Position numbers and translations under genes: made by a program. From NCBI GenBank assembly GCA_018303625.1, contig JAGVXV010000001.1, forward strand, positions 1-56,266: a DNA stretch of 56,266 nt. The letters are read 5' to 3'. Positions 1 through 56,266 of the stretch are shown here, in pieces. The notes beneath the pieces were generated by a model. It made no database searches and was not told the origin of the DNA. It was given only the letters and a program-made list of their open reading frames with translations. Positions within the stretch are counted from its first letter, which is position 1, and each line of letters starts with the position of its first letter. This stretch comes from Candidatus Woesearchaeota archaeon. GTDB lineage: Archaea; Nanobdellota; Nanobdellia; Woesearchaeales; GW2011-AR4.

Positions 1-42
1 AATAATCTGCTAATTCACTACATTAAGACGCCTTATGGAGCT

Positions 43-1023
43 TTAACTTAGTTGTGATGTTATTGGAGCTTTTGCTAGTTTTGCTTTCTCTAATCTCTCG
101 GCAAACCTACAGGCATTGCACTTGTCTTTAGATGCAGATTCCCCGCATTCTTTGCAGCAGTTGGCTTCCTCGCCCTTAAACCTCTCCTTTAAATCCGGCA
201 GAACCTGCAGGAAAGAATTAACTATTGCATATTTTGTCCCCGGAAATTTTGCCTCAAACTCGTTAAGCGTGTCCCTCACCTGCGCCCTGTAGCTTTTTGA
301 GACATTTGGGCATTCCAGATAATTATCAATCAGGTTATTGAGGAAAGCATAAGTCGCAACTTCCTTTTCAGTGCAAAGATACAAAGGCTTTATCCTCTGT
401 ACAAAATTCCTGTTTCCAACGGAGTTGGTGCCGGACGTAGTCTTAGCATCCTTTATTCCGACTTTCGGCCCCAATCTTGCGCTTGCCCGTATGTTACTCT
501 TGAACTGGTTCATCAGAATGCTTTGCACTTCATCATCAAGGTTGTGGCCTGTTGCGATCTTTGTAAATCCAAGCTCCCTTGATTTTTTATTCAATAAATA
601 CCTGCGGAAAATCCCGCAGATTGTGCAGGGCTTTACATCCAGTACCTTGAGCATGTTGTCAAGAGGCATTCCAAACTCTTCCTCATAAGAGTAAATGTGC
701 AGGGGAACATTATTTTTTTCACAAAAGCTCTTTGCAGCCTCCAAAGTCTTGTCGCGGTAGTTCTCAATGCCCTCATTGATTGCAATAGCCGCCAGCCTTA
801 TTTTTTTATTTTTATCCGATAGTTTTTTCAGAATTTTCAATAGTGTCAATGAATCCTTGCCGCCTGACAAAGCAATGCCCAGATTTTCCTGCTTTCCGAT
901 TAAGCCAAACTTTGTTATAGTCCTGAATACCTTGTTTTCAAAATATTCAATAAAATGTTTTTTACAGAGGCTTTCGCCGGCAGTCAACTGGATTATCGGC
1001 TTTTCATTACAACAATTTAGCAT
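43..1023 (-). CDS. PP-loop ATPase, TtuA/Ncs6-type tRNA 2-thiolation protein
   Basis: SGGKDS PP-loop motif, N-terminal and C-terminal CxxC zinc pairs, CxxC (PCTICG) between; adjacent ubiquitin-like carrier. Confidence 0.85.
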   Translation of the reverse strand: MLNCCNEKPIIQLTAGESLCKKHFIEYFENKVFRTITKFGLIGKQENLGIALSGGKDSLTLLKILKKLSDKNKKIRLAAIAINEGIENYRDKTLEAAKSFCEKNNVPLHIYSYEEEFGMPLDNMLKVLDVKPCTICGIFRRYLLNKKSRELGFTKIATGHNLDDEVQSILMNQFKSNIRASARLGPKVGIKDAKTTSGTNSVGNRNFVQRIKPLYLCTEKEVATYAFLNNLIDNYLECPNVSKSYRAQVRDTLNEFEAKFPGTKYAIVNSFLQVLPDLKERFKGEEANCCKECGESASKDKCNACRFAERLEKAKLAKAPITSQLS

Positions 1024-1025
1024 TT

Positions 1026-1256
1026 TTATCCGCCTGAAATAACTGGCATTATTTTTATCTCATCATAATCTTTGAGCTTTTCATTTTCCGGAATCAGTTC
1101 ATCGTTTCTTGTGGCAATGACGGTAACCGGATTTATTTTTAACTCATTCAATAAGTCCTTAAGCGAGGAAAATTCATCCAGTTCAACCATTATTTTTTTA
1201 TTTTCCCTTTCCATGAAAACGTTTACATTCATTTTATCCCGGAAACTTTTATTCAA
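1026..1256 (-). CDS. MoaD/ThiS/SAMP-like ubiquitin-fold sulfur carrier
   Basis: C-terminal ...MPVISGG (diglycine end); immediately upstream of the TtuA-like gene. Confidence 0.8.
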   Translation of the reverse strand: MNKSFRDKMNVNVFMERENKKIMVELDEFSSLKDLLNELKINPVTVIATRNDELIPENEKLKDYDEIKIMPVISGG

Positions 1257-1295
1257 TAACTTATACTCACGAACAAAAATAATTATATAATAGTT

Positions 1296-1356
1296 GTCCG
1301 TTCGTAATAAGTAAAGGACATATTTATGTATAAAAATTTGTGTCCTTTACTATAAT
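1296..1356. repeat. Intergenic hairpin element, family 1 copy A
   Basis: TAATAAG-TAAAGGACA ... TGTCCTTTAC-TATA; 10-bp perfect stem, 20-nt loop; same architecture as copies near 13830 and 47845. Confidence 0.7.
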
Positions 1357-1376
1357 TAAAAACAATAAATAAAAAT

Positions 1377-2012
1377 TTATGCTGTAACTTTGGGCCTTAC
1401 CCAGTCATAGCCTTTTTCCTCAACCTGCAGGGCTAATTCTTTTCCGCCTGACTTTACAATCCTGCCGTCAATTACAATATGCACTTTGTCAGGAGTTATG
1501 TAATTCAGGATTCTCTGGTAATGAGTTATGAGCAGGATTCCTGTCTCAGGGCCCTTTAATGCATTTACGCCATTGGCAACTGTTTTTAATGCATCTATGT
1601 CCAAGCCTGAATCTGTTTCATCCAGGATTGCAATTTGGGGATGCAAAACCGCCATCTGCAGTATTTCAGCCCTTTTCTTTTCTCCGCCGGAAAATCCTTC
1701 ATTCACGTACCTTAAAGCGAAGCTTTTGTCCATTTTCAGCAATGCCATCTTTTCCTGCAGCAATTTATGGAAATCAGGAACCGATATTGGCTTTTCGCGC
1801 TTTGCATTTAAAGCAGTCCTTAGGAAATTTGAGACAGAAACTCCGGATATTTCCTGAGGGTACTGGAATGACAGGAATAATCCATTTTTTGCCCTTTCAT
1901 CAGGCTCGGCATTTGTTGCATCTTTGCCATTCAGCATTATCTTTCCGTTTGTAATCTGGTATCTTGGGTGCCCCATCAGGGCATATGCTAATGTGCTCTT
2001 GCCCGAGCCGTT
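1377..2012 (-). pseudogene. sufC: SufC ABC ATPase, 5'-truncated (ATG-initiated ORF is 1377..1976)
   Basis: Open frame starts with [18 protein letters not shown]... so the N-terminal ~30+ residues and part of Walker A are missing; signature motif FSGGEKKR and [10 protein letters not shown] present. Confidence 0.85.
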
Positions 2013-2367
2013 ATGTCGCGCATTTCGTCCTTACAGGGCCTATTTCAATGCCAAGCATCTCGACAATTTTTTCCCTTGTAACGCTTTTTGCCTCCTGCAT
2101 GGTTTTTCCCATAAGCTCGTCGCTAAGCATCGACATGGCTGACTGCGAAATCGCGCAGCCCCTTCCCATGAATTTTATGTCATCAATTTTATTTCTGCTG
2201 AGCTTTAATTCCACAGTTATGACATCGCCGCACAACGGGTTGTTTTCAGTGAATTTTATATCGGCATTTTTCATCTGGCCTTGGTTGTGAGGGTGCTTGT
2301 AATGGTCTAAAATGTTTTCCTTGTAAATTCCCTCTCCAATATAGCTTGGATCCAAACTCTCGCTCAT
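2011..2367 (-). CDS. sufU: SufU/IscU Fe-S scaffold, C-terminally truncated
   Basis: [20 protein letters not shown] and ...GPVRTKCAT stop; ends abruptly at the third Cys region. Confidence 0.85.
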
Positions 2368-3587
2368 TTAAACACCTTTATCACTTTATGTATTGCCTCG
2401 GCTAAACTGTCAATTTCCTCTTTTTGATTGTAAAGGTAAAATGAGGCTCTTGCGCTTGCGGGAATGCCTAAAACTGAATGCAAAGGCATTGCGCAATGAT
2501 GGCCTGCCCTCACCGCAATTCCTTCACCGTCTAAGATTGTTGCGGTGTCATGCGCATGCACATTCCTTACGTTAAATGCAACCAAAGCGCTTCTTTCTTT
2601 TGGGCCATATATTTCAACCTCTTTTATTTCATTTAATCTCCTGAGGCAATAATTTGTAAGTTCTTTTCCATGCCGCATTACATTCTCCATTCCTATTTTG
2701 CCTAGATAATCAACTGCCGCTGCCAAGCCGATTGCCTCGGCGATGTTCATAGTGCCTGCCTCGAACTTCCACGGCAGCTCATTGAATTTTGTATCTTTGA
2801 ATGTAACCTCTTTGATCATTTCACCTCCGTACAAAAATGGCTGCATTCTTTCAAGCAATTCCTTTTTTCCGTACAAAACCCCGATGCCTGTCGGGCCGAG
2901 CATCTTATGGCCTGAAAAAGCCAAAAAATCGCAGCCCATTTTTTTCACGTCAACGGGCATGTGCGGTACTGACTGCGCGCCATCAACAATGAAATAGGCA
3001 TTGCTTTTTTCCTTAACTATTTTTGCAATTTTCTCAACAGGATTTATTGTTCCAAGTACATTGGATGCATGCGTTATTGAGACAATTTTTGTCTTTTTGT
3101 TCAATAATTCACTGAATTGCTCCAGTTTCAGCTTTCCTTCCCCATCAATTTCAATGAATTTCAGCTTTAGATTTCTTTTTTTTGCCAATTGCTGCCACGG
3201 AACAAAGTTGGAATGGTGCTCCATCTGGGTTATTATTATTTCATCGCCCTGATTTAATTCCTGAGTTAATGAATATGCCAGCAAATTTATTGACTCTGTT
3301 GTGCCCCTTGTAAAGACAATTTCCTCAAAATCAGCGTTAATGAAATCAGCGACCTTTTTATGGCTTTTTTCATAAGCCAATGTTGCCTCTTCCCCAAGCT
3401 TATGTATGCTCCTGTGGATATTTGAATTGTAATTTTGGTAAAAATCAGCCATTGCACCAATTACTTGCCTTGGCTTTTGCGATGTTGCGGCATTGTCAAG
3501 GTAAATTAACGGCTTTCCGTTTACTTTAATATTTAAAATAGGAAAGTCCTTTCTTATTTTTTTAATGTCAAGCATTGTTTTTGGCAT
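2364..3587 (-). CDS. sufS: Cysteine desulfurase SufS
   Basis: PLP-Lys motif FSGHKMLGPTGIGVLYGK, RAGHHCAMPLH active-site Cys. Confidence 0.93.
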   Translation of the reverse strand: MPKTMLDIKKIRKDFPILNIKVNGKPLIYLDNAATSQKPRQVIGAMADFYQNYNSNIHRSIHKLGEEATLAYEKSHKKVADFINADFEEIVFTRGTTESINLLAYSLTQELNQGDEIIITQMEHHSNFVPWQQLAKKRNLKLKFIEIDGEGKLKLEQFSELLNKKTKIVSITHASNVLGTINPVEKIAKIVKEKSNAYFIVDGAQSVPHMPVDVKKMGCDFLAFSGHKMLGPTGIGVLYGKKELLERMQPFLYGGEMIKEVTFKDTKFNELPWKFEAGTMNIAEAIGLAAAVDYLGKIGMENVMRHGKELTNYCLRRLNEIKEVEIYGPKERSALVAFNVRNVHAHDTATILDGEGIAVRAGHHCAMPLHSVLGIPASARASFYLYNQKEEIDSLAEAIHKVIKVFK

Positions 3588-3588
3588 T

Positions 3589-4788
3589 TTATTTTTTACT
3601 CATTATACTTTCAACCATATCGTGCATATTATCTCTTAAATTTTCCATCTGGATTTTTTGTATCAATGAATCGAAAAAGCCCTTTACATATTCCTTTGTT
3701 GCCTGCTCCTCATTTAAGCCACGAGAGCGCATATAAAACATCTTTTCCTTGTCAATCCTTCCAATGGTTGCGCCATGGGTGCACCTTACATCGTTGTTGT
3801 CAATTTCCAGATTCGGGATTGAGTCGGCAACAGCATCATTGCTCAGCAATAAAGTGTCTTCCTTCTGGTAGCCGTTTGAGCCATAGGCATTGTCATAGAT
3901 CTTTACCAGGCCGCGATAAACGCATTTTGCCTTATCAGTCAAAGCGCCTTTTGTGAATATGTCCGAGACAGTATTAGGGGCTTTGTGCAGTGAATTTGCA
4001 ACCAAGTCAAATTGCTGGGCTTTGCTTCCAAAAAATATGCCGTGGTTGTTTGTCGATGCCCCCTCGCCATTCAGGATTGTTGTCACTTCAGACATTGTTG
4101 CTTTGCTTCCGAAGCAGCAGTCCATCCAGTTTATTCTTGAATTTTTCCCTATTACCGCCCTTTTTATGGTGAAATTGAATGTCTCATGGCTCAGCAGCTG
4201 CACATCGCCGTAGTTTATTATTGCATTGCCCTTTGCATAAATTTCTACTATCTTGCTTTTGTAGCCGTTTCCGGCATTTGAATTTGAATCCTCAACGAGG
4301 GTAAGCTTCGAATTGTCCTCAGCCAGAATAATAAGATGGTCAAAAAGGGCATTTGAATCCATGCCCGAGGAAATTTCAATCGGCTCTTTAACTTCAATAT
4401 TTTTTGGGGCATAAACAAAAGTCAAATTGTTAAGGAAAGCCTGGTGAAGATAAGTGAATTTTTCATTTGCAGGAACTGCTTTCATGAAATTCTCCATTAA
4501 AATATCGCCATGGTTTTTCAATGCTTCATGAAAATTTTCTATTATTATATTCCTGTTGCTGTTCCTTATTTTTTTATCCGCTTTTCCGGCCTCGTTTGCA
4601 TCAACCTCGTCCAAATCCAGATCAATGCTCAAATTCATGTTGAGGCCGTAAGTAAACAATGGCATCTGCGCTTCCCGGAATAATTTAAGCGCGCCCAATC
4701 TTCTCTTTAGAAGCCATTCAGGCTCGTTGCCTTCCTTTGAAATTTTTTGGATAATACTCTCTGCTGACATTTCCTTTGATTTAAGCAT
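3589..4788 (-). CDS. sufD: SufD Fe-S assembly protein
   Basis: SufBD beta-helix domain; CTHGATIGRIDKEKMFYMRSRGL. Confidence 0.88.
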   Translation of the reverse strand: MLKSKEMSAESIIQKISKEGNEPEWLLKRRLGALKLFREAQMPLFTYGLNMNLSIDLDLDEVDANEAGKADKKIRNSNRNIIIENFHEALKNHGDILMENFMKAVPANEKFTYLHQAFLNNLTFVYAPKNIEVKEPIEISSGMDSNALFDHLIILAEDNSKLTLVEDSNSNAGNGYKSKIVEIYAKGNAIINYGDVQLLSHETFNFTIKRAVIGKNSRINWMDCCFGSKATMSEVTTILNGEGASTNNHGIFFGSKAQQFDLVANSLHKAPNTVSDIFTKGALTDKAKCVYRGLVKIYDNAYGSNGYQKEDTLLLSNDAVADSIPNLEIDNNDVRCTHGATIGRIDKEKMFYMRSRGLNEEQATKEYVKGFFDSLIQKIQMENLRDNMHDMVESIMSKK

Positions 4789-4834
4789 ATTCCTACCACT
4801 CCCTTTCGAAATTAACCTAGACTCATTTAAAAAA

Positions 4835-6238
4835 TTATCCTAAAGAACCTTCCATTTCCAATTCAATCAATCTGTTCAGCTCGACTGCGTATTCCAATGG
4901 CAGGGCTTTTACAACGGGCTCTATGAACCCAGAAACAATCATCTGGGTTGCTGTTTCTTTGCTCAGGCCCCTTGACATTAGGTAGAATACCTGCTCGTCG
5001 CTTATTTTACCGACAGTTGCCTCATGTCCCAAGTCAACTTCCTTCTCCTTTACATCCATGTAAGGCACGGTGTTGCTTTTTGAGATATTGTCCATCATCA
5101 GCGCATCGCAGTTCACATTTGACTTGCAGTTGCTTGCGCCGTTTTTTATGTGCAGCAACCCCCTGTATGTTGTTATGCCGCCGTCCTTGCTTATGCTTTT
5201 TGACTTTACAACTGATGTCGTGTTTTTTGCAAGATGGTAGACTTTTGTGCCTGTATCCTGGTTCTGGCCTTTGCCTGCAAAAGCAACGCCTATAAAGTCA
5301 GATTTTGCATTCTCGCCTATAAGGACTGAAGTGGGGTAAAGCATTGTGACCTTGCTTCCCATGTTGCCGTTAATCCATTCTATAACCCCGTCTTTCTGGA
5401 CCAAAGCCCTTTTTGTGTTTAAATTGTAGGTGTTTTTGCTCCAGTTTTCGATGCTTGAGTACCTTGCCCTTGCGCCTTCAAGAACATGTATCTCAACGCA
5501 GCCCGCATGTAATGAATTAACATTATATTGGGGGGCTGAGCAGCCTTCAATGTACTGCACTTCAGCATTTTTGTCAACAATAATCAAAGTATGCTCGAAC
5601 TGGCCTCCTTTTTGCGCATTCATCCTGAAGTAAGCCTGCAATGGCATGCTTACTTTTACATATGGAGGCACGTAAATAAAAGTTCCTCCTGACCATACAG
5701 CTGCGTGCAAGGCAGCAAACTTGTGCAAAGTCGGAGAAACGCATGATGTCATGAAATATTTTTTTACCAGTTCAGGGTGCTTTTGCAGAGCCTCGTCGCA
5801 GTCAAGAAAAATAACTCCTTTGTCCTCCCATTCTTTCTTTAGGTTGTGATAGACTACATCTGATTCATATTGGGCGCCTGCTCCTCCCAAAGCTGTCCTT
5901 TCCGCTTCCGGTATTCCTAACCTTTCAAAAGTCTTCTTGATATCTTCCGGAACCTCGTTCCAGTCGGTTGCGTTCCTTTTTGCATCAGGCCTATGGAAGA
6001 AAATTATGTTGTTCAAGTCCAAGTCATTTAAGCTGGGGCCCCAGCTCGGCATTGGAAGCTTCTGGAAAATTTCAAATGCCTTTAAGCGCTTGTTCAGCAT
6101 CCACTCAGGCTCATTTTTCTGCTTTGAGATTTCTTCAACAATTTCTTTGCTTAATCCGGGCTTTGCCTTGTAGATGTATTTATCCTCATTATAATGGTCG
6201 TAATTTTCCCTGTTGATTTCAAGAATCTGCTCTGCCAT
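4835..6238 (-). CDS. sufB: SufB Fe-S assembly protein
   Basis: SufB family features (EWMLNKRLKAFEIF, VDLGHEATVGKISDEQVFYLMSRGL). Confidence 0.93.
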   Translation of the reverse strand: MAEQILEINRENYDHYNEDKYIYKAKPGLSKEIVEEISKQKNEPEWMLNKRLKAFEIFQKLPMPSWGPSLNDLDLNNIIFFHRPDAKRNATDWNEVPEDIKKTFERLGIPEAERTALGGAGAQYESDVVYHNLKKEWEDKGVIFLDCDEALQKHPELVKKYFMTSCVSPTLHKFAALHAAVWSGGTFIYVPPYVKVSMPLQAYFRMNAQKGGQFEHTLIIVDKNAEVQYIEGCSAPQYNVNSLHAGCVEIHVLEGARARYSSIENWSKNTYNLNTKRALVQKDGVIEWINGNMGSKVTMLYPTSVLIGENAKSDFIGVAFAGKGQNQDTGTKVYHLAKNTTSVVKSKSISKDGGITTYRGLLHIKNGASNCKSNVNCDALMMDNISKSNTVPYMDVKEKEVDLGHEATVGKISDEQVFYLMSRGLSKETATQMIVSGFIEPVVKALPLEYAVELNRLIELEMEGSLG

Positions 6239-6240
6239 TT

Positions 6241-6627
6241 TTATTTTACGTTGACAAGCTCTTCTTCATGGCAAACATTGCAGTCATCCGGCAGCTCTAT
6301 ATCCTGCTTTTTGTGCAGGTCGCACATAATATGCCTGACTGCTGTCAATTTGCATAGCCTTAGCATTTCAGGAACAAGCATTCTGCTGTCTTCAATTATC
6401 CTTTCAGCTGACCTCTTTATTTCCTTCAGGACAGCTTCGGTAAAAATAACCTCTTTTGCCCTTTTCGAATTCAGGTACTGCGAAACAGCGGCTTCTGTCA
6501 ATGACATGTTTTTAGCTACCTGCTTTTGAGTCAATCCAAAATCATCAATCATTGTTTTAGTTAATTCCCGCCTTAAAGCGGGTATTATATACCACACTTC
6601 AATTTCCTGAGGCATTTGCCCGTGCAT
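6241..6627 (-). CDS. HTH regulator with C-terminal Cys cluster, candidate SUF operon regulator
   Basis: HTH LTQKQVAKNMSLTEAAVSQYL; Cys pattern LCKLTAVRHIMC...CNVCHEEE; first gene of the suf operon; ATG at 6627 preceded by GGAGTGAT. Confidence 0.75.
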   Translation of the reverse strand: MHGQMPQEIEVWYIIPALRRELTKTMIDDFGLTQKQVAKNMSLTEAAVSQYLNSKRAKEVIFTEAVLKEIKRSAERIIEDSRMLVPEMLRLCKLTAVRHIMCDLHKKQDIELPDDCNVCHEEELVNVK

Positions 6628-6652
6628 TTTTATCACTCCAAATGTTGATGTA

Positions 6653-6668
6653 CTTAACAATTGTTAAG
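6653..6668. promoter_or_regulatory. Perfect 16-bp palindrome between TATA box and start of the SUF operon
   Basis: CTTAACAATTGTTAAG; on the minus strand it directly follows TTTATATA and lies ~26 bp upstream of the regulator ATG. Confidence 0.8.
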
Positions 6669-6785
6669 AAGTATATAAATGTTGCGGTGAATTTCAAGAA
6701 ACTATTTTAAGAGAAATGTTGCATAATTTATAGTACCCTGCCTTTTCAACAATCTTTTTAAACTTGAATATATTAGATACCATTT

Positions 6786-7295
6786 ATGGGGGGTAAAGCG
6801 ATTGCATTTGGGCTGGCGGCGTTGCTTTTGGCAGGAGATGCTGAGGCATTTTCCCATGAGCCCGTTTTAGTAGCTGAGACTAAAGTATATGATCGAGGTA
6901 GCGTTATTGATGGCACTTCGCTTGAGGCAATATTCTTATTAGCCCAAAAGCAGGGAATAAGCAGCATTGTCCCAAACATTCCTTCTGGAAAAGAACCTAT
7001 TAATCTTGAGCGTTACGAAGTAGATAAAGGAGTTTCCTTGTATGTATTTGAAGGAAGCAAAATAGATGTTTTAAGGGGGTTGGGCGTGTTCATTAAATAC
7101 TATCCTGATAAAGAGTCAAGAGACCCAATCAAACCCAAAAAAAGCAACATAACTGAACTTTTAAAGGAAGCTGAAGGAAAAAGTATTTCTGTCGCAATAC
7201 CTGATCAGGGAAATCCGTTCTTTGTGGTTTATAATCCAGATAAATATAGCAGAGTAATGAGAAGCTCCAGCAGCTTTACCCAAGACAGGAAATAA
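6786..7295 (+). CDS. Hypothetical secreted protein
   Basis: ATG ORF with N-terminal hydrophobic signal-like segment; intergenic position. Confidence 0.6.
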   Translation: MGGKAIAFGLAALLLAGDAEAFSHEPVLVAETKVYDRGSVIDGTSLEAIFLLAQKQGISSIVPNIPSGKEPINLERYEVDKGVSLYVFEGSKIDVLRGLGVFIKYYPDKESRDPIKPKKSNITELLKEAEGKSISVAIPDQGNPFFVVYNPDKYSRVMRSSSSFTQDRK

Positions 7296-8300
7296 TTAAT
7301 TCACTTCATTAACAATCTTTTTCTTAAGAAAAAATTTAATATTCTCAATTGTCATATCAAGAATCCTCTGCAATGCCTCAACCGAATTGAAAGCGTTATG
7401 TGGCGTTATAATAACATTGCCCATTTTTGCCAGGGCATGATTTTCAAGAATTATCCTCAAGTCGCATTCTTTCGGGAAATGCCTTGACATCACTTCCTTG
7501 TCTTCCCTGACATAGCATTCTTCCTCGAGGACATCAAGGCCTGCTCCTCCTAAACCTCCTTTTTGCAAGGCTTTCAATAAGGCATCTGTTTCTATCAAGG
7601 CTCCTCTTGCCGTGTTAATGAGCAAAGCGCCTTTTTTTATTTTTTTGATATTTTTTTTATTCAGCAAATGATGCGTTTTTTTGCTGTAAGGGCAGTGCAG
7701 CGTTATTATATCAGAATTTTTCAATAAATAATCAAAATTTACATACTTAAAGCCCAATTCTTTTTCCAATTTCTTATTTTCAAAAACATCAAAGGCAATA
7801 ACATTCATCTCAAAACCGCGGGCAATCCTTATTACATGCCTTCCAATGCTGCCAACGCCGACAACACCTAAAGTCCTTCCGCTCAAGTCAATGCCCCTCA
7901 AGCCCTGCTGCGAAAAGTCAAGCTCCTTTGTCTTTTCCCATGCCTTATGAATTTTCCTTGTAAGGTTAAGAATCAAGGCAAAAGTATGCTCTGCAACAGT
8001 ATTTTCGCCGTAATGCGGCACATTGCAGACAATAATCCCTCTTTTTTTGCATTCCTTTAAGTCAATATGGTCAAAGCCGGTGCTTCTTGTAGCAATTAAT
8101 TTTAGTTTTTTTAATTTACTTAATACATTTTTATTAATGCTTGAATAAATAAAAACGGAAACAATGTCAAAATCCTTTACCTTAACTGCATTTTTCTCGT
8201 TTAAATGCTCTTCAGAAAAATAAAGATTATGGCCTTTTAATTTTTGCTTTAAATAGGGCTTTTCCCAATCCTCAATCTCAAAGAAGGCTATTTTGGGCAT
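7296..8300 (-). CDS. D-isomer-specific 2-hydroxyacid dehydrogenase
   Basis: GVVGVGSIGRHVIRIARGF Rossmann motif; KKGALLINTARGALI. Confidence 0.9.
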   Translation of the reverse strand: MPKIAFFEIEDWEKPYLKQKLKGHNLYFSEEHLNEKNAVKVKDFDIVSVFIYSSINKNVLSKLKKLKLIATRSTGFDHIDLKECKKRGIIVCNVPHYGENTVAEHTFALILNLTRKIHKAWEKTKELDFSQQGLRGIDLSGRTLGVVGVGSIGRHVIRIARGFEMNVIAFDVFENKKLEKELGFKYVNFDYLLKNSDIITLHCPYSKKTHHLLNKKNIKKIKKGALLINTARGALIETDALLKALQKGGLGGAGLDVLEEECYVREDKEVMSRHFPKECDLRIILENHALAKMGNVIITPHNAFNSVEALQRILDMTIENIKFFLKKKIVNEVN

Positions 8301-8341
8301 TAAATACCCTATTTTATTTCTAATATAAATAATTTTTTGAT

Positions 8342-9136
8342 TTACAAAGTAACAATCCACCTTAAGAAGAACCCTATATAGTATGCTATTACCGCAGCTG
8401 AGCCTCCTATGAACACAGTCTCAAGAACTGATCTCCAGATATCTTTTTTGGTGACATACCTTTTTACAATGCCTATTATTGACAATGCGATAAGAGTCAT
8501 GAATACTGCTATTGCAAAAGTATTCTCCCTGAAAACAGGTGCGAAATATGAAAGCACATACGAGATTAGCGGAATAATCCCAATTATAAGAAAGCCAAAA
8601 TATGTCATGCCCGCTGTTTTCCAGGGGCTTTTCGTGCTTTCCAGAAGCCCAAGCTCGTCCGCCATCATGGTGTCAACCCACACTTTCTTATTTGAAGTAA
8701 TTGTTTTGACAGCCATCTCAAGATTTTTCCCCTTAAAGCCTTTTTTCCTGAAAATCTCTCTTATCTCTTCAATTTCCCCTTCAGGCACATTTTTTATCTC
8801 CCATTCCTCCCTTTTCCTTTCCTTTTCAATGAAATCCCTCTGCGACCTTTCGCTCAAAAAATTTCCGCATGCCATGGAAAAGCCGTCTGCCAGCAGATTC
8901 GCAAAGCCTAGAATTATCACAACAATGGGAGACAAAGAGGCTCCGGTTGCCCCGGAAACAACTGCAAAAGTTGTTACAGTGCCGTCAATTGCGCCATAGA
9001 CAAACTCGCCAAGGTACTGGCCTTCGCTTTCTTTGTGCTCTTCTTCATGTATTGCCTTCTCCTGGTGCGCTTTTTTCGCCGATTCAATATCCTTCTCAGA
9101 ATACGCTTTCCGCGCAGTTTCTATTCTGGATGGCAT
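8342..9136 (-). CDS. VIT1/CCC1-family membrane protein (iron/manganese transporter-like)
   Basis: [53 protein letters not shown]. Confidence 0.85.
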
Positions 9137-9219
9137 TTTGCAGTATTTTACATTTAGATTTATAAATTTATCCAAAAGCAGTGGCAAAATTTATATACAC
9201 AGCTGCCTTAACCATTCTT

Positions 9220-9357
9220 ATGGAAGAATGCGAAGAGCCCGGATGCAGGATGGATGCGACAAAGGTCTGGGAAGGAAGAAAAGTATGCGATGACCATTAC
9301 GACTTTTACAGGGACCAGTACGAGAGGATGGTAACGGGGCTTCCAGAGAAATCCTGA
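9220..9357 (+). CDS. 45-aa Cys/His microprotein (not in supplied ORF track)
   Basis: MEECEEPGCRMDATKVWEGRKVCDDHYDFYRDQYERMVTGLPEKS; TTTATATAC box ~30 bp upstream. Confidence 0.65.
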   Translation: MEECEEPGCRMDATKVWEGRKVCDDHYDFYRDQYERMVTGLPEKS

Positions 9358-9373
9358 TTTTATATCTGTTTTT

Positions 9374-9814
9374 CTATAGCTTGCTTTGGTCAACTTTTAT
9401 GTGGATTAATTCAATGCTGAGCTTTTTTGCAACCTCAAAGATCCTTTCATCGCGGTAGAATTCGCCATAATATACCTTTTTAATGCCGACATTTGCAAGC
9501 ATTTTGAAGCAGGTCCAGCACGGGGAAGAAGTAATGTAAACTTCTGCGCCGTTAATCATGACGCCGTTTTTTGCCGCCTGCAAAACAGCATTAGCCTCCG
9601 CATGTATAGTTGCAACGCAATGGTCGTTTTCCATCAAATGCCCAACTTCATCGCAATGAGGCATTCCCCTGATGCTGCCGTTATAGCCTGTTGATAAAAT
9701 AGTCTTATCGCGGACAATGACAGCGCCAACATGCTTCCTGTCGCAGGTGCTTCTAGTTGCGGTTTCCTTCGCAATGTTCATGAAATACTCTTCCCAGCTT
9801 ACTCTTTTTGGCAT
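9374..9814 (-). CDS. Deoxycytidylate (dCMP) deaminase
   Basis: HAEANAVLQAAKNG, TSSPCWTCFKML zinc motifs. Confidence 0.9.
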   Translation of the reverse strand: MPKRVSWEEYFMNIAKETATRSTCDRKHVGAVIVRDKTILSTGYNGSIRGMPHCDEVGHLMENDHCVATIHAEANAVLQAAKNGVMINGAEVYITSSPCWTCFKMLANVGIKKVYYGEFYRDERIFEVAKKLSIELIHIKVDQSKL

Positions 9815-9889
9815 TTTTAATATCTCACTTAATCTTATTTTTAATACGCCTTCGGCGAATTCTAGGCTCGCCACATTGCTCGCAATTTA

Positions 9890-10450
9890 TTATCCCTTTA
9901 ACTTGGCTAATGCAGCATCAATCTTTTTATGAAATTCTTCCAACGTACTGTCATTAACTACTACTTTATCCGCCATTTTGAGGCACCTGTCAAGCTGCTG
10001 ATTGGCTTTGCTATTAAAATTTTCCCTTTCTTCCAGCTTGATGAAATGCTGCAGGGTTTTTGCCTCCCCCAAGCGGCCTCTTTTTTCAGCCCTTGCATAC
10101 CTCAATTCAACAGGAGCGTCAATACCGAGCAATAAAAAGTCTTTGTTTTTCTTCAGCTCATTAATTTCGCCGGGGTTTCTTATTGAATCAACAACAAAAT
10201 CATTTTTCTTTTCTTTTCTTTCAATTGAAATCTTATCATTTATTTTTGAAGCCAGGTAGCCTGTGCCAAATTTTTTTCTCAGGTCATTTCCCAAAGCAAT
10301 TAAATTCTCCCTTGCAGCATCAATGCCCTTTTCCTTTGCTTCTTCCCTTAATTCATCGGACAATGAAAAGTAAACAAAGCCCTTTGTTTTTAGGTAATTT
10401 GCAGCTTCGCCCTTTCCAGCAGCGTTTTTTCCTGTTAAGCCGATTATCAT
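9890..10450 (-). CDS. P-loop nucleotide kinase-like protein (dephospho-CoA kinase/AAA-like)
   Basis: GLTGKNAAGKGEAANYL P-loop; VDSIRNPGEINELK. Confidence 0.75.
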   Translation of the reverse strand: MIIGLTGKNAAGKGEAANYLKTKGFVYFSLSDELREEAKEKGIDAARENLIALGNDLRKKFGTGYLASKINDKISIERKEKKNDFVVDSIRNPGEINELKKNKDFLLLGIDAPVELRYARAEKRGRLGEAKTLQHFIKLEERENFNSKANQQLDRCLKMADKVVVNDSTLEEFHKKIDAALAKLKG

Positions 10451-10560
10451 AAGAAAAGAATTTTCATTGCAATAATAAATCTTTGCAAAATAATGTAACC
10501 ACTTTTTAATGATTAAATAATCGAAAGATTTATAAATGATTATATTTTTCTCGTTACACT

Positions 10561-11307
10561 ATGCCACAATATAGATTAGGCGAACCATATGCACGTGCTC
10601 TTAATCAGGTAGTTGCTGATGGAGATTTCAGAAGCCCTGAAGCCGTATTACGATATCTAGTTGAAACTCATGCTACTGGCTTAATCCAAAGGCAAGCTGT
10701 CATTATTGATCCACATGCTGCTGATAATAGAGCGAGAAGAACTCAAAGCCAGTGGGTTGGCTTCTTTAATGAGCAGGGAAAAGCAATGATTTCCGCTCCA
10801 AATATATACCAAGCTGGAAAGCATGCTTCTGATGAGGTTCTTGCCAGCTTAAGAAGGGATTTTGGTGAATCCTTACTTGTTTCAAGTTCAAGAATAAAGT
10901 ATGCTCAAGATGATTTGAGCGGTAGAATAACACATAATTATGAAAGCAGTGTTTTTAAGCCTTCACAGAGAGATGTTAAAGTCATTCCTGTTTATGATGA
11001 AACGCTATTAGCACAAGCTTTGCAAAGCGATGAAAGTATTGGATATCTTCATGCTTTATTTGATACTACTGATGAGCCTAAATGCATTGCCGGAACTCTT
11101 GAAAACCTTTCAAAGAGAAATGCTGATAGAATTGCTTTATGGACACCAAGCCAATTTTCAAGACAATATTATAATGAGGGGGCTGTCAGGTTCGACGTCG
11201 ATGGTGGTGGTGGGTTCCGCGTCGTTGGCGGTGACAGGGTTGTTGACGGCGTTGGGCGTTCCCGTGGGGTGAATGTAAAGTCGGCGAAGCCGGACGCGCA
11301 AAAGTAG
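10561..11307 (+). CDS. Candidate diversity-generating retroelement target protein with C-terminal variable region
   Basis: C-terminus RIALWTPSQFSRQYYNEGAVRFDVDGGGGFRVVGGDRVVDGVGRSRGV resembles C-type-lectin-fold DGR variable domains; the coding DNA at 11182-11271 has only 6 A in 90 nt by direct count. Confidence 0.6.
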   Translation: MPQYRLGEPYARALNQVVADGDFRSPEAVLRYLVETHATGLIQRQAVIIDPHAADNRARRTQSQWVGFFNEQGKAMISAPNIYQAGKHASDEVLASLRRDFGESLLVSSSRIKYAQDDLSGRITHNYESSVFKPSQRDVKVIPVYDETLLAQALQSDESIGYLHALFDTTDEPKCIAGTLENLSKRNADRIALWTPSQFSRQYYNEGAVRFDVDGGGGFRVVGGDRVVDGVGRSRGVNVKSAKPDAQK

Positions 11308-11347
11308 GCATTAAGCTTTATAAATACTGATTATTTCTTTCTTTTGT

Positions 11348-11364
11348 CTTGGTTCAGAACCAAG
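11348..11364. other. Short inverted repeat downstream of candidate DGR variable region
   Basis: CTTGGTTC-A-GAACCAAG, 41 bp past the target stop codon. Confidence 0.65.
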
Positions 11365-11462
11365 GCCACATGCCAGTTTATCATGGCTGTAAGGCTATAA
11401 AATGCAGCTGCAACACTTTAATTTTTTAAAGAATGAAGCGGCAGTGCATATAAGGTAAATAA

Positions 11463-11630
11463 AAGAAAGTTTGGAAGAAAATTTAATGAGAAATTAAGGC
11501 AATTTGGGCAAAAAGAAATAGGTTATGAAGATTTTATACGCAGTTTGCAAGGATGGCTTGGATATGCAATGTGGGCTAACACCTATGAATTAAGAAAAAA
11601 TATGCTCAACAAAATTTATTTTTTCTGCAG
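11463..11630 (+). pseudogene. C-terminal relic of a DGR-type reverse transcriptase
   Basis: Translates as NKRKFGRKFNEKLRQFGQKEIGYEDFIRSLQGWLGYAMWANTYELRKNMLNKIYF, matching the (S)xQxWLGxAxxAxTYxLRK C-terminus of DGR/retron-like RTs; no palm domain in the window. Confidence 0.6.
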
Positions 11631-12068
11631 CTTGTCCAGCTCCTCCTCGAACCTTTCTATGTCTTCAAATTCACGGTAAACAGAAGCAAACCTTATGTAA
11701 GCCACTTTATCCAGTGATTTCAGCTTCCTCATGACAATTTCGCCAATCTTTTTGCTTGGAACTTCGCTTTCGCCCCTTTCCCTGAGGTCAGCTTCTATCT
11801 CCTCAACAACTTTTTCAATCTTCTCCATGCTTACTGGCCTTTTTTCGCAGGCCTTGACCAAGCCTGTAAGCAGCTTGTGCCTGTCAAACCTCTCGCGCCT
11901 GCCGTCTTTCTTCACAATTACAATTTCCAGTTCCTCGACTTTTTCGTAGGTTGTGAAGCGCTTTCCGCATTTGAGGCATTCCCTTCTTCTCCTTGTTACT
12001 GATAAGCTCTCTGTTTCCCTTTTGTCAACTACCTTTGTCTCCTCGTTGCTGCAGTAAGGGCATTTCAT
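11616..12068 (-). CDS. nrdR: Transcriptional repressor NrdR (Zn ribbon + ATP cone)
   Basis: MKCPYCSNEETKVVDKRETESLSVTRRRRECLKCGKRFTTYE. Confidence 0.95.
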   Translation of the reverse strand: MKCPYCSNEETKVVDKRETESLSVTRRRRECLKCGKRFTTYEKVEELEIVIVKKDGRRERFDRHKLLTGLVKACEKRPVSMEKIEKVVEEIEADLRERGESEVPSKKIGEIVMRKLKSLDKVAYIRFASVYREFEDIERFEEELDKLQKK

Positions 12069-12101
12069 ATTGCAGAAGAAGCAGGAATGATATTTAAATC
12101 T

Positions 12102-12260
12102 TTATTTATATTTCTCATAAAATTCAGCCGGCATATAGCCGCTGCACTGGTCCTTGATGTGGCATTTCTTGCAGACAAAGCTTATTAAGTCAGAGGAGCT
12201 TACCTCTATGTTGCTTTCCTTTATATAGGAATAAAGCTTCTTTAAATGCTCGCAAACCAT
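12102..12260 (-). CDS. Small Cys-rich protein
   Basis: MVCEHLKKLYSYIKE...FVCKKCHIKDQC. Confidence 0.55.
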   Translation of the reverse strand: MVCEHLKKLYSYIKESNIEVSSSDLISFVCKKCHIKDQCSGYMPAEFYEKYK

Positions 12261-12355
12261 TTTAACACCCAATATCATTCCGGTATATTTAAATTTAATC
12301 ATTTCAATGTATCTTTATAAAAAATAATTTAAATAGAGGAAATTTCTCAAAAAAA

Positions 12356-13273
12356 ATGGACGAAAAATTCAGCATCGGGGGCCAGGCAGTCATAGAGGGC
12401 GTAATGATAAGGGGCCCAAAACATTATGCAGTTGCTGTCAGAACCAAGGATAGGATAATAATAAAGAAAGCCAGAATAAAGCAAAGAAAATCAAAATTTT
12501 ATAAGTTTCCGATAGTGAGGGGCTTTTACAACCTGGCTGATATGCTGGTTATAGGGATAAAGACCCTGATGTGGAGCGCTGAGCAGGCTGCCGGAAAAGA
12601 GGAGAAGATAACCAAAAAGGAGTTTATATTTACAATTTTAATATCACTTTTGCTTGCAATAGTTTTTTTTGTGGCTTTGCCGTATTTTCTTACAATAATT
12701 ATTGGATTTAAGGAGGAAAAAAGCCCTTTTCTTTTTAATTTCATTGATGGGGTTTTGAGGATATCAATCTTTTTGGCGTATATATTAGCAATTTCTTTTA
12801 TCAAAGATGTTAGAAGGCTGTTCCAGTACCATGGGGCGGAGCATATGGCGGTTCATTGCTATGAAAACAACAAGGAATTAATTTTAAAAAATATCAAAAA
12901 ATTCCCCACGTTGCACCCGAGATGCGGAACATCTTTTATTATGATAGTATTAATTATAAGCATACTTGTTTTTTCAATCCTGCCTCCAGCAGTCCTTTAT
13001 TTTTTCCCCGGTTTTGCGCATTATAATATTTTTTTAAGAAAAATAATATTATTTTTGTTAAGAATCTCTTTAATTCCTTTGATAGCGGGCATTTCCTACG
13101 AGCTATTGAAGTTGAGCGACAAGTTCAAAAATAATTTGCTGGTGAATATTTTAATTAAGCCAGGCCTGTGGCTCCAGATGATAACAACAAAAAAGCCGAA
13201 TGCAAGGCAAATTGAAGTGGCAATGGCAAGCGTAAAAACCCTGCTGGCTTCTGAAAAATCAAAAAATATTTAA
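12356..13273 (+). CDS. DUF1385 / YqhQ-like membrane protein
   Basis: IGGQAVIEGVMIRGP; YHGAEHMAVHCYE; LHPRCGTSF. Confidence 0.9.
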   Translation: MDEKFSIGGQAVIEGVMIRGPKHYAVAVRTKDRIIIKKARIKQRKSKFYKFPIVRGFYNLADMLVIGIKTLMWSAEQAAGKEEKITKKEFIFTILISLLLAIVFFVALPYFLTIIIGFKEEKSPFLFNFIDGVLRISIFLAYILAISFIKDVRRLFQYHGAEHMAVHCYENNKELILKNIKKFPTLHPRCGTSFIMIVLIISILVFSILPPAVLYFFPGFAHYNIFLRKIILFLLRISLIPLIAGISYELLKLSDKFKNNLLVNILIKPGLWLQMITTKKPNARQIEVAMASVKTLLASEKSKNI

Positions 13274-13312
13274 ATCAAGCGGTGCAGATTTCCAAGAATG
13301 GAGGTTTGAAAA

Positions 13313-13756
13313 ATGAAAATAATAAATGCAATTGGTCTAGTTCTATTATTGGTTTTGAGCGCTTGCGCAAAAGAGCAGCCAAGCCAGCCAACTCAGGTAA
13401 CAACCCCTATGCCTACCGCGGAAGAGCCGCAAACTCCGGAGCAGGTTGTTGTAGAAGAAACACAAGCTGAAGCCCCTGCTGAGGAGCCGAAGGAAGCGAC
13501 GGCAAACGAAATCCAGATTCTTGGGAAAGGCGGCTTTGAGCCAGGGGAATTGGCAATAAGCGCAGGCTCGTCAGTGACATGGATAAACAAGGATTCCAAG
13601 CCCCTGACATTGACTGTTTTCAAGGATAGCAAATTCTACCAGAACAGCGATGTCATAAACCCGAATGGGATGTTTGAGCTGGCTTTCAGCGGGAAAGGAA
13701 ATTATGAGTACTGGAGCACTGCATACGGCGTCAGGGCTAAAATTACCGTAGAATAA
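13313..13756 (+). CDS. Lipoprotein with cupredoxin-like domain lacking obvious copper ligands
   Basis: Lipobox LLVLSAC; cupredoxin-like EIQILGKGGFEPGELAISAGSSVTWINKDSKPLTL; no His/Cys/Met in the expected ligand loop. Confidence 0.65.
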   Translation: MKIINAIGLVLLLVLSACAKEQPSQPTQVTTPMPTAEEPQTPEQVVVEETQAEAPAEEPKEATANEIQILGKGGFEPGELAISAGSSVTWINKDSKPLTLTVFKDSKFYQNSDVINPNGMFELAFSGKGNYEYWSTAYGVRAKITVE

Positions 13757-13823
13757 TTCTTTATTTTTTTCTTTTTTAATTTATAAGAAACAACATTAAT
13801 TTTCGGATACATTTGTTATTTCC

Positions 13824-13876
13824 TAATAAGCAAATCACAATAAAAAGTTACGAATATTAGTGTGATTTGCTATAAT
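13824..13876. repeat. Intergenic hairpin element, family 1 copy B
   Basis: TAATAA-GCAAATCACA (13830-13839) / TGTGATTTGC (13861-13870)-TATA. Confidence 0.7.
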
Positions 13877-13905
13877 AATAAAAAATATAAAAAAAATAGA
13901 AATAG

Positions 13906-14154
13906 TTATCTTTTCTTCTTTGATTTCTTTCTGCCTCTCTGCATCTTTGCTTCGCAGACATCGCCTCTCTTGTCTATAAAATAGAGGTGACCTTCTTTTC
14001 TCTTAATGCCTGCTTTCGCAACGACTTCCTGCTTCTTGCTTGTCTTTTTTCCGGCTCTTGCCATTTGAACTCTGGCGACATTGCCTTTCTTGTCCAGAAA
14101 GTACAGGTAACCGGACTGCCTTTTAACTCCAGTTTTTGCAATAACTTTTGCCAT
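13906..14154 (-). CDS. Basic protein made of two tandem ~40-aa repeats
   Basis: AKTGVKRQSGYLYFLDKKGNVARVQMARAGKKTSKK / AKAGIKRKEGHLYFIDKRGDVCEAKMQRGRKKSKKK; AGGAGG upstream of the ATG. Confidence 0.75.
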   Translation of the reverse strand: MAKVIAKTGVKRQSGYLYFLDKKGNVARVQMARAGKKTSKKQEVVAKAGIKRKEGHLYFIDKRGDVCEAKMQRGRKKSKKKR

Positions 14155-14263
14155 TTTTACCTCCTCTTTAATTTTTAAGACGAAAAACTTACACCCCACG
14201 TCTTATATTTCAATCATATTCCTGCTTATATATAAACTTTTCGAATTTTTCGTCGAAAAACCT

Positions 14264-14416
14264 GCCAACTTAAGGGTGCCATTTGCTTCGTCAGTTTTTT
14301 TGCCGTCTTTGTTTAAGATAATCATGATAAATTTTGCAGAAGAAAAACTGTTCCATGCCTTGTTTCACAATCCGCTTCGCCTCAGCAAAATAATTGGCAC
14401 CCTTACTTAAGTTGGC
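14264..14416 (+). ncRNA. Candidate structured ncRNA
   Basis: Terminal stem GCCAACTTAAG-GGTGCCA / TGGCACCC-TTA-CTTAAGTTGGC; internal stem CAGTTTTT (14292-14299)/AAAAACTG (14343-14350); TTATATATAAA box ~30 bp upstream on the + strand. Confidence 0.55.
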
Positions 14417-14431
14417 AATATTCCATAAAAA

Positions 14432-15688
14432 TCAGGAAAAATCCAGCAGATTTTTTTGCTTCCTGATGATTTTTTCATCTTTTCCCCCGCTTAAAATAGG
14501 CTCTCCGTAGACGCCATCATAGCCCGGCTTTACCCTTATCTCATTGCTCCTGTTTTTTATTATCACATCTGCAATTTCCACACTAGTTATTTTTTTCAGC
14601 TCTTCCGGCGCGGCATCCAGCAGGATATTAAATTCCGAGCCGAAATTGCCAATCAGGTTGTAATATTCTTTCCATGTTTTTTGCGAGGCAATGCCGCTTC
14701 CCAGAATCTTTGAAAGTATTTCTGCCAGCGGAATCAATGATACGAACGGCCTTGCATTTTTCGGCCTGAAGCTTTCTTTCCTGTCTGCAAGATCTTCCAC
14801 GCGGTGCAGCACTCCTATTGTCAGTTTTCTGCTGCATTTCGGGCATATATTTTTTCTTTTCAATGAATCTTTTGGCTCAAGGCAGATATTGCATGCCCTG
14901 TGGCCATCAAGATGGTATTTTCCGTAATTAGGATTTACCTCTATTGTTTCAGTTAATCCATGCCTGGTTCTTATTGCATTTATCAGTTCCTTGTAACTGG
15001 GTTTAATGTCAAAGACTGTAGCTTCCCTTCCAATGCGCCACGGCCAGAAGCTATGCGCATCAGAAAATGAAACCAGGGAAATATCATCAAGCTGGCTCAG
15101 GCGCCAGTTCATTTCAGGATCCGAGCTTAGGCCTGTTTCAATAGCATGAATCTCTTTTTCCTTTTCGCCAAAGCACTCCTTTATTGAATCAAAGCCGGAC
15201 ATGCTCCCGAAGATTGAGAACCATGGCGTCCAGGCATGCGCCGGAATTATTTCAATTTCATCGCTTATTCCCTTAAGCATTTCCACCAGTTCAATGCAGT
15301 TGAAGCCGAATATTGGCCTGCCATCATAATCAAGCCTTCCTTTTTTTCCGAGAGCAGCGTTTATTTGTTCCACGATTTCGAAGCTTGGCGCTAGAATTAT
15401 ATTGTGGATTCTTCTTCCTTTCCCATCCTGCGAGTAGATATTTGATATTTCAACGCTCAACAAAAAATTAAATCCGTTTTTTGTTTTTAGGATTCCGGAG
15501 CCATCCTCGCTTAAGCTGTTTTTTAGTTCCTTGAGCCAGACAGGATGCGTAAAGTCACCTGTTCCCAGAAGGTTGATGCCTTTTATTCTCGCGTATTTTT
15601 CAAGATTGCTTAAGTCAAGGTCCTTTGATGTTGCCCTGCTGTATTTGGAATGCAGATGCAAGTCAGCGATGAATTTCATATCATACAA
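14432..15688 (-). CDS. Endonuclease Q-like PHP-domain DNA repair nuclease
   Basis: PHP motif DLHLHSKYSRA, HAWTPWFSIFGS, SFSDAHSFWPWRIGREAT, C-terminal zinc cluster CNICL...CPKC. Confidence 0.85.
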   Translation of the reverse strand: MYDMKFIADLHLHSKYSRATSKDLDLSNLEKYARIKGINLLGTGDFTHPVWLKELKNSLSEDGSGILKTKNGFNFLLSVEISNIYSQDGKGRRIHNIILAPSFEIVEQINAALGKKGRLDYDGRPIFGFNCIELVEMLKGISDEIEIIPAHAWTPWFSIFGSMSGFDSIKECFGEKEKEIHAIETGLSSDPEMNWRLSQLDDISLVSFSDAHSFWPWRIGREATVFDIKPSYKELINAIRTRHGLTETIEVNPNYGKYHLDGHRACNICLEPKDSLKRKNICPKCSRKLTIGVLHRVEDLADRKESFRPKNARPFVSLIPLAEILSKILGSGIASQKTWKEYYNLIGNFGSEFNILLDAAPEELKKITSVEIADVIIKNRSNEIRVKPGYDGVYGEPILSGGKDEKIIRKQKNLLDFS

Positions 15689-15772
15689 AGATTCAACGCT
15701 GTTTTTAATTTTTTTGAATTTTAAACAATAATTTCATAAGATTTAAATAATAAGAATCTTAAGAGGAGGGAT

Positions 15773-16519
15773 ATGGCAAACAATGACATTTTATCCGGCA
15801 TAAGCCAGAAAGATATGAAGGAATTCGGCAGGGACTTTTCGCAGCTTTTAAGAGTAGCTTCCGAGATTGATAGGTATTATGTGAAATGGGAGCAGGATAT
15901 TGTCAAATACCTACCAAAGCTGGACAAATTCATAAATTTGTTCAATAAAAAATACGGCAACATCAAGGTTAAAGTCCTGAAAAGGATTGACGGCGTTGAT
16001 GTAAGGATTTTGCTGAATGAGGGAACAGTAAAAGACATCTTCAACAACTGCGCATCAAGGATAGCTGGGCTGAAGTCCATAGGCACAATAAATTTTGGCT
16101 CTGCCGATGTTGCAGAGATGGAGAAGTTTGCGAATGAGATTGACAAAATAAAAGACAAGCTCTACCTTACTTATTACCAGCCTGAAGTCGGAATTTACAG
16201 CGTGTTTTTATCAAAAAATAAAAGCGAGAAAATGGTCGAGCTGCACTGGGAGATAAAGGAAAGCATAAATGAGGTAAGCCCTGATTTCAGAATATGCGCT
16301 TATTACGCCCTGAAAGACGGCTACAGCAAAAAAATAAGATTGCTTGACGAAGGCGCCACATTCGGATTTTTAAGCCTGTTAAGCGAAAAGGAGAAAAGGG
16401 AATGGTTTGACAGGCTCCGAGGGTTCTGGAATAATTTTTCTAATTGCGTTTCACAATATACAAATCCTCCCCGCATCCGTTATCTCCATATCTTCAGTTA
16501 TATAGCCATTCTTTTTTAA
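15773..16519 (+). CDS. Hypothetical protein whose 3' end overlaps the convergent CARF gene
   Basis: ORF; last ~23 codons antisense to the 16451..17050 gene. Confidence 0.5.
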   Translation: MANNDILSGISQKDMKEFGRDFSQLLRVASEIDRYYVKWEQDIVKYLPKLDKFINLFNKKYGNIKVKVLKRIDGVDVRILLNEGTVKDIFNNCASRIAGLKSIGTINFGSADVAEMEKFANEIDKIKDKLYLTYYQPEVGIYSVFLSKNKSEKMVELHWEIKESINEVSPDFRICAYYALKDGYSKKIRLLDEGATFGFLSLLSEKEKREWFDRLRGFWNNFSNCVSQYTNPPRIRYLHIFSYIAILF

Positions 16520-17050
16520 TTCGTTAATATGCGCATAAATCATAGCCTTTGATTTTTTGGATTTTTTAATTAAATCAGCTACTCTTTTATTGCCACGCGC
16601 TAGTTCATTCAAAATAAAGGTCTTTGTAGGGGATAGCTTAAAATCAAGCAAGGGCATAGGCAAAGCTTTCCCTGTTTCTTGAATTAAATAATAAACGCCT
16701 TTTATCTTGTCTTTTTTGATAAAACCAGCAAACAAAGCGCCCAATGATTGGGTTTTCCTGCCTTCAGAAATATGCAAAGTGATCTCATTTCCTAATTTAT
16801 GCTCTTTGTCTATTGCTTTGCAAACATCATCAACAATCTTCGGAATATCATAAACAGATGTGTCAAGAACTTCAAACTTAATTGCTTTATATTTGTTTTT
16901 AAGTTTCCCAATGCTTTTCTTAAGGTTAATTTTCCTTTCAGGATCAGATTTATCAACGCCAATAAGTATGACTTTATCTGGAGAAAACTTGATTATTGCT
17001 ACATTGGTTGCTTCTCCTTCATAGATTGTTGAGATTAGGGTTTTTGGCAT
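16451..17050 (-). CDS. CARF-wHTH regulator (Csa3-like)
   Basis: CARF-type signature EITLHISEGRKTQSLGALFAGFI plus C-terminal winged HTH LARGNKRVADLIKKSKKSKAMIYAHINELKKNGYI. Confidence 0.65.
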   Translation of the reverse strand: MPKTLISTIYEGEATNVAIIKFSPDKVILIGVDKSDPERKINLKKSIGKLKNKYKAIKFEVLDTSVYDIPKIVDDVCKAIDKEHKLGNEITLHISEGRKTQSLGALFAGFIKKDKIKGVYYLIQETGKALPMPLLDFKLSPTKTFILNELARGNKRVADLIKKSKKSKAMIYAHINELKKNGYITEDMEITDAGRICIL

Positions 17051-17583
17051 TATATCACATCATACCCCTTAGTATCAACTAAATAAATCTTTATATCTGA
17101 ATTCCTTTTTAATGCTGATATTTCATCCTTGTCTTCTTGATTAAATAATATATTAGTTCTAAATAAAAGTAGATATTTATATTTAATATCATTTTGCTTA
17201 TTAGATAATTTTTGTATATCTTTTCTTATAGCCTCAATACTTTTTAAACTCGAGAACCTACGTCTTTTTAATTCAATACATATTAAATTATCATTTTCCT
17301 GGTTTGATTGGTCGGGGTTTAGCATAGTTAAATCAAAATGTCCTGTAAATTGCTTTATTTTACTAAAAGTCGGATATTCTGCATGTAAGTACTTAGTTTT
17401 AAATGTTTCATCTTCTCCTTCATAATCAAACAAATCGGTAAAGAAAGTATTTTTTGCTATTAGATGATATAAGTAGGCTCTTAAATCACCTTCACTATCA
17501 AAAGAATCTGGAAAATTTCCGTATTCTAGAGCAACCTTCTCAATACATGCCTCAACATATTCAACAATTTCCTCTTCTTTCAT
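17050..17583 (-). CDS. PD-(D/E)XK nuclease-like protein
   Basis: GHFDLTML...NLICIELKRRRF (D...ExK); stop overlaps the CARF start as TAATG. Confidence 0.6.
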   Translation of the reverse strand: MKEEEIVEYVEACIEKVALEYGNFPDSFDSEGDLRAYLYHLIAKNTFFTDLFDYEGEDETFKTKYLHAEYPTFSKIKQFTGHFDLTMLNPDQSNQENDNLICIELKRRRFSSLKSIEAIRKDIQKLSNKQNDIKYKYLLLFRTNILFNQEDKDEISALKRNSDIKIYLVDTKGYDVI

Positions 17584-17621
17584 ATTATATTGTAAAACTT
17601 TGATTTATTTAAATCTTTCTC

Positions 17622-17647
17622 TTTTTTATGGAATAGTCCATAAAAAA
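17622..17647. promoter_or_regulatory. 26-bp palindrome between divergent genes
   Basis: TTTTTTATGGA-ATAG-TCCATAAAAAA, 11-bp perfect arms; further half-site TATGGAAAAG at 17648-17657. Confidence 0.7.
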
Positions 17648-17688
17648 TATGGAAAAGTATATAAATAAGTAGTGATATCTGGTTTATT

Positions 17689-17901
17689 ATGGAAAACCTG
17701 CAAAAAAGGCTGAGGGAAATCAGGAAGGCTTTCGGCTCTGATGTTTTGATTACAATAAATATGGCAAAATCTGGAAGAATTGATATTGTAAATGCGGAAA
17801 ATACAAAGACAAGGCTAATGGACGCAGAAGATATCCAAGAAAGCAACATTCCATCTAAAACCTGCGAAATTAAGATGCAACCTAAAAATTATATTGGGTA
17901 A
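17689..17901 (+). CDS. Small hypothetical protein
   Basis: ATG ORF; TATATAAAT box upstream near 17658. Confidence 0.5.
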   Translation: MENLQKRLREIRKAFGSDVLITINMAKSGRIDIVNAENTKTRLMDAEDIQESNIPSKTCEIKMQPKNYIG

Positions 17902-17905
17902 TAAA

Positions 17906-18205
17906 ATGCCAAAACTTCCAATAAAACTGGTAATTATGCTAAATGCATATGCAGATGGCTTGACTTATAAGGAAATATCAGAGAAAACAGGCTATCATAT
18001 CCATACAATCTCAAAGCAGGTAACTTTTCTTGACAATAAAGGGCTTATTGCAATAGAGCAGAAAAGGTCTAAAAACATACAAGGCAGAAGGTGGATTAAC
18101 CTCATTAAGCTAAAGAAGGAATTCTTAGATGAAAATGTTACTAAATTCTTCTCAAGGATAGCTAAGCAACTTAATTGTTCATTAAATGACTTATTTATTG
18201 TTTAA
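17906..18205 (+). CDS. HTH DNA-binding protein
   Basis: LTYKEISEKTGYHIHTISKQVTFLDNKGLI winged-HTH pattern. Confidence 0.6.
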   Translation: MPKLPIKLVIMLNAYADGLTYKEISEKTGYHIHTISKQVTFLDNKGLIAIEQKRSKNIQGRRWINLIKLKKEFLDENVTKFFSRIAKQLNCSLNDLFIV

Positions 18206-18210
18206 TTGGC

Positions 18211-18477
18211 ATGAATTTGAGTTTATTTTATATCGTAAAGCAAAAACAAAAAATTATGAGAAGATTGCTGATAAGAAAAAAATGGAAAATATTGAAGGTT
18301 TTATTGACAATAATTCTCATGGCATGGGCAACTATGGCAATTTTGAATATTCACAGGTTTTTCAAGGGAACTTTAGAAATATACAGCTTACTTTTGTTTT
18401 TGGTTGTAACAAACATGACAGTCAGTGTCTATTTTGATGCTATAACCAAGAAGAAAAAAAGAAAGAGAAAAAAATGA
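18211..18477 (+). CDS. Small membrane protein
   Basis: Two hydrophobic helices, Lys-rich C-terminus. Confidence 0.45.
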   Translation: MNLSLFYIVKQKQKIMRRLLIRKKWKILKVLLTIILMAWATMAILNIHRFFKGTLEIYSLLLFLVVTNMTVSVYFDAITKKKKRKRKK

Positions 18478-18614
18478 AATTCAACTGCATTAGATGTGGG
18501 AAATATATTTGTAATCTGGATTTAAGAAAATTTGAAAATAAAGATGAAGATGTTCTTTATTGTAAAAAATGCTTAAATGAAAATTTGGAAATTATAAGAG
18601 GGATTTTAACATAA
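18474..18614 (+). CDS. 46-aa zinc-ribbon microprotein (not in supplied ORF track)
   Basis: MKFNCIRCGKYICNLDLRKFENKDEDVLYCKKCLNENLEIIRGILT; ATGA overlap with the preceding gene. Confidence 0.6.
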   Translation: MKFNCIRCGKYICNLDLRKFENKDEDVLYCKKCLNENLEIIRGILT

Positions 18615-18620
18615 AAAAAG

Positions 18621-19691
18621 GTGGTAAAAATGGAGCAGATTTTGGAAACCATATCAAAGCAGGATGAGTGCAAGGAAACAGACATCAAAATCCAAGGGAG
18701 TTTGTTTAAGCATTTCATTACTCCTTTTGTTGAAATCACTTTAGCTGTGGGAAAAATCAATCCGCAAATACTTGATCCTCTGATTATTGTCAGCCCTGAA
18801 GGGGCTTTTTTTATTGCAAAGACAGCCAGGGAAAAGGGCGATGGAGAAGGCTCTGTTTTCTTCCTAACAAAAAAAATAACATCCCCAATTGTCAGCTATA
18901 TCTGCATGGACTTTAATGAGAATTTTTTAAGGTTCTGCAGGAATGTGAGAAAAAAAGACATTGTAAAGGTGCATTTTGACAGGGACTTTTACTTCATGAA
19001 CGAAACAAGAATAAAAGAGGAAGGCCCAGATAAATTTGGGATTTTGCCGGTATATGAAAGCAAATGGAATTACAAGGCAAGGGCGAATAATATAGAAGAT
19101 ATAAGGAAAGAAGTTGAATTTTCATTAAGATTGATGGCGGAAATCCCTAAAAAATGGACAGCCAATCTGGAAATTCCGGCAAGGGAAGTCAAGAAGTTTT
19201 ATGTTAATGTTTGGAGATTCCTGCATAGGGCTGTATTTTTCCATAAGGTGATTGATAAAAATGCTTTGGTGGCTGCTTATTCAGAAGATGCTCTAAGGGA
19301 TTTGTTTTCTGAAAGCTGGGAGGAAGCAGGCTTTTCTGAGCCGCAATTTGAAACGCCCAAAAGAAGATTCTTTATGGCGCGTCATTTTGTCAATGAGGAG
19401 GATGGCGTAAAGTGCAATGGCGAAGGCAGGGTAATTTTTAGGGCTAACTGGAGAATCCTCAAGGATATTGCGCAGTCTGGCCTGGATTTTGAAATTAGAT
19501 TTTCAGATTTTGCAACCCCTTATGGGATTATTGTGAGGGATAACAATTCTGTCTTCATGCAAATATGCGAAAATACTTTTGATAATGCCGATATGGTAAT
19601 GCAGGATTTTAACAGGACAATTGAAAACATGAAATTAATGGATGGTAATTTAATAAGCCAAAATGGAAATAAGAATCAAATTGCCAATTGA
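18621..19691 (+). CDS. Hypothetical protein of unrecognised family
   Basis: 356-aa ORF in an AT-rich island. Confidence 0.6.
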   Translation: MVKMEQILETISKQDECKETDIKIQGSLFKHFITPFVEITLAVGKINPQILDPLIIVSPEGAFFIAKTAREKGDGEGSVFFLTKKITSPIVSYICMDFNENFLRFCRNVRKKDIVKVHFDRDFYFMNETRIKEEGPDKFGILPVYESKWNYKARANNIEDIRKEVEFSLRLMAEIPKKWTANLEIPAREVKKFYVNVWRFLHRAVFFHKVIDKNALVAAYSEDALRDLFSESWEEAGFSEPQFETPKRRFFMARHFVNEEDGVKCNGEGRVIFRANWRILKDIAQSGLDFEIRFSDFATPYGIIVRDNNSVFMQICENTFDNADMVMQDFNRTIENMKLMDGNLISQNGNKNQIAN

Positions 19692-20145
19692 AGTAAGATG
19701 CTCTCATTGTGGTGAAAATGTAAGCATTGCCAATGAGATTAAAGAAGATAAGCTTCAAGAAGCAAAACCTATCCAAAAAGAAAAAACTTATGAGCAGAAA
19801 AAGACAGAAGAGGCATTTTTTAACCTGGTAAAGAAGGCAACACTGAATGAAGACAGGTTTGAGCCTTATTTCAAGGATTTCTACAGGATTATTGGTGAAG
19901 ACTACCTTAAAGATTCCATGCTGCCAAAGCCTATAAGGGCAATACGGACTTATTTCAAGAATTTGGAGTATAAGATAAATGGAACATCAGACCCCAGAGA
20001 ATTGCTTAAATTAAGCAGTAAATTGGTAAGGTCAAAGGCAATTGTCAGCAAAAAGGTTGAAAATGAGATATACAAGCAGAAAAAGAGGGTTTTAGGCGTA
20101 ATAAAGAAAAGAGTTAAAGAGTTAAAGAAAAAGAAAGGGAAATGA
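19663..20145 (+). CDS. Hypothetical protein with N-terminal CxxC
   Basis: VRCSHCGEN; overlaps the preceding ORF by 29 nt. Confidence 0.5.
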   Translation: MEIRIKLPIEVRCSHCGENVSIANEIKEDKLQEAKPIQKEKTYEQKKTEEAFFNLVKKATLNEDRFEPYFKDFYRIIGEDYLKDSMLPKPIRAIRTYFKNLEYKINGTSDPRELLKLSSKLVRSKAIVSKKVENEIYKQKKRVLGVIKKRVKELKKKKGK

Positions 20146-20194
20146 AGGAAGTTTTAAATATGGTTGAGGGAAACAACATGTTGGGGGTAGTTTA

Positions 20195-20857
20195 ATGGAA
20201 GAATTTAAAGAAATTTATAAGAGTGATATTAAAAAATTAAAAGATATAATAAAGATAATTAATAAAAAACTTAATGAGAATAAAAATATCGTTAAAAAAT
20301 TTGATTTAAGGAAAAAATTTACAGGGGTCTTAGGAGAAGCTATTGCGCTGGTGGAAATATTCAATAATTGTGGAGAATCAATAAAGTATAAATGGAAAGG
20401 AGGTAAAAATAAAGACTTTGATTTAGCATTATTCTACAACGATAAAATAAAGAAGATTCAAATTAAATCTAGTTCTGCTGAGGACTATAATTTTCAAATT
20501 ATGACTAAAGACTTTGATAGAAAACTTGTGAAAGATTTAAAGAAAAAAAATTTAAAAAAAGTTTTCAAAATTATTCACAAAAACATTGATAGCAAAGATG
20601 TTGACTATTGGATATTTGTTCACGTAAGAGATAAAAATATTTTCTACTTGCTTAATAAAAAACAATTGATAAAACTACTAAAACGAGTCTACAAAAATTA
20701 TGTAAATAAAGAGAGACACCATAAATACACTAATTATGGTATTGATAATAGTGGTAATATAAGGTTTATGTTGAAAAAAGTAGATAAAAAAACCTCTAAA
20801 TTATTAAATAAATATAAGGAGAATTGGAAATTACTCACTAAAGAGCTATTTAATTGA
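20195..20857 (+). CDS. Possible PD-(D/E)XK-fold nuclease
   Basis: LGEAIALVEIF...KDFDLALFYNDKIKKIQIKSSS (D...QxK core). Confidence 0.5.
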   Translation: MEEFKEIYKSDIKKLKDIIKIINKKLNENKNIVKKFDLRKKFTGVLGEAIALVEIFNNCGESIKYKWKGGKNKDFDLALFYNDKIKKIQIKSSSAEDYNFQIMTKDFDRKLVKDLKKKNLKKVFKIIHKNIDSKDVDYWIFVHVRDKNIFYLLNKKQLIKLLKRVYKNYVNKERHHKYTNYGIDNSGNIRFMLKKVDKKTSKLLNKYKENWKLLTKELFN

Positions 20858-20876
20858 ATTAAATAATCAACTAAAA

Positions 20877-20936
20877 ATGACCTCACTAACCTTCTACGCC
20901 GGAGCCAATGAAGTCGGCGGCAATAAAAAATGCTAA
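20877..20936 (+). pseudogene. Relic N-terminus of an RNase J-like MBL gene
   Basis: Encodes MTSLTFYAGANEVGGNKKC*, paralogous to MNLTFYGGANEIGGNK at 21725; shared GGAGCCAATGAA. Confidence 0.7.
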
Positions 20937-20965
20937 CCCTAAACAATCAAAAAGATAAAAAGATA

Positions 20966-21217
20966 ATGTATATCCTAGGACTATCCAGGCAATTAGGTAC
21001 TGATTCAAATAAGCTGATGCATATGATGCAGCAACACTCATCCGAAATTAAACAGCTTTATAATAAAAAGAATCCTCATTTTGCTGTTGAAACAGGCGAC
21101 TTAATCCTTTTGGCAATGCAGTTGCTGTTGTTGGAGGGATATTCTGTTAATGGAATACTGGACAAATGCTACGATAGATTCGATAAAAAACTTAATAGCT
21201 TGTTAAAAAATGGTTGA
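20966..21217 (+). CDS. Small helical protein, possibly MazG-like
   Basis: HFAVETGDLILLAMQLLLLEGYSV resembles the ExxD helix of MazG-type NTP pyrophosphohydrolases; weak. Confidence 0.35.
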   Translation: MYILGLSRQLGTDSNKLMHMMQQHSSEIKQLYNKKNPHFAVETGDLILLAMQLLLLEGYSVNGILDKCYDRFDKKLNSLLKNG

Positions 21218-21728
21218 ACATCCGCTTCATATGCTTGTTGGAAACGCAATCTATAATGAATTTGCCAAGAAATTTGCTGTTCTAAGGGACCCTGCTTGCG
21301 GGGGAGACCATAGTTTGCCTTTGTTCAACTCAAGAGAAAAATCAGGCTCAAATGAGTTTTGTGATGCGGATATGCTCATAATTAAGGATAATAAAATCAA
21401 GGCTATATTTGAAATTGAAGAGGCAAATATCAAACCAACACAAATTTGCGGAAAATTTCTCACTTCTGCATTATCTTGCTGCTATATTTATGAAAGAGCT
21501 ACAATTGAGATGGATGACAGCACTATCTTTATTCAAATATTAGACAACTTAAGTCTTAAGCCAAATTCTGCAAAAGAGAATCAATGGAAGAATCTTGAGA
21601 GAGGAGTATCTAAAATAATTCCTGTTAAGGACAGTAAGATAAAACACTATAAGCTGCTCTTTGGTAATGCAAAAGATTTTAATTTTGACCCACTAATACA
21701 ATATTTGAATGAGGTGTTGGCAGAATGA
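21210..21728 (+). CDS. Possible PD-(D/E)XK-like nuclease
   Basis: FCDADMLIIKDNKIKAIFEIEEANIKPTQICGKFL (D...ExE core); overlaps both neighbours. Confidence 0.45.
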   Translation: MVEHPLHMLVGNAIYNEFAKKFAVLRDPACGGDHSLPLFNSREKSGSNEFCDADMLIIKDNKIKAIFEIEEANIKPTQICGKFLTSALSCCYIYERATIEMDDSTIFIQILDNLSLKPNSAKENQWKNLERGVSKIIPVKDSKIKHYKLLFGNAKDFNFDPLIQYLNEVLAE

Positions 21729-23080
21729 ACCTCACCTTTTACGGCGGAGCCAATGAAATAGGAGGAAACAAGATACTTCTTCAAGATAAGGGAGCAAAAA
21801 TATATTTGGATTTCGGCGAGAGCTTTGATTTTGGCGAGGATTTTTTTTACGAATACTTGGCTCCAAGAACAGCAAACGGCCTTGAAGTCTACTTTGAATT
21901 TGGTTTAGTTCCAAAAATTCCCAAGTTATACAGCAAAGACATGCTTAAGCTAACTAACTTAAAGTATGAAAAGCCAGATATTGATGCAATTTTCATCTCT
22001 CATTCCCATTCAGACCATGTTGGGCATCTGCCTTTTGTTGATGAAGAAATACCTATATTTATTGGACATGGCACCCATAAAGTCATTGAAGCATATCACA
22101 AATTATACCCTCAATTGTTCAGCATAGGAGAACACAATAACATAAATCTGTTTAAGTCTGGAGATAAGATTAAGATTAAGCACCTTGTAATTGAACCAAT
22201 ACATGTAGAGCATTCAGTCCCAGGAGCGTATGGCTTTATTGTTCAAACCTCAAAAGGTGCCATAGTATATACAGGAGACTTGAGAATGCACGGTCCTATG
22301 AGTGAAATGACCATGGAATTTATAGAAAAGGCAAATAAATCCAATCCAATAGCTCTACTTTGCGAGGGGACAAGAATGAGCCACGAAACTGAGCATAATT
22401 TTACTGAAAAGGAAGTTGAGGAAAGAATTGATAAAATCATAAAGGAATCCAAGGGGCTTGTTTTGGGATATTTTTCAATGGTCAATATTGACAGGTTTAT
22501 GTCTTTTTACAATGCTGCAGTTAAAAATAAGCGAATTCTTGTTATAGATACAAGGTTAGCTTATGTTATAGATAATCTCAAGGAAAAGATTAAGGTTTTG
22601 CCAGATGTAAGGAAGGACAAGAATATCAGAATTTACTTCAGGCTCTCTAAATCTTGCACATTTTCAGAAAAGGATTATAATATCTGGGAAAGGGAATATA
22701 TGGATAAGATGATAACCTATAAGGAAATAGCAAAGAATCCTAAGAATTATGTCATGCATCTCGGCTTCTATAGGTTAATAGAATTAGTGTATTTAAGGCC
22801 CAAAAATGCAGATTTCATTTATTCCAGCTCTGAGCATTTCTATGAAGGGGAAGAGAATGAGGAGCAAAGAAAGGTTTGGGAAAACTGGATGAGTCATTTT
22901 AAGATAAAATTCCATAAGGCGCATTGCTCTGGGCATGCATCAAAACAGGATATAATTGAGATTGTCAGGAAAATAAATCCTAAGTTATTGATCCCAATAC
23001 ATACACAAAATGCTGAAGAATTTAAGAAATTTCACTCGAATGTAAAGATTCCGGAGAAAGGAGTGGAATTAAACGTGTAA
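21725..23080 (+). CDS. RNase J-like metallo-beta-lactamase-fold hydrolase
   Basis: GGANEIGGNKILL, HSHSDHVGHLP, YTGDLRMHGP, HCSGHASKQDI. Confidence 0.8.
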   Translation: MNLTFYGGANEIGGNKILLQDKGAKIYLDFGESFDFGEDFFYEYLAPRTANGLEVYFEFGLVPKIPKLYSKDMLKLTNLKYEKPDIDAIFISHSHSDHVGHLPFVDEEIPIFIGHGTHKVIEAYHKLYPQLFSIGEHNNINLFKSGDKIKIKHLVIEPIHVEHSVPGAYGFIVQTSKGAIVYTGDLRMHGPMSEMTMEFIEKANKSNPIALLCEGTRMSHETEHNFTEKEVEERIDKIIKESKGLVLGYFSMVNIDRFMSFYNAAVKNKRILVIDTRLAYVIDNLKEKIKVLPDVRKDKNIRIYFRLSKSCTFSEKDYNIWEREYMDKMITYKEIAKNPKNYVMHLGFYRLIELVYLRPKNADFIYSSSEHFYEGEENEEQRKVWENWMSHFKIKFHKAHCSGHASKQDIIEIVRKINPKLLIPIHTQNAEEFKKFHSNVKIPEKGVELNV

Positions 23081-23094
23081 TAAAATCAAAAACC

Positions 23095-24021
23095 CTAAAA
23101 CCCCTTCAGGAACTTAATCAATTGATTGGCTTTTTCAAAGTCCATAAACTCTTCTTTGGTTACTGCCGGAATATCCTTTGGCCTCTTCTTTTTGAAAATA
23201 ACCAGATTGTCTGCATTAAGCAATTCTGACAAGGACTGCATCTGCGGGTTTGCTTTGTCGCCAACTTCTGTTAAAATCAATTCATCTTCCTTTTTGGCTA
23301 TAATATCAAAAGGGGCCTTGTTAGTGTCTGCTGCATTAAAGCCCAGCTCTATATATTTTTTTGAGAATTCTGTTTTGCCGCTCGCATTAATTCTTTCTAT
23401 CCTGGAAAAAATATTCACTTCATTAAATACATCCTGGCCGAAGATGTCATAGATCTTCATTGCCTTGCTTATTGTAACCTCGCTGTCCTCATTCTCGTAT
23501 TTTGCAATCATCCTGCTTGTAACGCCGACTTTTTTTGACAGATGATTCAGCGAATAGCCAAACTGCTCCCTTTTTTCCCTTAGTTTGCCGCCTACAATGG
23601 AGGCTGTCAGCCCTGCCTGCGTCCTTTTTATCAGCGGGAATTTATTGTTTACGCAGTTCGTAAACGTGCCCAGGTTCAATGTAAATATGCCAAACCTTGT
23701 GTAGATAATATTGTCCTCAAGCATGTTTGAAGCCTTTTCAGCTATTATTATAGGGGTTGCGCCTATGTACGCAGAGATTTTATGCATCTCATCGGCAAAT
23801 TCCCTGCCGATTGAGTTTGCATCCTCGAGGGCTTTAATCAGCAGAATCCTTTCATTGTTTCTCGCAAGAACGTCAAAGCAGCTTCTCGTAAGGCTTTTTA
23901 CTGTGAAGCCTTTTTTTAGAAGGAACACGCTGGCTTTTTCCAGTAAATTCTTTTTCATATTGTTTGTGATTTCATTTTGTTTTAAAAAGGTTTCGGAAAA
24001 CATATCATCAATCAAAAGCAT
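23095..24021 (-). CDS. Archaeal XRE-type regulator (COG1395-like)
   Basis: LREKREQFGYSLNHLSKKVGVTSRMIAKYENEDSEV HTH; N-terminal nuclease-fold-like domain. Confidence 0.8.
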   Translation of the reverse strand: MLLIDDMFSETFLKQNEITNNMKKNLLEKASVFLLKKGFTVKSLTRSCFDVLARNNERILLIKALEDANSIGREFADEMHKISAYIGATPIIIAEKASNMLEDNIIYTRFGIFTLNLGTFTNCVNNKFPLIKRTQAGLTASIVGGKLREKREQFGYSLNHLSKKVGVTSRMIAKYENEDSEVTISKAMKIYDIFGQDVFNEVNIFSRIERINASGKTEFSKKYIELGFNAADTNKAPFDIIAKKEDELILTEVGDKANPQMQSLSELLNADNLVIFKKKRPKDIPAVTKEEFMDFEKANQLIKFLKGF

Positions 24022-24084
24022 TTTTATTTTTTGGAAATAATTTTTTTAATAAACTTTATAAAGTTCGTTTTTAATGCAGTCTTT

Positions 24085-24645
24085 ATGATAATAGCGATAT
24101 CGGGCAAAGCAGGCTCAGGCAAAAGCACTGTTGCAAAGGAGTTGGCAAAAAGGCTGAAGCTTAGGCATTACTCCATAGGAGACTTGATGAGGAGAATGGC
24201 AAGGCAGAAAAGCATTTCGCTGCTTGAATTGAGCAGGCTGGCAGAAAAAGACAAAAAAATCGACAAGGAGCTTGACCAAATGCAGATTAACTTGGGAAAA
24301 AAGGAAAAACACTTTGTCATTGACGGCAGACTGACTGCATTTTTCATTCCAAAAGCCGATGCAAAAATATTTCTGGACTGCGATGATGGAGTGAGGGCAA
24401 AAAGGATAATAAAGGATGAAAGGAAAGATGAGAAAGGCAGAAATCTGAAGGAAGTCATTAATCACAAGGAGCTTTATGATTTGGTTATCGACACTACTTT
24501 CAAAGCTGTGGAAGAGGTTGTTGATGATGTTATGGAGTTTATTGAATTGATGAACAATCCTGAACTACAAGTATCTATAAAAAAAAGTAAAGAAGATATT
24601 AAAGCTGGAAGAATACATAAACTAAGAGAAGTTCTTAAAAAATGA
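24085..24645 (+). CDS. cmk: CMP kinase with in-frame RelB-type antitoxin C-terminal tail
   Basis: ISGKAGSGKSTVAKELAKRL; VIDGRLTAFF; C-terminal NNPELQVSIKKSKEDIKAGRIHKLREVLKK is RelB-like. Confidence 0.75.
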   Translation: MIIAISGKAGSGKSTVAKELAKRLKLRHYSIGDLMRRMARQKSISLLELSRLAEKDKKIDKELDQMQINLGKKEKHFVIDGRLTAFFIPKADAKIFLDCDDGVRAKRIIKDERKDEKGRNLKEVINHKELYDLVIDTTFKAVEEVVDDVMEFIELMNNPELQVSIKKSKEDIKAGRIHKLREVLKK

Positions 24646-24897
24646 GTTTTGAAGTTGTTTTAACAGACTCTTTCTTAAAAGATTTGAAGAAATTAAAGGA
24701 TAAAATCATTAGAAGACCAAGCTTTAGAGAAATTAAAAGAACTTGAAGAATATCCCGATAGAAACAAGAAATTAAAATATGATTTGAAGGATTATTACAG
24801 AATAAGAATTGGAAAATTAAGAATTCTGTATATTATCCAAGGAAATAAAGTTTATGTTGAAGTTCTGGTCAAAGGGCATAAATATGAAGATTTATAG
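24642..24897 (+). pseudogene. RelE-type toxin, frameshifted
   Basis: MSFEVVLTDSFLKDLKKLKDKIIRR (frame 1) then QALEKLKELEEYPDRNKKLKYDLKDYYRIRIGKLRILYIIQGNKVYVEVLVKGHKYEDL (after removing 1 nt near 24711-24718). Confidence 0.85.
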
Positions 24898-24909
24898 GCT
24901 GTAATTCAA

Positions 24910-25413
24910 CTATTCAATCAAATCAGCCATCCAATCATACTTGTATTCCTGAATTATAGGCATTGCTTCATAATCTTTAAGAACTCCCGTGAATTTTTTT
25001 CTAATCTCTCTAAGAACTTCATCAAATTGCTTATAATCGCGGGCACATACGCCAATACAGAAATCCCATTTCCCAGAAGTTTTTGCTACATAGATCAAAT
25101 TGGGATGCTGCCTGAGAAATGAAACAAATTTACTTTCTTCTTCAGGCTCGATGTTATACAGGGAGAACATTGCATAAACATACAAGGGAAATCCGAGTTT
25201 AGAGGGATTTAGAAAAGCATGATAAAACCTAACGATTTTATTTTCCTCTAGTCTTTTGATTCTGTATTTGACAACATCCCTTGGAAGGTTGGTTTTTCTT
25301 GCTACCTGGCTAATTGATTGCTTTGCGTTTTTTTGCAGCTGTTCGATGATTTTTTTATCTTTTCCGTCTAATTTTATTCTTTCTCCATACTCCAGCAAAT
25401 GATTTTCTATCAT
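24910..25413 (-). CDS. Lrp/AsnC-family regulator
   Basis: LDGKDKKIIEQLQKNAKQSISQVARKTNLPRDVVKYRIKRLEENKIV. Confidence 0.9.
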   Translation of the reverse strand: MIENHLLEYGERIKLDGKDKKIIEQLQKNAKQSISQVARKTNLPRDVVKYRIKRLEENKIVRFYHAFLNPSKLGFPLYVYAMFSLYNIEPEEESKFVSFLRQHPNLIYVAKTSGKWDFCIGVCARDYKQFDEVLREIRKKFTGVLKDYEAMPIIQEYKYDWMADLIE

Positions 25414-25509
25414 AATTGCCTATAATGTGCATTAATATTTAAAATTTTCTCTATTTTAGGTAAAATATTAAAGATAAGTATCTAAATTAGTCCTTACTTC
25501 TTAATAGTT

Positions 25510-26154
25510 ATGGAAGATGAATCAACCAAAGCAATCTATGGAAAAGGCGCCGAAGTATACGAGGAAGTTATGCGAAAGTACTGGCATGTTGAGCGTAAGC
25601 CATTAATCGAGCATCTTAAACTTAAATCTGGAATGAAAGTTCTAAATGCAGTTGTCGGCACCGGTCTTGACCTTCCTCATTTTCCTTCTGGCGTAACAGT
25701 AGTTGGAGTTGATTATACAAAAGAAATGCTGGAAGAAGCGAAACAGAAAAAATGCGCTGCTAGAGTCGAATTAAGGCGAATGGATATAAGGGAAATGGAT
25801 TTTCCAAATGAGCATTTTGATGCTGCTTTGTCAACATTTACTTTATGTGTTATTCCAAGCCCAAAAAAAGCTTTACAGGAAATCCTAAGAGTCACAAAGG
25901 CAGGCTCGGTAATTGTAATTTTTGATTATGCCAAATCCAGAAACCCGGAAATCATAAAATGGCAAGAGCTTATTCACAATCATGCTGCAAATATGGGATT
26001 CCCAAGAGATGTGATCTGCTGGAATTCATTAATGGACTATGATGATTTAATCTATAATTCAGGATTGCCTGTTGAAGTTATGCAAGATGAGAGATTTGAA
26101 AGTGAAAACCCATTTTCAAACGCATGTAAAATAATTCTAAGAAAAAGAGAATAA
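25510..26154 (+). CDS. Class I SAM-dependent methyltransferase
   Basis: GMKVLNAVVGTGLDLPHFP; methyltransferase-11-like. Confidence 0.85.
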   Translation: MEDESTKAIYGKGAEVYEEVMRKYWHVERKPLIEHLKLKSGMKVLNAVVGTGLDLPHFPSGVTVVGVDYTKEMLEEAKQKKCAARVELRRMDIREMDFPNEHFDAALSTFTLCVIPSPKKALQEILRVTKAGSVIVIFDYAKSRNPEIIKWQELIHNHAANMGFPRDVICWNSLMDYDDLIYNSGLPVEVMQDERFESENPFSNACKIILRKRE

Positions 26155-26239
26155 AAAGAAAACTTTATATATAGTTTATAGTTGCCTAATGCTTATTAAT
26201 TCTCCGGATTGTTAAGGAGTTAAAGAGGGGAATAAAAAA

Positions 26240-26902
26240 GTGAAAATAAAAATCAAGGATTTTGTGGAAATAGAGTATACCGGCGTAATAAAAGAAGGCA
26301 ATGTCATATTTGACACAACCAGCGAGAAGGTTGCGAAGGAAAACAACCTGTTTGACAAAGATGCAGATTACGGGCCTGTTGTTATCTGCATTGGAGAGGA
26401 GCAGGTCCTGAAGGGCATTGACAGTGCATTGGTTGGCAAAGAGCCCGGTGAATACAAAATTGAATTGAAGGCAGAGCAGGCTTTCGGCAATAAAGACCCG
26501 AAACTTATACAGTTGATGCCCACAAGCAAGTTCAGGCAGCAGCAAATACAGCCGGTTCCAGGCTTGCAGGTGAACATTGACGGCATTTTTGGCATTGTCA
26601 AGACAGTTTCCGGAGGAAGGACTTTAGTTGATTTCAACCATCCGCTGGCAGGGAAGGATTTAATCTATAACCTCAAGGTAAACGGCATATTGGATGATGA
26701 TAAGAAAAAGATTATTGCCTATTTGAAAATGGCATTCGGCATCAAGAACTGTGAAGTTGAGCTGGAAGGCGGAAATGCAAGAGCAGAGCTGAAATCGGAA
26801 TTAAGCGAAAAGCTGAAAAAAGAAATGGAGAAGAAAATAATGGACGCAATTCCCTCTATAAAGAAGATAGAATTTGTTATTGAAAGAGAAGGAAAAAAAT
26901 AA
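26240..26902 (+). CDS. FKBP/SlyD-type peptidyl-prolyl isomerase
   Basis: DFVEIEYTGVIKEGNVIFDTT; VDFNHPLAGKDLIY. Confidence 0.9.
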   Translation: MKIKIKDFVEIEYTGVIKEGNVIFDTTSEKVAKENNLFDKDADYGPVVICIGEEQVLKGIDSALVGKEPGEYKIELKAEQAFGNKDPKLIQLMPTSKFRQQQIQPVPGLQVNIDGIFGIVKTVSGGRTLVDFNHPLAGKDLIYNLKVNGILDDDKKKIIAYLKMAFGIKNCEVELEGGNARAELKSELSEKLKKEMEKKIMDAIPSIKKIEFVIEREGKK

Positions 26903-26932
26903 ATAACTTTAAATATAAGTAACCAATAAATA

Positions 26933-28075
26933 ATGACTGGGTTTGGTGATTTTATGGCTGTTATGGCTATTATGTCTGCTAAAGGAGAGGATGTTTCTAA
27001 AGTTGAGGTAAGCTCGGAATTTTCCGGGGATAATATAGATGCAGAGCTCGAGCAGCTGCTTGCCAAGCAAAAGGCGACAATCAAGGTTGTTGGGACCGGC
27101 GGGGCAGGAAACAATACCATCCAGAGAATCTCAGAAGTCGGCATTGTGGGCGCTGAAACAATTGCCATAAACACAGATGCCCAGGATTTATTATACACGA
27201 CTGCAAACAAAAAAATACTCATTGGAAGGGAATTGACAAAGGGGTTGGGAGCGGGCTCTGAGCCAAGGCTTGGAGAGGAGTCAGCGAGGGAGAATGAAGC
27301 TGATATCAAAAAGGCTTTGCAGGATGCTGATATGGTTTTCATAACATGCGGCTTAGGTGGCGGAACTGGAACCGGAAGCGCGCCGGTTGTTGCTGATGTC
27401 GCAAAAAAGCTCGGCGCCTTGACTGTCGGTATTGTAACGCTTCCTTTTGCAATGGAAGGCAACAGGAGATACCAAAATGCAGTTACTGGCTTAGAAAAAA
27501 TGGAGCAGACAGTTGACACTTTAATTGTCATACCCAATGACAAACTGCTGGAATTAGCTCCGGATTTGCCGCTGCATACTGCATTTAAAGTTGCGGATGA
27601 GATTTTGACCAATGCTGTCAAGGGAATTGCAGAGCTTGTAACAAAAACCGGGCTTGTGAATCTGGATTTTGCAGACATAAGGGCTGTCATGAAAGGCGGC
27701 GGGGTTGCCTTGATAGGCGTTGGAGAAAGCGACACTGAAAACAGGGCCATCGAAGCTGTTGAAAAAGCCATAAACAACCCGCTGCTTGATGTTGATATCT
27801 CGGGCGCAAACGGCGCTTTGATCAATGTCATTGGCGGCGAGGACATGACTCTTGACGAGGCAAGGAAAGTGGTTGAGACAGTAAGCGGAAAACTGGATGA
27901 TGATGCAAGGATAATCTGGGGCGCCCAGATATACAAGGACATGGAAAGGACCATAAGGGCAATGCTGATCATAACCGGGGTAAAAAGCTCACAGATATTC
28001 GGCACCGGCATCAAAACAACTGACAAGAGAAAGAAGGAGATCGAAAGCGAACTGGGGATAGAGTTTTTGGATTAA
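26933..28075 (+). CDS. ftsZ: Cell division protein FtsZ
   Basis: GGAGNNTI, GLGGGTGTGSAPVVA tubulin signature. Confidence 0.97.
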   Translation: MTGFGDFMAVMAIMSAKGEDVSKVEVSSEFSGDNIDAELEQLLAKQKATIKVVGTGGAGNNTIQRISEVGIVGAETIAINTDAQDLLYTTANKKILIGRELTKGLGAGSEPRLGEESARENEADIKKALQDADMVFITCGLGGGTGTGSAPVVADVAKKLGALTVGIVTLPFAMEGNRRYQNAVTGLEKMEQTVDTLIVIPNDKLLELAPDLPLHTAFKVADEILTNAVKGIAELVTKTGLVNLDFADIRAVMKGGGVALIGVGESDTENRAIEAVEKAINNPLLDVDISGANGALINVIGGEDMTLDEARKVVETVSGKLDDDARIIWGAQIYKDMERTIRAMLIITGVKSSQIFGTGIKTTDKRKKEIESELGIEFLD

Positions 28076-28076
28076 A

Positions 28077-28265
28077 ATGGATTTTGCTTCTTTGGGATTC
28101 AGGCTTAAGAATTTTATAGGCGAATGCAAAAGAGTCTTAACAGTCACAAAAAAGCCTGATGCGGCAGAGTTCAAGACAATAGTCAAGGTTTCAGGCCTCG
28201 GTATGCTTATTATCGGGCTTGTGGGATTTGTCATCACAATGTTCAAATTATTGTTTTTTCAGTGA
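28077..28265 (+). CDS. secE: SecE/Sec61-gamma
   Basis: Single TM, position upstream of spt5. Confidence 0.85.
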   Translation: MDFASLGFRLKNFIGECKRVLTVTKKPDAAEFKTIVKVSGLGMLIIGLVGFVITMFKLLFFQ

Positions 28266-28273
28266 GGTAGAAA

Positions 28274-28759
28274 ATGGAAGAAGCCAAAGAAAACGAAATA
28301 TTTGCCTTGCGCACAACAGCAAACCGCGAGGACCAGGTAATGGATTTTGTCACAAGCAATGCAAAAAGGAAAAAGCTTGAGGTTTACTCTGTCATAAGGC
28401 CGCATGGGATGAGGGGCTATATTTTCCTTGAGGCTGCAACGAAGACAGATGCAGAGCAGGCGGCATTCAATGTTCCCTACGCCAGGGGCATTCTGGCAAA
28501 CTCTGTTTCCTACAGTGAAATTGAGCATATGCTCGAGCAGGTAAAGCATGAGGTTAACATACAGAAGAATGATATTGTGGAGATTATATCAGGGCCTTTC
28601 AAGAGGGAAAAAGCCAAGGTAACAAGAATTGACAAGTCCAAGGAAGATGTGGTTGTCGAGCTGCTGGAAGCGGCAGTGCCCATACCAATAACCGTAAAGC
28701 TTGATGCTGTCAAGGTTATAAGGAGAGAAACGGGCGAAGAGGAAGAGGCAAAAGAGTAG
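28274..28759 (+). CDS. spt5: Transcription elongation factor Spt5 (NusG-like)
   Basis: NGN domain plus KOW (NDIVEIISGPFKREKAKVTRID). Confidence 0.92.
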   Translation: MEEAKENEIFALRTTANREDQVMDFVTSNAKRKKLEVYSVIRPHGMRGYIFLEAATKTDAEQAAFNVPYARGILANSVSYSEIEHMLEQVKHEVNIQKNDIVEIISGPFKREKAKVTRIDKSKEDVVVELLEAAVPIPITVKLDAVKVIRRETGEEEEAKE

Positions 28760-28799
28760 AAGCCTCTTGCTTTATGATATCTGCTGGTCTATGCTGCGT

Positions 28800-29720
28800 T
28801 TAATCTGCTTTCTCAAGCATATAACTCTTTCTTATCATGCAGGGTTGGTATGACATCTTTATTGTCTTTAGGTAATCAACGCCCCAGTCCTCTCCTGCAT
28901 TGGCATACTCGCAGTCAAAGAGCTTCAGCAATTCGCCGTAGATAAATGTAGAAAGCCCTTTTATGGCAAGATTGGTTTTTTCAAAGAAATCAGTGCAGAT
29001 ATTGCCGTTTGTACTCTCTCCAAAAGTATAGCCCTGCACAGAGCCGTCAACGTAAACAACTACTCCCTTCAGGCCGAAATCATTCGCGAACTTAAGCACT
29101 TTGAGGTTGGCATCATACTCATCCCTAAGGCTTTCATGGTGCTTGTCCCTTATAACTTCAAGTTTCTGCTTATTCCACTTGTCAAGCAGACCAATGCATT
29201 GCTGCATATGCCTCTCTTTATTGTACTCCTCAACACGGTGCTCATAATTTTTTATAAAATAATTCCTGAGATTTCTTTTAGTTTTGTATTTATCACCTTT
29301 AAGCTCTATTACGTCTTTTCTCTTGTAAATATAGTCCTGGTTTTGATGTACAAGTTTGTAGCCATCAATGTTGCTATAGCCCTCTTTCAGCTCTTCAGGA
29401 ATATACTTAACAGCAGGCTTGCCATCTATATTATTGTCTTCATTGTACTGCAGGCATGCCTCAAAGCATTTTTTTAGCGTATCAGGAAGCTTCAGCCCGG
29501 GCAGCACAGGGCCCCATACATGCCTGTTGCCTTCAAATGTCAGAAAAAGGCAGACATTGCCGTTAATCCTGGCCCACTCAATGTCCTTGTAGCAGTCATC
29601 CCATATAATGATCCAGGAAAAGCTATGCTCTGCCAGTGGGAACTTCAATTGCGAGTAGGCCTTGTTGAAAATTCCTTTATCCTCAATTGAGAGTTTCTTA
29701 AGCGAAACCAGGTCCAGCAT
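28800..29720 (-). CDS. DUF2156 / GNAT-fold protein (lysyltransferase-like)
   Basis: AEHSFSWIIIWDD; DANLKVLKFANDFGLKGVVVYVDGSVQGYTFGE. Confidence 0.75.
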   Translation of the reverse strand: MLDLVSLKKLSIEDKGIFNKAYSQLKFPLAEHSFSWIIIWDDCYKDIEWARINGNVCLFLTFEGNRHVWGPVLPGLKLPDTLKKCFEACLQYNEDNNIDGKPAVKYIPEELKEGYSNIDGYKLVHQNQDYIYKRKDVIELKGDKYKTKRNLRNYFIKNYEHRVEEYNKERHMQQCIGLLDKWNKQKLEVIRDKHHESLRDEYDANLKVLKFANDFGLKGVVVYVDGSVQGYTFGESTNGNICTDFFEKTNLAIKGLSTFIYGELLKLFDCEYANAGEDWGVDYLKTIKMSYQPCMIRKSYMLEKAD

Positions 29721-29783
29721 TTGGCTTTAAAAAGCGCAATCTTATTTAAAATTATCGCAAAAATTAATAAATGATTTTAATCT

Positions 29784-29987
29784 TAAGACAAAATTCAATC
29801 CGTTCGCTCCGCTCACCATAATTACACTCGGCGAAAAATTTACTGCCAAGAATTTTTCGCCTCGAACCAATTCGATAATAATGAATATTAATGAATAGAT
29901 AGGCGAGGCTGTGGCTAATGGCAGAAAAGCCGAAGCCTCGCACTAAATAATGTGCCGAAGGCACGGATTGAGGATAATTTTGATTTA
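29784..29987. ncRNA. Multi-helix structured intergenic element
   Basis: Closing stem CAAAATT/AATTTTG and CAATCCGT (29796-29803)/ACGGATTG (29963-29970); hairpins GGCGAAAAATT/AATTTTTCGCC, GCGAGGCT/AGCCTCGC, GTGCCgaaGGCAC. Confidence 0.6.
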
Positions 29988-30067
29988 AAAACTTATTGCC
30001 CAATTACTCCTGCTATCAATTAAATTTCCGAAAGCCTTATAAAATAAATTTAATTTCTCGTGATAAA

Positions 30068-30907
30068 ATGTCAATGCAGGTTGTTCAGGTGCTTGTTGAA
30101 GGGGGCAAAGCAACAGCTGCTCCCCCATTGGGGCCTCAGCTTGGGCCTTTAGGAGTTAATATAGGCCAGGTTGTTGCAGATATCAACAAGAAGACCGAAA
30201 GCTTCAGGGGAATGCAGGTTCCTGTAAAGGTTAAGGTAGATTCTGATACAAAGAAATTTGAAATTTCAATCGGGACGCCGCCGACTTCGGCTTTGCTGAA
30301 GAAAGAGGCAGGCGTTGAAAAGGGCTCAAGCAATCCCAAAACAGACAAGGTCGCTGATGTCCTTATTGAGCAAATAATAAAAATTGCAAAGATGAAAGAG
30401 GATTCATTATTGGGCAAAAACCTGAAGGAAAGGATAAAAGAAATTGTAGGGACATGCAACTCAATGGGGATACTTGTTGAAGGCATGCCTCCTGTTGATG
30501 CTATAAAATCAATAAATGAGGGAAAATTTGACAACGAAATAAGGCTTGAAAAGACAGAGCTTACTGCTGAGGAAAAAGCCAAGCTTGAGGAAGAGAAGAA
30601 AAGGCTGGCTGAGGAAATCAAGAAGAGAAGGGCTGAATTCGAGGCAAAAGCTAAAGAGATTATTGCTGCGATGGCTGGCCAGGAGAAAGGCATTATTAAG
30701 TCAAAGCTTACCGCAGCTGGAATTCCGGATGTCATAATAAAAGAATTATTGCCTTCAGAAGGGGCAGCGGCAGCAGAAGGGGCGGCAGCAGGCGCAGCGC
30801 CTAAAGCAGAAGCAGGGGCAAAGGCGGCAGCTCCGGGAGCAGAAGCGAAGAAAGAGGCTCCTAAGAAAGAAGCCCCGAAGAAAGAAGCAAAAGAGAAGAA
30901 GAGATAA
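30068..30907 (+). CDS. rpl11: Ribosomal protein L11 with long Ala/Lys-rich C-terminal extension
   Basis: GGKATAAPPLGPQLGPLGVNIGQVV; MGILVEGMPPVDAI. Confidence 0.92.
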   Translation: MSMQVVQVLVEGGKATAAPPLGPQLGPLGVNIGQVVADINKKTESFRGMQVPVKVKVDSDTKKFEISIGTPPTSALLKKEAGVEKGSSNPKTDKVADVLIEQIIKIAKMKEDSLLGKNLKERIKEIVGTCNSMGILVEGMPPVDAIKSINEGKFDNEIRLEKTELTAEEKAKLEEEKKRLAEEIKKRRAEFEAKAKEIIAAMAGQEKGIIKSKLTAAGIPDVIIKELLPSEGAAAAEGAAAGAAPKAEAGAKAAAPGAEAKKEAPKKEAPKKEAKEKKR

Positions 30908-30909
30908 GT

Positions 30910-31764
30910 TTAGCCAGTATTTTCAAAAAACCTGTCGCTTCTTTCATATCTTATTTTATTTTTTTCCAAAATATCTAAAATTCTCTGTTTTTCCTTTCCC
31001 AGGCCTTTCCAGTCCAATAAAACAAATTTGGCTTTCGGCGAAGTTTTTTCCATTGCCTCTTTGATTAAATTTTCATCTAACTTTTCAAGATTATATTTTG
31101 CGCAGATATGGCCTGCTGCATAACTGGTTTTTAGCATTGTTTTGTTTGCAGCATGATTGTAATGAGAGCCTCCAATAACAAAAACGCTTTCATAATCATT
31201 TTTATTGTTTAAAATATTAATGATGGTTTTTGCTATAATGTTTGCAGCTTCCTTGTTTTTCCAGTTTTCCTCGTTGCTTCCTATTTCAATGAACATTGCC
31301 GGCTTTTCAATGAAAGGGCCGTGGTGAGTTGCTTCCATTGTAACCTCATGTCCAATATCCTTTCCATATTTATCTAATTCGATAATTGCGTTTTTTAAAA
31401 AATTTGATGGAGAAATGCACAATGTTTTTTCCTTGCCCCCGAATTCTGCCTTGCCGAAATTCCCTATTGAATGGCAGCTTAATGTCTTTAATCCGGAAGA
31501 AGCGCTGTGCCTTGTCGCAAATATAAACAAGTCTGCATTGATTTTTTTGTCAATATTCTCAGAATGGATTGTGTCAGTTTCAATAGTGTATAATTTTATT
31601 ATTTTATTATTTTTTTTATTTTTTAAGTTGGTATTGTTTAATTGAAATATTGGATTATTACCGAATTTTTCATTATTTTTTTCAAAATCAAACAAATTAA
31701 TCAAGGAATCCCTGATATTCATCCCTGCCATGTCCTTTTTTGATGTTATTACTCCTATTTGCAT
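30910..31764 (-). CDS. dtdA: D-aminoacyl-tRNA deacylase (archaeal DtdA/GEK1 type)
   Basis: EVTMEATHHGPFIEKPAMFIEIGSNEENW; GGSHYNHAANK. Confidence 0.92.
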   Translation of the reverse strand: MQIGVITSKKDMAGMNIRDSLINLFDFEKNNEKFGNNPIFQLNNTNLKNKKNNKIIKLYTIETDTIHSENIDKKINADLFIFATRHSASSGLKTLSCHSIGNFGKAEFGGKEKTLCISPSNFLKNAIIELDKYGKDIGHEVTMEATHHGPFIEKPAMFIEIGSNEENWKNKEAANIIAKTIINILNNKNDYESVFVIGGSHYNHAANKTMLKTSYAAGHICAKYNLEKLDENLIKEAMEKTSPKAKFVLLDWKGLGKEKQRILDILEKNKIRYERSDRFFENTG

Positions 31765-31851
31765 TTTTATCCAAAATTACTAAATATTTTTAAATATAGT
31801 GTTTGAAAAACCCAAAGATTAAAAAATATAGGATTCAGGTTATATAAAAAA

Positions 31852-32919
31852 ATGGTTTTTGTCAATATTTTGCTGTTTGCTTTTGGGCTAATCATCCTGG
31901 TTAAAGGCTCTGACTTCCTTGTAAAATCAGCGGCATCCATTTCAAAGAAGCTCGGCATTTCAGAGTTTGTCGTAGGCCTGACCTTGGTTGCATTAGGTAC
32001 TTCAATACCTGAGCTGGCTTCAGCCATTATCGCCTCGATAAAAATGGAAAGCGGCCTTGTGATGGGAAATATTGTCGGGGCTAACATAGCGGACATAGGG
32101 CTTGTAACCGGGCTTGCAGCCGCAATTTCCGTTATAAGGACAAACAAAGACGTGCTCAAGAGGGATGGGTATATAATGCTTTTTGCAGCCTTGGTTTTTT
32201 ATATCTTCATGCTCAATAAAATAATCTCAAGAATTGAGGCAATCTTGCTTTTGTTCCTTTATTTTGCCTACATACTCTTCCTATACGAGTTTGAATCAAA
32301 GGTTGTTGGGGGCAAGTACCATTTCAGGCAGTTCATGGACTATTTCTTCAGGTTTAAGTATGTAGCGACAATAAGAAGCGGGCTTGTCTCTGGAGTGAGA
32401 GTAAAGGGCAAGAGCATTAAGATTACTGATGTAAAGGAGATAAAGGAGCTTTTCAGGGAAGGGCTTGTGAAGGATTTCCTCATTGCTGCTGTGAGCATTG
32501 TTGCAGTCATTTTCGGGGCGAATTATTTTGTAAGCGAGGCAAACTTTTTTGCAGAGCTTCTTGGGGTTCCGGAAGTCATAATAGGTGTAAGCTTGATGTC
32601 AATTGGGACAACATTGCCGGAACTTAGCGTTACGGTAGCAGCGGCAAGAAAAGGATTCGGGTATATAGCATTAGGCAACGCAATTGGCTCAAGCATAACA
32701 AACATCCTGCTTATTATCGGCATTTCAGCCTTTATTCATCCGTTAAATGTAGTTAACTTCACTTTATATTACTCTGCTCCTTTTATGATATTTATGGGCA
32801 TACTGCTTCTGGCATTTATAAGAAGCTACTGGAGAATAAGGAGGGTTGAAGGCATTGTTTTTCTGGTTTTGTATGTCTTGTTTTTGGCTTCGCTGTTTTT
32901 TGTGAGTGCTTTGTTCTAA
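31852..32919 (+). CDS. Calcium/sodium antiporter family (YrbG-like)
   Basis: VGLTLVALGTSIPELASAI and VGVSLMSIGTTLPELSVTVAAARKGFGYIALGNAIGSSITN-type duplicated alpha repeats. Confidence 0.92.
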   Translation: MVFVNILLFAFGLIILVKGSDFLVKSAASISKKLGISEFVVGLTLVALGTSIPELASAIIASIKMESGLVMGNIVGANIADIGLVTGLAAAISVIRTNKDVLKRDGYIMLFAALVFYIFMLNKIISRIEAILLLFLYFAYILFLYEFESKVVGGKYHFRQFMDYFFRFKYVATIRSGLVSGVRVKGKSIKITDVKEIKELFREGLVKDFLIAAVSIVAVIFGANYFVSEANFFAELLGVPEVIIGVSLMSIGTTLPELSVTVAAARKGFGYIALGNAIGSSITNILLIIGISAFIHPLNVVNFTLYYSAPFMIFMGILLLAFIRSYWRIRRVEGIVFLVLYVLFLASLFFVSALF

Positions 32920-33018
32920 GTAGGTTTTTTTTAGAGTAAGACAGAACCACAATCTTTAAATATAAGTATTTTAATAAGTAGTAAACTTAATATAAAAATA
33001 AGTATATTTAAAAGGCTT

Positions 33019-33276
33019 TAAACATCGGAATTCCACCAATCTAAATGATTGGTGGTTCAACAACTAAAGCATTATTCAGTGGAATTCCGAGCGTCATGAA
33101 AATCAAAGATTTTCAGGATCCCAAAAATGCTTTGCATTTTTTAGGATGCTCAAAAACCACTGGATAAAATTGTGATAAGCAAACATGCCACCAGTCCATC
33201 GAAAATCAAAGATTTTCGAGTGTGATCGAAAATGCAAAGCATTTATCGGCATTTGACTGGTGGTTTTTGACAAATG
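33019..33276 (+). repeat. Structured element, family 2 copy 1 (expanded)
   Basis: Stem TCGGAATTCCAC/GTGGAATTCCGA; TCAAAAACCAC/GTGGTTTTTGA; CCACCAGTC/GACTGGTGG; two identical GAAAATCAAAGATTTTC hairpins; ends in GACAAATGCC. Confidence 0.75.
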
Positions 33277-33441
33277 CCAACTGAGTTTAGAAGAAAATTG
33301 TACAAAAGAGGCTCGAGCTTCGAAACTACAGTACCCATGCCGCTTCTCTTTGCCTTGGACAGGTCAAAAAAATACAATGTCGTTTTTTCCTTTGATGCCG
33401 AGGCAAATAAATGGTACATCAAATTTGAGGAAAGAAAATGA
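33274..33441 (+). CDS. 55-aa AbrB-like small protein (not in supplied track as such)
   Basis: MPTEFRRKLYKRGSSFETTVPMPLLFALDRSKKYNVVFSFDAEANKWYIKFEERK. Confidence 0.6.
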   Translation: MPTEFRRKLYKRGSSFETTVPMPLLFALDRSKKYNVVFSFDAEANKWYIKFEERK

Positions 33442-33450
33442 GGTGGAAAA

Positions 33451-33741
33451 ATGCAGGACATGAAAAGACTGATTGAAAAATTAGGCTATGAAGACCTGAT
33501 GAGGATGAAAAAAGAGCTTGAAGAGGGCGAGCTGAAAAAATTCATCGAGCAGAAACTAAGGCACTTCGAGACAACGCATGAAAAAACCTGCTCTGTATGC
33601 TATAACCTGCTGGAGCCCTACAGCATGCACAATTACAGCCTGGTTTTCGGGCCTGATGACTTCAAAAAGAAAGCAAGTTTCTGCGGTCTGGACTGCCTGC
33701 AGTATTTTCTTGAAAATTTAAAAGTCGGGAGGGGCGATTAA
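33451..33741 (+). CDS. Small Cys-containing protein
   Basis: CSVCYNLLEPYSMHNYSLVFGPDDFKKKASFCGLDCL. Confidence 0.6.
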   Translation: MQDMKRLIEKLGYEDLMRMKKELEEGELKKFIEQKLRHFETTHEKTCSVCYNLLEPYSMHNYSLVFGPDDFKKKASFCGLDCLQYFLENLKVGRGD

Positions 33742-33743
33742 AA

Positions 33744-33869
33744 ATGGCTAAGAATTTTCTGAGGGAAGAGATGAAAAAACTGAGAAACGCAAGATATGCA
33801 GGAGGCATTACCTTTGAGGAGTTTGAGGAAATATCTGAAATAGAAGACAAGGAGATTTATTTGAATTGA
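33744..33869 (+). CDS. 41-aa small protein
   Basis: MAKNFLREEMKKLRNARYAGGITFEEFEEISEIEDKEIYLN; 2 bp after the preceding gene. Confidence 0.45.
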   Translation: MAKNFLREEMKKLRNARYAGGITFEEFEEISEIEDKEIYLN

Positions 33870-33922
33870 ACGGAAAACATTAAAAAATAACCAAAACTGC
33901 CTAAAGCAATATAAATTCAAAA

Positions 33923-36550
33923 ATGCACCATTCAAAGGAAATAAAAGAAGTCTTCAGGGAATTAAACTCCAATAATGAAGGCTTAAGCCAAGCAGAAGCA
34001 GAGAAAAGGCTGCAAGAATACGGCTTGAATGAAATCAAGGAAGCCAAGAAAATAAGCCCGATAAAGATATTCCTCAACCAGTTCAATTCTGTTGTTGTTT
34101 ATATCTTGATTGCAGCCCTGGTTATTTCCTTATTTATTGGAGAAAGGATTGATGCTATTGTTATCGGCATCATCCTGATTTTAAATGCAGTATTTGGCTT
34201 TATACAGGAATACAGGGCGGAAAAGTCAATTGAAGCCTTGAAGAAATTAGCAAGCTTGAAAGCAACAGTTATAAGGGATGGAAAGGAAAAGAACATTGAT
34301 GCAAAGCTGCTTGTTCCAGGCGATATACTAAAATTAGAGACAGGAGACAAACTTCCTGCAGATGCAAGGCTTTTTGAAATAATAAATCTGGAAACCCAAG
34401 AAGCGGCTTTAACAGGAGAAAGCACCCCGGTAAGCAAAGAGCTTAAGCTTCTGCCGGAAAAGACTTCTTTGGCAGACAGAATTAATATGGTTTTTTCAGG
34501 GACCATAATAACAAATGGGAGGGGCAAAGCAATTGTTACCGGAACAGGAATGAAGACAGAGATTGGGAAAATTGCAACATTAATTCAGGAAACAGAGCAG
34601 GAAAAAACCCCTTTGCAGAAAAAACTGGACCAAATGGGAAGGTTTTTAGGCTTAATCACAATCATTGTAAGCGTTATTGTTTTTCTTGGGGGCGTTTTTG
34701 AAGGGGGCAATGTACTTGAATTTTTTATAATAGCAGTTGCTTTGGCGGTTGCAGCTATTCCAGAAGGATTGCCAGCAATAGTTACAATAGGATTGGCCCT
34801 CGGAACGCAAAGAATGGTAAAGAGGCACGCTTTAATAAGAAAACTGCCTTCTGTCGAGACTTTAGGCTCAACAACAGTTATTTGCACAGATAAGACGGGA
34901 ACATTGACAAAAAACGAGATGACTGTCAAGAAAATTTATTCTAATGGCAAAATTATAGATATAACCGGCTCGGGCTATGACAAGAAGGGCGAATTTCTGC
35001 ATAAAAGCAAAAAAATTGATGCAAATGAGATTGAATTGCTGCTGAAAGCAGGCAGCTTAAACAACAATTCCTCATTAACAGATGGAAATGTGATTGGAGA
35101 TCCAACAGAAGCTGCTTTGATTGTGAGCGCTGAAAAAGCCCTTTTGGCCAGGGAAAGCCTGGAGAAAAAACACCCCAGAATCCATGAAATACCGTTCACT
35201 TCCGAGAGAAAGCTCATGACTACAATTCATGATTTTAAAGGGGAAAAAATAGCCTTTTCAAAAGGCGCTCCTGAAGTTGTCCTAAATTTATGCGACAGCA
35301 TTTACCAGAACGGGAAGGTAAGAAAACTTACCGAGGCAGATAAGAAGGAAATTCTGGAAATAAACAGGGAATTTGCAAATGATGCTTTAAGGGTTCTGGG
35401 CTTTGCATTCAAGACAGTTATTGATGCAAAGAGAGCAGAAAAAAACCTTACATTTCTTGGCTTGCAGGGAATGATTGATCCGCCAAGAGAGGAAGTTAAG
35501 GAAGCAATTGAAAAATGCAGAAAAGCCGGCATTAAGGTTGTTATGATAACGGGCGACCATGAGATAACTGCAAAGGCCATTGGAAAGGCAATAGGCATTG
35601 AAGGCAAAAGCCTGACAGGAGAGCAGCTGGAAAAAATACAGGAGCTGGAGAAAATTGTTGAGGACATTGCAATTTATGCAAGAGTAAACCCGGAGCATAA
35701 GATAAAGATTGTTGACGCTTTGAAGAAAAGAGGCCATATTGTAGCCATGACTGGCGACGGCGTAAATGACGCTCCTGCCTTAAAGAAAGCCGACATAGGC
35801 ATTGGAATGGGCATAACAGGGACTGATGTTGCAAAAGAGGCAAGCGCAATGATTTTGACTGATGACAATTTTGCAAGCATTGTGAATGCGATTGAGGAAG
35901 GCCGCGGGATTTATGACAATATAAAAAAATTTGTTGAATACCTCCTTTCCTCCAACTTGGGCGAGATTTTAACGCTGTTTGTTGCAATTATTCTAGGATT
36001 TTCGCTGCCCGTCACAGCATTGATGATTTTATGGATTAATCTTGTAACCGATGGACTGCCTGCTTTGGCTTTGAGCATTGACCCTGTAGAGCCTAACATA
36101 ATGGAAAGAAAGCCCCGCAACCCGAAAGAAAGGATTATATCAAATTCCATAATCGCGAGAATGCTCATTGTTGGCTTTACAATGATGCTCGGCACTTTAA
36201 TTGTTTTTAAGCTGTACAATCCGGAAGAAAACCTTGCTTACGCGCAGACAATGGCGTTTGCCACATTAATGATATTCCAGATGTTTAATGTATTGAATTG
36301 CCGCTCTGAATTCAATTCATTGTTTAAAGTTGGAATTTTCACAAACATGAAGCTCTGGGGCGCGATAATAATATCAATTCTGATGCAGGTGCTTGTCATA
36401 CAGACTTCTGTTATGGAAAAAGTGTTTAATACAGTGCATCTGTCGGCAATTGACTGGGGAGTTGTGTTTTTGGCTGCGAGCAGCGTTTTTATTGTGGTGG
36501 AAATATACAAGTTGGCAATAACAAGAATAAATCCGGAACTAGTTAAATAA
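33923..36550 (+). CDS. P-type cation-transporting ATPase (Ca2+-ATPase-like)
   Basis: ICTDKTGTLTKNEMT, TGDGVNDAPALKKADIGIGMG. Confidence 0.95.
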   Translation: MHHSKEIKEVFRELNSNNEGLSQAEAEKRLQEYGLNEIKEAKKISPIKIFLNQFNSVVVYILIAALVISLFIGERIDAIVIGIILILNAVFGFIQEYRAEKSIEALKKLASLKATVIRDGKEKNIDAKLLVPGDILKLETGDKLPADARLFEIINLETQEAALTGESTPVSKELKLLPEKTSLADRINMVFSGTIITNGRGKAIVTGTGMKTEIGKIATLIQETEQEKTPLQKKLDQMGRFLGLITIIVSVIVFLGGVFEGGNVLEFFIIAVALAVAAIPEGLPAIVTIGLALGTQRMVKRHALIRKLPSVETLGSTTVICTDKTGTLTKNEMTVKKIYSNGKIIDITGSGYDKKGEFLHKSKKIDANEIELLLKAGSLNNNSSLTDGNVIGDPTEAALIVSAEKALLARESLEKKHPRIHEIPFTSERKLMTTIHDFKGEKIAFSKGAPEVVLNLCDSIYQNGKVRKLTEADKKEILEINREFANDALRVLGFAFKTVIDAKRAEKNLTFLGLQGMIDPPREEVKEAIEKCRKAGIKVVMITGDHEITAKAIGKAIGIEGKSLTGEQLEKIQELEKIVEDIAIYARVNPEHKIKIVDALKKRGHIVAMTGDGVNDAPALKKADIGIGMGITGTDVAKEASAMILTDDNFASIVNAIEEGRGIYDNIKKFVEYLLSSNLGEILTLFVAIILGFSLPVTALMILWINLVTDGLPALALSIDPVEPNIMERKPRNPKERIISNSIIARMLIVGFTMMLGTLIVFKLYNPEENLAYAQTMAFATLMIFQMFNVLNCRSEFNSLFKVGIFTNMKLWGAIIISILMQVLVIQTSVMEKVFNTVHLSAIDWGVVFLAASSVFIVVEIYKLAITRINPELVK

Positions 36551-36573
36551 AAATCTTTTAAAATTAAAAATAC

Positions 36574-37971
36574 TTACATTTTAAGGGCTCTTAGCAAACT
36601 TTCTTGGCTGGGTTTTAGAATTTTGTCGGCTATGGTTCTGGCATTTGGACCAAATTCATAAGCTGGATAAACTGTAACCCCAGCAAGATGATAACCTCTG
36701 GGCACACGTGTATCTGGCCCTAAAAATGAATTTGCTTCTATTATTGTTGGCTTATCTTTTGAAGAATCAACGTGAACTTGCAGTCCTAAAATGCTTCTTT
36801 CAATTCTTGCATTTTCGCCAATTATGCAATAAGGGAAAATGACACTATGCGAAATATCAGTATTTGGTCCTATATTCACATCTTTTTCAATAGAGCTATA
36901 TCTAATTATTGCACCTTCATTTATTCTTACATCGCTTCCTATAAGCACATTCGGTCCAATTTTGACTGCGCCACTTTCCATCAATTCTTTTAATGATTTT
37001 CCTCCGTTATATTTTTGTTCATAAGTTCTTTCGTGTACCAATACTGATGTATCACTGGTTGGATTTTTATATCCTCTTGCTTTGAGCACATTACCTATCG
37101 ATGGAAATTCGCCTGCTAAGGCTCTTTCAACAGTCCTTAAATATTTGGGATTTGAGCCTAAATCAGCCCAATTGTCAATAGTACGAGCGTAAACCGGATA
37201 GCCTCTTTCAACAAGACCTTTTATTAAGTTGCGGGACATGTCAAATTCCCCCGATTCTTTTCTTCTTCCAGTTACAACCCAAGCTTCTCGTGCTATCGCC
37301 GCAAGTGCTGCGTTATCTAGAATATAACCGGCAGTATTAGCCTGTGCTACTACATCAGTTAATTGTACAGAATCTGATAAACCTAAAGCAGACAGCAATT
37401 CTTCTTCTGTTCGGGGTTTCTCTGTTATTTTCCTAACCCTGCCGCTAGCCCTGTCTAAATCCAACAAACCATAATCCCCTATTGTCTCTCTTGGGCTCAT
37501 TTCTGTAGCTAAAATTGTTATTACTGCGCCTCTTTCTTTGTGTAACCTAACTGCTTCCCTCCAATTAGCTTCGTAAAGATTATCGTTTGCTAGAACTATG
37601 CTATGGCCAGATATGTGATGGTTTGCTATGTTTCTTAAAATTGCATCACCAGGCCCATTGTTCAGAATGTCTTCAATGGGATCCGAATAAGATATATTAA
37701 CTTCAAACCTTTTTCTTCCGTCCCCAAATCTGTTGGAAAGCTGATCCCTATTTTCCAAATAACGGGTTATAATATAAAACTGCGTTAGGCCTATAGCCCT
37801 AAGCATTTCTATCTGCAGTTCAGATAATGGAATTCCAGTTACTCTCATAAGCCCTTTGGGTATCATGCTTGTTGCAGAGTACAAGCTAATTGGCCTGTTT
37901 CTTGTTCCCATTCCGCCGGAAGTCAAAACTACACTTACATCTTCCAACACTTTTTCATCTAAAGAATCCAT
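36574..37971 (-). CDS. Sugar-1-phosphate nucleotidyltransferase with left-handed beta-helix
   Basis: VVLTSGGMGTRNRPISLYSATSMIPKGLMRV; hexapeptide repeats at the C-terminus. Confidence 0.88.
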   Translation of the reverse strand: MDSLDEKVLEDVSVVLTSGGMGTRNRPISLYSATSMIPKGLMRVTGIPLSELQIEMLRAIGLTQFYIITRYLENRDQLSNRFGDGRKRFEVNISYSDPIEDILNNGPGDAILRNIANHHISGHSIVLANDNLYEANWREAVRLHKERGAVITILATEMSPRETIGDYGLLDLDRASGRVRKITEKPRTEEELLSALGLSDSVQLTDVVAQANTAGYILDNAALAAIAREAWVVTGRRKESGEFDMSRNLIKGLVERGYPVYARTIDNWADLGSNPKYLRTVERALAGEFPSIGNVLKARGYKNPTSDTSVLVHERTYEQKYNGGKSLKELMESGAVKIGPNVLIGSDVRINEGAIIRYSSIEKDVNIGPNTDISHSVIFPYCIIGENARIERSILGLQVHVDSSKDKPTIIEANSFLGPDTRVPRGYHLAGVTVYPAYEFGPNARTIADKILKPSQESLLRALKM

Positions 37972-38127
37972 TTTAATAAGAGGTAAAATCGGTAACTTTT
38001 AAACCTTTCTATTTTCACCACTTTAAAATAATAACTTATCTATCACTCCTCAAAAAATCTTCATGAAAATACAACTCCCACAAAAATTTAGGTCAAATTT
38101 ATAAATTGGATTCTATTACTTTATGAT

Positions 38128-40191
38128 ATGGAACTAAAGCAAATTTATCAGAAAATTTTAAGCGAGGCAAAGAAAAGGAACATTGACGATTTGGATAGGT
38201 TCAATAATATCAAACTGGAGATATTGAAGAAATATAAAATCAGTAAAATCCCTAAGAACGCAACAATCGCTTCCCTTGCCTCTGAAAAAGACAGGAAAGA
38301 TTTCAAAAAAATCCTTTCTATGAAGCCCACAAGGACAATTTCTGGAGTAGCGCCAATTGCATTGATGATGGACCCTTACCCATGCCCGCATACAATTAAA
38401 AGCATTGGGCCATGCTCTTATTGCCCGGGAGGCCCGGGAAGCCCTTTTGGAGATGTGCCGCAGAGCTATACTGGAAAAGAGCCTTCAACAAGAAGAGCAA
38501 TAAGGAACAATTACGACCCCTACCTCGGGGTTTTCAACAGGCTGGAGCATTATATTGCAATGAATCTAGTGCCAGAAAAGGCAGAGGTTATACTGCAGGG
38601 CGGCACATTCAGTTTTTTTCCTAAAATCTATCAGGAATATTTTGTGAAATATCTTCTTAAGGCAATGAACGATTTTTCTGTTTTGTTTTATAATGAAGAT
38701 AATATCAATATGAATAAATTCAACGCATTTTTTGAGATGCCCGCAGATATAGAAGACAATGAGAGGACAAAAAGAATTCATCAAAAGCTTTTATTCATAA
38801 AAAACCTGGATTTGAGCAATGGAGAAATTTTGAGCGCAGTCAATTATTTATTTTTTAATGAAAATACTGATTTTTTTAATGAGAAAAATAATTTAAATGA
38901 AGCAAATAAATTTTTAAATAAAATAGAGAATAATGAAATTAAAAACAAAATACTGGAACAATGGCAAAAAATAAACGGCCATGCAAATAATGAAAAAGAA
39001 AGCAACAATACTATAAAAAACAGCAATAATCCAATAAAAATAAATGAAAAAAATAATGAAATTTTAAAAATAAAAAATAACCACGATGCAAATCTTATTG
39101 CAATGAAAGAAGCAATCCAAAAGGCAAATTCCCAGAATAATTCTTCTTTAACTCTGGAGAAAATACAGGAGCAGAATGAGAATGCAAAAATAAGGTGCAT
39201 TGGGCTTACAATAGAGACAAAAAGCGATTACGGAAAGCTGGTGCAGGGCAATGAGATGTTAAGATTGGGGGCAACAAGGGTTGAGATAGGAATACAAAGC
39301 GTTTATGATGAAGTACTGGAAAAAACGAACAGGGGAAATACAGTAAAAGACAATGTTGAAAGCATACGCATTCTGAAGGACTTGGGCTTTAAAATCAATG
39401 CCCATTACATGCCCGGATTGCCCTTTACAACAAGAGGAATGGACAAAAAAGGCTTAAAGGAATTGTTTGAAAATGAGGCATATAGGCCTGATATGCTGAA
39501 AATTTATCCCTGCATGGTTTTGAAGGGAACAAGGCTTTATGATGATTACATAAAGGGAAATTTCAAGCCATTAAAAACAAAAGAGGCTGCCGAATTAATT
39601 GCATGGTTCAAGCAGTTTGTCCCAAAATACTGCAGAATTATGCGCGTCCAGAGGGACATTCCGACATACGCAACAGATGCCGGAGTTGACAGGACAAATC
39701 TGAGGCAGTACATTGAAAAAGAGCTGAAGAAAAGCAGCATAACATGCAATTGCATAAGATGCCGCGAAGTAGGGCATAAATTGCATCTAAACAAAAACCT
39801 GAAAATTGAAAGTCCGGAAATTGCAGTTATTGAGTACAAAGCCTCAAAAGGAAAAGAGTTTTTTATTTCATATGAAGATATTAAGGCAAATACTTTATTG
39901 GGATTTTGCAGATTAAGGTTTCCATCACAGTTTTTAAGAAAAGAAATTACTGAAAAAAGTGCTTTAATCAGGGAACTGCATGTTTTTGGCTCTGCTGTAA
40001 GCATCGGGAAAAAAGGAAGCATCCAGCATACGGGAATTGGGAAAATGCTGATGAAAAAAGCAGAGGAAATTGCCTTACAGAATCATAAAAATAAAATTGT
40101 TGTTATTTCTGGAATAGGCGCAAGGGATTATTACAAAAAATTAGGATATGAGGGGGAAGGGGCTTATATGGTGAAAAAATGGGATATGTAG
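38128..40191 (+). CDS. elp3: Elp3 radical SAM/GNAT protein with internal Asn/Lys-rich insertion
   Basis: CPHTIKSIGPCSYCPGGPGSPFGDVPQSYTGKEPSTRRAIRNNYDPY; GNAT HVFGSAVSIGKKGSIQHTGIGKMLM. Confidence 0.95.
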   Translation: MELKQIYQKILSEAKKRNIDDLDRFNNIKLEILKKYKISKIPKNATIASLASEKDRKDFKKILSMKPTRTISGVAPIALMMDPYPCPHTIKSIGPCSYCPGGPGSPFGDVPQSYTGKEPSTRRAIRNNYDPYLGVFNRLEHYIAMNLVPEKAEVILQGGTFSFFPKIYQEYFVKYLLKAMNDFSVLFYNEDNINMNKFNAFFEMPADIEDNERTKRIHQKLLFIKNLDLSNGEILSAVNYLFFNENTDFFNEKNNLNEANKFLNKIENNEIKNKILEQWQKINGHANNEKESNNTIKNSNNPIKINEKNNEILKIKNNHDANLIAMKEAIQKANSQNNSSLTLEKIQEQNENAKIRCIGLTIETKSDYGKLVQGNEMLRLGATRVEIGIQSVYDEVLEKTNRGNTVKDNVESIRILKDLGFKINAHYMPGLPFTTRGMDKKGLKELFENEAYRPDMLKIYPCMVLKGTRLYDDYIKGNFKPLKTKEAAELIAWFKQFVPKYCRIMRVQRDIPTYATDAGVDRTNLRQYIEKELKKSSITCNCIRCREVGHKLHLNKNLKIESPEIAVIEYKASKGKEFFISYEDIKANTLLGFCRLRFPSQFLRKEITEKSALIRELHVFGSAVSIGKKGSIQHTGIGKMLMKKAEEIALQNHKNKIVVISGIGARDYYKKLGYEGEGAYMVKKWDM

Positions 40192-40856
40192 ATGCTGTTC
40201 AGGCTGGAAAAATTCTTGGTTTGGACCCTAGTGCCGTTAGAAAATATGCTAATAGAGGTATATTAACTGCCCAAAAATCCGGCAAGAAGATGATGCTTGA
40301 TGACAGAGAGGTAGCTGACTTAAAAGCCGCGAGAGAATCTTGCAGCAATTTGGGCATAACAGTAAAAGAAATTTTTGTGCTTCATAAAGAAGGTGCCACT
40401 GGAAAATTTTTGGCAAAGCACTATGGATTACCGGACGGCAGTTTAGAAAAAACTTTAGCTTGGTACGCTTGGGAAAGGGAAATGCATGCGGAAACTGGTT
40501 ATGGCGAAGATATGTTGCTTACTGGGGAAGTGGCAGCCAGATTAAAGCTCAGCTCCAAACCTCCTGTATACTCTCTTGTTGCTGCAGGAAGGCTTCAAAG
40601 CTATCCTTTTAACGGAACTAGTTTAATTTCACTCCAGTCTTTGGTTTCTTATCTTGGAGATAGGGTAAAGGAGCCACTTTATACTTCCAGGGAGGCACTT
40701 GAACTATTGAGAAAGAGCGGCATAAATGGCATAACTATTGCAAACATTGATACAGTTGCATTAAGCGAGAAAATCGGAATAAAGATCCAGGAAAAAAGAA
40801 TGAGCACTTATAGATTTACATTGGATGATATAGGCCAATTGAGAAAAAACCTGTAA
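40179..40856 (+). CDS. Protein with tandem MerR/excisionase-like HTH motifs
   Basis: VDAVQAGKILGLDPSAVRKYANRGILTAQKSGKKMMLDDREV; second copy LLTGEVAARLKLSSKPPVYSLVAAGRLQSYPFNGTSLISL. Confidence 0.65.
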   Translation: MGYVDAVQAGKILGLDPSAVRKYANRGILTAQKSGKKMMLDDREVADLKAARESCSNLGITVKEIFVLHKEGATGKFLAKHYGLPDGSLEKTLAWYAWEREMHAETGYGEDMLLTGEVAARLKLSSKPPVYSLVAAGRLQSYPFNGTSLISLQSLVSYLGDRVKEPLYTSREALELLRKSGINGITIANIDTVALSEKIGIKIQEKRMSTYRFTLDDIGQLRKNL

Positions 40857-40857
40857 A

Positions 40858-42237
40858 TCACAACTCAATGTCATTAACAGCCCTCTGCACAACTTCGCTT
40901 AAGGCGGGATGAACATGTACTGCATTTCTGATATTGTCCACAGTCCCGTTGCCGGATTTCATTGCGACAATTACCTCTTGTATCAATGTTGAAGCATCTG
41001 TTCCAATAATATGGCAGCCCAGGATTTTCCTTGTTTTTTTATGCGCTAAAATTTTGACAAAGCCATCCTTGTCCTGCAATGCAAGGCCCATGCCGGTGTT
41101 CATATAACTATATTTCCCGATAGCGTAAGAAATCTTTTTTTCCTTGAGTTCCCGCTCTGTATAGCCGACGCCTGCAATCTGCGGAGAAGTGAAAATTGCA
41201 TGTGGCATTGCCCGGTAATCAATCTTCCTTTTTTCATGAAAAATGTTGTTATAAACATAATTTGCCTCGAGGTTTGCGCTATGCTTGAACAAAAATTTTC
41301 CTGCTATATCCCCTAAAGCCCATACCCCCTTCACATTAGTTTCCATAAACTCGTTTACATTTACAAATCCCCTATCATTAATTCGGACATCGGTTTTTTT
41401 CACATCAAGGATATCTGTATTCGGGATTCTTCCGGCAGCAACAAGCAGCTGCTCTGAAATAATCTTTTTCTTCTTCCCATTTTTTTCCGCTATAACAACA
41501 AAATTTTTTCCTTTTCTGGAAACTTTCACCGCGTTATAGCCCAAAAGCACATTGTATTTTTTCCTGAAAATTTCAGTAAACTTTTCTGCAATTTCAATGT
41601 CCTCATTTGGAACCAAAAGCTCATTGTGCTGTATTATTGTTATTTTTGCCCCCAAAGAGCCGAAGAAATGCGCCAGTTCAGCCGCAATATAGCCTCCGCC
41701 TATAACCGTCATTGTTTTTGGCAGCTTTTTCAGCCTCAAAGCCCCATCGCTTGTTATGAAATCAACATCGCTTAAGCCTTCAATCTTCGGGATAAAAGGC
41801 CTTGTGCCTGCTGCTATGACAATCTTGTCAGCAGTTATTGTTTCCTTGCCAACTTTTAATGTTTTGAATCCAACGAATTTTCCCTCTGTTTTATACAAAG
41901 TCGTATTTTTATCTGCCTTAATTCCCTCTTCAATCCCTTTTGCGTCCTTATCAACTATTTTTGAGACTCTGTCAACAATTTTCCTGAAATTAATTTTATT
42001 TATTTTGGATTCAATGCCAAACTTTTTTGAGCTCTTTATTATTTCAGCAACATCAGCGCTGTGAATAAGCATTTTTGACGGGATGCAGCCCCTGTTCAGG
42101 CATGTGCCCCCCATAGGGCCGTTTTCGACAACAGCGACTTTAATTCCCTTATCAGCTGCTGCCGAAGAAACATTGAGGCCGGAACCAGCGCCAATCACAA
42201 TAAGGCCAAATTTTTTCATATTACCTTTTTTAAACAA
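40858..42237 (-). CDS. Pyridine nucleotide-disulfide oxidoreductase (dihydrolipoamide dehydrogenase/mercuric reductase-like)
   Basis: GGTCLNRGCIPSKMLIHSADV; HVHPALSEVVQ. Confidence 0.9.
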   Translation of the reverse strand: MFKKGNMKKFGLIVIGAGSGLNVSSAAADKGIKVAVVENGPMGGTCLNRGCIPSKMLIHSADVAEIIKSSKKFGIESKINKINFRKIVDRVSKIVDKDAKGIEEGIKADKNTTLYKTEGKFVGFKTLKVGKETITADKIVIAAGTRPFIPKIEGLSDVDFITSDGALRLKKLPKTMTVIGGGYIAAELAHFFGSLGAKITIIQHNELLVPNEDIEIAEKFTEIFRKKYNVLLGYNAVKVSRKGKNFVVIAEKNGKKKKIISEQLLVAAGRIPNTDILDVKKTDVRINDRGFVNVNEFMETNVKGVWALGDIAGKFLFKHSANLEANYVYNNIFHEKRKIDYRAMPHAIFTSPQIAGVGYTERELKEKKISYAIGKYSYMNTGMGLALQDKDGFVKILAHKKTRKILGCHIIGTDASTLIQEVIVAMKSGNGTVDNIRNAVHVHPALSEVVQRAVNDIEL

Positions 42238-42279
42238 ATATTATTTAAATATTTCCAATATTCCCCGATTTAAGGTAAA

Positions 42280-43227
42280 ATGCCACACCAAATTCCAGAT
42301 TCGGAGAAAATAGAATTCAAGGAAAAGTTTGTTGAGCGCTATAAGGCCCTGACAAACTGGGAGGAATTTAAGAAATACTCTTTGTCTTTTTTAAGAAGAT
42401 CCATAAGAGTGAACACAATAAAAATTTCAATAGAAAACCTAAAAAAAAGACTGGACGAGAACTGGAATCTGGAGCCGGTGCCATGGTGCAAAGAAGGCTT
42501 TTGGATTGAGCATAAGGAAAAAGAAAGAAGGGATATAGGGAACTTAATTGAGCATAGTTTAGGCTACTTCTATGCCCAGGAAGCAGCCTCTATGATTCCC
42601 CCTCTTGTTTTAGGGCCAAAAGAAGATGAAGTTGTCCTGGACATGGCAGCTTCCCCGGGCAGCAAAACAACGCAGATAGCCGCTTTAATGGGTAATAAGG
42701 GGTTTTTAATAGCAAATGACTACACAACTGAAAGAATGAAGCCATTAAGCATCAATCTGCAGAGATGCGGCGTTTCGAATGCAATAATAACCTTAATGCA
42801 GGGCCAGTGGTTCAAGGAGATGCTGTTTGACAAAATTTTGCTTGATGCGCCATGCTCCGGAACCGGCACAATAAGGAAAAGCCTGAAAACACTGAGGATT
42901 TGGAATCCTGTCATGGTAAAAAGATTGGCAGGAACTCAAAGGCAGCTGATTGATACAGCCTTTAAAAATCTGAAACAAGGAGGAATTTTAGTTTATTCTA
43001 CGTGCAGCTTGGAGCCTGAAGAGAATGAGGGCGTTATAGATTTTTTATTAAATAAATATGAAAATGCTGAATTAGAGCCAATAAAACTATCCAATATTAA
43101 AAAAAGCGAGCCAATATTAAATTTTGAAAATAAAAAATATAATGATGAAATAAAAAAATGCCTTAGAATCTGGCCGCAGGATAATGACACAGAAGGCTTT
43201 TTTGTTGCCAAAATAAGAAAATCATAG
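42280..43227 (+). CDS. NOL1/NOP2/Sun-family RNA m5C methyltransferase
   Basis: DMAASPGSKTTQIAALM; LDAPCSGTGTIRK; VYSTCSLEPEENE. Confidence 0.93.
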   Translation: MPHQIPDSEKIEFKEKFVERYKALTNWEEFKKYSLSFLRRSIRVNTIKISIENLKKRLDENWNLEPVPWCKEGFWIEHKEKERRDIGNLIEHSLGYFYAQEAASMIPPLVLGPKEDEVVLDMAASPGSKTTQIAALMGNKGFLIANDYTTERMKPLSINLQRCGVSNAIITLMQGQWFKEMLFDKILLDAPCSGTGTIRKSLKTLRIWNPVMVKRLAGTQRQLIDTAFKNLKQGGILVYSTCSLEPEENEGVIDFLLNKYENAELEPIKLSNIKKSEPILNFENKKYNDEIKKCLRIWPQDNDTEGFFVAKIRKS

Positions 43228-43298
43228 ATAAAAACAAAAAATGCCAGGCAAACCCCTTTTTCTACCTGATTCTTCATTGCGAAGATTATAAAAATGGC

Positions 43299-43646
43299 TC
43301 ATTTGGGCAACATTGGGGCCATGCCATATAAAACTTGCATTCCTGCACTCTTCCAATAATCCATGTCAGGGATAAACGGCGTGATTTTTTCATGGTAATA
43401 AAGAAGCCATGAGGAGGATTTGACGGCTGTCAGCATCAGCATCTCATTAAGCGGCGTATTCAGCCAAGTGTCAAGACTAAGCGGATTTGAGTTTTGATCT
43501 GTTAAGAATAAGCCAAACATCATCCATGATCCCAACTTGAAATTGTCATCAACCGTTTCCTCAAGCCCGGCATTAAAGGCACTCAAACAACTGGCTTTTT
43601 GCGCCATTTCTTGCTTTTTAGAAATCCAATAATCCATATGAGCCAA
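43299..43646 (-). CDS. Hypothetical protein
   Basis: ORF only. Confidence 0.45.
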   Translation of the reverse strand: MAHMDYWISKKQEMAQKASCLSAFNAGLEETVDDNFKLGSWMMFGLFLTDQNSNPLSLDTWLNTPLNEMLMLTAVKSSSWLLYYHEKITPFIPDMDYWKSAGMQVLYGMAPMLPK

Positions 43647-43680
43647 CTTTAGGGCATACTATATAATAATTTCTAAAAAC

Positions 43681-44196
43681 CTAAACCTTAAACCCGTTGC
43701 TCATCTTTAATTCTTTTATCTGGGTTTTTAAGAATTCAATTGTCTTTTCATTGCTCTGGTTATTTAAAATATTTCCGCATTCAGGGCATCTGAACTCAAA
43801 GTCAGTTGCCTTATCAAAATTAACCCTGACGCACGCATTCGGGCAAAGGAAAAAGTTGTCCTTGTTTTTTTCCTCTTCAAAAAGCCTTTCATTGTATTTC
43901 TCAAGTTTCTGCTTTTTCACAATCCCCATCAGATCCTTGACCCTTCTCTTGTTGAAAGTCCAGTAGCTTATGTACCATCCCTTCTGCCTGTCCTTTTTCC
44001 TGTAGTAAGTGACTAAATTATGGTTATACAGCCTGTATAGTATGTTCCTTATCTGATGGATGTCTGTATCTGTCTTTTCCGCTATCTTGAAATCAGAAAT
44101 ATTCTTCTTGTCTTTAAGAAATTCAACTACCTTCAAGCTGTCTTCGCCAACAACTTCCTTCACTGTCTCAAAAATTTTGGTGTTTGTTATCTTCAT
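43681..44196 (-). CDS. tfe: Transcription factor E (TFIIE-alpha homolog)
   Basis: wHTH plus zinc ribbon FFLCPNACVRVNFDKATDFEFRCPECGNIL. Confidence 0.88.
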   Translation of the reverse strand: MKITNTKIFETVKEVVGEDSLKVVEFLKDKKNISDFKIAEKTDTDIHQIRNILYRLYNHNLVTYYRKKDRQKGWYISYWTFNKRRVKDLMGIVKKQKLEKYNERLFEEEKNKDNFFLCPNACVRVNFDKATDFEFRCPECGNILNNQSNEKTIEFLKTQIKELKMSNGFKV

Positions 44197-44211
44197 TTTC
44201 GTTAGAGTAAA

Positions 44212-44284
44212 ATCCTACCCTTGCGGCGAGGCAAGGAGAAAAGAGGTGATTCAAAAACTCCTCTGCCCGCTCAAAAGGTAGGAT
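44212..44284. ncRNA. Compact multi-stem element upstream of tfe
   Basis: ATCCTACC/GGTAGGAT closing stem, CCTTGC-GGCGAG-GCAAGG hairpin, AGAGG/CCTCT hairpin. Confidence 0.5.
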
Positions 44285-44548
44285 AATTTAAATAACATGA
44301 TATTGCGTATTGTTTTCTTTCACCTTTTTTTCCAACCAACCCCCTTTTCCCCGAATTAGAGTGAGGTATGAGTATTTGTCAGCTCTGTGAAACAAGCCCA
44401 GAACCCCATAACTTCCACTATCAGTCGGACTTGCATACTCTTTGAGCGCTTGTTATATATAAATGTTTCTATTTTTTATAGTATATTTTTGAATATATAG
44501 CTTCTATGCCATAAAAACTATTTAAATTTTTCTGTTTTTTTGATTATC

Positions 44549-44986
44549 ATGGAGAAAGAAAAGTCAGCCGGGGCAGTCGTTTTTATTGCAGAAAAAGACG
44601 GCATTAAGTACCTTTTATTGCATTACGAGGCAGGCCACTGGGATTTTCCCAAAGGGCACGTTGAAAAAAATGAGACAGCGGAGGAAGCAGCAAAAAGGGA
44701 AGTCAAGGAAGAAACCGGCATTGAAAAAATTGAAATTTTACCCAAATTCAAGGAAAAAATACATTACTTTTACAAGCTTGAAGGCGCATTAAAAAGCAAG
44801 GAAGTTGTTTTCTTTCTTGCAAAAACAGGGCAGAAAGAGGTCAATATAAGCTTTGAGCACATTGGCTTTGCATGGCTTACTTATGATGAGGCTTTAGAAA
44901 GGCTGACTTACAAAACTGCCAAGGATATTTTAAAGAAAGCGAATGGTTTTTTGGGCAAGAATAAGGGTTTAAACGAATTCTGTTAA
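44549..44986 (+). CDS. NUDIX hydrolase (Ap4A hydrolase-like)
   Basis: GHVEKNETAEEAAKREVKEETGI Nudix box. Confidence 0.92.
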   Translation: MEKEKSAGAVVFIAEKDGIKYLLLHYEAGHWDFPKGHVEKNETAEEAAKREVKEETGIEKIEILPKFKEKIHYFYKLEGALKSKEVVFFLAKTGQKEVNISFEHIGFAWLTYDEALERLTYKTAKDILKKANGFLGKNKGLNEFC

Positions 44987-45038
44987 AGGATACTTAAATG
45001 CAAAATTTTAAATATAAGTTTGTATATACATATATACT

Positions 45039-45812
45039 ATGGAAACAAAGTTAGTTCAAAGGTTTGGAAACAGCGGCCACGTTGTTTTGCCTAAGGAATA
45101 TGTGGGCAAAAGAATAAGATTTATTACAAAGCCCAAAACTTTTGAAGATATAAAATCTGAAATATTTGGAATTCTAAATCCTTATTTAGAATATGTATTG
45201 GCAGTATACTTGTACGGATCTTACGCCAGAAACGAGCAAACACTAGATTCCGATGTAGATATATTGGTAATAACCTATACAAAATTGAAAATAATCGAAA
45301 AGATAAGTGATTACTCTATTGTTTCTATTACTTTAAACGAGCTTGAAGACACTTTAAACAAGAATGCTATATTGATTCTGCCAATAATCAAGGAAGCCAA
45401 AACTATAGTCAACCCGGGTTTATTGGAAAAATACAGGGAACTCAATTTTACAGTAAAAAACACAAAAAATTTTATCGATGCCACCATAGCGATTTTGGAA
45501 TTGGATAAAAAAGGTGTTGAAATGGGCTTTGAAATCGGAAGCATTATTTACTCCTTGATGCTGCGAATAAGAGGATTACTAATGATGAGGCTTATCCGGG
45601 AAAATAATTTATATTCAAAATCAGCTTTATTCAGCTTCTTGGAGAATTGCGGCGTAACAAAAGAAAAAATTGAAGAGCTTTATAGAATCTATTCCGATGA
45701 AAGAAAAGGCATTAGGGTTAGGAAAAGCAGTTTAATAAATAAAGAAGATGCTGAGAAATTATTGGGAATAGCCCAAAATCTATTGGGGGAAATAAAGGCA
45801 TCATTTAAATGA
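45039..45812 (+). CDS. AbrB-like + MNT nucleotidyltransferase + HEPN-like fusion
   Basis: N-term VQRFGNSGHVVLPKEYVGK; GSYARNEQTLDSDVDILV; alpha-helical C-terminus. Confidence 0.65.
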   Translation: METKLVQRFGNSGHVVLPKEYVGKRIRFITKPKTFEDIKSEIFGILNPYLEYVLAVYLYGSYARNEQTLDSDVDILVITYTKLKIIEKISDYSIVSITLNELEDTLNKNAILILPIIKEAKTIVNPGLLEKYRELNFTVKNTKNFIDATIAILELDKKGVEMGFEIGSIIYSLMLRIRGLLMMRLIRENNLYSKSALFSFLENCGVTKEKIEELYRIYSDERKGIRVRKSSLINKEDAEKLLGIAQNLLGEIKASFK

Positions 45813-46018
45813 GCAAGAAAAAATACAAGAAAGGCGTTGAAAGCATAAGGAAGGAAATTGATATTCATAGGAATGTAAAGCTCGGAAAAGCCCTGGAAGA
45901 GGGAAATACCGATTTGGCGGCATATTATGAAAAAGAAATAAAAAGGCTGGAGGAGCAATTAAAGGAGAAGGAAATAAAATTGCTGCCAAGAAGCAGAAGA
46001 TTGAAGGTTAAAAAGTGA
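45809..46018 (+). CDS. Small charged protein
   Basis: Overlaps the preceding stop (ATGA). Confidence 0.5.
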   Translation: MSKKKYKKGVESIRKEIDIHRNVKLGKALEEGNTDLAAYYEKEIKRLEEQLKEKEIKLLPRSRRLKVKK

Positions 46019-46034
46019 AATATGCTGGGTTATT

Positions 46035-47750
46035 ATGAAAAACCACGAGGTTTCTGAGCTATTGAACGAAATAGCTGATTACCTAGAGATTAGGGGGGAG
46101 CTTGTTTTTAAGATTCGCGCATATAGGAAAGCTGCTTTGGTAATTGAAGGCTTAAGCGAGGATATTGAGGAAATAAATAAAAATGGAAAATTGGAGGATA
46201 TCTCCAGCGTGGGGGAAGGGCTTGCAAAGAAAATAAAAGAATTTCTTGAAACAGGGCATTTAAGGTATTTTGAAAAGCTAAAGAAAGAGACTCCTGTTGA
46301 TATTGAAGCGCTGGGGAAAGTAGAGGGCTTAGGGCCAAAGACAATTTTAAAATTATATAAGCAGCTAAAAGTAAAAAACCTGAAAGAGCTGGAAAAGGCT
46401 GCAAAACAGAGAAAAATCCAGAAAATTGAGGGCTTAGGGCCGACTGTTGAAAAAAACATCCTGAAAGGGATTGAATTTGCGAAAGTTTCCGGAAAAAGGC
46501 ATTTACTTGGATATGCGTTATTCACGGCTGAAGAAATCAGAGAAAGGCTGAAAAAATTAAAGGAAGCAGGCAAGGTCGAAATTGCAGGCTCTTTAAGGAG
46601 AAGAAAGGAAACAATAGGGGATGTTGATATTCTGGTTTCTTCAAAGCAGCCTGAAAAAGTAATGGATTTCTTCACCGGCATGAAGGATATAGCTAGAGTT
46701 TTGGCAAAAGGAGCAACAAAAAGCACAGTACAATTGCATGATGGGCTGCAAATTGATTTAAGGCTGATTGAAGAAAATAAGTTCGGCTCTGCTTTGCTTT
46801 ATTTTACTGGTAGCAAAGAGCATAACATTGTCCTGAGGAAAATTGCAATAAAAAAGGGAATGAAGCTAAGCGAGTATGGAGTGTTTGACAATAAGACAAA
46901 CAGAGTTCTGGCCTCAAAGACAGAAGAGGATTGCTATAAAAAATTGGGATTGCCTTACATAGAGCCTGAGATAAGGGAAGATGATGGAGAAATTGAAGCG
47001 GCAATGAAAGGAAAACTTCCAAAATTAATCAATTACAATGAAATTAAGGGAGATGTACAGATGCATACAAAATGGAGCGATGGCAGCAATACAATTGAGG
47101 AAATGGCTTTAGCTGCGAAAAAATTAGGGCACGAGTACATTTGCATAACAGACCATACTGGAACTTTGGCAATTGCAGGCGCATTAAATGAAAAAGATAT
47201 AATTAGGCAGAGAAAAGAAATTGACAAGATAAATAAAAAACTAACTGATTTTAAGGTTTTGCAAGGGGTTGAGGTCAACATAAAATCTGATGGCAGCCTT
47301 GACATGAAAAATCATGTTTTAAAAGAGCTTGATGTGGTTGTAGCTTCAATTCATTCCGGCTTTAAAAATCCGAAAGAGAAAATAACCGAAAGGCTTGTTA
47401 AAGCAATGGAAAATGAGAATGTTGATTTTATAGCGCATCCTACTGGAAGGCTGATAAACAAGAGGCCTGCTTATGACATGGATTTTGAGAAGGTTTTTGG
47501 GAAAGCAAAGGAAACAAAAACTTTATTGGAGATAAACTCATTTCCTGAAAGGCTGGACTTGAATGATGCCCATGCAAGGGCTGCAATCAAAGCAGGGGTT
47601 AAATTAATAATAAATACAGATGCTCATAACTCAGACCAGCTGCAGTTTATAAGATTAGGCATTGCAACAGCAAGAAGAGGGTGGGCAACAAAGAACGATG
47701 TCATCAACACAAGAGGATTGAAGGATATGGTGAAGATGCTGAAGAAATAA
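46035..47750 (+). CDS. polX: DNA polymerase X with PHP domain
   Basis: GSLRRRKETIGDVDILVSS; VQMHTKWSDGSNTIEEM; LIINTDAH. Confidence 0.95.
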   Translation: MKNHEVSELLNEIADYLEIRGELVFKIRAYRKAALVIEGLSEDIEEINKNGKLEDISSVGEGLAKKIKEFLETGHLRYFEKLKKETPVDIEALGKVEGLGPKTILKLYKQLKVKNLKELEKAAKQRKIQKIEGLGPTVEKNILKGIEFAKVSGKRHLLGYALFTAEEIRERLKKLKEAGKVEIAGSLRRRKETIGDVDILVSSKQPEKVMDFFTGMKDIARVLAKGATKSTVQLHDGLQIDLRLIEENKFGSALLYFTGSKEHNIVLRKIAIKKGMKLSEYGVFDNKTNRVLASKTEEDCYKKLGLPYIEPEIREDDGEIEAAMKGKLPKLINYNEIKGDVQMHTKWSDGSNTIEEMALAAKKLGHEYICITDHTGTLAIAGALNEKDIIRQRKEIDKINKKLTDFKVLQGVEVNIKSDGSLDMKNHVLKELDVVVASIHSGFKNPKEKITERLVKAMENENVDFIAHPTGRLINKRPAYDMDFEKVFGKAKETKTLLEINSFPERLDLNDAHARAAIKAGVKLIINTDAHNSDQLQFIRLGIATARRGWATKNDVINTRGLKDMVKMLKK

Positions 47751-47837
47751 GCCGCAACCCGCAATCTTTTTATATAAGCTGCAAATATTTCCTGCTATAC
47801 TCACTTGCATAAATTATTGAGCAATAGATGCTCGTTC

Positions 47838-47890
47838 GTAATAAGCAAAGCACAATTTTTATACTCAAATATTTGTGTGCTTTGCTATAT
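47838..47890. repeat. Intergenic hairpin element, family 1 copy C (gapA leader)
   Basis: TAATAA-GCAAAGCACA (47845-47854)/TGTGCTTTGC (47876-47885)-TATA. Confidence 0.7.
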
Positions 47891-47909
47891 TCAACAAAAG
47901 GGTGGCTTT

Positions 47910-48902
47910 ATGGTAAATGTTGCAATAAACGGGTTCGGAAGAATAGGAAGATTAGTTCTTCGAGCAGGCATAAAAGACAAAGGCATAAACTGGGTTGCAG
48001 TCAATGACGTTACAGATGCAAAGACTTTGGCGCATCTTTTTAAGTACGATTCTGTCCATGGAAGGTTTGAAGGAGAAGTTGAGCATACAGATGATTCTTT
48101 AATAATAGACGGCAAAAAAATAAAGGTGCTTTCAGTCCTGGACCCGTTAAAATTGCCCTGGAAAGGTATGAAAATTGATGTTGTCGTTGAAAGCACTGGC
48201 AAATTCACTGACAGGGAAGGCGCGCAGCAGCACCTTAATGCCGGCGCCAAAAAAGTCCTGATAAGCGCTCCTGCAAAGAATCCGGACATAACTATTGTAA
48301 TTGGGGTTAATGACAAAATGTACGACAGTAAAAAGCATAATATTGTTTCAAATGCTTCATGCACGACTAACTGCCTGGCTCCTATTGTAAAAATACTGCA
48401 CGACAATTTCAAAGTTAAAAGGGGATTTATGACAACGATACATGCCTATACAGCAGACCAAAGGCTTGTTGATGCGCCCCATAAGGATTTGCGAAGGGCG
48501 AGGCATGCAGCTTTATCCATAATACCGACAACTACAGGAGCGGCTAAGGCAGTTGCAGAAGTGATTCCCGAGCTTAAGGGAAAGCTTGATGGCTTGGCAT
48601 TTAGGGTTCCTGTTCCAACAGGCTCTGTCACGGATTTTGTATGCGAATTGGAGAAAAATGCTACAAAAGAGGAAATAAACAAGGCTTTTGAAAATGCCGC
48701 AAACAAGCTCAAAGGCGTTGTCGAGTATTCAGTTGAGCCGTTGGTATCTTCAGATATTGTAACAGACCCAAACTCCTCAATTTTTGACTCAGAATTGACA
48801 AATGTGATTGGCGGCAATTTTGTCAAGGTAATTGCATGGTACGACAACGAGTGGGGCTTCAGCGAGAGAATGGTTGACGTGATAAAGCTGATTGCGAAGT
48901 AA
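47910..48902 (+). CDS. gapA: Bacterial-type (class I) NAD(P)-dependent GAPDH
   Basis: [39 protein letters not shown]. Confidence 0.97.
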
Positions 48903-48963
48903 GTAGCCCCTTTTAAATAGTCAAAGTGGAAAAATTTAAATTCCCACAGCTTCTTCCTCGTTT

Positions 48964-49845
48964 ATGAGATTTAAAGTTGGGCTGTTAGGCTTGGGTTTGA
49001 CCGGACTTCTAAGCGGATGTGCAGGAGGCGTTAATATAGAATTGTACACCGATCCCCATAAATATATAGATTTGGCTGTTCATAGGGAGCGCGAAAGAAT
49101 TTATGAAATGTTCAAAAAAACAGTAAATATGACCCTTGCCCATAAGACAGATTTCCGGGTTTCAGAGACATTAAAAGATGGAAGCACAAGGGATGATAGG
49201 TATAGTAAAAAAGGTGCAGGTTTTGTATTGGGAAACAGGTATGTTATTTCTCTTCACGTCTCAAAGCCCTATCAGGAAGATCCAGAGTATATTAAGTCAC
49301 GAAATGTTGCCGGTTATAAAATCAATTCTCAAACCACCAGTATTGATGGTGTGGCTATAACATTGCTGGAAAAAGATGAGGGAGCAGATTTTGCCATATT
49401 CCATCTGCCTGAGGAGCTTTGCAGGAGATACTGCAATAACGGCGTGGAGCTATCAACAAATTTTAAGCCCGGCGAAAGGATTTTTTGGTTGGAAAATCCA
49501 GAAGCTTACGGAAAAGAATTGAGGTACGGGCGTATAGCCTCTTTGCCTGAAAGAATTGAGGTCAAAGGAAAGACCTGGAGAGCTTTCAGGGTAGATTTGC
49601 CATTTGAAAATGGAAGTTCGGGCAGCCCTGTCTTTACAATGTATGGCCAGTTGATTGGATTTGCGATAGCGCGCAAGAATGGCCAGGGCATAGTAATGCC
49701 TGTTTCAGGGTTCATGAGGTATTTAAATGTTTCACAGGAGGGAAACCGCCTTATAGCTGAAAGAATCAGTGATGAGGGGTTGGCAAAATTGAAATCAGGG
49801 CCGTTAGAGGAAAAGGTGCGCACAATTACTCCGACAACCAGATAA
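48964..49845 (+). CDS. Trypsin-like serine protease lipoprotein
   Basis: Lipobox LLSGC; NRYVISLHVS, GADFAIFHL, NGSSGSPVF (His/Asp/Ser arrangement). Confidence 0.7.
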   Translation: MRFKVGLLGLGLTGLLSGCAGGVNIELYTDPHKYIDLAVHRERERIYEMFKKTVNMTLAHKTDFRVSETLKDGSTRDDRYSKKGAGFVLGNRYVISLHVSKPYQEDPEYIKSRNVAGYKINSQTTSIDGVAITLLEKDEGADFAIFHLPEELCRRYCNNGVELSTNFKPGERIFWLENPEAYGKELRYGRIASLPERIEVKGKTWRAFRVDLPFENGSSGSPVFTMYGQLIGFAIARKNGQGIVMPVSGFMRYLNVSQEGNRLIAERISDEGLAKLKSGPLEEKVRTITPTTR

Positions 49846-49895
49846 AACCTGTTAAATTCAAAATAAATATAAATTTAGGGATTGCCCATTTTTCT

Positions 49896-50912
49896 ATGCA
49901 CAAACTAAAGCAGATTCCGGAAGACTTTATTGTGAAGGAGATAAGCCACCCGATTATTGACAATAACGGCCAATACGCTTATTTCTTATTAAGGAAAAAA
50001 AATTACAATACTCTGGATGCTGCAAGAAAAATCGCGGACAAGCTAAGAATCAAAGAAAAAAACATCGGCTTTGCAGGCAGCAAGGACAGGAATGCAGTAA
50101 CAGAGCAGAAAATATCAGTTTTCAGGGGAAAAAAGGATTTTGAGAATATCAATTTTAAGGATATTGAGTTAAAATACCTAGGCAGCGGGAATGAGCCAAT
50201 TTCTTTAGGCGATTTGGAAGGCAACGAGTTTGAGATAACAATAAGAAATTTAAGCAATAATGAAGCCAGTAAAATCAGAAATTCAGAAGGCAAAAAAATC
50301 CTGATGCCCAATCTTTTCGGTCCCCAGAGATTCAGCAAAAGCAACCATCTGGTCGGGAAGGCAATAATAAAAAAAGACTTTAAGAAAGCAGTAGAATTAA
50401 TTTTAGAAAGCAACAATGATTTTAGCAATGAAATAAATGAGCACTTAAGAAAACATAAAAATGATTTTGTCGTGGCATTGAAGAAAGTCCCACTAAAATT
50501 AGTGAGATTATATGTTCATTCCTACCAGTCTTTTATTTTTAACGAAACAATAAGGCAGTTTTTGGGAAAAAACAATAAAAATTATTTAAAAAATAAAAAT
50601 ATAAAAATAAAAAATATTAAAACTCCTGTTGTTGGTTTTGGGACAATATTCAATAATAAAAAAATTGAGAAAATAATAAATAAAATAATGGAAAATGAAA
50701 AAATAACCCCAAGGGATTTCATAATAAAGGCAATACCCGAATTAAGCCAGGAAGGCGCTGAAAGGAAATTATTCATCCAAAATAAGGGGTTTAAGGTGAT
50801 TGAGTTAGACAAAGATGAGCTAAATAAGGACAGAAATAAAATAAAAATAAGCTTTTCCCTGCCGAAAGGAAGCTATGCAACTGTTTTTGTTGAGAATTTA
50901 TTCAGGAGCTAG
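49896..50912 (+). CDS. truD: tRNA pseudouridine synthase TruD
   Basis: FAGSKDRNAVTEQKISV; NLFGPQRFSK. Confidence 0.93.
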   Translation: MHKLKQIPEDFIVKEISHPIIDNNGQYAYFLLRKKNYNTLDAARKIADKLRIKEKNIGFAGSKDRNAVTEQKISVFRGKKDFENINFKDIELKYLGSGNEPISLGDLEGNEFEITIRNLSNNEASKIRNSEGKKILMPNLFGPQRFSKSNHLVGKAIIKKDFKKAVELILESNNDFSNEINEHLRKHKNDFVVALKKVPLKLVRLYVHSYQSFIFNETIRQFLGKNNKNYLKNKNIKIKNIKTPVVGFGTIFNNKKIEKIINKIMENEKITPRDFIIKAIPELSQEGAERKLFIQNKGFKVIELDKDELNKDRNKIKISFSLPKGSYATVFVENLFRS

Positions 50913-51534
50913 ACATGGCCTTTACAGCATCTTCGAAAACTTCTTCAATTGATTTTTCGGCGTTGATATTTTTCAGCAATTTTTTTTCTTCGTAGTATTG
51001 CATCAAAGGCGTTGTTTCCCTTCTGTAAACTTCCAGCCTTTTTTTTACTGTTTCAGGCTTGTCATCCTCCCTCTGGATTAATCTGCCGCTGCATTTGTCG
51101 CAGATGCCGCTTTTTTTTGGCTTTAATGAGGTTATATTGAAGCCAGACTGGCATTTTTCGCAAACCCTCCTGCTGGAAACCCTCTTTATTATAACATTAT
51201 CCTCTGACTTAAGGTTAAGCACCGCATCAATGCCCGTTATCCTGCCCAGGGCTTCTGCCTGCTTTATTGTCCTTGGAAAACCGTCAAGAATAAAGCCGTT
51301 CCTGCAGTCTTTTTTCTGCAGCCTTTCATCGACAATGCCGATTACGATCTCATCGGGAACCAAGGCTCCCTTGCCCATGAAAGCCTTTGCCTTTTTTCCC
51401 AACCCCGTATTTCGCTGGACAGCCTCCCTGAAAATATCGCCTGTAGAGATTTTTGGAATGCCAAATTTTTTGGCTAAGCTGCCTGCCAAAGTCCCTTTCC
51501 CAACGCCAGGAGGCCCCAAGAGAATGATGTGCAT
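50902..51534 (-). CDS. adk: Bacterial-type adenylate kinase with zinc LID
   Basis: LLGPPGVGKGTLAG; LDGFPRTIKQAEAL; CEKCQSGF...CDKCSG. Confidence 0.95.
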   Translation of the reverse strand: MHIILLGPPGVGKGTLAGSLAKKFGIPKISTGDIFREAVQRNTGLGKKAKAFMGKGALVPDEIVIGIVDERLQKKDCRNGFILDGFPRTIKQAEALGRITGIDAVLNLKSEDNVIIKRVSSRRVCEKCQSGFNITSLKPKKSGICDKCSGRLIQREDDKPETVKKRLEVYRRETTPLMQYYEEKKLLKNINAEKSIEEVFEDAVKAMSSS

Positions 51535-51535
51535 T

Positions 51536-52003
51536 TTAGCCCAGATATCCTAAGTCTTCCTCCATAGTTGTTTCCTTGTCCCACGATTCCTTCATCTTCT
51601 TTACATATTCCAGCAATTCTTTTTTTATTTCCATCCATTTGTTAAAGGTATTCCCAATAAAAACAGCCTCATTTTTTTCGTCTGCGATTAAATATACCTC
51701 AATGGCTTCCCTGTCAAGCTTCATCAGCCTTTTGTACAGCGCATAAATCCTTGCCTTTTCCGAATCAGAAAAAAACCTTATTTCATGCATGGTGCTTAAA
51801 GAAGATGTGTCCGGCTGCAAAAACTCCTCCAAAAACTTGGCATAATAATCTATCTTGTCAGCAATTTTCCCGATTATGTCCCTTAGCAAAAAGGCGGTGC
51901 TTTCAATTGTGCTTATCTCAAATATAAGGTCAATATCCTTGAATTTAGGTAGCCTGTATTTTTTGCTCAAACTTTCGTATTCTCTCTGTATTTCTTCTGC
52001 CAT
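51536..52003 (-). CDS. Hypothetical helical protein
   Basis: Start at MAEEIQREYES preceded by GGAGG; avoids overlap with tRNA. Confidence 0.6.
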   Translation of the reverse strand: MAEEIQREYESLSKKYRLPKFKDIDLIFEISTIESTAFLLRDIIGKIADKIDYYAKFLEEFLQPDTSSLSTMHEIRFFSDSEKARIYALYKRLMKLDREAIEVYLIADEKNEAVFIGNTFNKWMEIKKELLEYVKKMKESWDKETTMEEDLGYLG

Positions 52004-52070
52004 TTTGATTCCTCCTTCCAAAATAAGCCTGCGGAAACACTTTTTCCCGGGCTTTTTTATTCGGTAAAAA

Positions 52071-52154
52071 GCCTCTGGCCGGAGTTGCACCGGCGACCTG
52101 CAGATGGCTTGTTTGAATACAAGTCTGCCGCAATAGCTACTATGCTACAGAGGC
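52071..52154 (-). tRNA. tRNA-Thr(UGU) with 12-nt intron
   Basis: Acceptor GCCTCTG/CAGAGGC, T-stem GCCGG/CCGGC, D-stem GCA/TGC, anticodon stem GCAGA/TCTGC, loop CTTGTA|TTCAAACAAGCC|A with CTTGT/ACAAG intron helix (BHB-like). Confidence 0.75.
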
Positions 52155-52204
52155 AAGTTCAAGGTTCTTTAGAATTAAAACTTTATTTAAATAACTTATT
52201 CTTT

Positions 52205-52831
52205 TTACTCTTCCCATCCATAAAGCTTGGGGTGGAACTGCTCAGGAACAGGCAGGTATGTCCTCATGTTCAGCCATGCCTTTACTTTTGATGCTATCCT
52301 ATAAACATCTCTCCATAACTCTTTTTCCCTTTTTTCCACATCCTGTTCCATAATCCTTTTTTCATAAATCTTCTGGAAATGCTTCAGGATCCGGTGGTTT
52401 TCCCATTGCCCTGTGTAGTCAGCCTCAATTCTGGCATTGAAAAACATCTCAAGCTCTCCCCATTGGGTGCGCATTTTTTTGCCCTGGTGCACTATCTCCC
52501 TTTCCTGCAGGTAAACAACATGCCAGTCTATGTTGAGCAAATCGCGGAAATAGCCGTGGTATTTTCCACTGTAGGGAGTTGCTCTTTTGGAGCGCCACCA
52601 CACCCACATTTCCTTGCCTCCGTAATGGATGCCTTTCTGAAAAACATTTTCAGAGTATAAAGTTTCAATGTCTGCATGCAGCTCAGAGCCTGGCGTCAGC
52701 TCACTCGTGTCAAAGCCCCACCATCCTTCCTCCATAAGCAGCTCATGCATCATAACATAAAGGTTCTTCAGCGAGAAAACATCCTTGTACTTAACCCTGA
52801 ATTCAGGAATTTGCGTTATAATGTGAGGCAT
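52205..52831 (-). CDS. Hypothetical protein
   Basis: ORF with consistent composition. Confidence 0.6.
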   Translation of the reverse strand: MPHIITQIPEFRVKYKDVFSLKNLYVMMHELLMEEGWWGFDTSELTPGSELHADIETLYSENVFQKGIHYGGKEMWVWWRSKRATPYSGKYHGYFRDLLNIDWHVVYLQEREIVHQGKKMRTQWGELEMFFNARIEADYTGQWENHRILKHFQKIYEKRIMEQDVEKREKELWRDVYRIASKVKAWLNMRTYLPVPEQFHPKLYGWEE

Positions 52832-52900
52832 AAATCAGTTAATAAAGAAATAATTATATAAAGGTTTCGGTTTTGTATACTAGTATAGAGATTTGTGTTT

Positions 52901-53878
52901 TTATTGGGATGCTACTGGTGTACGCAATAAGTTGTATTGCTTTAAGGTTTCCTCAAGCTTTTTTACGTTTGCATCCTTCATAGCATACAAAGGTGCTCTT
53001 AAAGTAGGATGGTCTATAAGCCCCATCATATATGCAGCTGTCTTAACAGGTTTCGGATTTGTTTCTAAAAACATTGCTGCTGATAAGGCTTCGGTTCTTA
53101 AGAAAAATAAATCAAGTACTGTGTCCATACTTACTCTTAAGTCTAATGCCGCATCTACATAGGCTCTGGTACCCTCAGGATCTATGTTTCCTAAGACGGA
53201 TATAACTCCAGATTTTACTTCAGGCTTAGTCTTGGCGTAACGAACAACACGGTGAGTTATGTTATCATCACCTGACCAATAACCAACTTTCTGTTTTACT
53301 TTCCCTAAATTTCTTAAATGCTCTATTGCATCATAACTTTCAGCAAAATGAGCAAATCCCGATGCTTCTTTAAAGCCAACAATATTCTCTGCTCGTTGGA
53401 GCATCTCAATTCTAGTATTGGGATTTATCAACACACCACATCTTCCAACAATATCATAAACAATTACCGGCAATTGAGTTGAATGAGCAACATCAGAAAA
53501 ATGCCTGCTAAGGTCATCTTGTGTAGGCTTGTTATAATAGGGGCTAACAATCAATAAGCCATTTGCACCTGCTTTTTCTGCATGCCTCGATAATCCAATA
53601 GCCTCTTCAGTGTTATTGCTTCCTGTTCCAGCTATAACTGGCACTCTTCCAGCTGCATATTCGAGTGCCAAATCAATTACTTGTTTATGTTCAATATGGT
53701 CTAATGTCGGGCTCTCACCAGTAGTCCCGGTGGCAATTATTGCCTGAACACCATTCTCAATCTGAAAATTAATCAATCCTCTAAAGGAAGCCTTATCAAC
53801 TTTTTCTCCATCTTTTGTGAATGGAGTAATTATAGCAACGCCCAAACCTTCAAAAGGCACATCAACCATCCAAACCAC
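52901..53878 (-). CDS. dapA: Dihydrodipicolinate synthase/aldolase superfamily (DapA-like)
   Basis: GTTGESPTLDHIEH; VIAGTGSNNTEEAI; VSPYYNKPTQ; VGFKEASG Schiff-base Lys. Confidence 0.9.
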   Translation of the reverse strand: MVWMVDVPFEGLGVAIITPFTKDGEKVDKASFRGLINFQIENGVQAIIATGTTGESPTLDHIEHKQVIDLALEYAAGRVPVIAGTGSNNTEEAIGLSRHAEKAGANGLLIVSPYYNKPTQDDLSRHFSDVAHSTQLPVIVYDIVGRCGVLINPNTRIEMLQRAENIVGFKEASGFAHFAESYDAIEHLRNLGKVKQKVGYWSGDDNITHRVVRYAKTKPEVKSGVISVLGNIDPEGTRAYVDAALDLRVSMDTVLDLFFLRTEALSAAMFLETNPKPVKTAAYMMGLIDHPTLRAPLYAMKDANVKKLEETLKQYNLLRTPVASQ

Positions 53879-53890
53879 CCTTAATATTTT

Positions 53891-54006
53891 TAAACATCAA
53901 AATTCCACTAATAAGTTTGTGGAATTTTGAGTGTGCTCAAAAACCACGTAGCACTTTTGCGATTAGCAACATGCCACCCTTCTATGAAAGGTGGTTTTTG
54001 ACAAAT
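53891..54006 (+). repeat. Structured element, family 2 copy 2
   Basis: Stem TCAAAATTCCAC/GTGGAATTTTGA; TCAAAAACCAC/GTGGTTTTTGA; shared GATTAGCAACATGCCACC; ends GACAAAT. Confidence 0.75.
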
Positions 54007-54110
54007 AACCTAAAAATCCCTCCTTCTTATATAAATTTTTTGTTATTATTGCAACATTTTCACTTTCTGATGGAAAACTATTAAAAACAATGCAGACTAC
54101 TGAAACCAAA

Positions 54111-55307
54111 ATGCTGATAGGAATAGTTGGTAAGCCAAGCGCGGGAAAGAGCACTTTTTTCAAGGCTTTGACACTGGCGGAAGTGGAAATTGCGAATTAC
54201 CCTTTCACAACCATAAAGCCGAACCATGGCACGGGATTTGTGAAGGTCGAATGCGCAGACAAGGACTTCAACACAAAATGCAACCCAAGATTCGGCTACT
54301 GCACCAACAGCAAGAGGTTTGTGCCAGTTGAATTATTGGATGTTGCAGGCTTAGTCCCTGGAGCGCATGAGGGGAAGGGCATGGGAAACCAGTTTCTTGA
54401 TGACTTGAACCAGGCGGATGTTTTGATACATATTATAGATGCTTCAGGCAGCACCAATGAGAAAGGGGAAGCTGTCGAGCCATTGAGCTATAATCCAGCG
54501 AATGACATTAAATTTCTTGAGCATGAGCTTGATATGTGGTATTTAAGGCTGATACAAAAAGGCTGGGACAGGTTTGCCCGGGGTGTAAACCAGGAAAAGC
54601 CGGAGCTTCACAAGGCAATTGCAAAACAGCTGAGCTCTTTAAGGGTGACAGAGGAGCTAATGAAGGAAGTAATTGAAAAACTAAGCCCTGATAAGGACAT
54701 AATGAAATGGGACAGGGAAATTCTGTTAAAAATTGCAACAGAATTAAGAAAGGAGACAAAGCCCATGCTCATTGCATGCAATAAGATAGATGTCAATGGC
54801 GCAGAGAAAAATTTTGAAAAACTGAAAGAGCAGTTCCCGGACAGGATTTTAGTTGCGTGCTCTGCCGAAAGCGAGCTGGCTTTGAAAGGCGCGGCAAGGG
54901 CAGGAATCATAGATTATATTCCCGGGGAAAGTGATTTTGCAGCCAGGGACAATCCAAAAATCAATGAAAAGCAAAAGGCGGCATTAGGCTTCATCAAAAA
55001 AAATGTTTTGGGGAATTATGGCTCAACAGGCGTTCAGGAAGTCCTTGACAAGGCGGTTTTCGGGCTTCTTGGGATGATTGCAATTTTTCCCGGCGGCGTC
55101 GGAAAATTGGAAGACTCTGAGGGAAGAAGGTTGCCTGACTGCTTCCTCATGCCGTCAAAATCAACAGCGCTTGATTTTGCATTCAAGCTGCATACAGATT
55201 TTGGAAAGAACTTCATCAAGGCGATAGATGTAAGGACAAAGAAGGCTGTGGGCAAGGATTATTTATTGAAAAACAGGGATGTTGTGGAGATTATAACGGG
55301 CAAATAG
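54111..55307 (+). CDS. YchF/OBG-family GTPase
   Basis: [47 protein letters not shown]. Confidence 0.92.
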
Positions 55308-55691
55308 CTACTTCTTCCTGAACCTGTCAAAACTTTCCACTAAATCAATCATGTACTTGCCCTCTTCAAGCTTAAAGATTAAAGGCTCGCCTTTGAATAA
55401 ATGCACCAAATCCAGCTCGTACTTTCCTGGCTTTAGGACATGAATTGCCTCCAGGTCCAGAATAACCGGATGCTCCTTGTCAACCTCGCTTCCGATCAAG
55501 TCAAAAACGTCATCCTCGATCTGCTCCCTCTCTTTCGGCGTCAGCTTTGTTTCCTCAATAACTTTTCTCATCTCATCAAGCTTGTCTTTTTTTATGAAGA
55601 AAAACAGCCTTGCCCCGCAGGGGCATCCTGCAAGGATCTCTTTAGCCCCGTCATCATAGAAAGTGTTGCACTTGACGCATTGGTGTGGCAT
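55308..55691 (-). CDS. Archaeal Zn-ribbon protein (COG3364-like)
   Basis: CVKCNTFYDDGAKEILAGCPCGARLFFFI. Confidence 0.8.
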   Translation of the reverse strand: MPHQCVKCNTFYDDGAKEILAGCPCGARLFFFIKKDKLDEMRKVIEETKLTPKEREQIEDDVFDLIGSEVDKEHPVILDLEAIHVLKPGKYELDLVHLFKGEPLIFKLEEGKYMIDLVESFDRFRKK

Positions 55692-55693
55692 TT

Positions 55694-56086
55694 TTATTTG
55701 GATTTTCTCTTTTTTAAGGGCTCTTTAGCATACAGCTCAATTTTGTTAGGGTCTTTTTTTATTTCCTTGACAACTGTTGCAGGCCCTATTATGGTAAAGC
55801 CCTGCCTGTCGCCCAGAAGGAAGCCGAAAAAATTATTTCTTGCTTTTTTAAGGAAATCCTGCTCTTTTGATTCAGGATTTATAACTGCTAATTCAATGCC
55901 TTTAAACTTTGCTCCTATCTCTTCCATTGTTATCGCAATTAAATCTGTTTCCTCTTCTTTCTTCAAGCGGCCCTGCAGCAGGACTATCTTGTTCTCCTTT
56001 ACAAGGTCAATCAGTTTTTTAACGCGCCTTGCGCTTCCCAAATCCTCAATTTCATGGTAAGGCACGAATTGTATTGTTAAGGCCAT
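55694..56086 (-). CDS. DUF2073-like archaeal protein
   Basis: Between Zn-ribbon and Era-like GTPase genes, a conserved archaeal arrangement. Confidence 0.7.
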   Translation of the reverse strand: MALTIQFVPYHEIEDLGSARRVKKLIDLVKENKIVLLQGRLKKEEETDLIAITMEEIGAKFKGIELAVINPESKEQDFLKKARNNFFGFLLGDRQGFTIIGPATVVKEIKKDPNKIELYAKEPLKKRKSK

Positions 56087-56100
56087 TTTTCACCTCTTTT

Positions 56101-56266
56101 TTAGCTGGCTAAAGCAAACAGGCCCTCGTAAAATGCATCAATATTATCGCCGTACTTTGCGCTTATCCCTATAACCCCGTACTGCGGGAAAGCTGCCTGT
56201 ACCCTCTTGACGCTTGCTTTCTTCAGATCAGTTTTATTCGCAACTATCAAAACAGGAATGTTTCTT
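56101..56266 (-). CDS. Era-like GTPase, C-terminal part (truncated by window edge)
   Basis: RNIPVLIVANKTDLKKASVKRVQAAFPQYGVIGISAKYGDNIDAFYEGLFALAS (NKTD G4 motif). Confidence 0.8.
   Translation of the reverse strand, partial: RNIPVLIVANKTDLKKASVKRVQAAFPQYGVIGISAKYGDNIDAFYEGLFALAS

Follow-up and report, generated by a model that had tools for sequence, protein, structure and literature searches.

A decayed diversity-generating retroelement with an intact target gene and a residual reverse transcriptase C-terminus in a woesearchaeal genome

The window analysed here is the whole of a 56,266-nucleotide stretch of Candidatus Woesearchaeota DNA (contig JAGVXV010000001.1, positions 1 to 56,266), and the genome to which it belongs is a MAG of 1.34 Mb in 58 contigs that is 95% complete. 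Among its genes lies a decayed cassette of a diversity-generating retroelement (DGR), consisting of a target gene with its variable region (VR), cis-elements, a spacer and the relic of a reverse transcriptase (RT) (Table 1). The flanking nrdR and kinase genes are on the opposite strand. In most members of the family these two genes form a row with a dCMP deaminase gene, in many cases directly adjoining or overlapping, and the order nrdR-kinase-deaminase is kept in many family f1 genomes. The nrdR-kinase junction is without a cassette in most family members, and at two loci (L202 and L217) the two genes abut, leaving an empty site. Because the cassette sits exactly between nrdR and kinase and on the other strand, its position suggests that it was put into the junction as one unit. 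The same gap holds unrelated open reading frames in other relatives (L203:129-1436, L205:2045-2563 and L212:1093-1497), and the junction may therefore be an insertion hot spot.

Table 1. Features of the cassette in the window and positioned simple-sequence tracts in sibling RT genes
Feature	Position	Strand	Remark
Whole decayed cassette	10451..11615	+	Exactly between kinase gene start and nrdR stop
Putative archaeal promoter CGAAAGATTTATAAATGA	10522..10539	+	Inferred; similar sequence upstream of sibling targets
DGR target (variable) protein, 248 aa, frame intact	10561..11307	+	
Variable region (VR)	11179..11271	+	From mismatch pattern against the G086 TR
IMH-type VR 3′ end GGGCGTTCCCGTGGGGTG, contains TGGGGT	11254..11271	+	
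GC-rich hairpin GTCGGCGAAGCCGGAC, GAA loop, in target gene (DGR hairpin/cruciform)	11280..11295	+	Also in siblings
Second inverted repeat CTTGGTTCAGAACCAAG, 17 bp	11348..11364	+	Noted in the preliminary description
Non-coding spacer, homologous to the G086 hairpin-to-TR spacer	11365..11461	+	
Deletion junction, microhomology AAAT (up to TAAAT, 4-5 bp)	11457..11460	+	
Relic of DGR RT C-terminus, residues 295-349 of sibling RT	11452..11616	+	Abuts nrdR stop
RT tract	L012:9045-9056		
RT tract	L041:2061-2072		
RT tract	L050:2433-2441		
RT tract	L051:2165-2174		
RT tract	L052:2417-2425		
RT tract	L056:2317-2343		

The open reading frame named in the preliminary description as a DGR target is present, and the C-terminus quoted there was found, followed by NVKSAKPDAQK. 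The protein is matched by nothing in Pfam, NCBIfam or a PDB sequence search. An earlier AlphaFold model built from five sequences was poor; the present one has a pLDDT of 80.3, and Foldseek finds no significant PDB match for it. Of the proposal that the protein ends in a C-type-lectin variable domain, the C-terminal DGR VR stands, and the fold is putative; the lectin label comes from the position of the VR and from the literature (PMC5006420, PMC8144416). The target resembles AvpA in being archaeal and in carrying its VR near the C-terminus, and differs from it in that neither sequence nor fold search matches it to a solved C-type lectin (PMC5006420). Some woesearchaeal relatives among AvpA and AvpA-like variable proteins have been reported without a DGR (PMC5006420).

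The DGR origin of the locus is established by comparison with a sibling cassette. A search of sibling genomes for such a cassette had been proposed, and G086 has all of the parts, in the order target, VR, hairpin, spacer, template repeat (TR) and RT; its target is 47% identical to that in the window. Differences between VR and TR that are specific to adenines are the defining signature of DGRs. The window VR and the G086 TR share GGGGCTGTCAGGTTCGAC at the 5′ end and differ at 28 of 91 positions, 20 of which are TR adenines; with 25 TR adenines in the alignment, the hypergeometric probability of this bias is 1.4e-9. Within G086 itself, 17 of the 20 differences between VR and TR fall at template adenines. 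On sequence grounds, the open reading frame is confirmed as a former DGR target.

The cis-elements agree with this assignment. In nanoarchaeal DGRs, TGGGGT lies in the IMH, TGGAAT in the IMH*, and hairpins with GRA loops in the target gene (PMC4372165). The window likewise has TGGGGT in its VR and a hairpin with a GAA loop after it, and the sibling TR has TGGAAT at the place of TGGGGT; the locus is in these respects like the Nanoarchaeota (DUSEL4) DGRs (Paul et al. 2015, PMC4372165) and unlike them in that the TR and the RT core have been deleted. The position of the GC-rich hairpin directly 3′ of the VR also recalls the target recognition element of the BPP-1 DGR, whose stem of 7-10 bp and four-nucleotide GRNA loop contrast with a shorter stem and a three-nucleotide loop in the window (PMC3240598). 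Sibling hairpins show compensatory changes in their stems, e.g. GTCCGCGAAGCGGAC in G086, and among 18 VR regions of the order, 10 have a G..A loop in their best downstream hairpin, a loop seen in 1.6% of shuffles. It is this hairpin inside the reading frame that is the canonical DGR hairpin, not the inverted repeat reported earlier. That repeat is nonetheless real: it begins 41 bp past the target stop, folds better than shuffled sequences (z=-2.64) and has a counterpart, CTTGG...CCAAGGCCACA, at the equivalent place in G086 and G153. No Rfam family was matched.

Downstream of the inverted repeat, 90 bp align with the G086 spacer with a local score of 139.5, the best of 500 shuffles reaching 50. 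The spacer homology stops at TAAAT (ending at 11461), and homology to the RT starts with AAT AAA AGA at codon ~297, AAAT being common to both. Compared with G086 (L012 coordinates), ~1.0 kb is missing, comprising the TR and RT codons 1 to ~296, which include the fingers and palm. The open frame that follows encodes NEKLRQFGQKEIGYEDFIRSLQGWLGYAMWANTYELRKNML and is a residual DGR-clade RT in the expected place and on the expected strand. The earlier suspicion of an RT C-terminus is borne out: the frame is real, matches the C-terminal part of the reverse transcriptase profile PHROG_1423 (E=9.6e-7) and shares 59% identity (E=1.9e-16) with residues 295-350 of an archaeal DGR RT that is intact and comes from a genome of the same family; there was no match in Pfam or NCBIfam. 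The stump is 53 aa long, and 7 of the 8 residues conserved at the C-terminus are present in it, which suggests that the loss was recent, or else that the stump is still constrained. Also as first described, the gap holds neither a TR nor an RT core, and these are absent from the rest of the assembly as well: no other RT or RVT_1 domain, and no second IMH-like or TR-like site besides the VR, was found in its 1.34 Mb, nor was any A-specific repeat pair found around the locus. A target match on contig C23 of the same genome was rejected as spurious, since it overlaps a coiled-coil coding sequence. Scans of viral contigs found neither the target family nor the RT relic.

Loss of this kind recurs in relatives. 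Of 353 genomes of the order, 95 have DGR RTs and 19 have the target family, some of these with a nearby RT and some without. In at least three other genomes a target is likewise followed by the C-terminal stump of an RT, the TR being absent, and the breakpoints differ: in G153 the break falls directly after the second inverted repeat and the RT resumes at about residue 281; contig 60 of G022 has a different target and an RT from residue 278; and in G338 the RT begins at residue 269, ~20 nt past the target stop. C-terminal RT pieces in G308, G336, G135 and G174 were left out of this count. G232 shows an in-frame internal deletion of the RT (residues 150-287) with the TR kept. Two further C-terminal DGR-RT pieces without an RT core (L071:2968-3597 and L091:3178-3825) are fused to an extension that by eye resembles a helix-turn-helix.

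We conclude, with a probability of about 0.87, that the locus is a decayed DGR that lost its TR and the catalytic portion of its RT to a single internal deletion of ~1 kb, probably at a short stretch of microhomology. The RT match, the A-specific divergence of the VR, the archaeal cis-elements and the existence of a sibling cassette with all parts together argue for this reading. Before the deletion, to judge from the sibling cassette and from the concentration of VR differences at adenines, an adenine-error-prone RT would have copied TR RNA, and the cDNA would have replaced the VR. The deletion would have spared the promoter and the target gene, whose VR is as last diversified, along with the homing motif, the two hairpins, the spacer and the RT stump. 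As neither RT nor TR was found in the genome, rewriting of the VR would have ended, and the target would be fixed in one variant, which the cell may still express to bind a ligand. With the target frame still open and a promoter-like sequence in front of it, a frozen variant is functionally the simplest reading; expression is putative, and the protein is probably a binder that no longer changes. As a counterpoint, a genome that is 95% complete in 58 contigs could be missing a remote RT or TR.

The preliminary description had left it undecided whether the cassette was decayed or partly assembled. An artefact of assembly or population structure, in which the dominant strain is intact and the contig joins over a collapsed or rare deletion variant, deserves attention in a MAG, because the VR/TR repeats of DGRs can disturb assembly. 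A join of VR and TR is in fact seen in the sibling G024, where a single frame of 604 aa (L015:175-1989) covers the target, TR-like sequence and a complete RT, as would result from recombination between VR and TR or from their collapse in assembly. The junction in the window, however, lies outside both VR and TR, shares only 4-5 bp, and is preceded by bases, from the hairpin up to the relic, that correspond by homology to the spacer normally found between hairpin and TR. Collapse of the repeats is disfavoured, as it would join VR to TR as in G024 and cannot yield this junction. With three other assemblies showing such loss at different endpoints, we regard an artefact as quite improbable, though a rare chimaera or an intact sub-population may exist, and of the two original options it is decay that stands.

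An entirely different scenario is a remote target, of the sort known from other DGRs (PMC4891356), whose TR and RT lie elsewhere in the cell and still diversify it in trans. The window does have an undamaged IMH and hairpin, both of which homing requires, but the search of the 95%-complete assembly described above makes trans diversification very unlikely. There is also the question of whether the stump is a retained mini-protein or DNA element rather than debris. The pieces in the window, G153, G022, G338, G308, G336 and G135 all begin within RT residues 266-295, and nearly all conserved columns are kept in most C-terminal RT pieces. Recent deletions account for this conservation equally well, however, and the motif is lost in G174; the stump in the window has no demonstrated start codon or ribosome site, and its frame reads on into antisense nrdR. 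Retention for function is thus unlikely, and we take the stump to be a remnant of the decayed DGR.

DGR relics are already known in bacteria, and the novelty of the locus is in this sense modest. Cyanobacteria have variable proteins without an RT alongside degraded DGRs, and it has been suggested that the diversifying parts are removed after selection (PMC7517822); presumed DGR remnants are also described in Treponema denticola (PMC4891356). The window resembles these cases in that the target is kept and the RT and TR are lost. It differs in being archaeal, in having a readable RT stump and junction, and in the recurrence of the loss in relatives. The value of the locus lies in this junction and the parallel cases: it is a readable fossil, with boundaries, an insertion site and a sibling cassette in which no part is missing, of an archaeal DGR that was retired while its product gene stayed open. 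The recurrence allows one to ask whether loss of the mutator after a good binder has been found is selected.

A second observation on the sibling RT genes may be more interesting than the decayed cassette itself. The RT of G086 is interrupted at a run of 12 G, so that this cassette, complete in its parts, may be off in the assembled form. Of 115-137 sibling DGR RT genes, 16 contain poly-G, CT or AG tracts (the set comprises 137 unique loci, 115 of which span the linker before GMPLGNLTSQFF). G7-G27 or (CT)9-11 tracts occur in this linker, at RT residues 187-198, in 13 loci; two loci have G9 at residue ~314 and one has (AG)10 at ~140. In addition to the tracts listed in Table 1, they are found at L053 and L055, as (CT)n, and at L054, L065, L134, L141, L195, L087, L163 and L190. 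Among loci with sequence on both sides of the tract, the frame is out in 10 of 15 and open in 5 of 15, i.e. ~2:1. G/C runs of at least 9 amount to 91 per Mb in RT genes against 21 in flanking DNA, about fourfold denser, and one of the six flanking runs (L065) in fact belongs to the RT linker. On the RT tree, tract-bearing genes require 9 changes compared with a shuffled mean of 13.3; the tracts are therefore clustered but have been gained or lost several times.

These properties suggest phase-variable switching of DGR mutagenesis, with the caveat that poly-G tracts are subject to sequencing or assembly error, less so the CT and AG repeats. Judged by title and abstract, the papers returned by a full-text literature search included none describing phase-variable or homopolymer tracts in DGRs. 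If the tracts are confirmed, archaea can turn targeted hypermutation on and off. A tentative extension, which we consider possible but doubtful, is that DGRs of this order are shut off both reversibly, through slippage of RT tracts, and irreversibly, when repeated excision of the TR and RT core locks in a chosen variant; the locus in the window would then be an end state of the irreversible route.

Finally, we note two further settings of the target family. The target search of related genomes that returned G086, G153, G004 and G024 also found a cluster in G070 (L016:4780-13500), in which several target-family proteins are accompanied by genes for a MoxR-like AAA ATPase and vWA-like proteins, with no RT; the cluster resembles the MoxR-vWA systems of PMC7159879, the gene names having been assigned by eye. 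Another family member (L098:782-1699) lies on a contig binned as Zambryskibacteria of the CPR (PCXM01000018.1), reflecting either misbinning or transfer.
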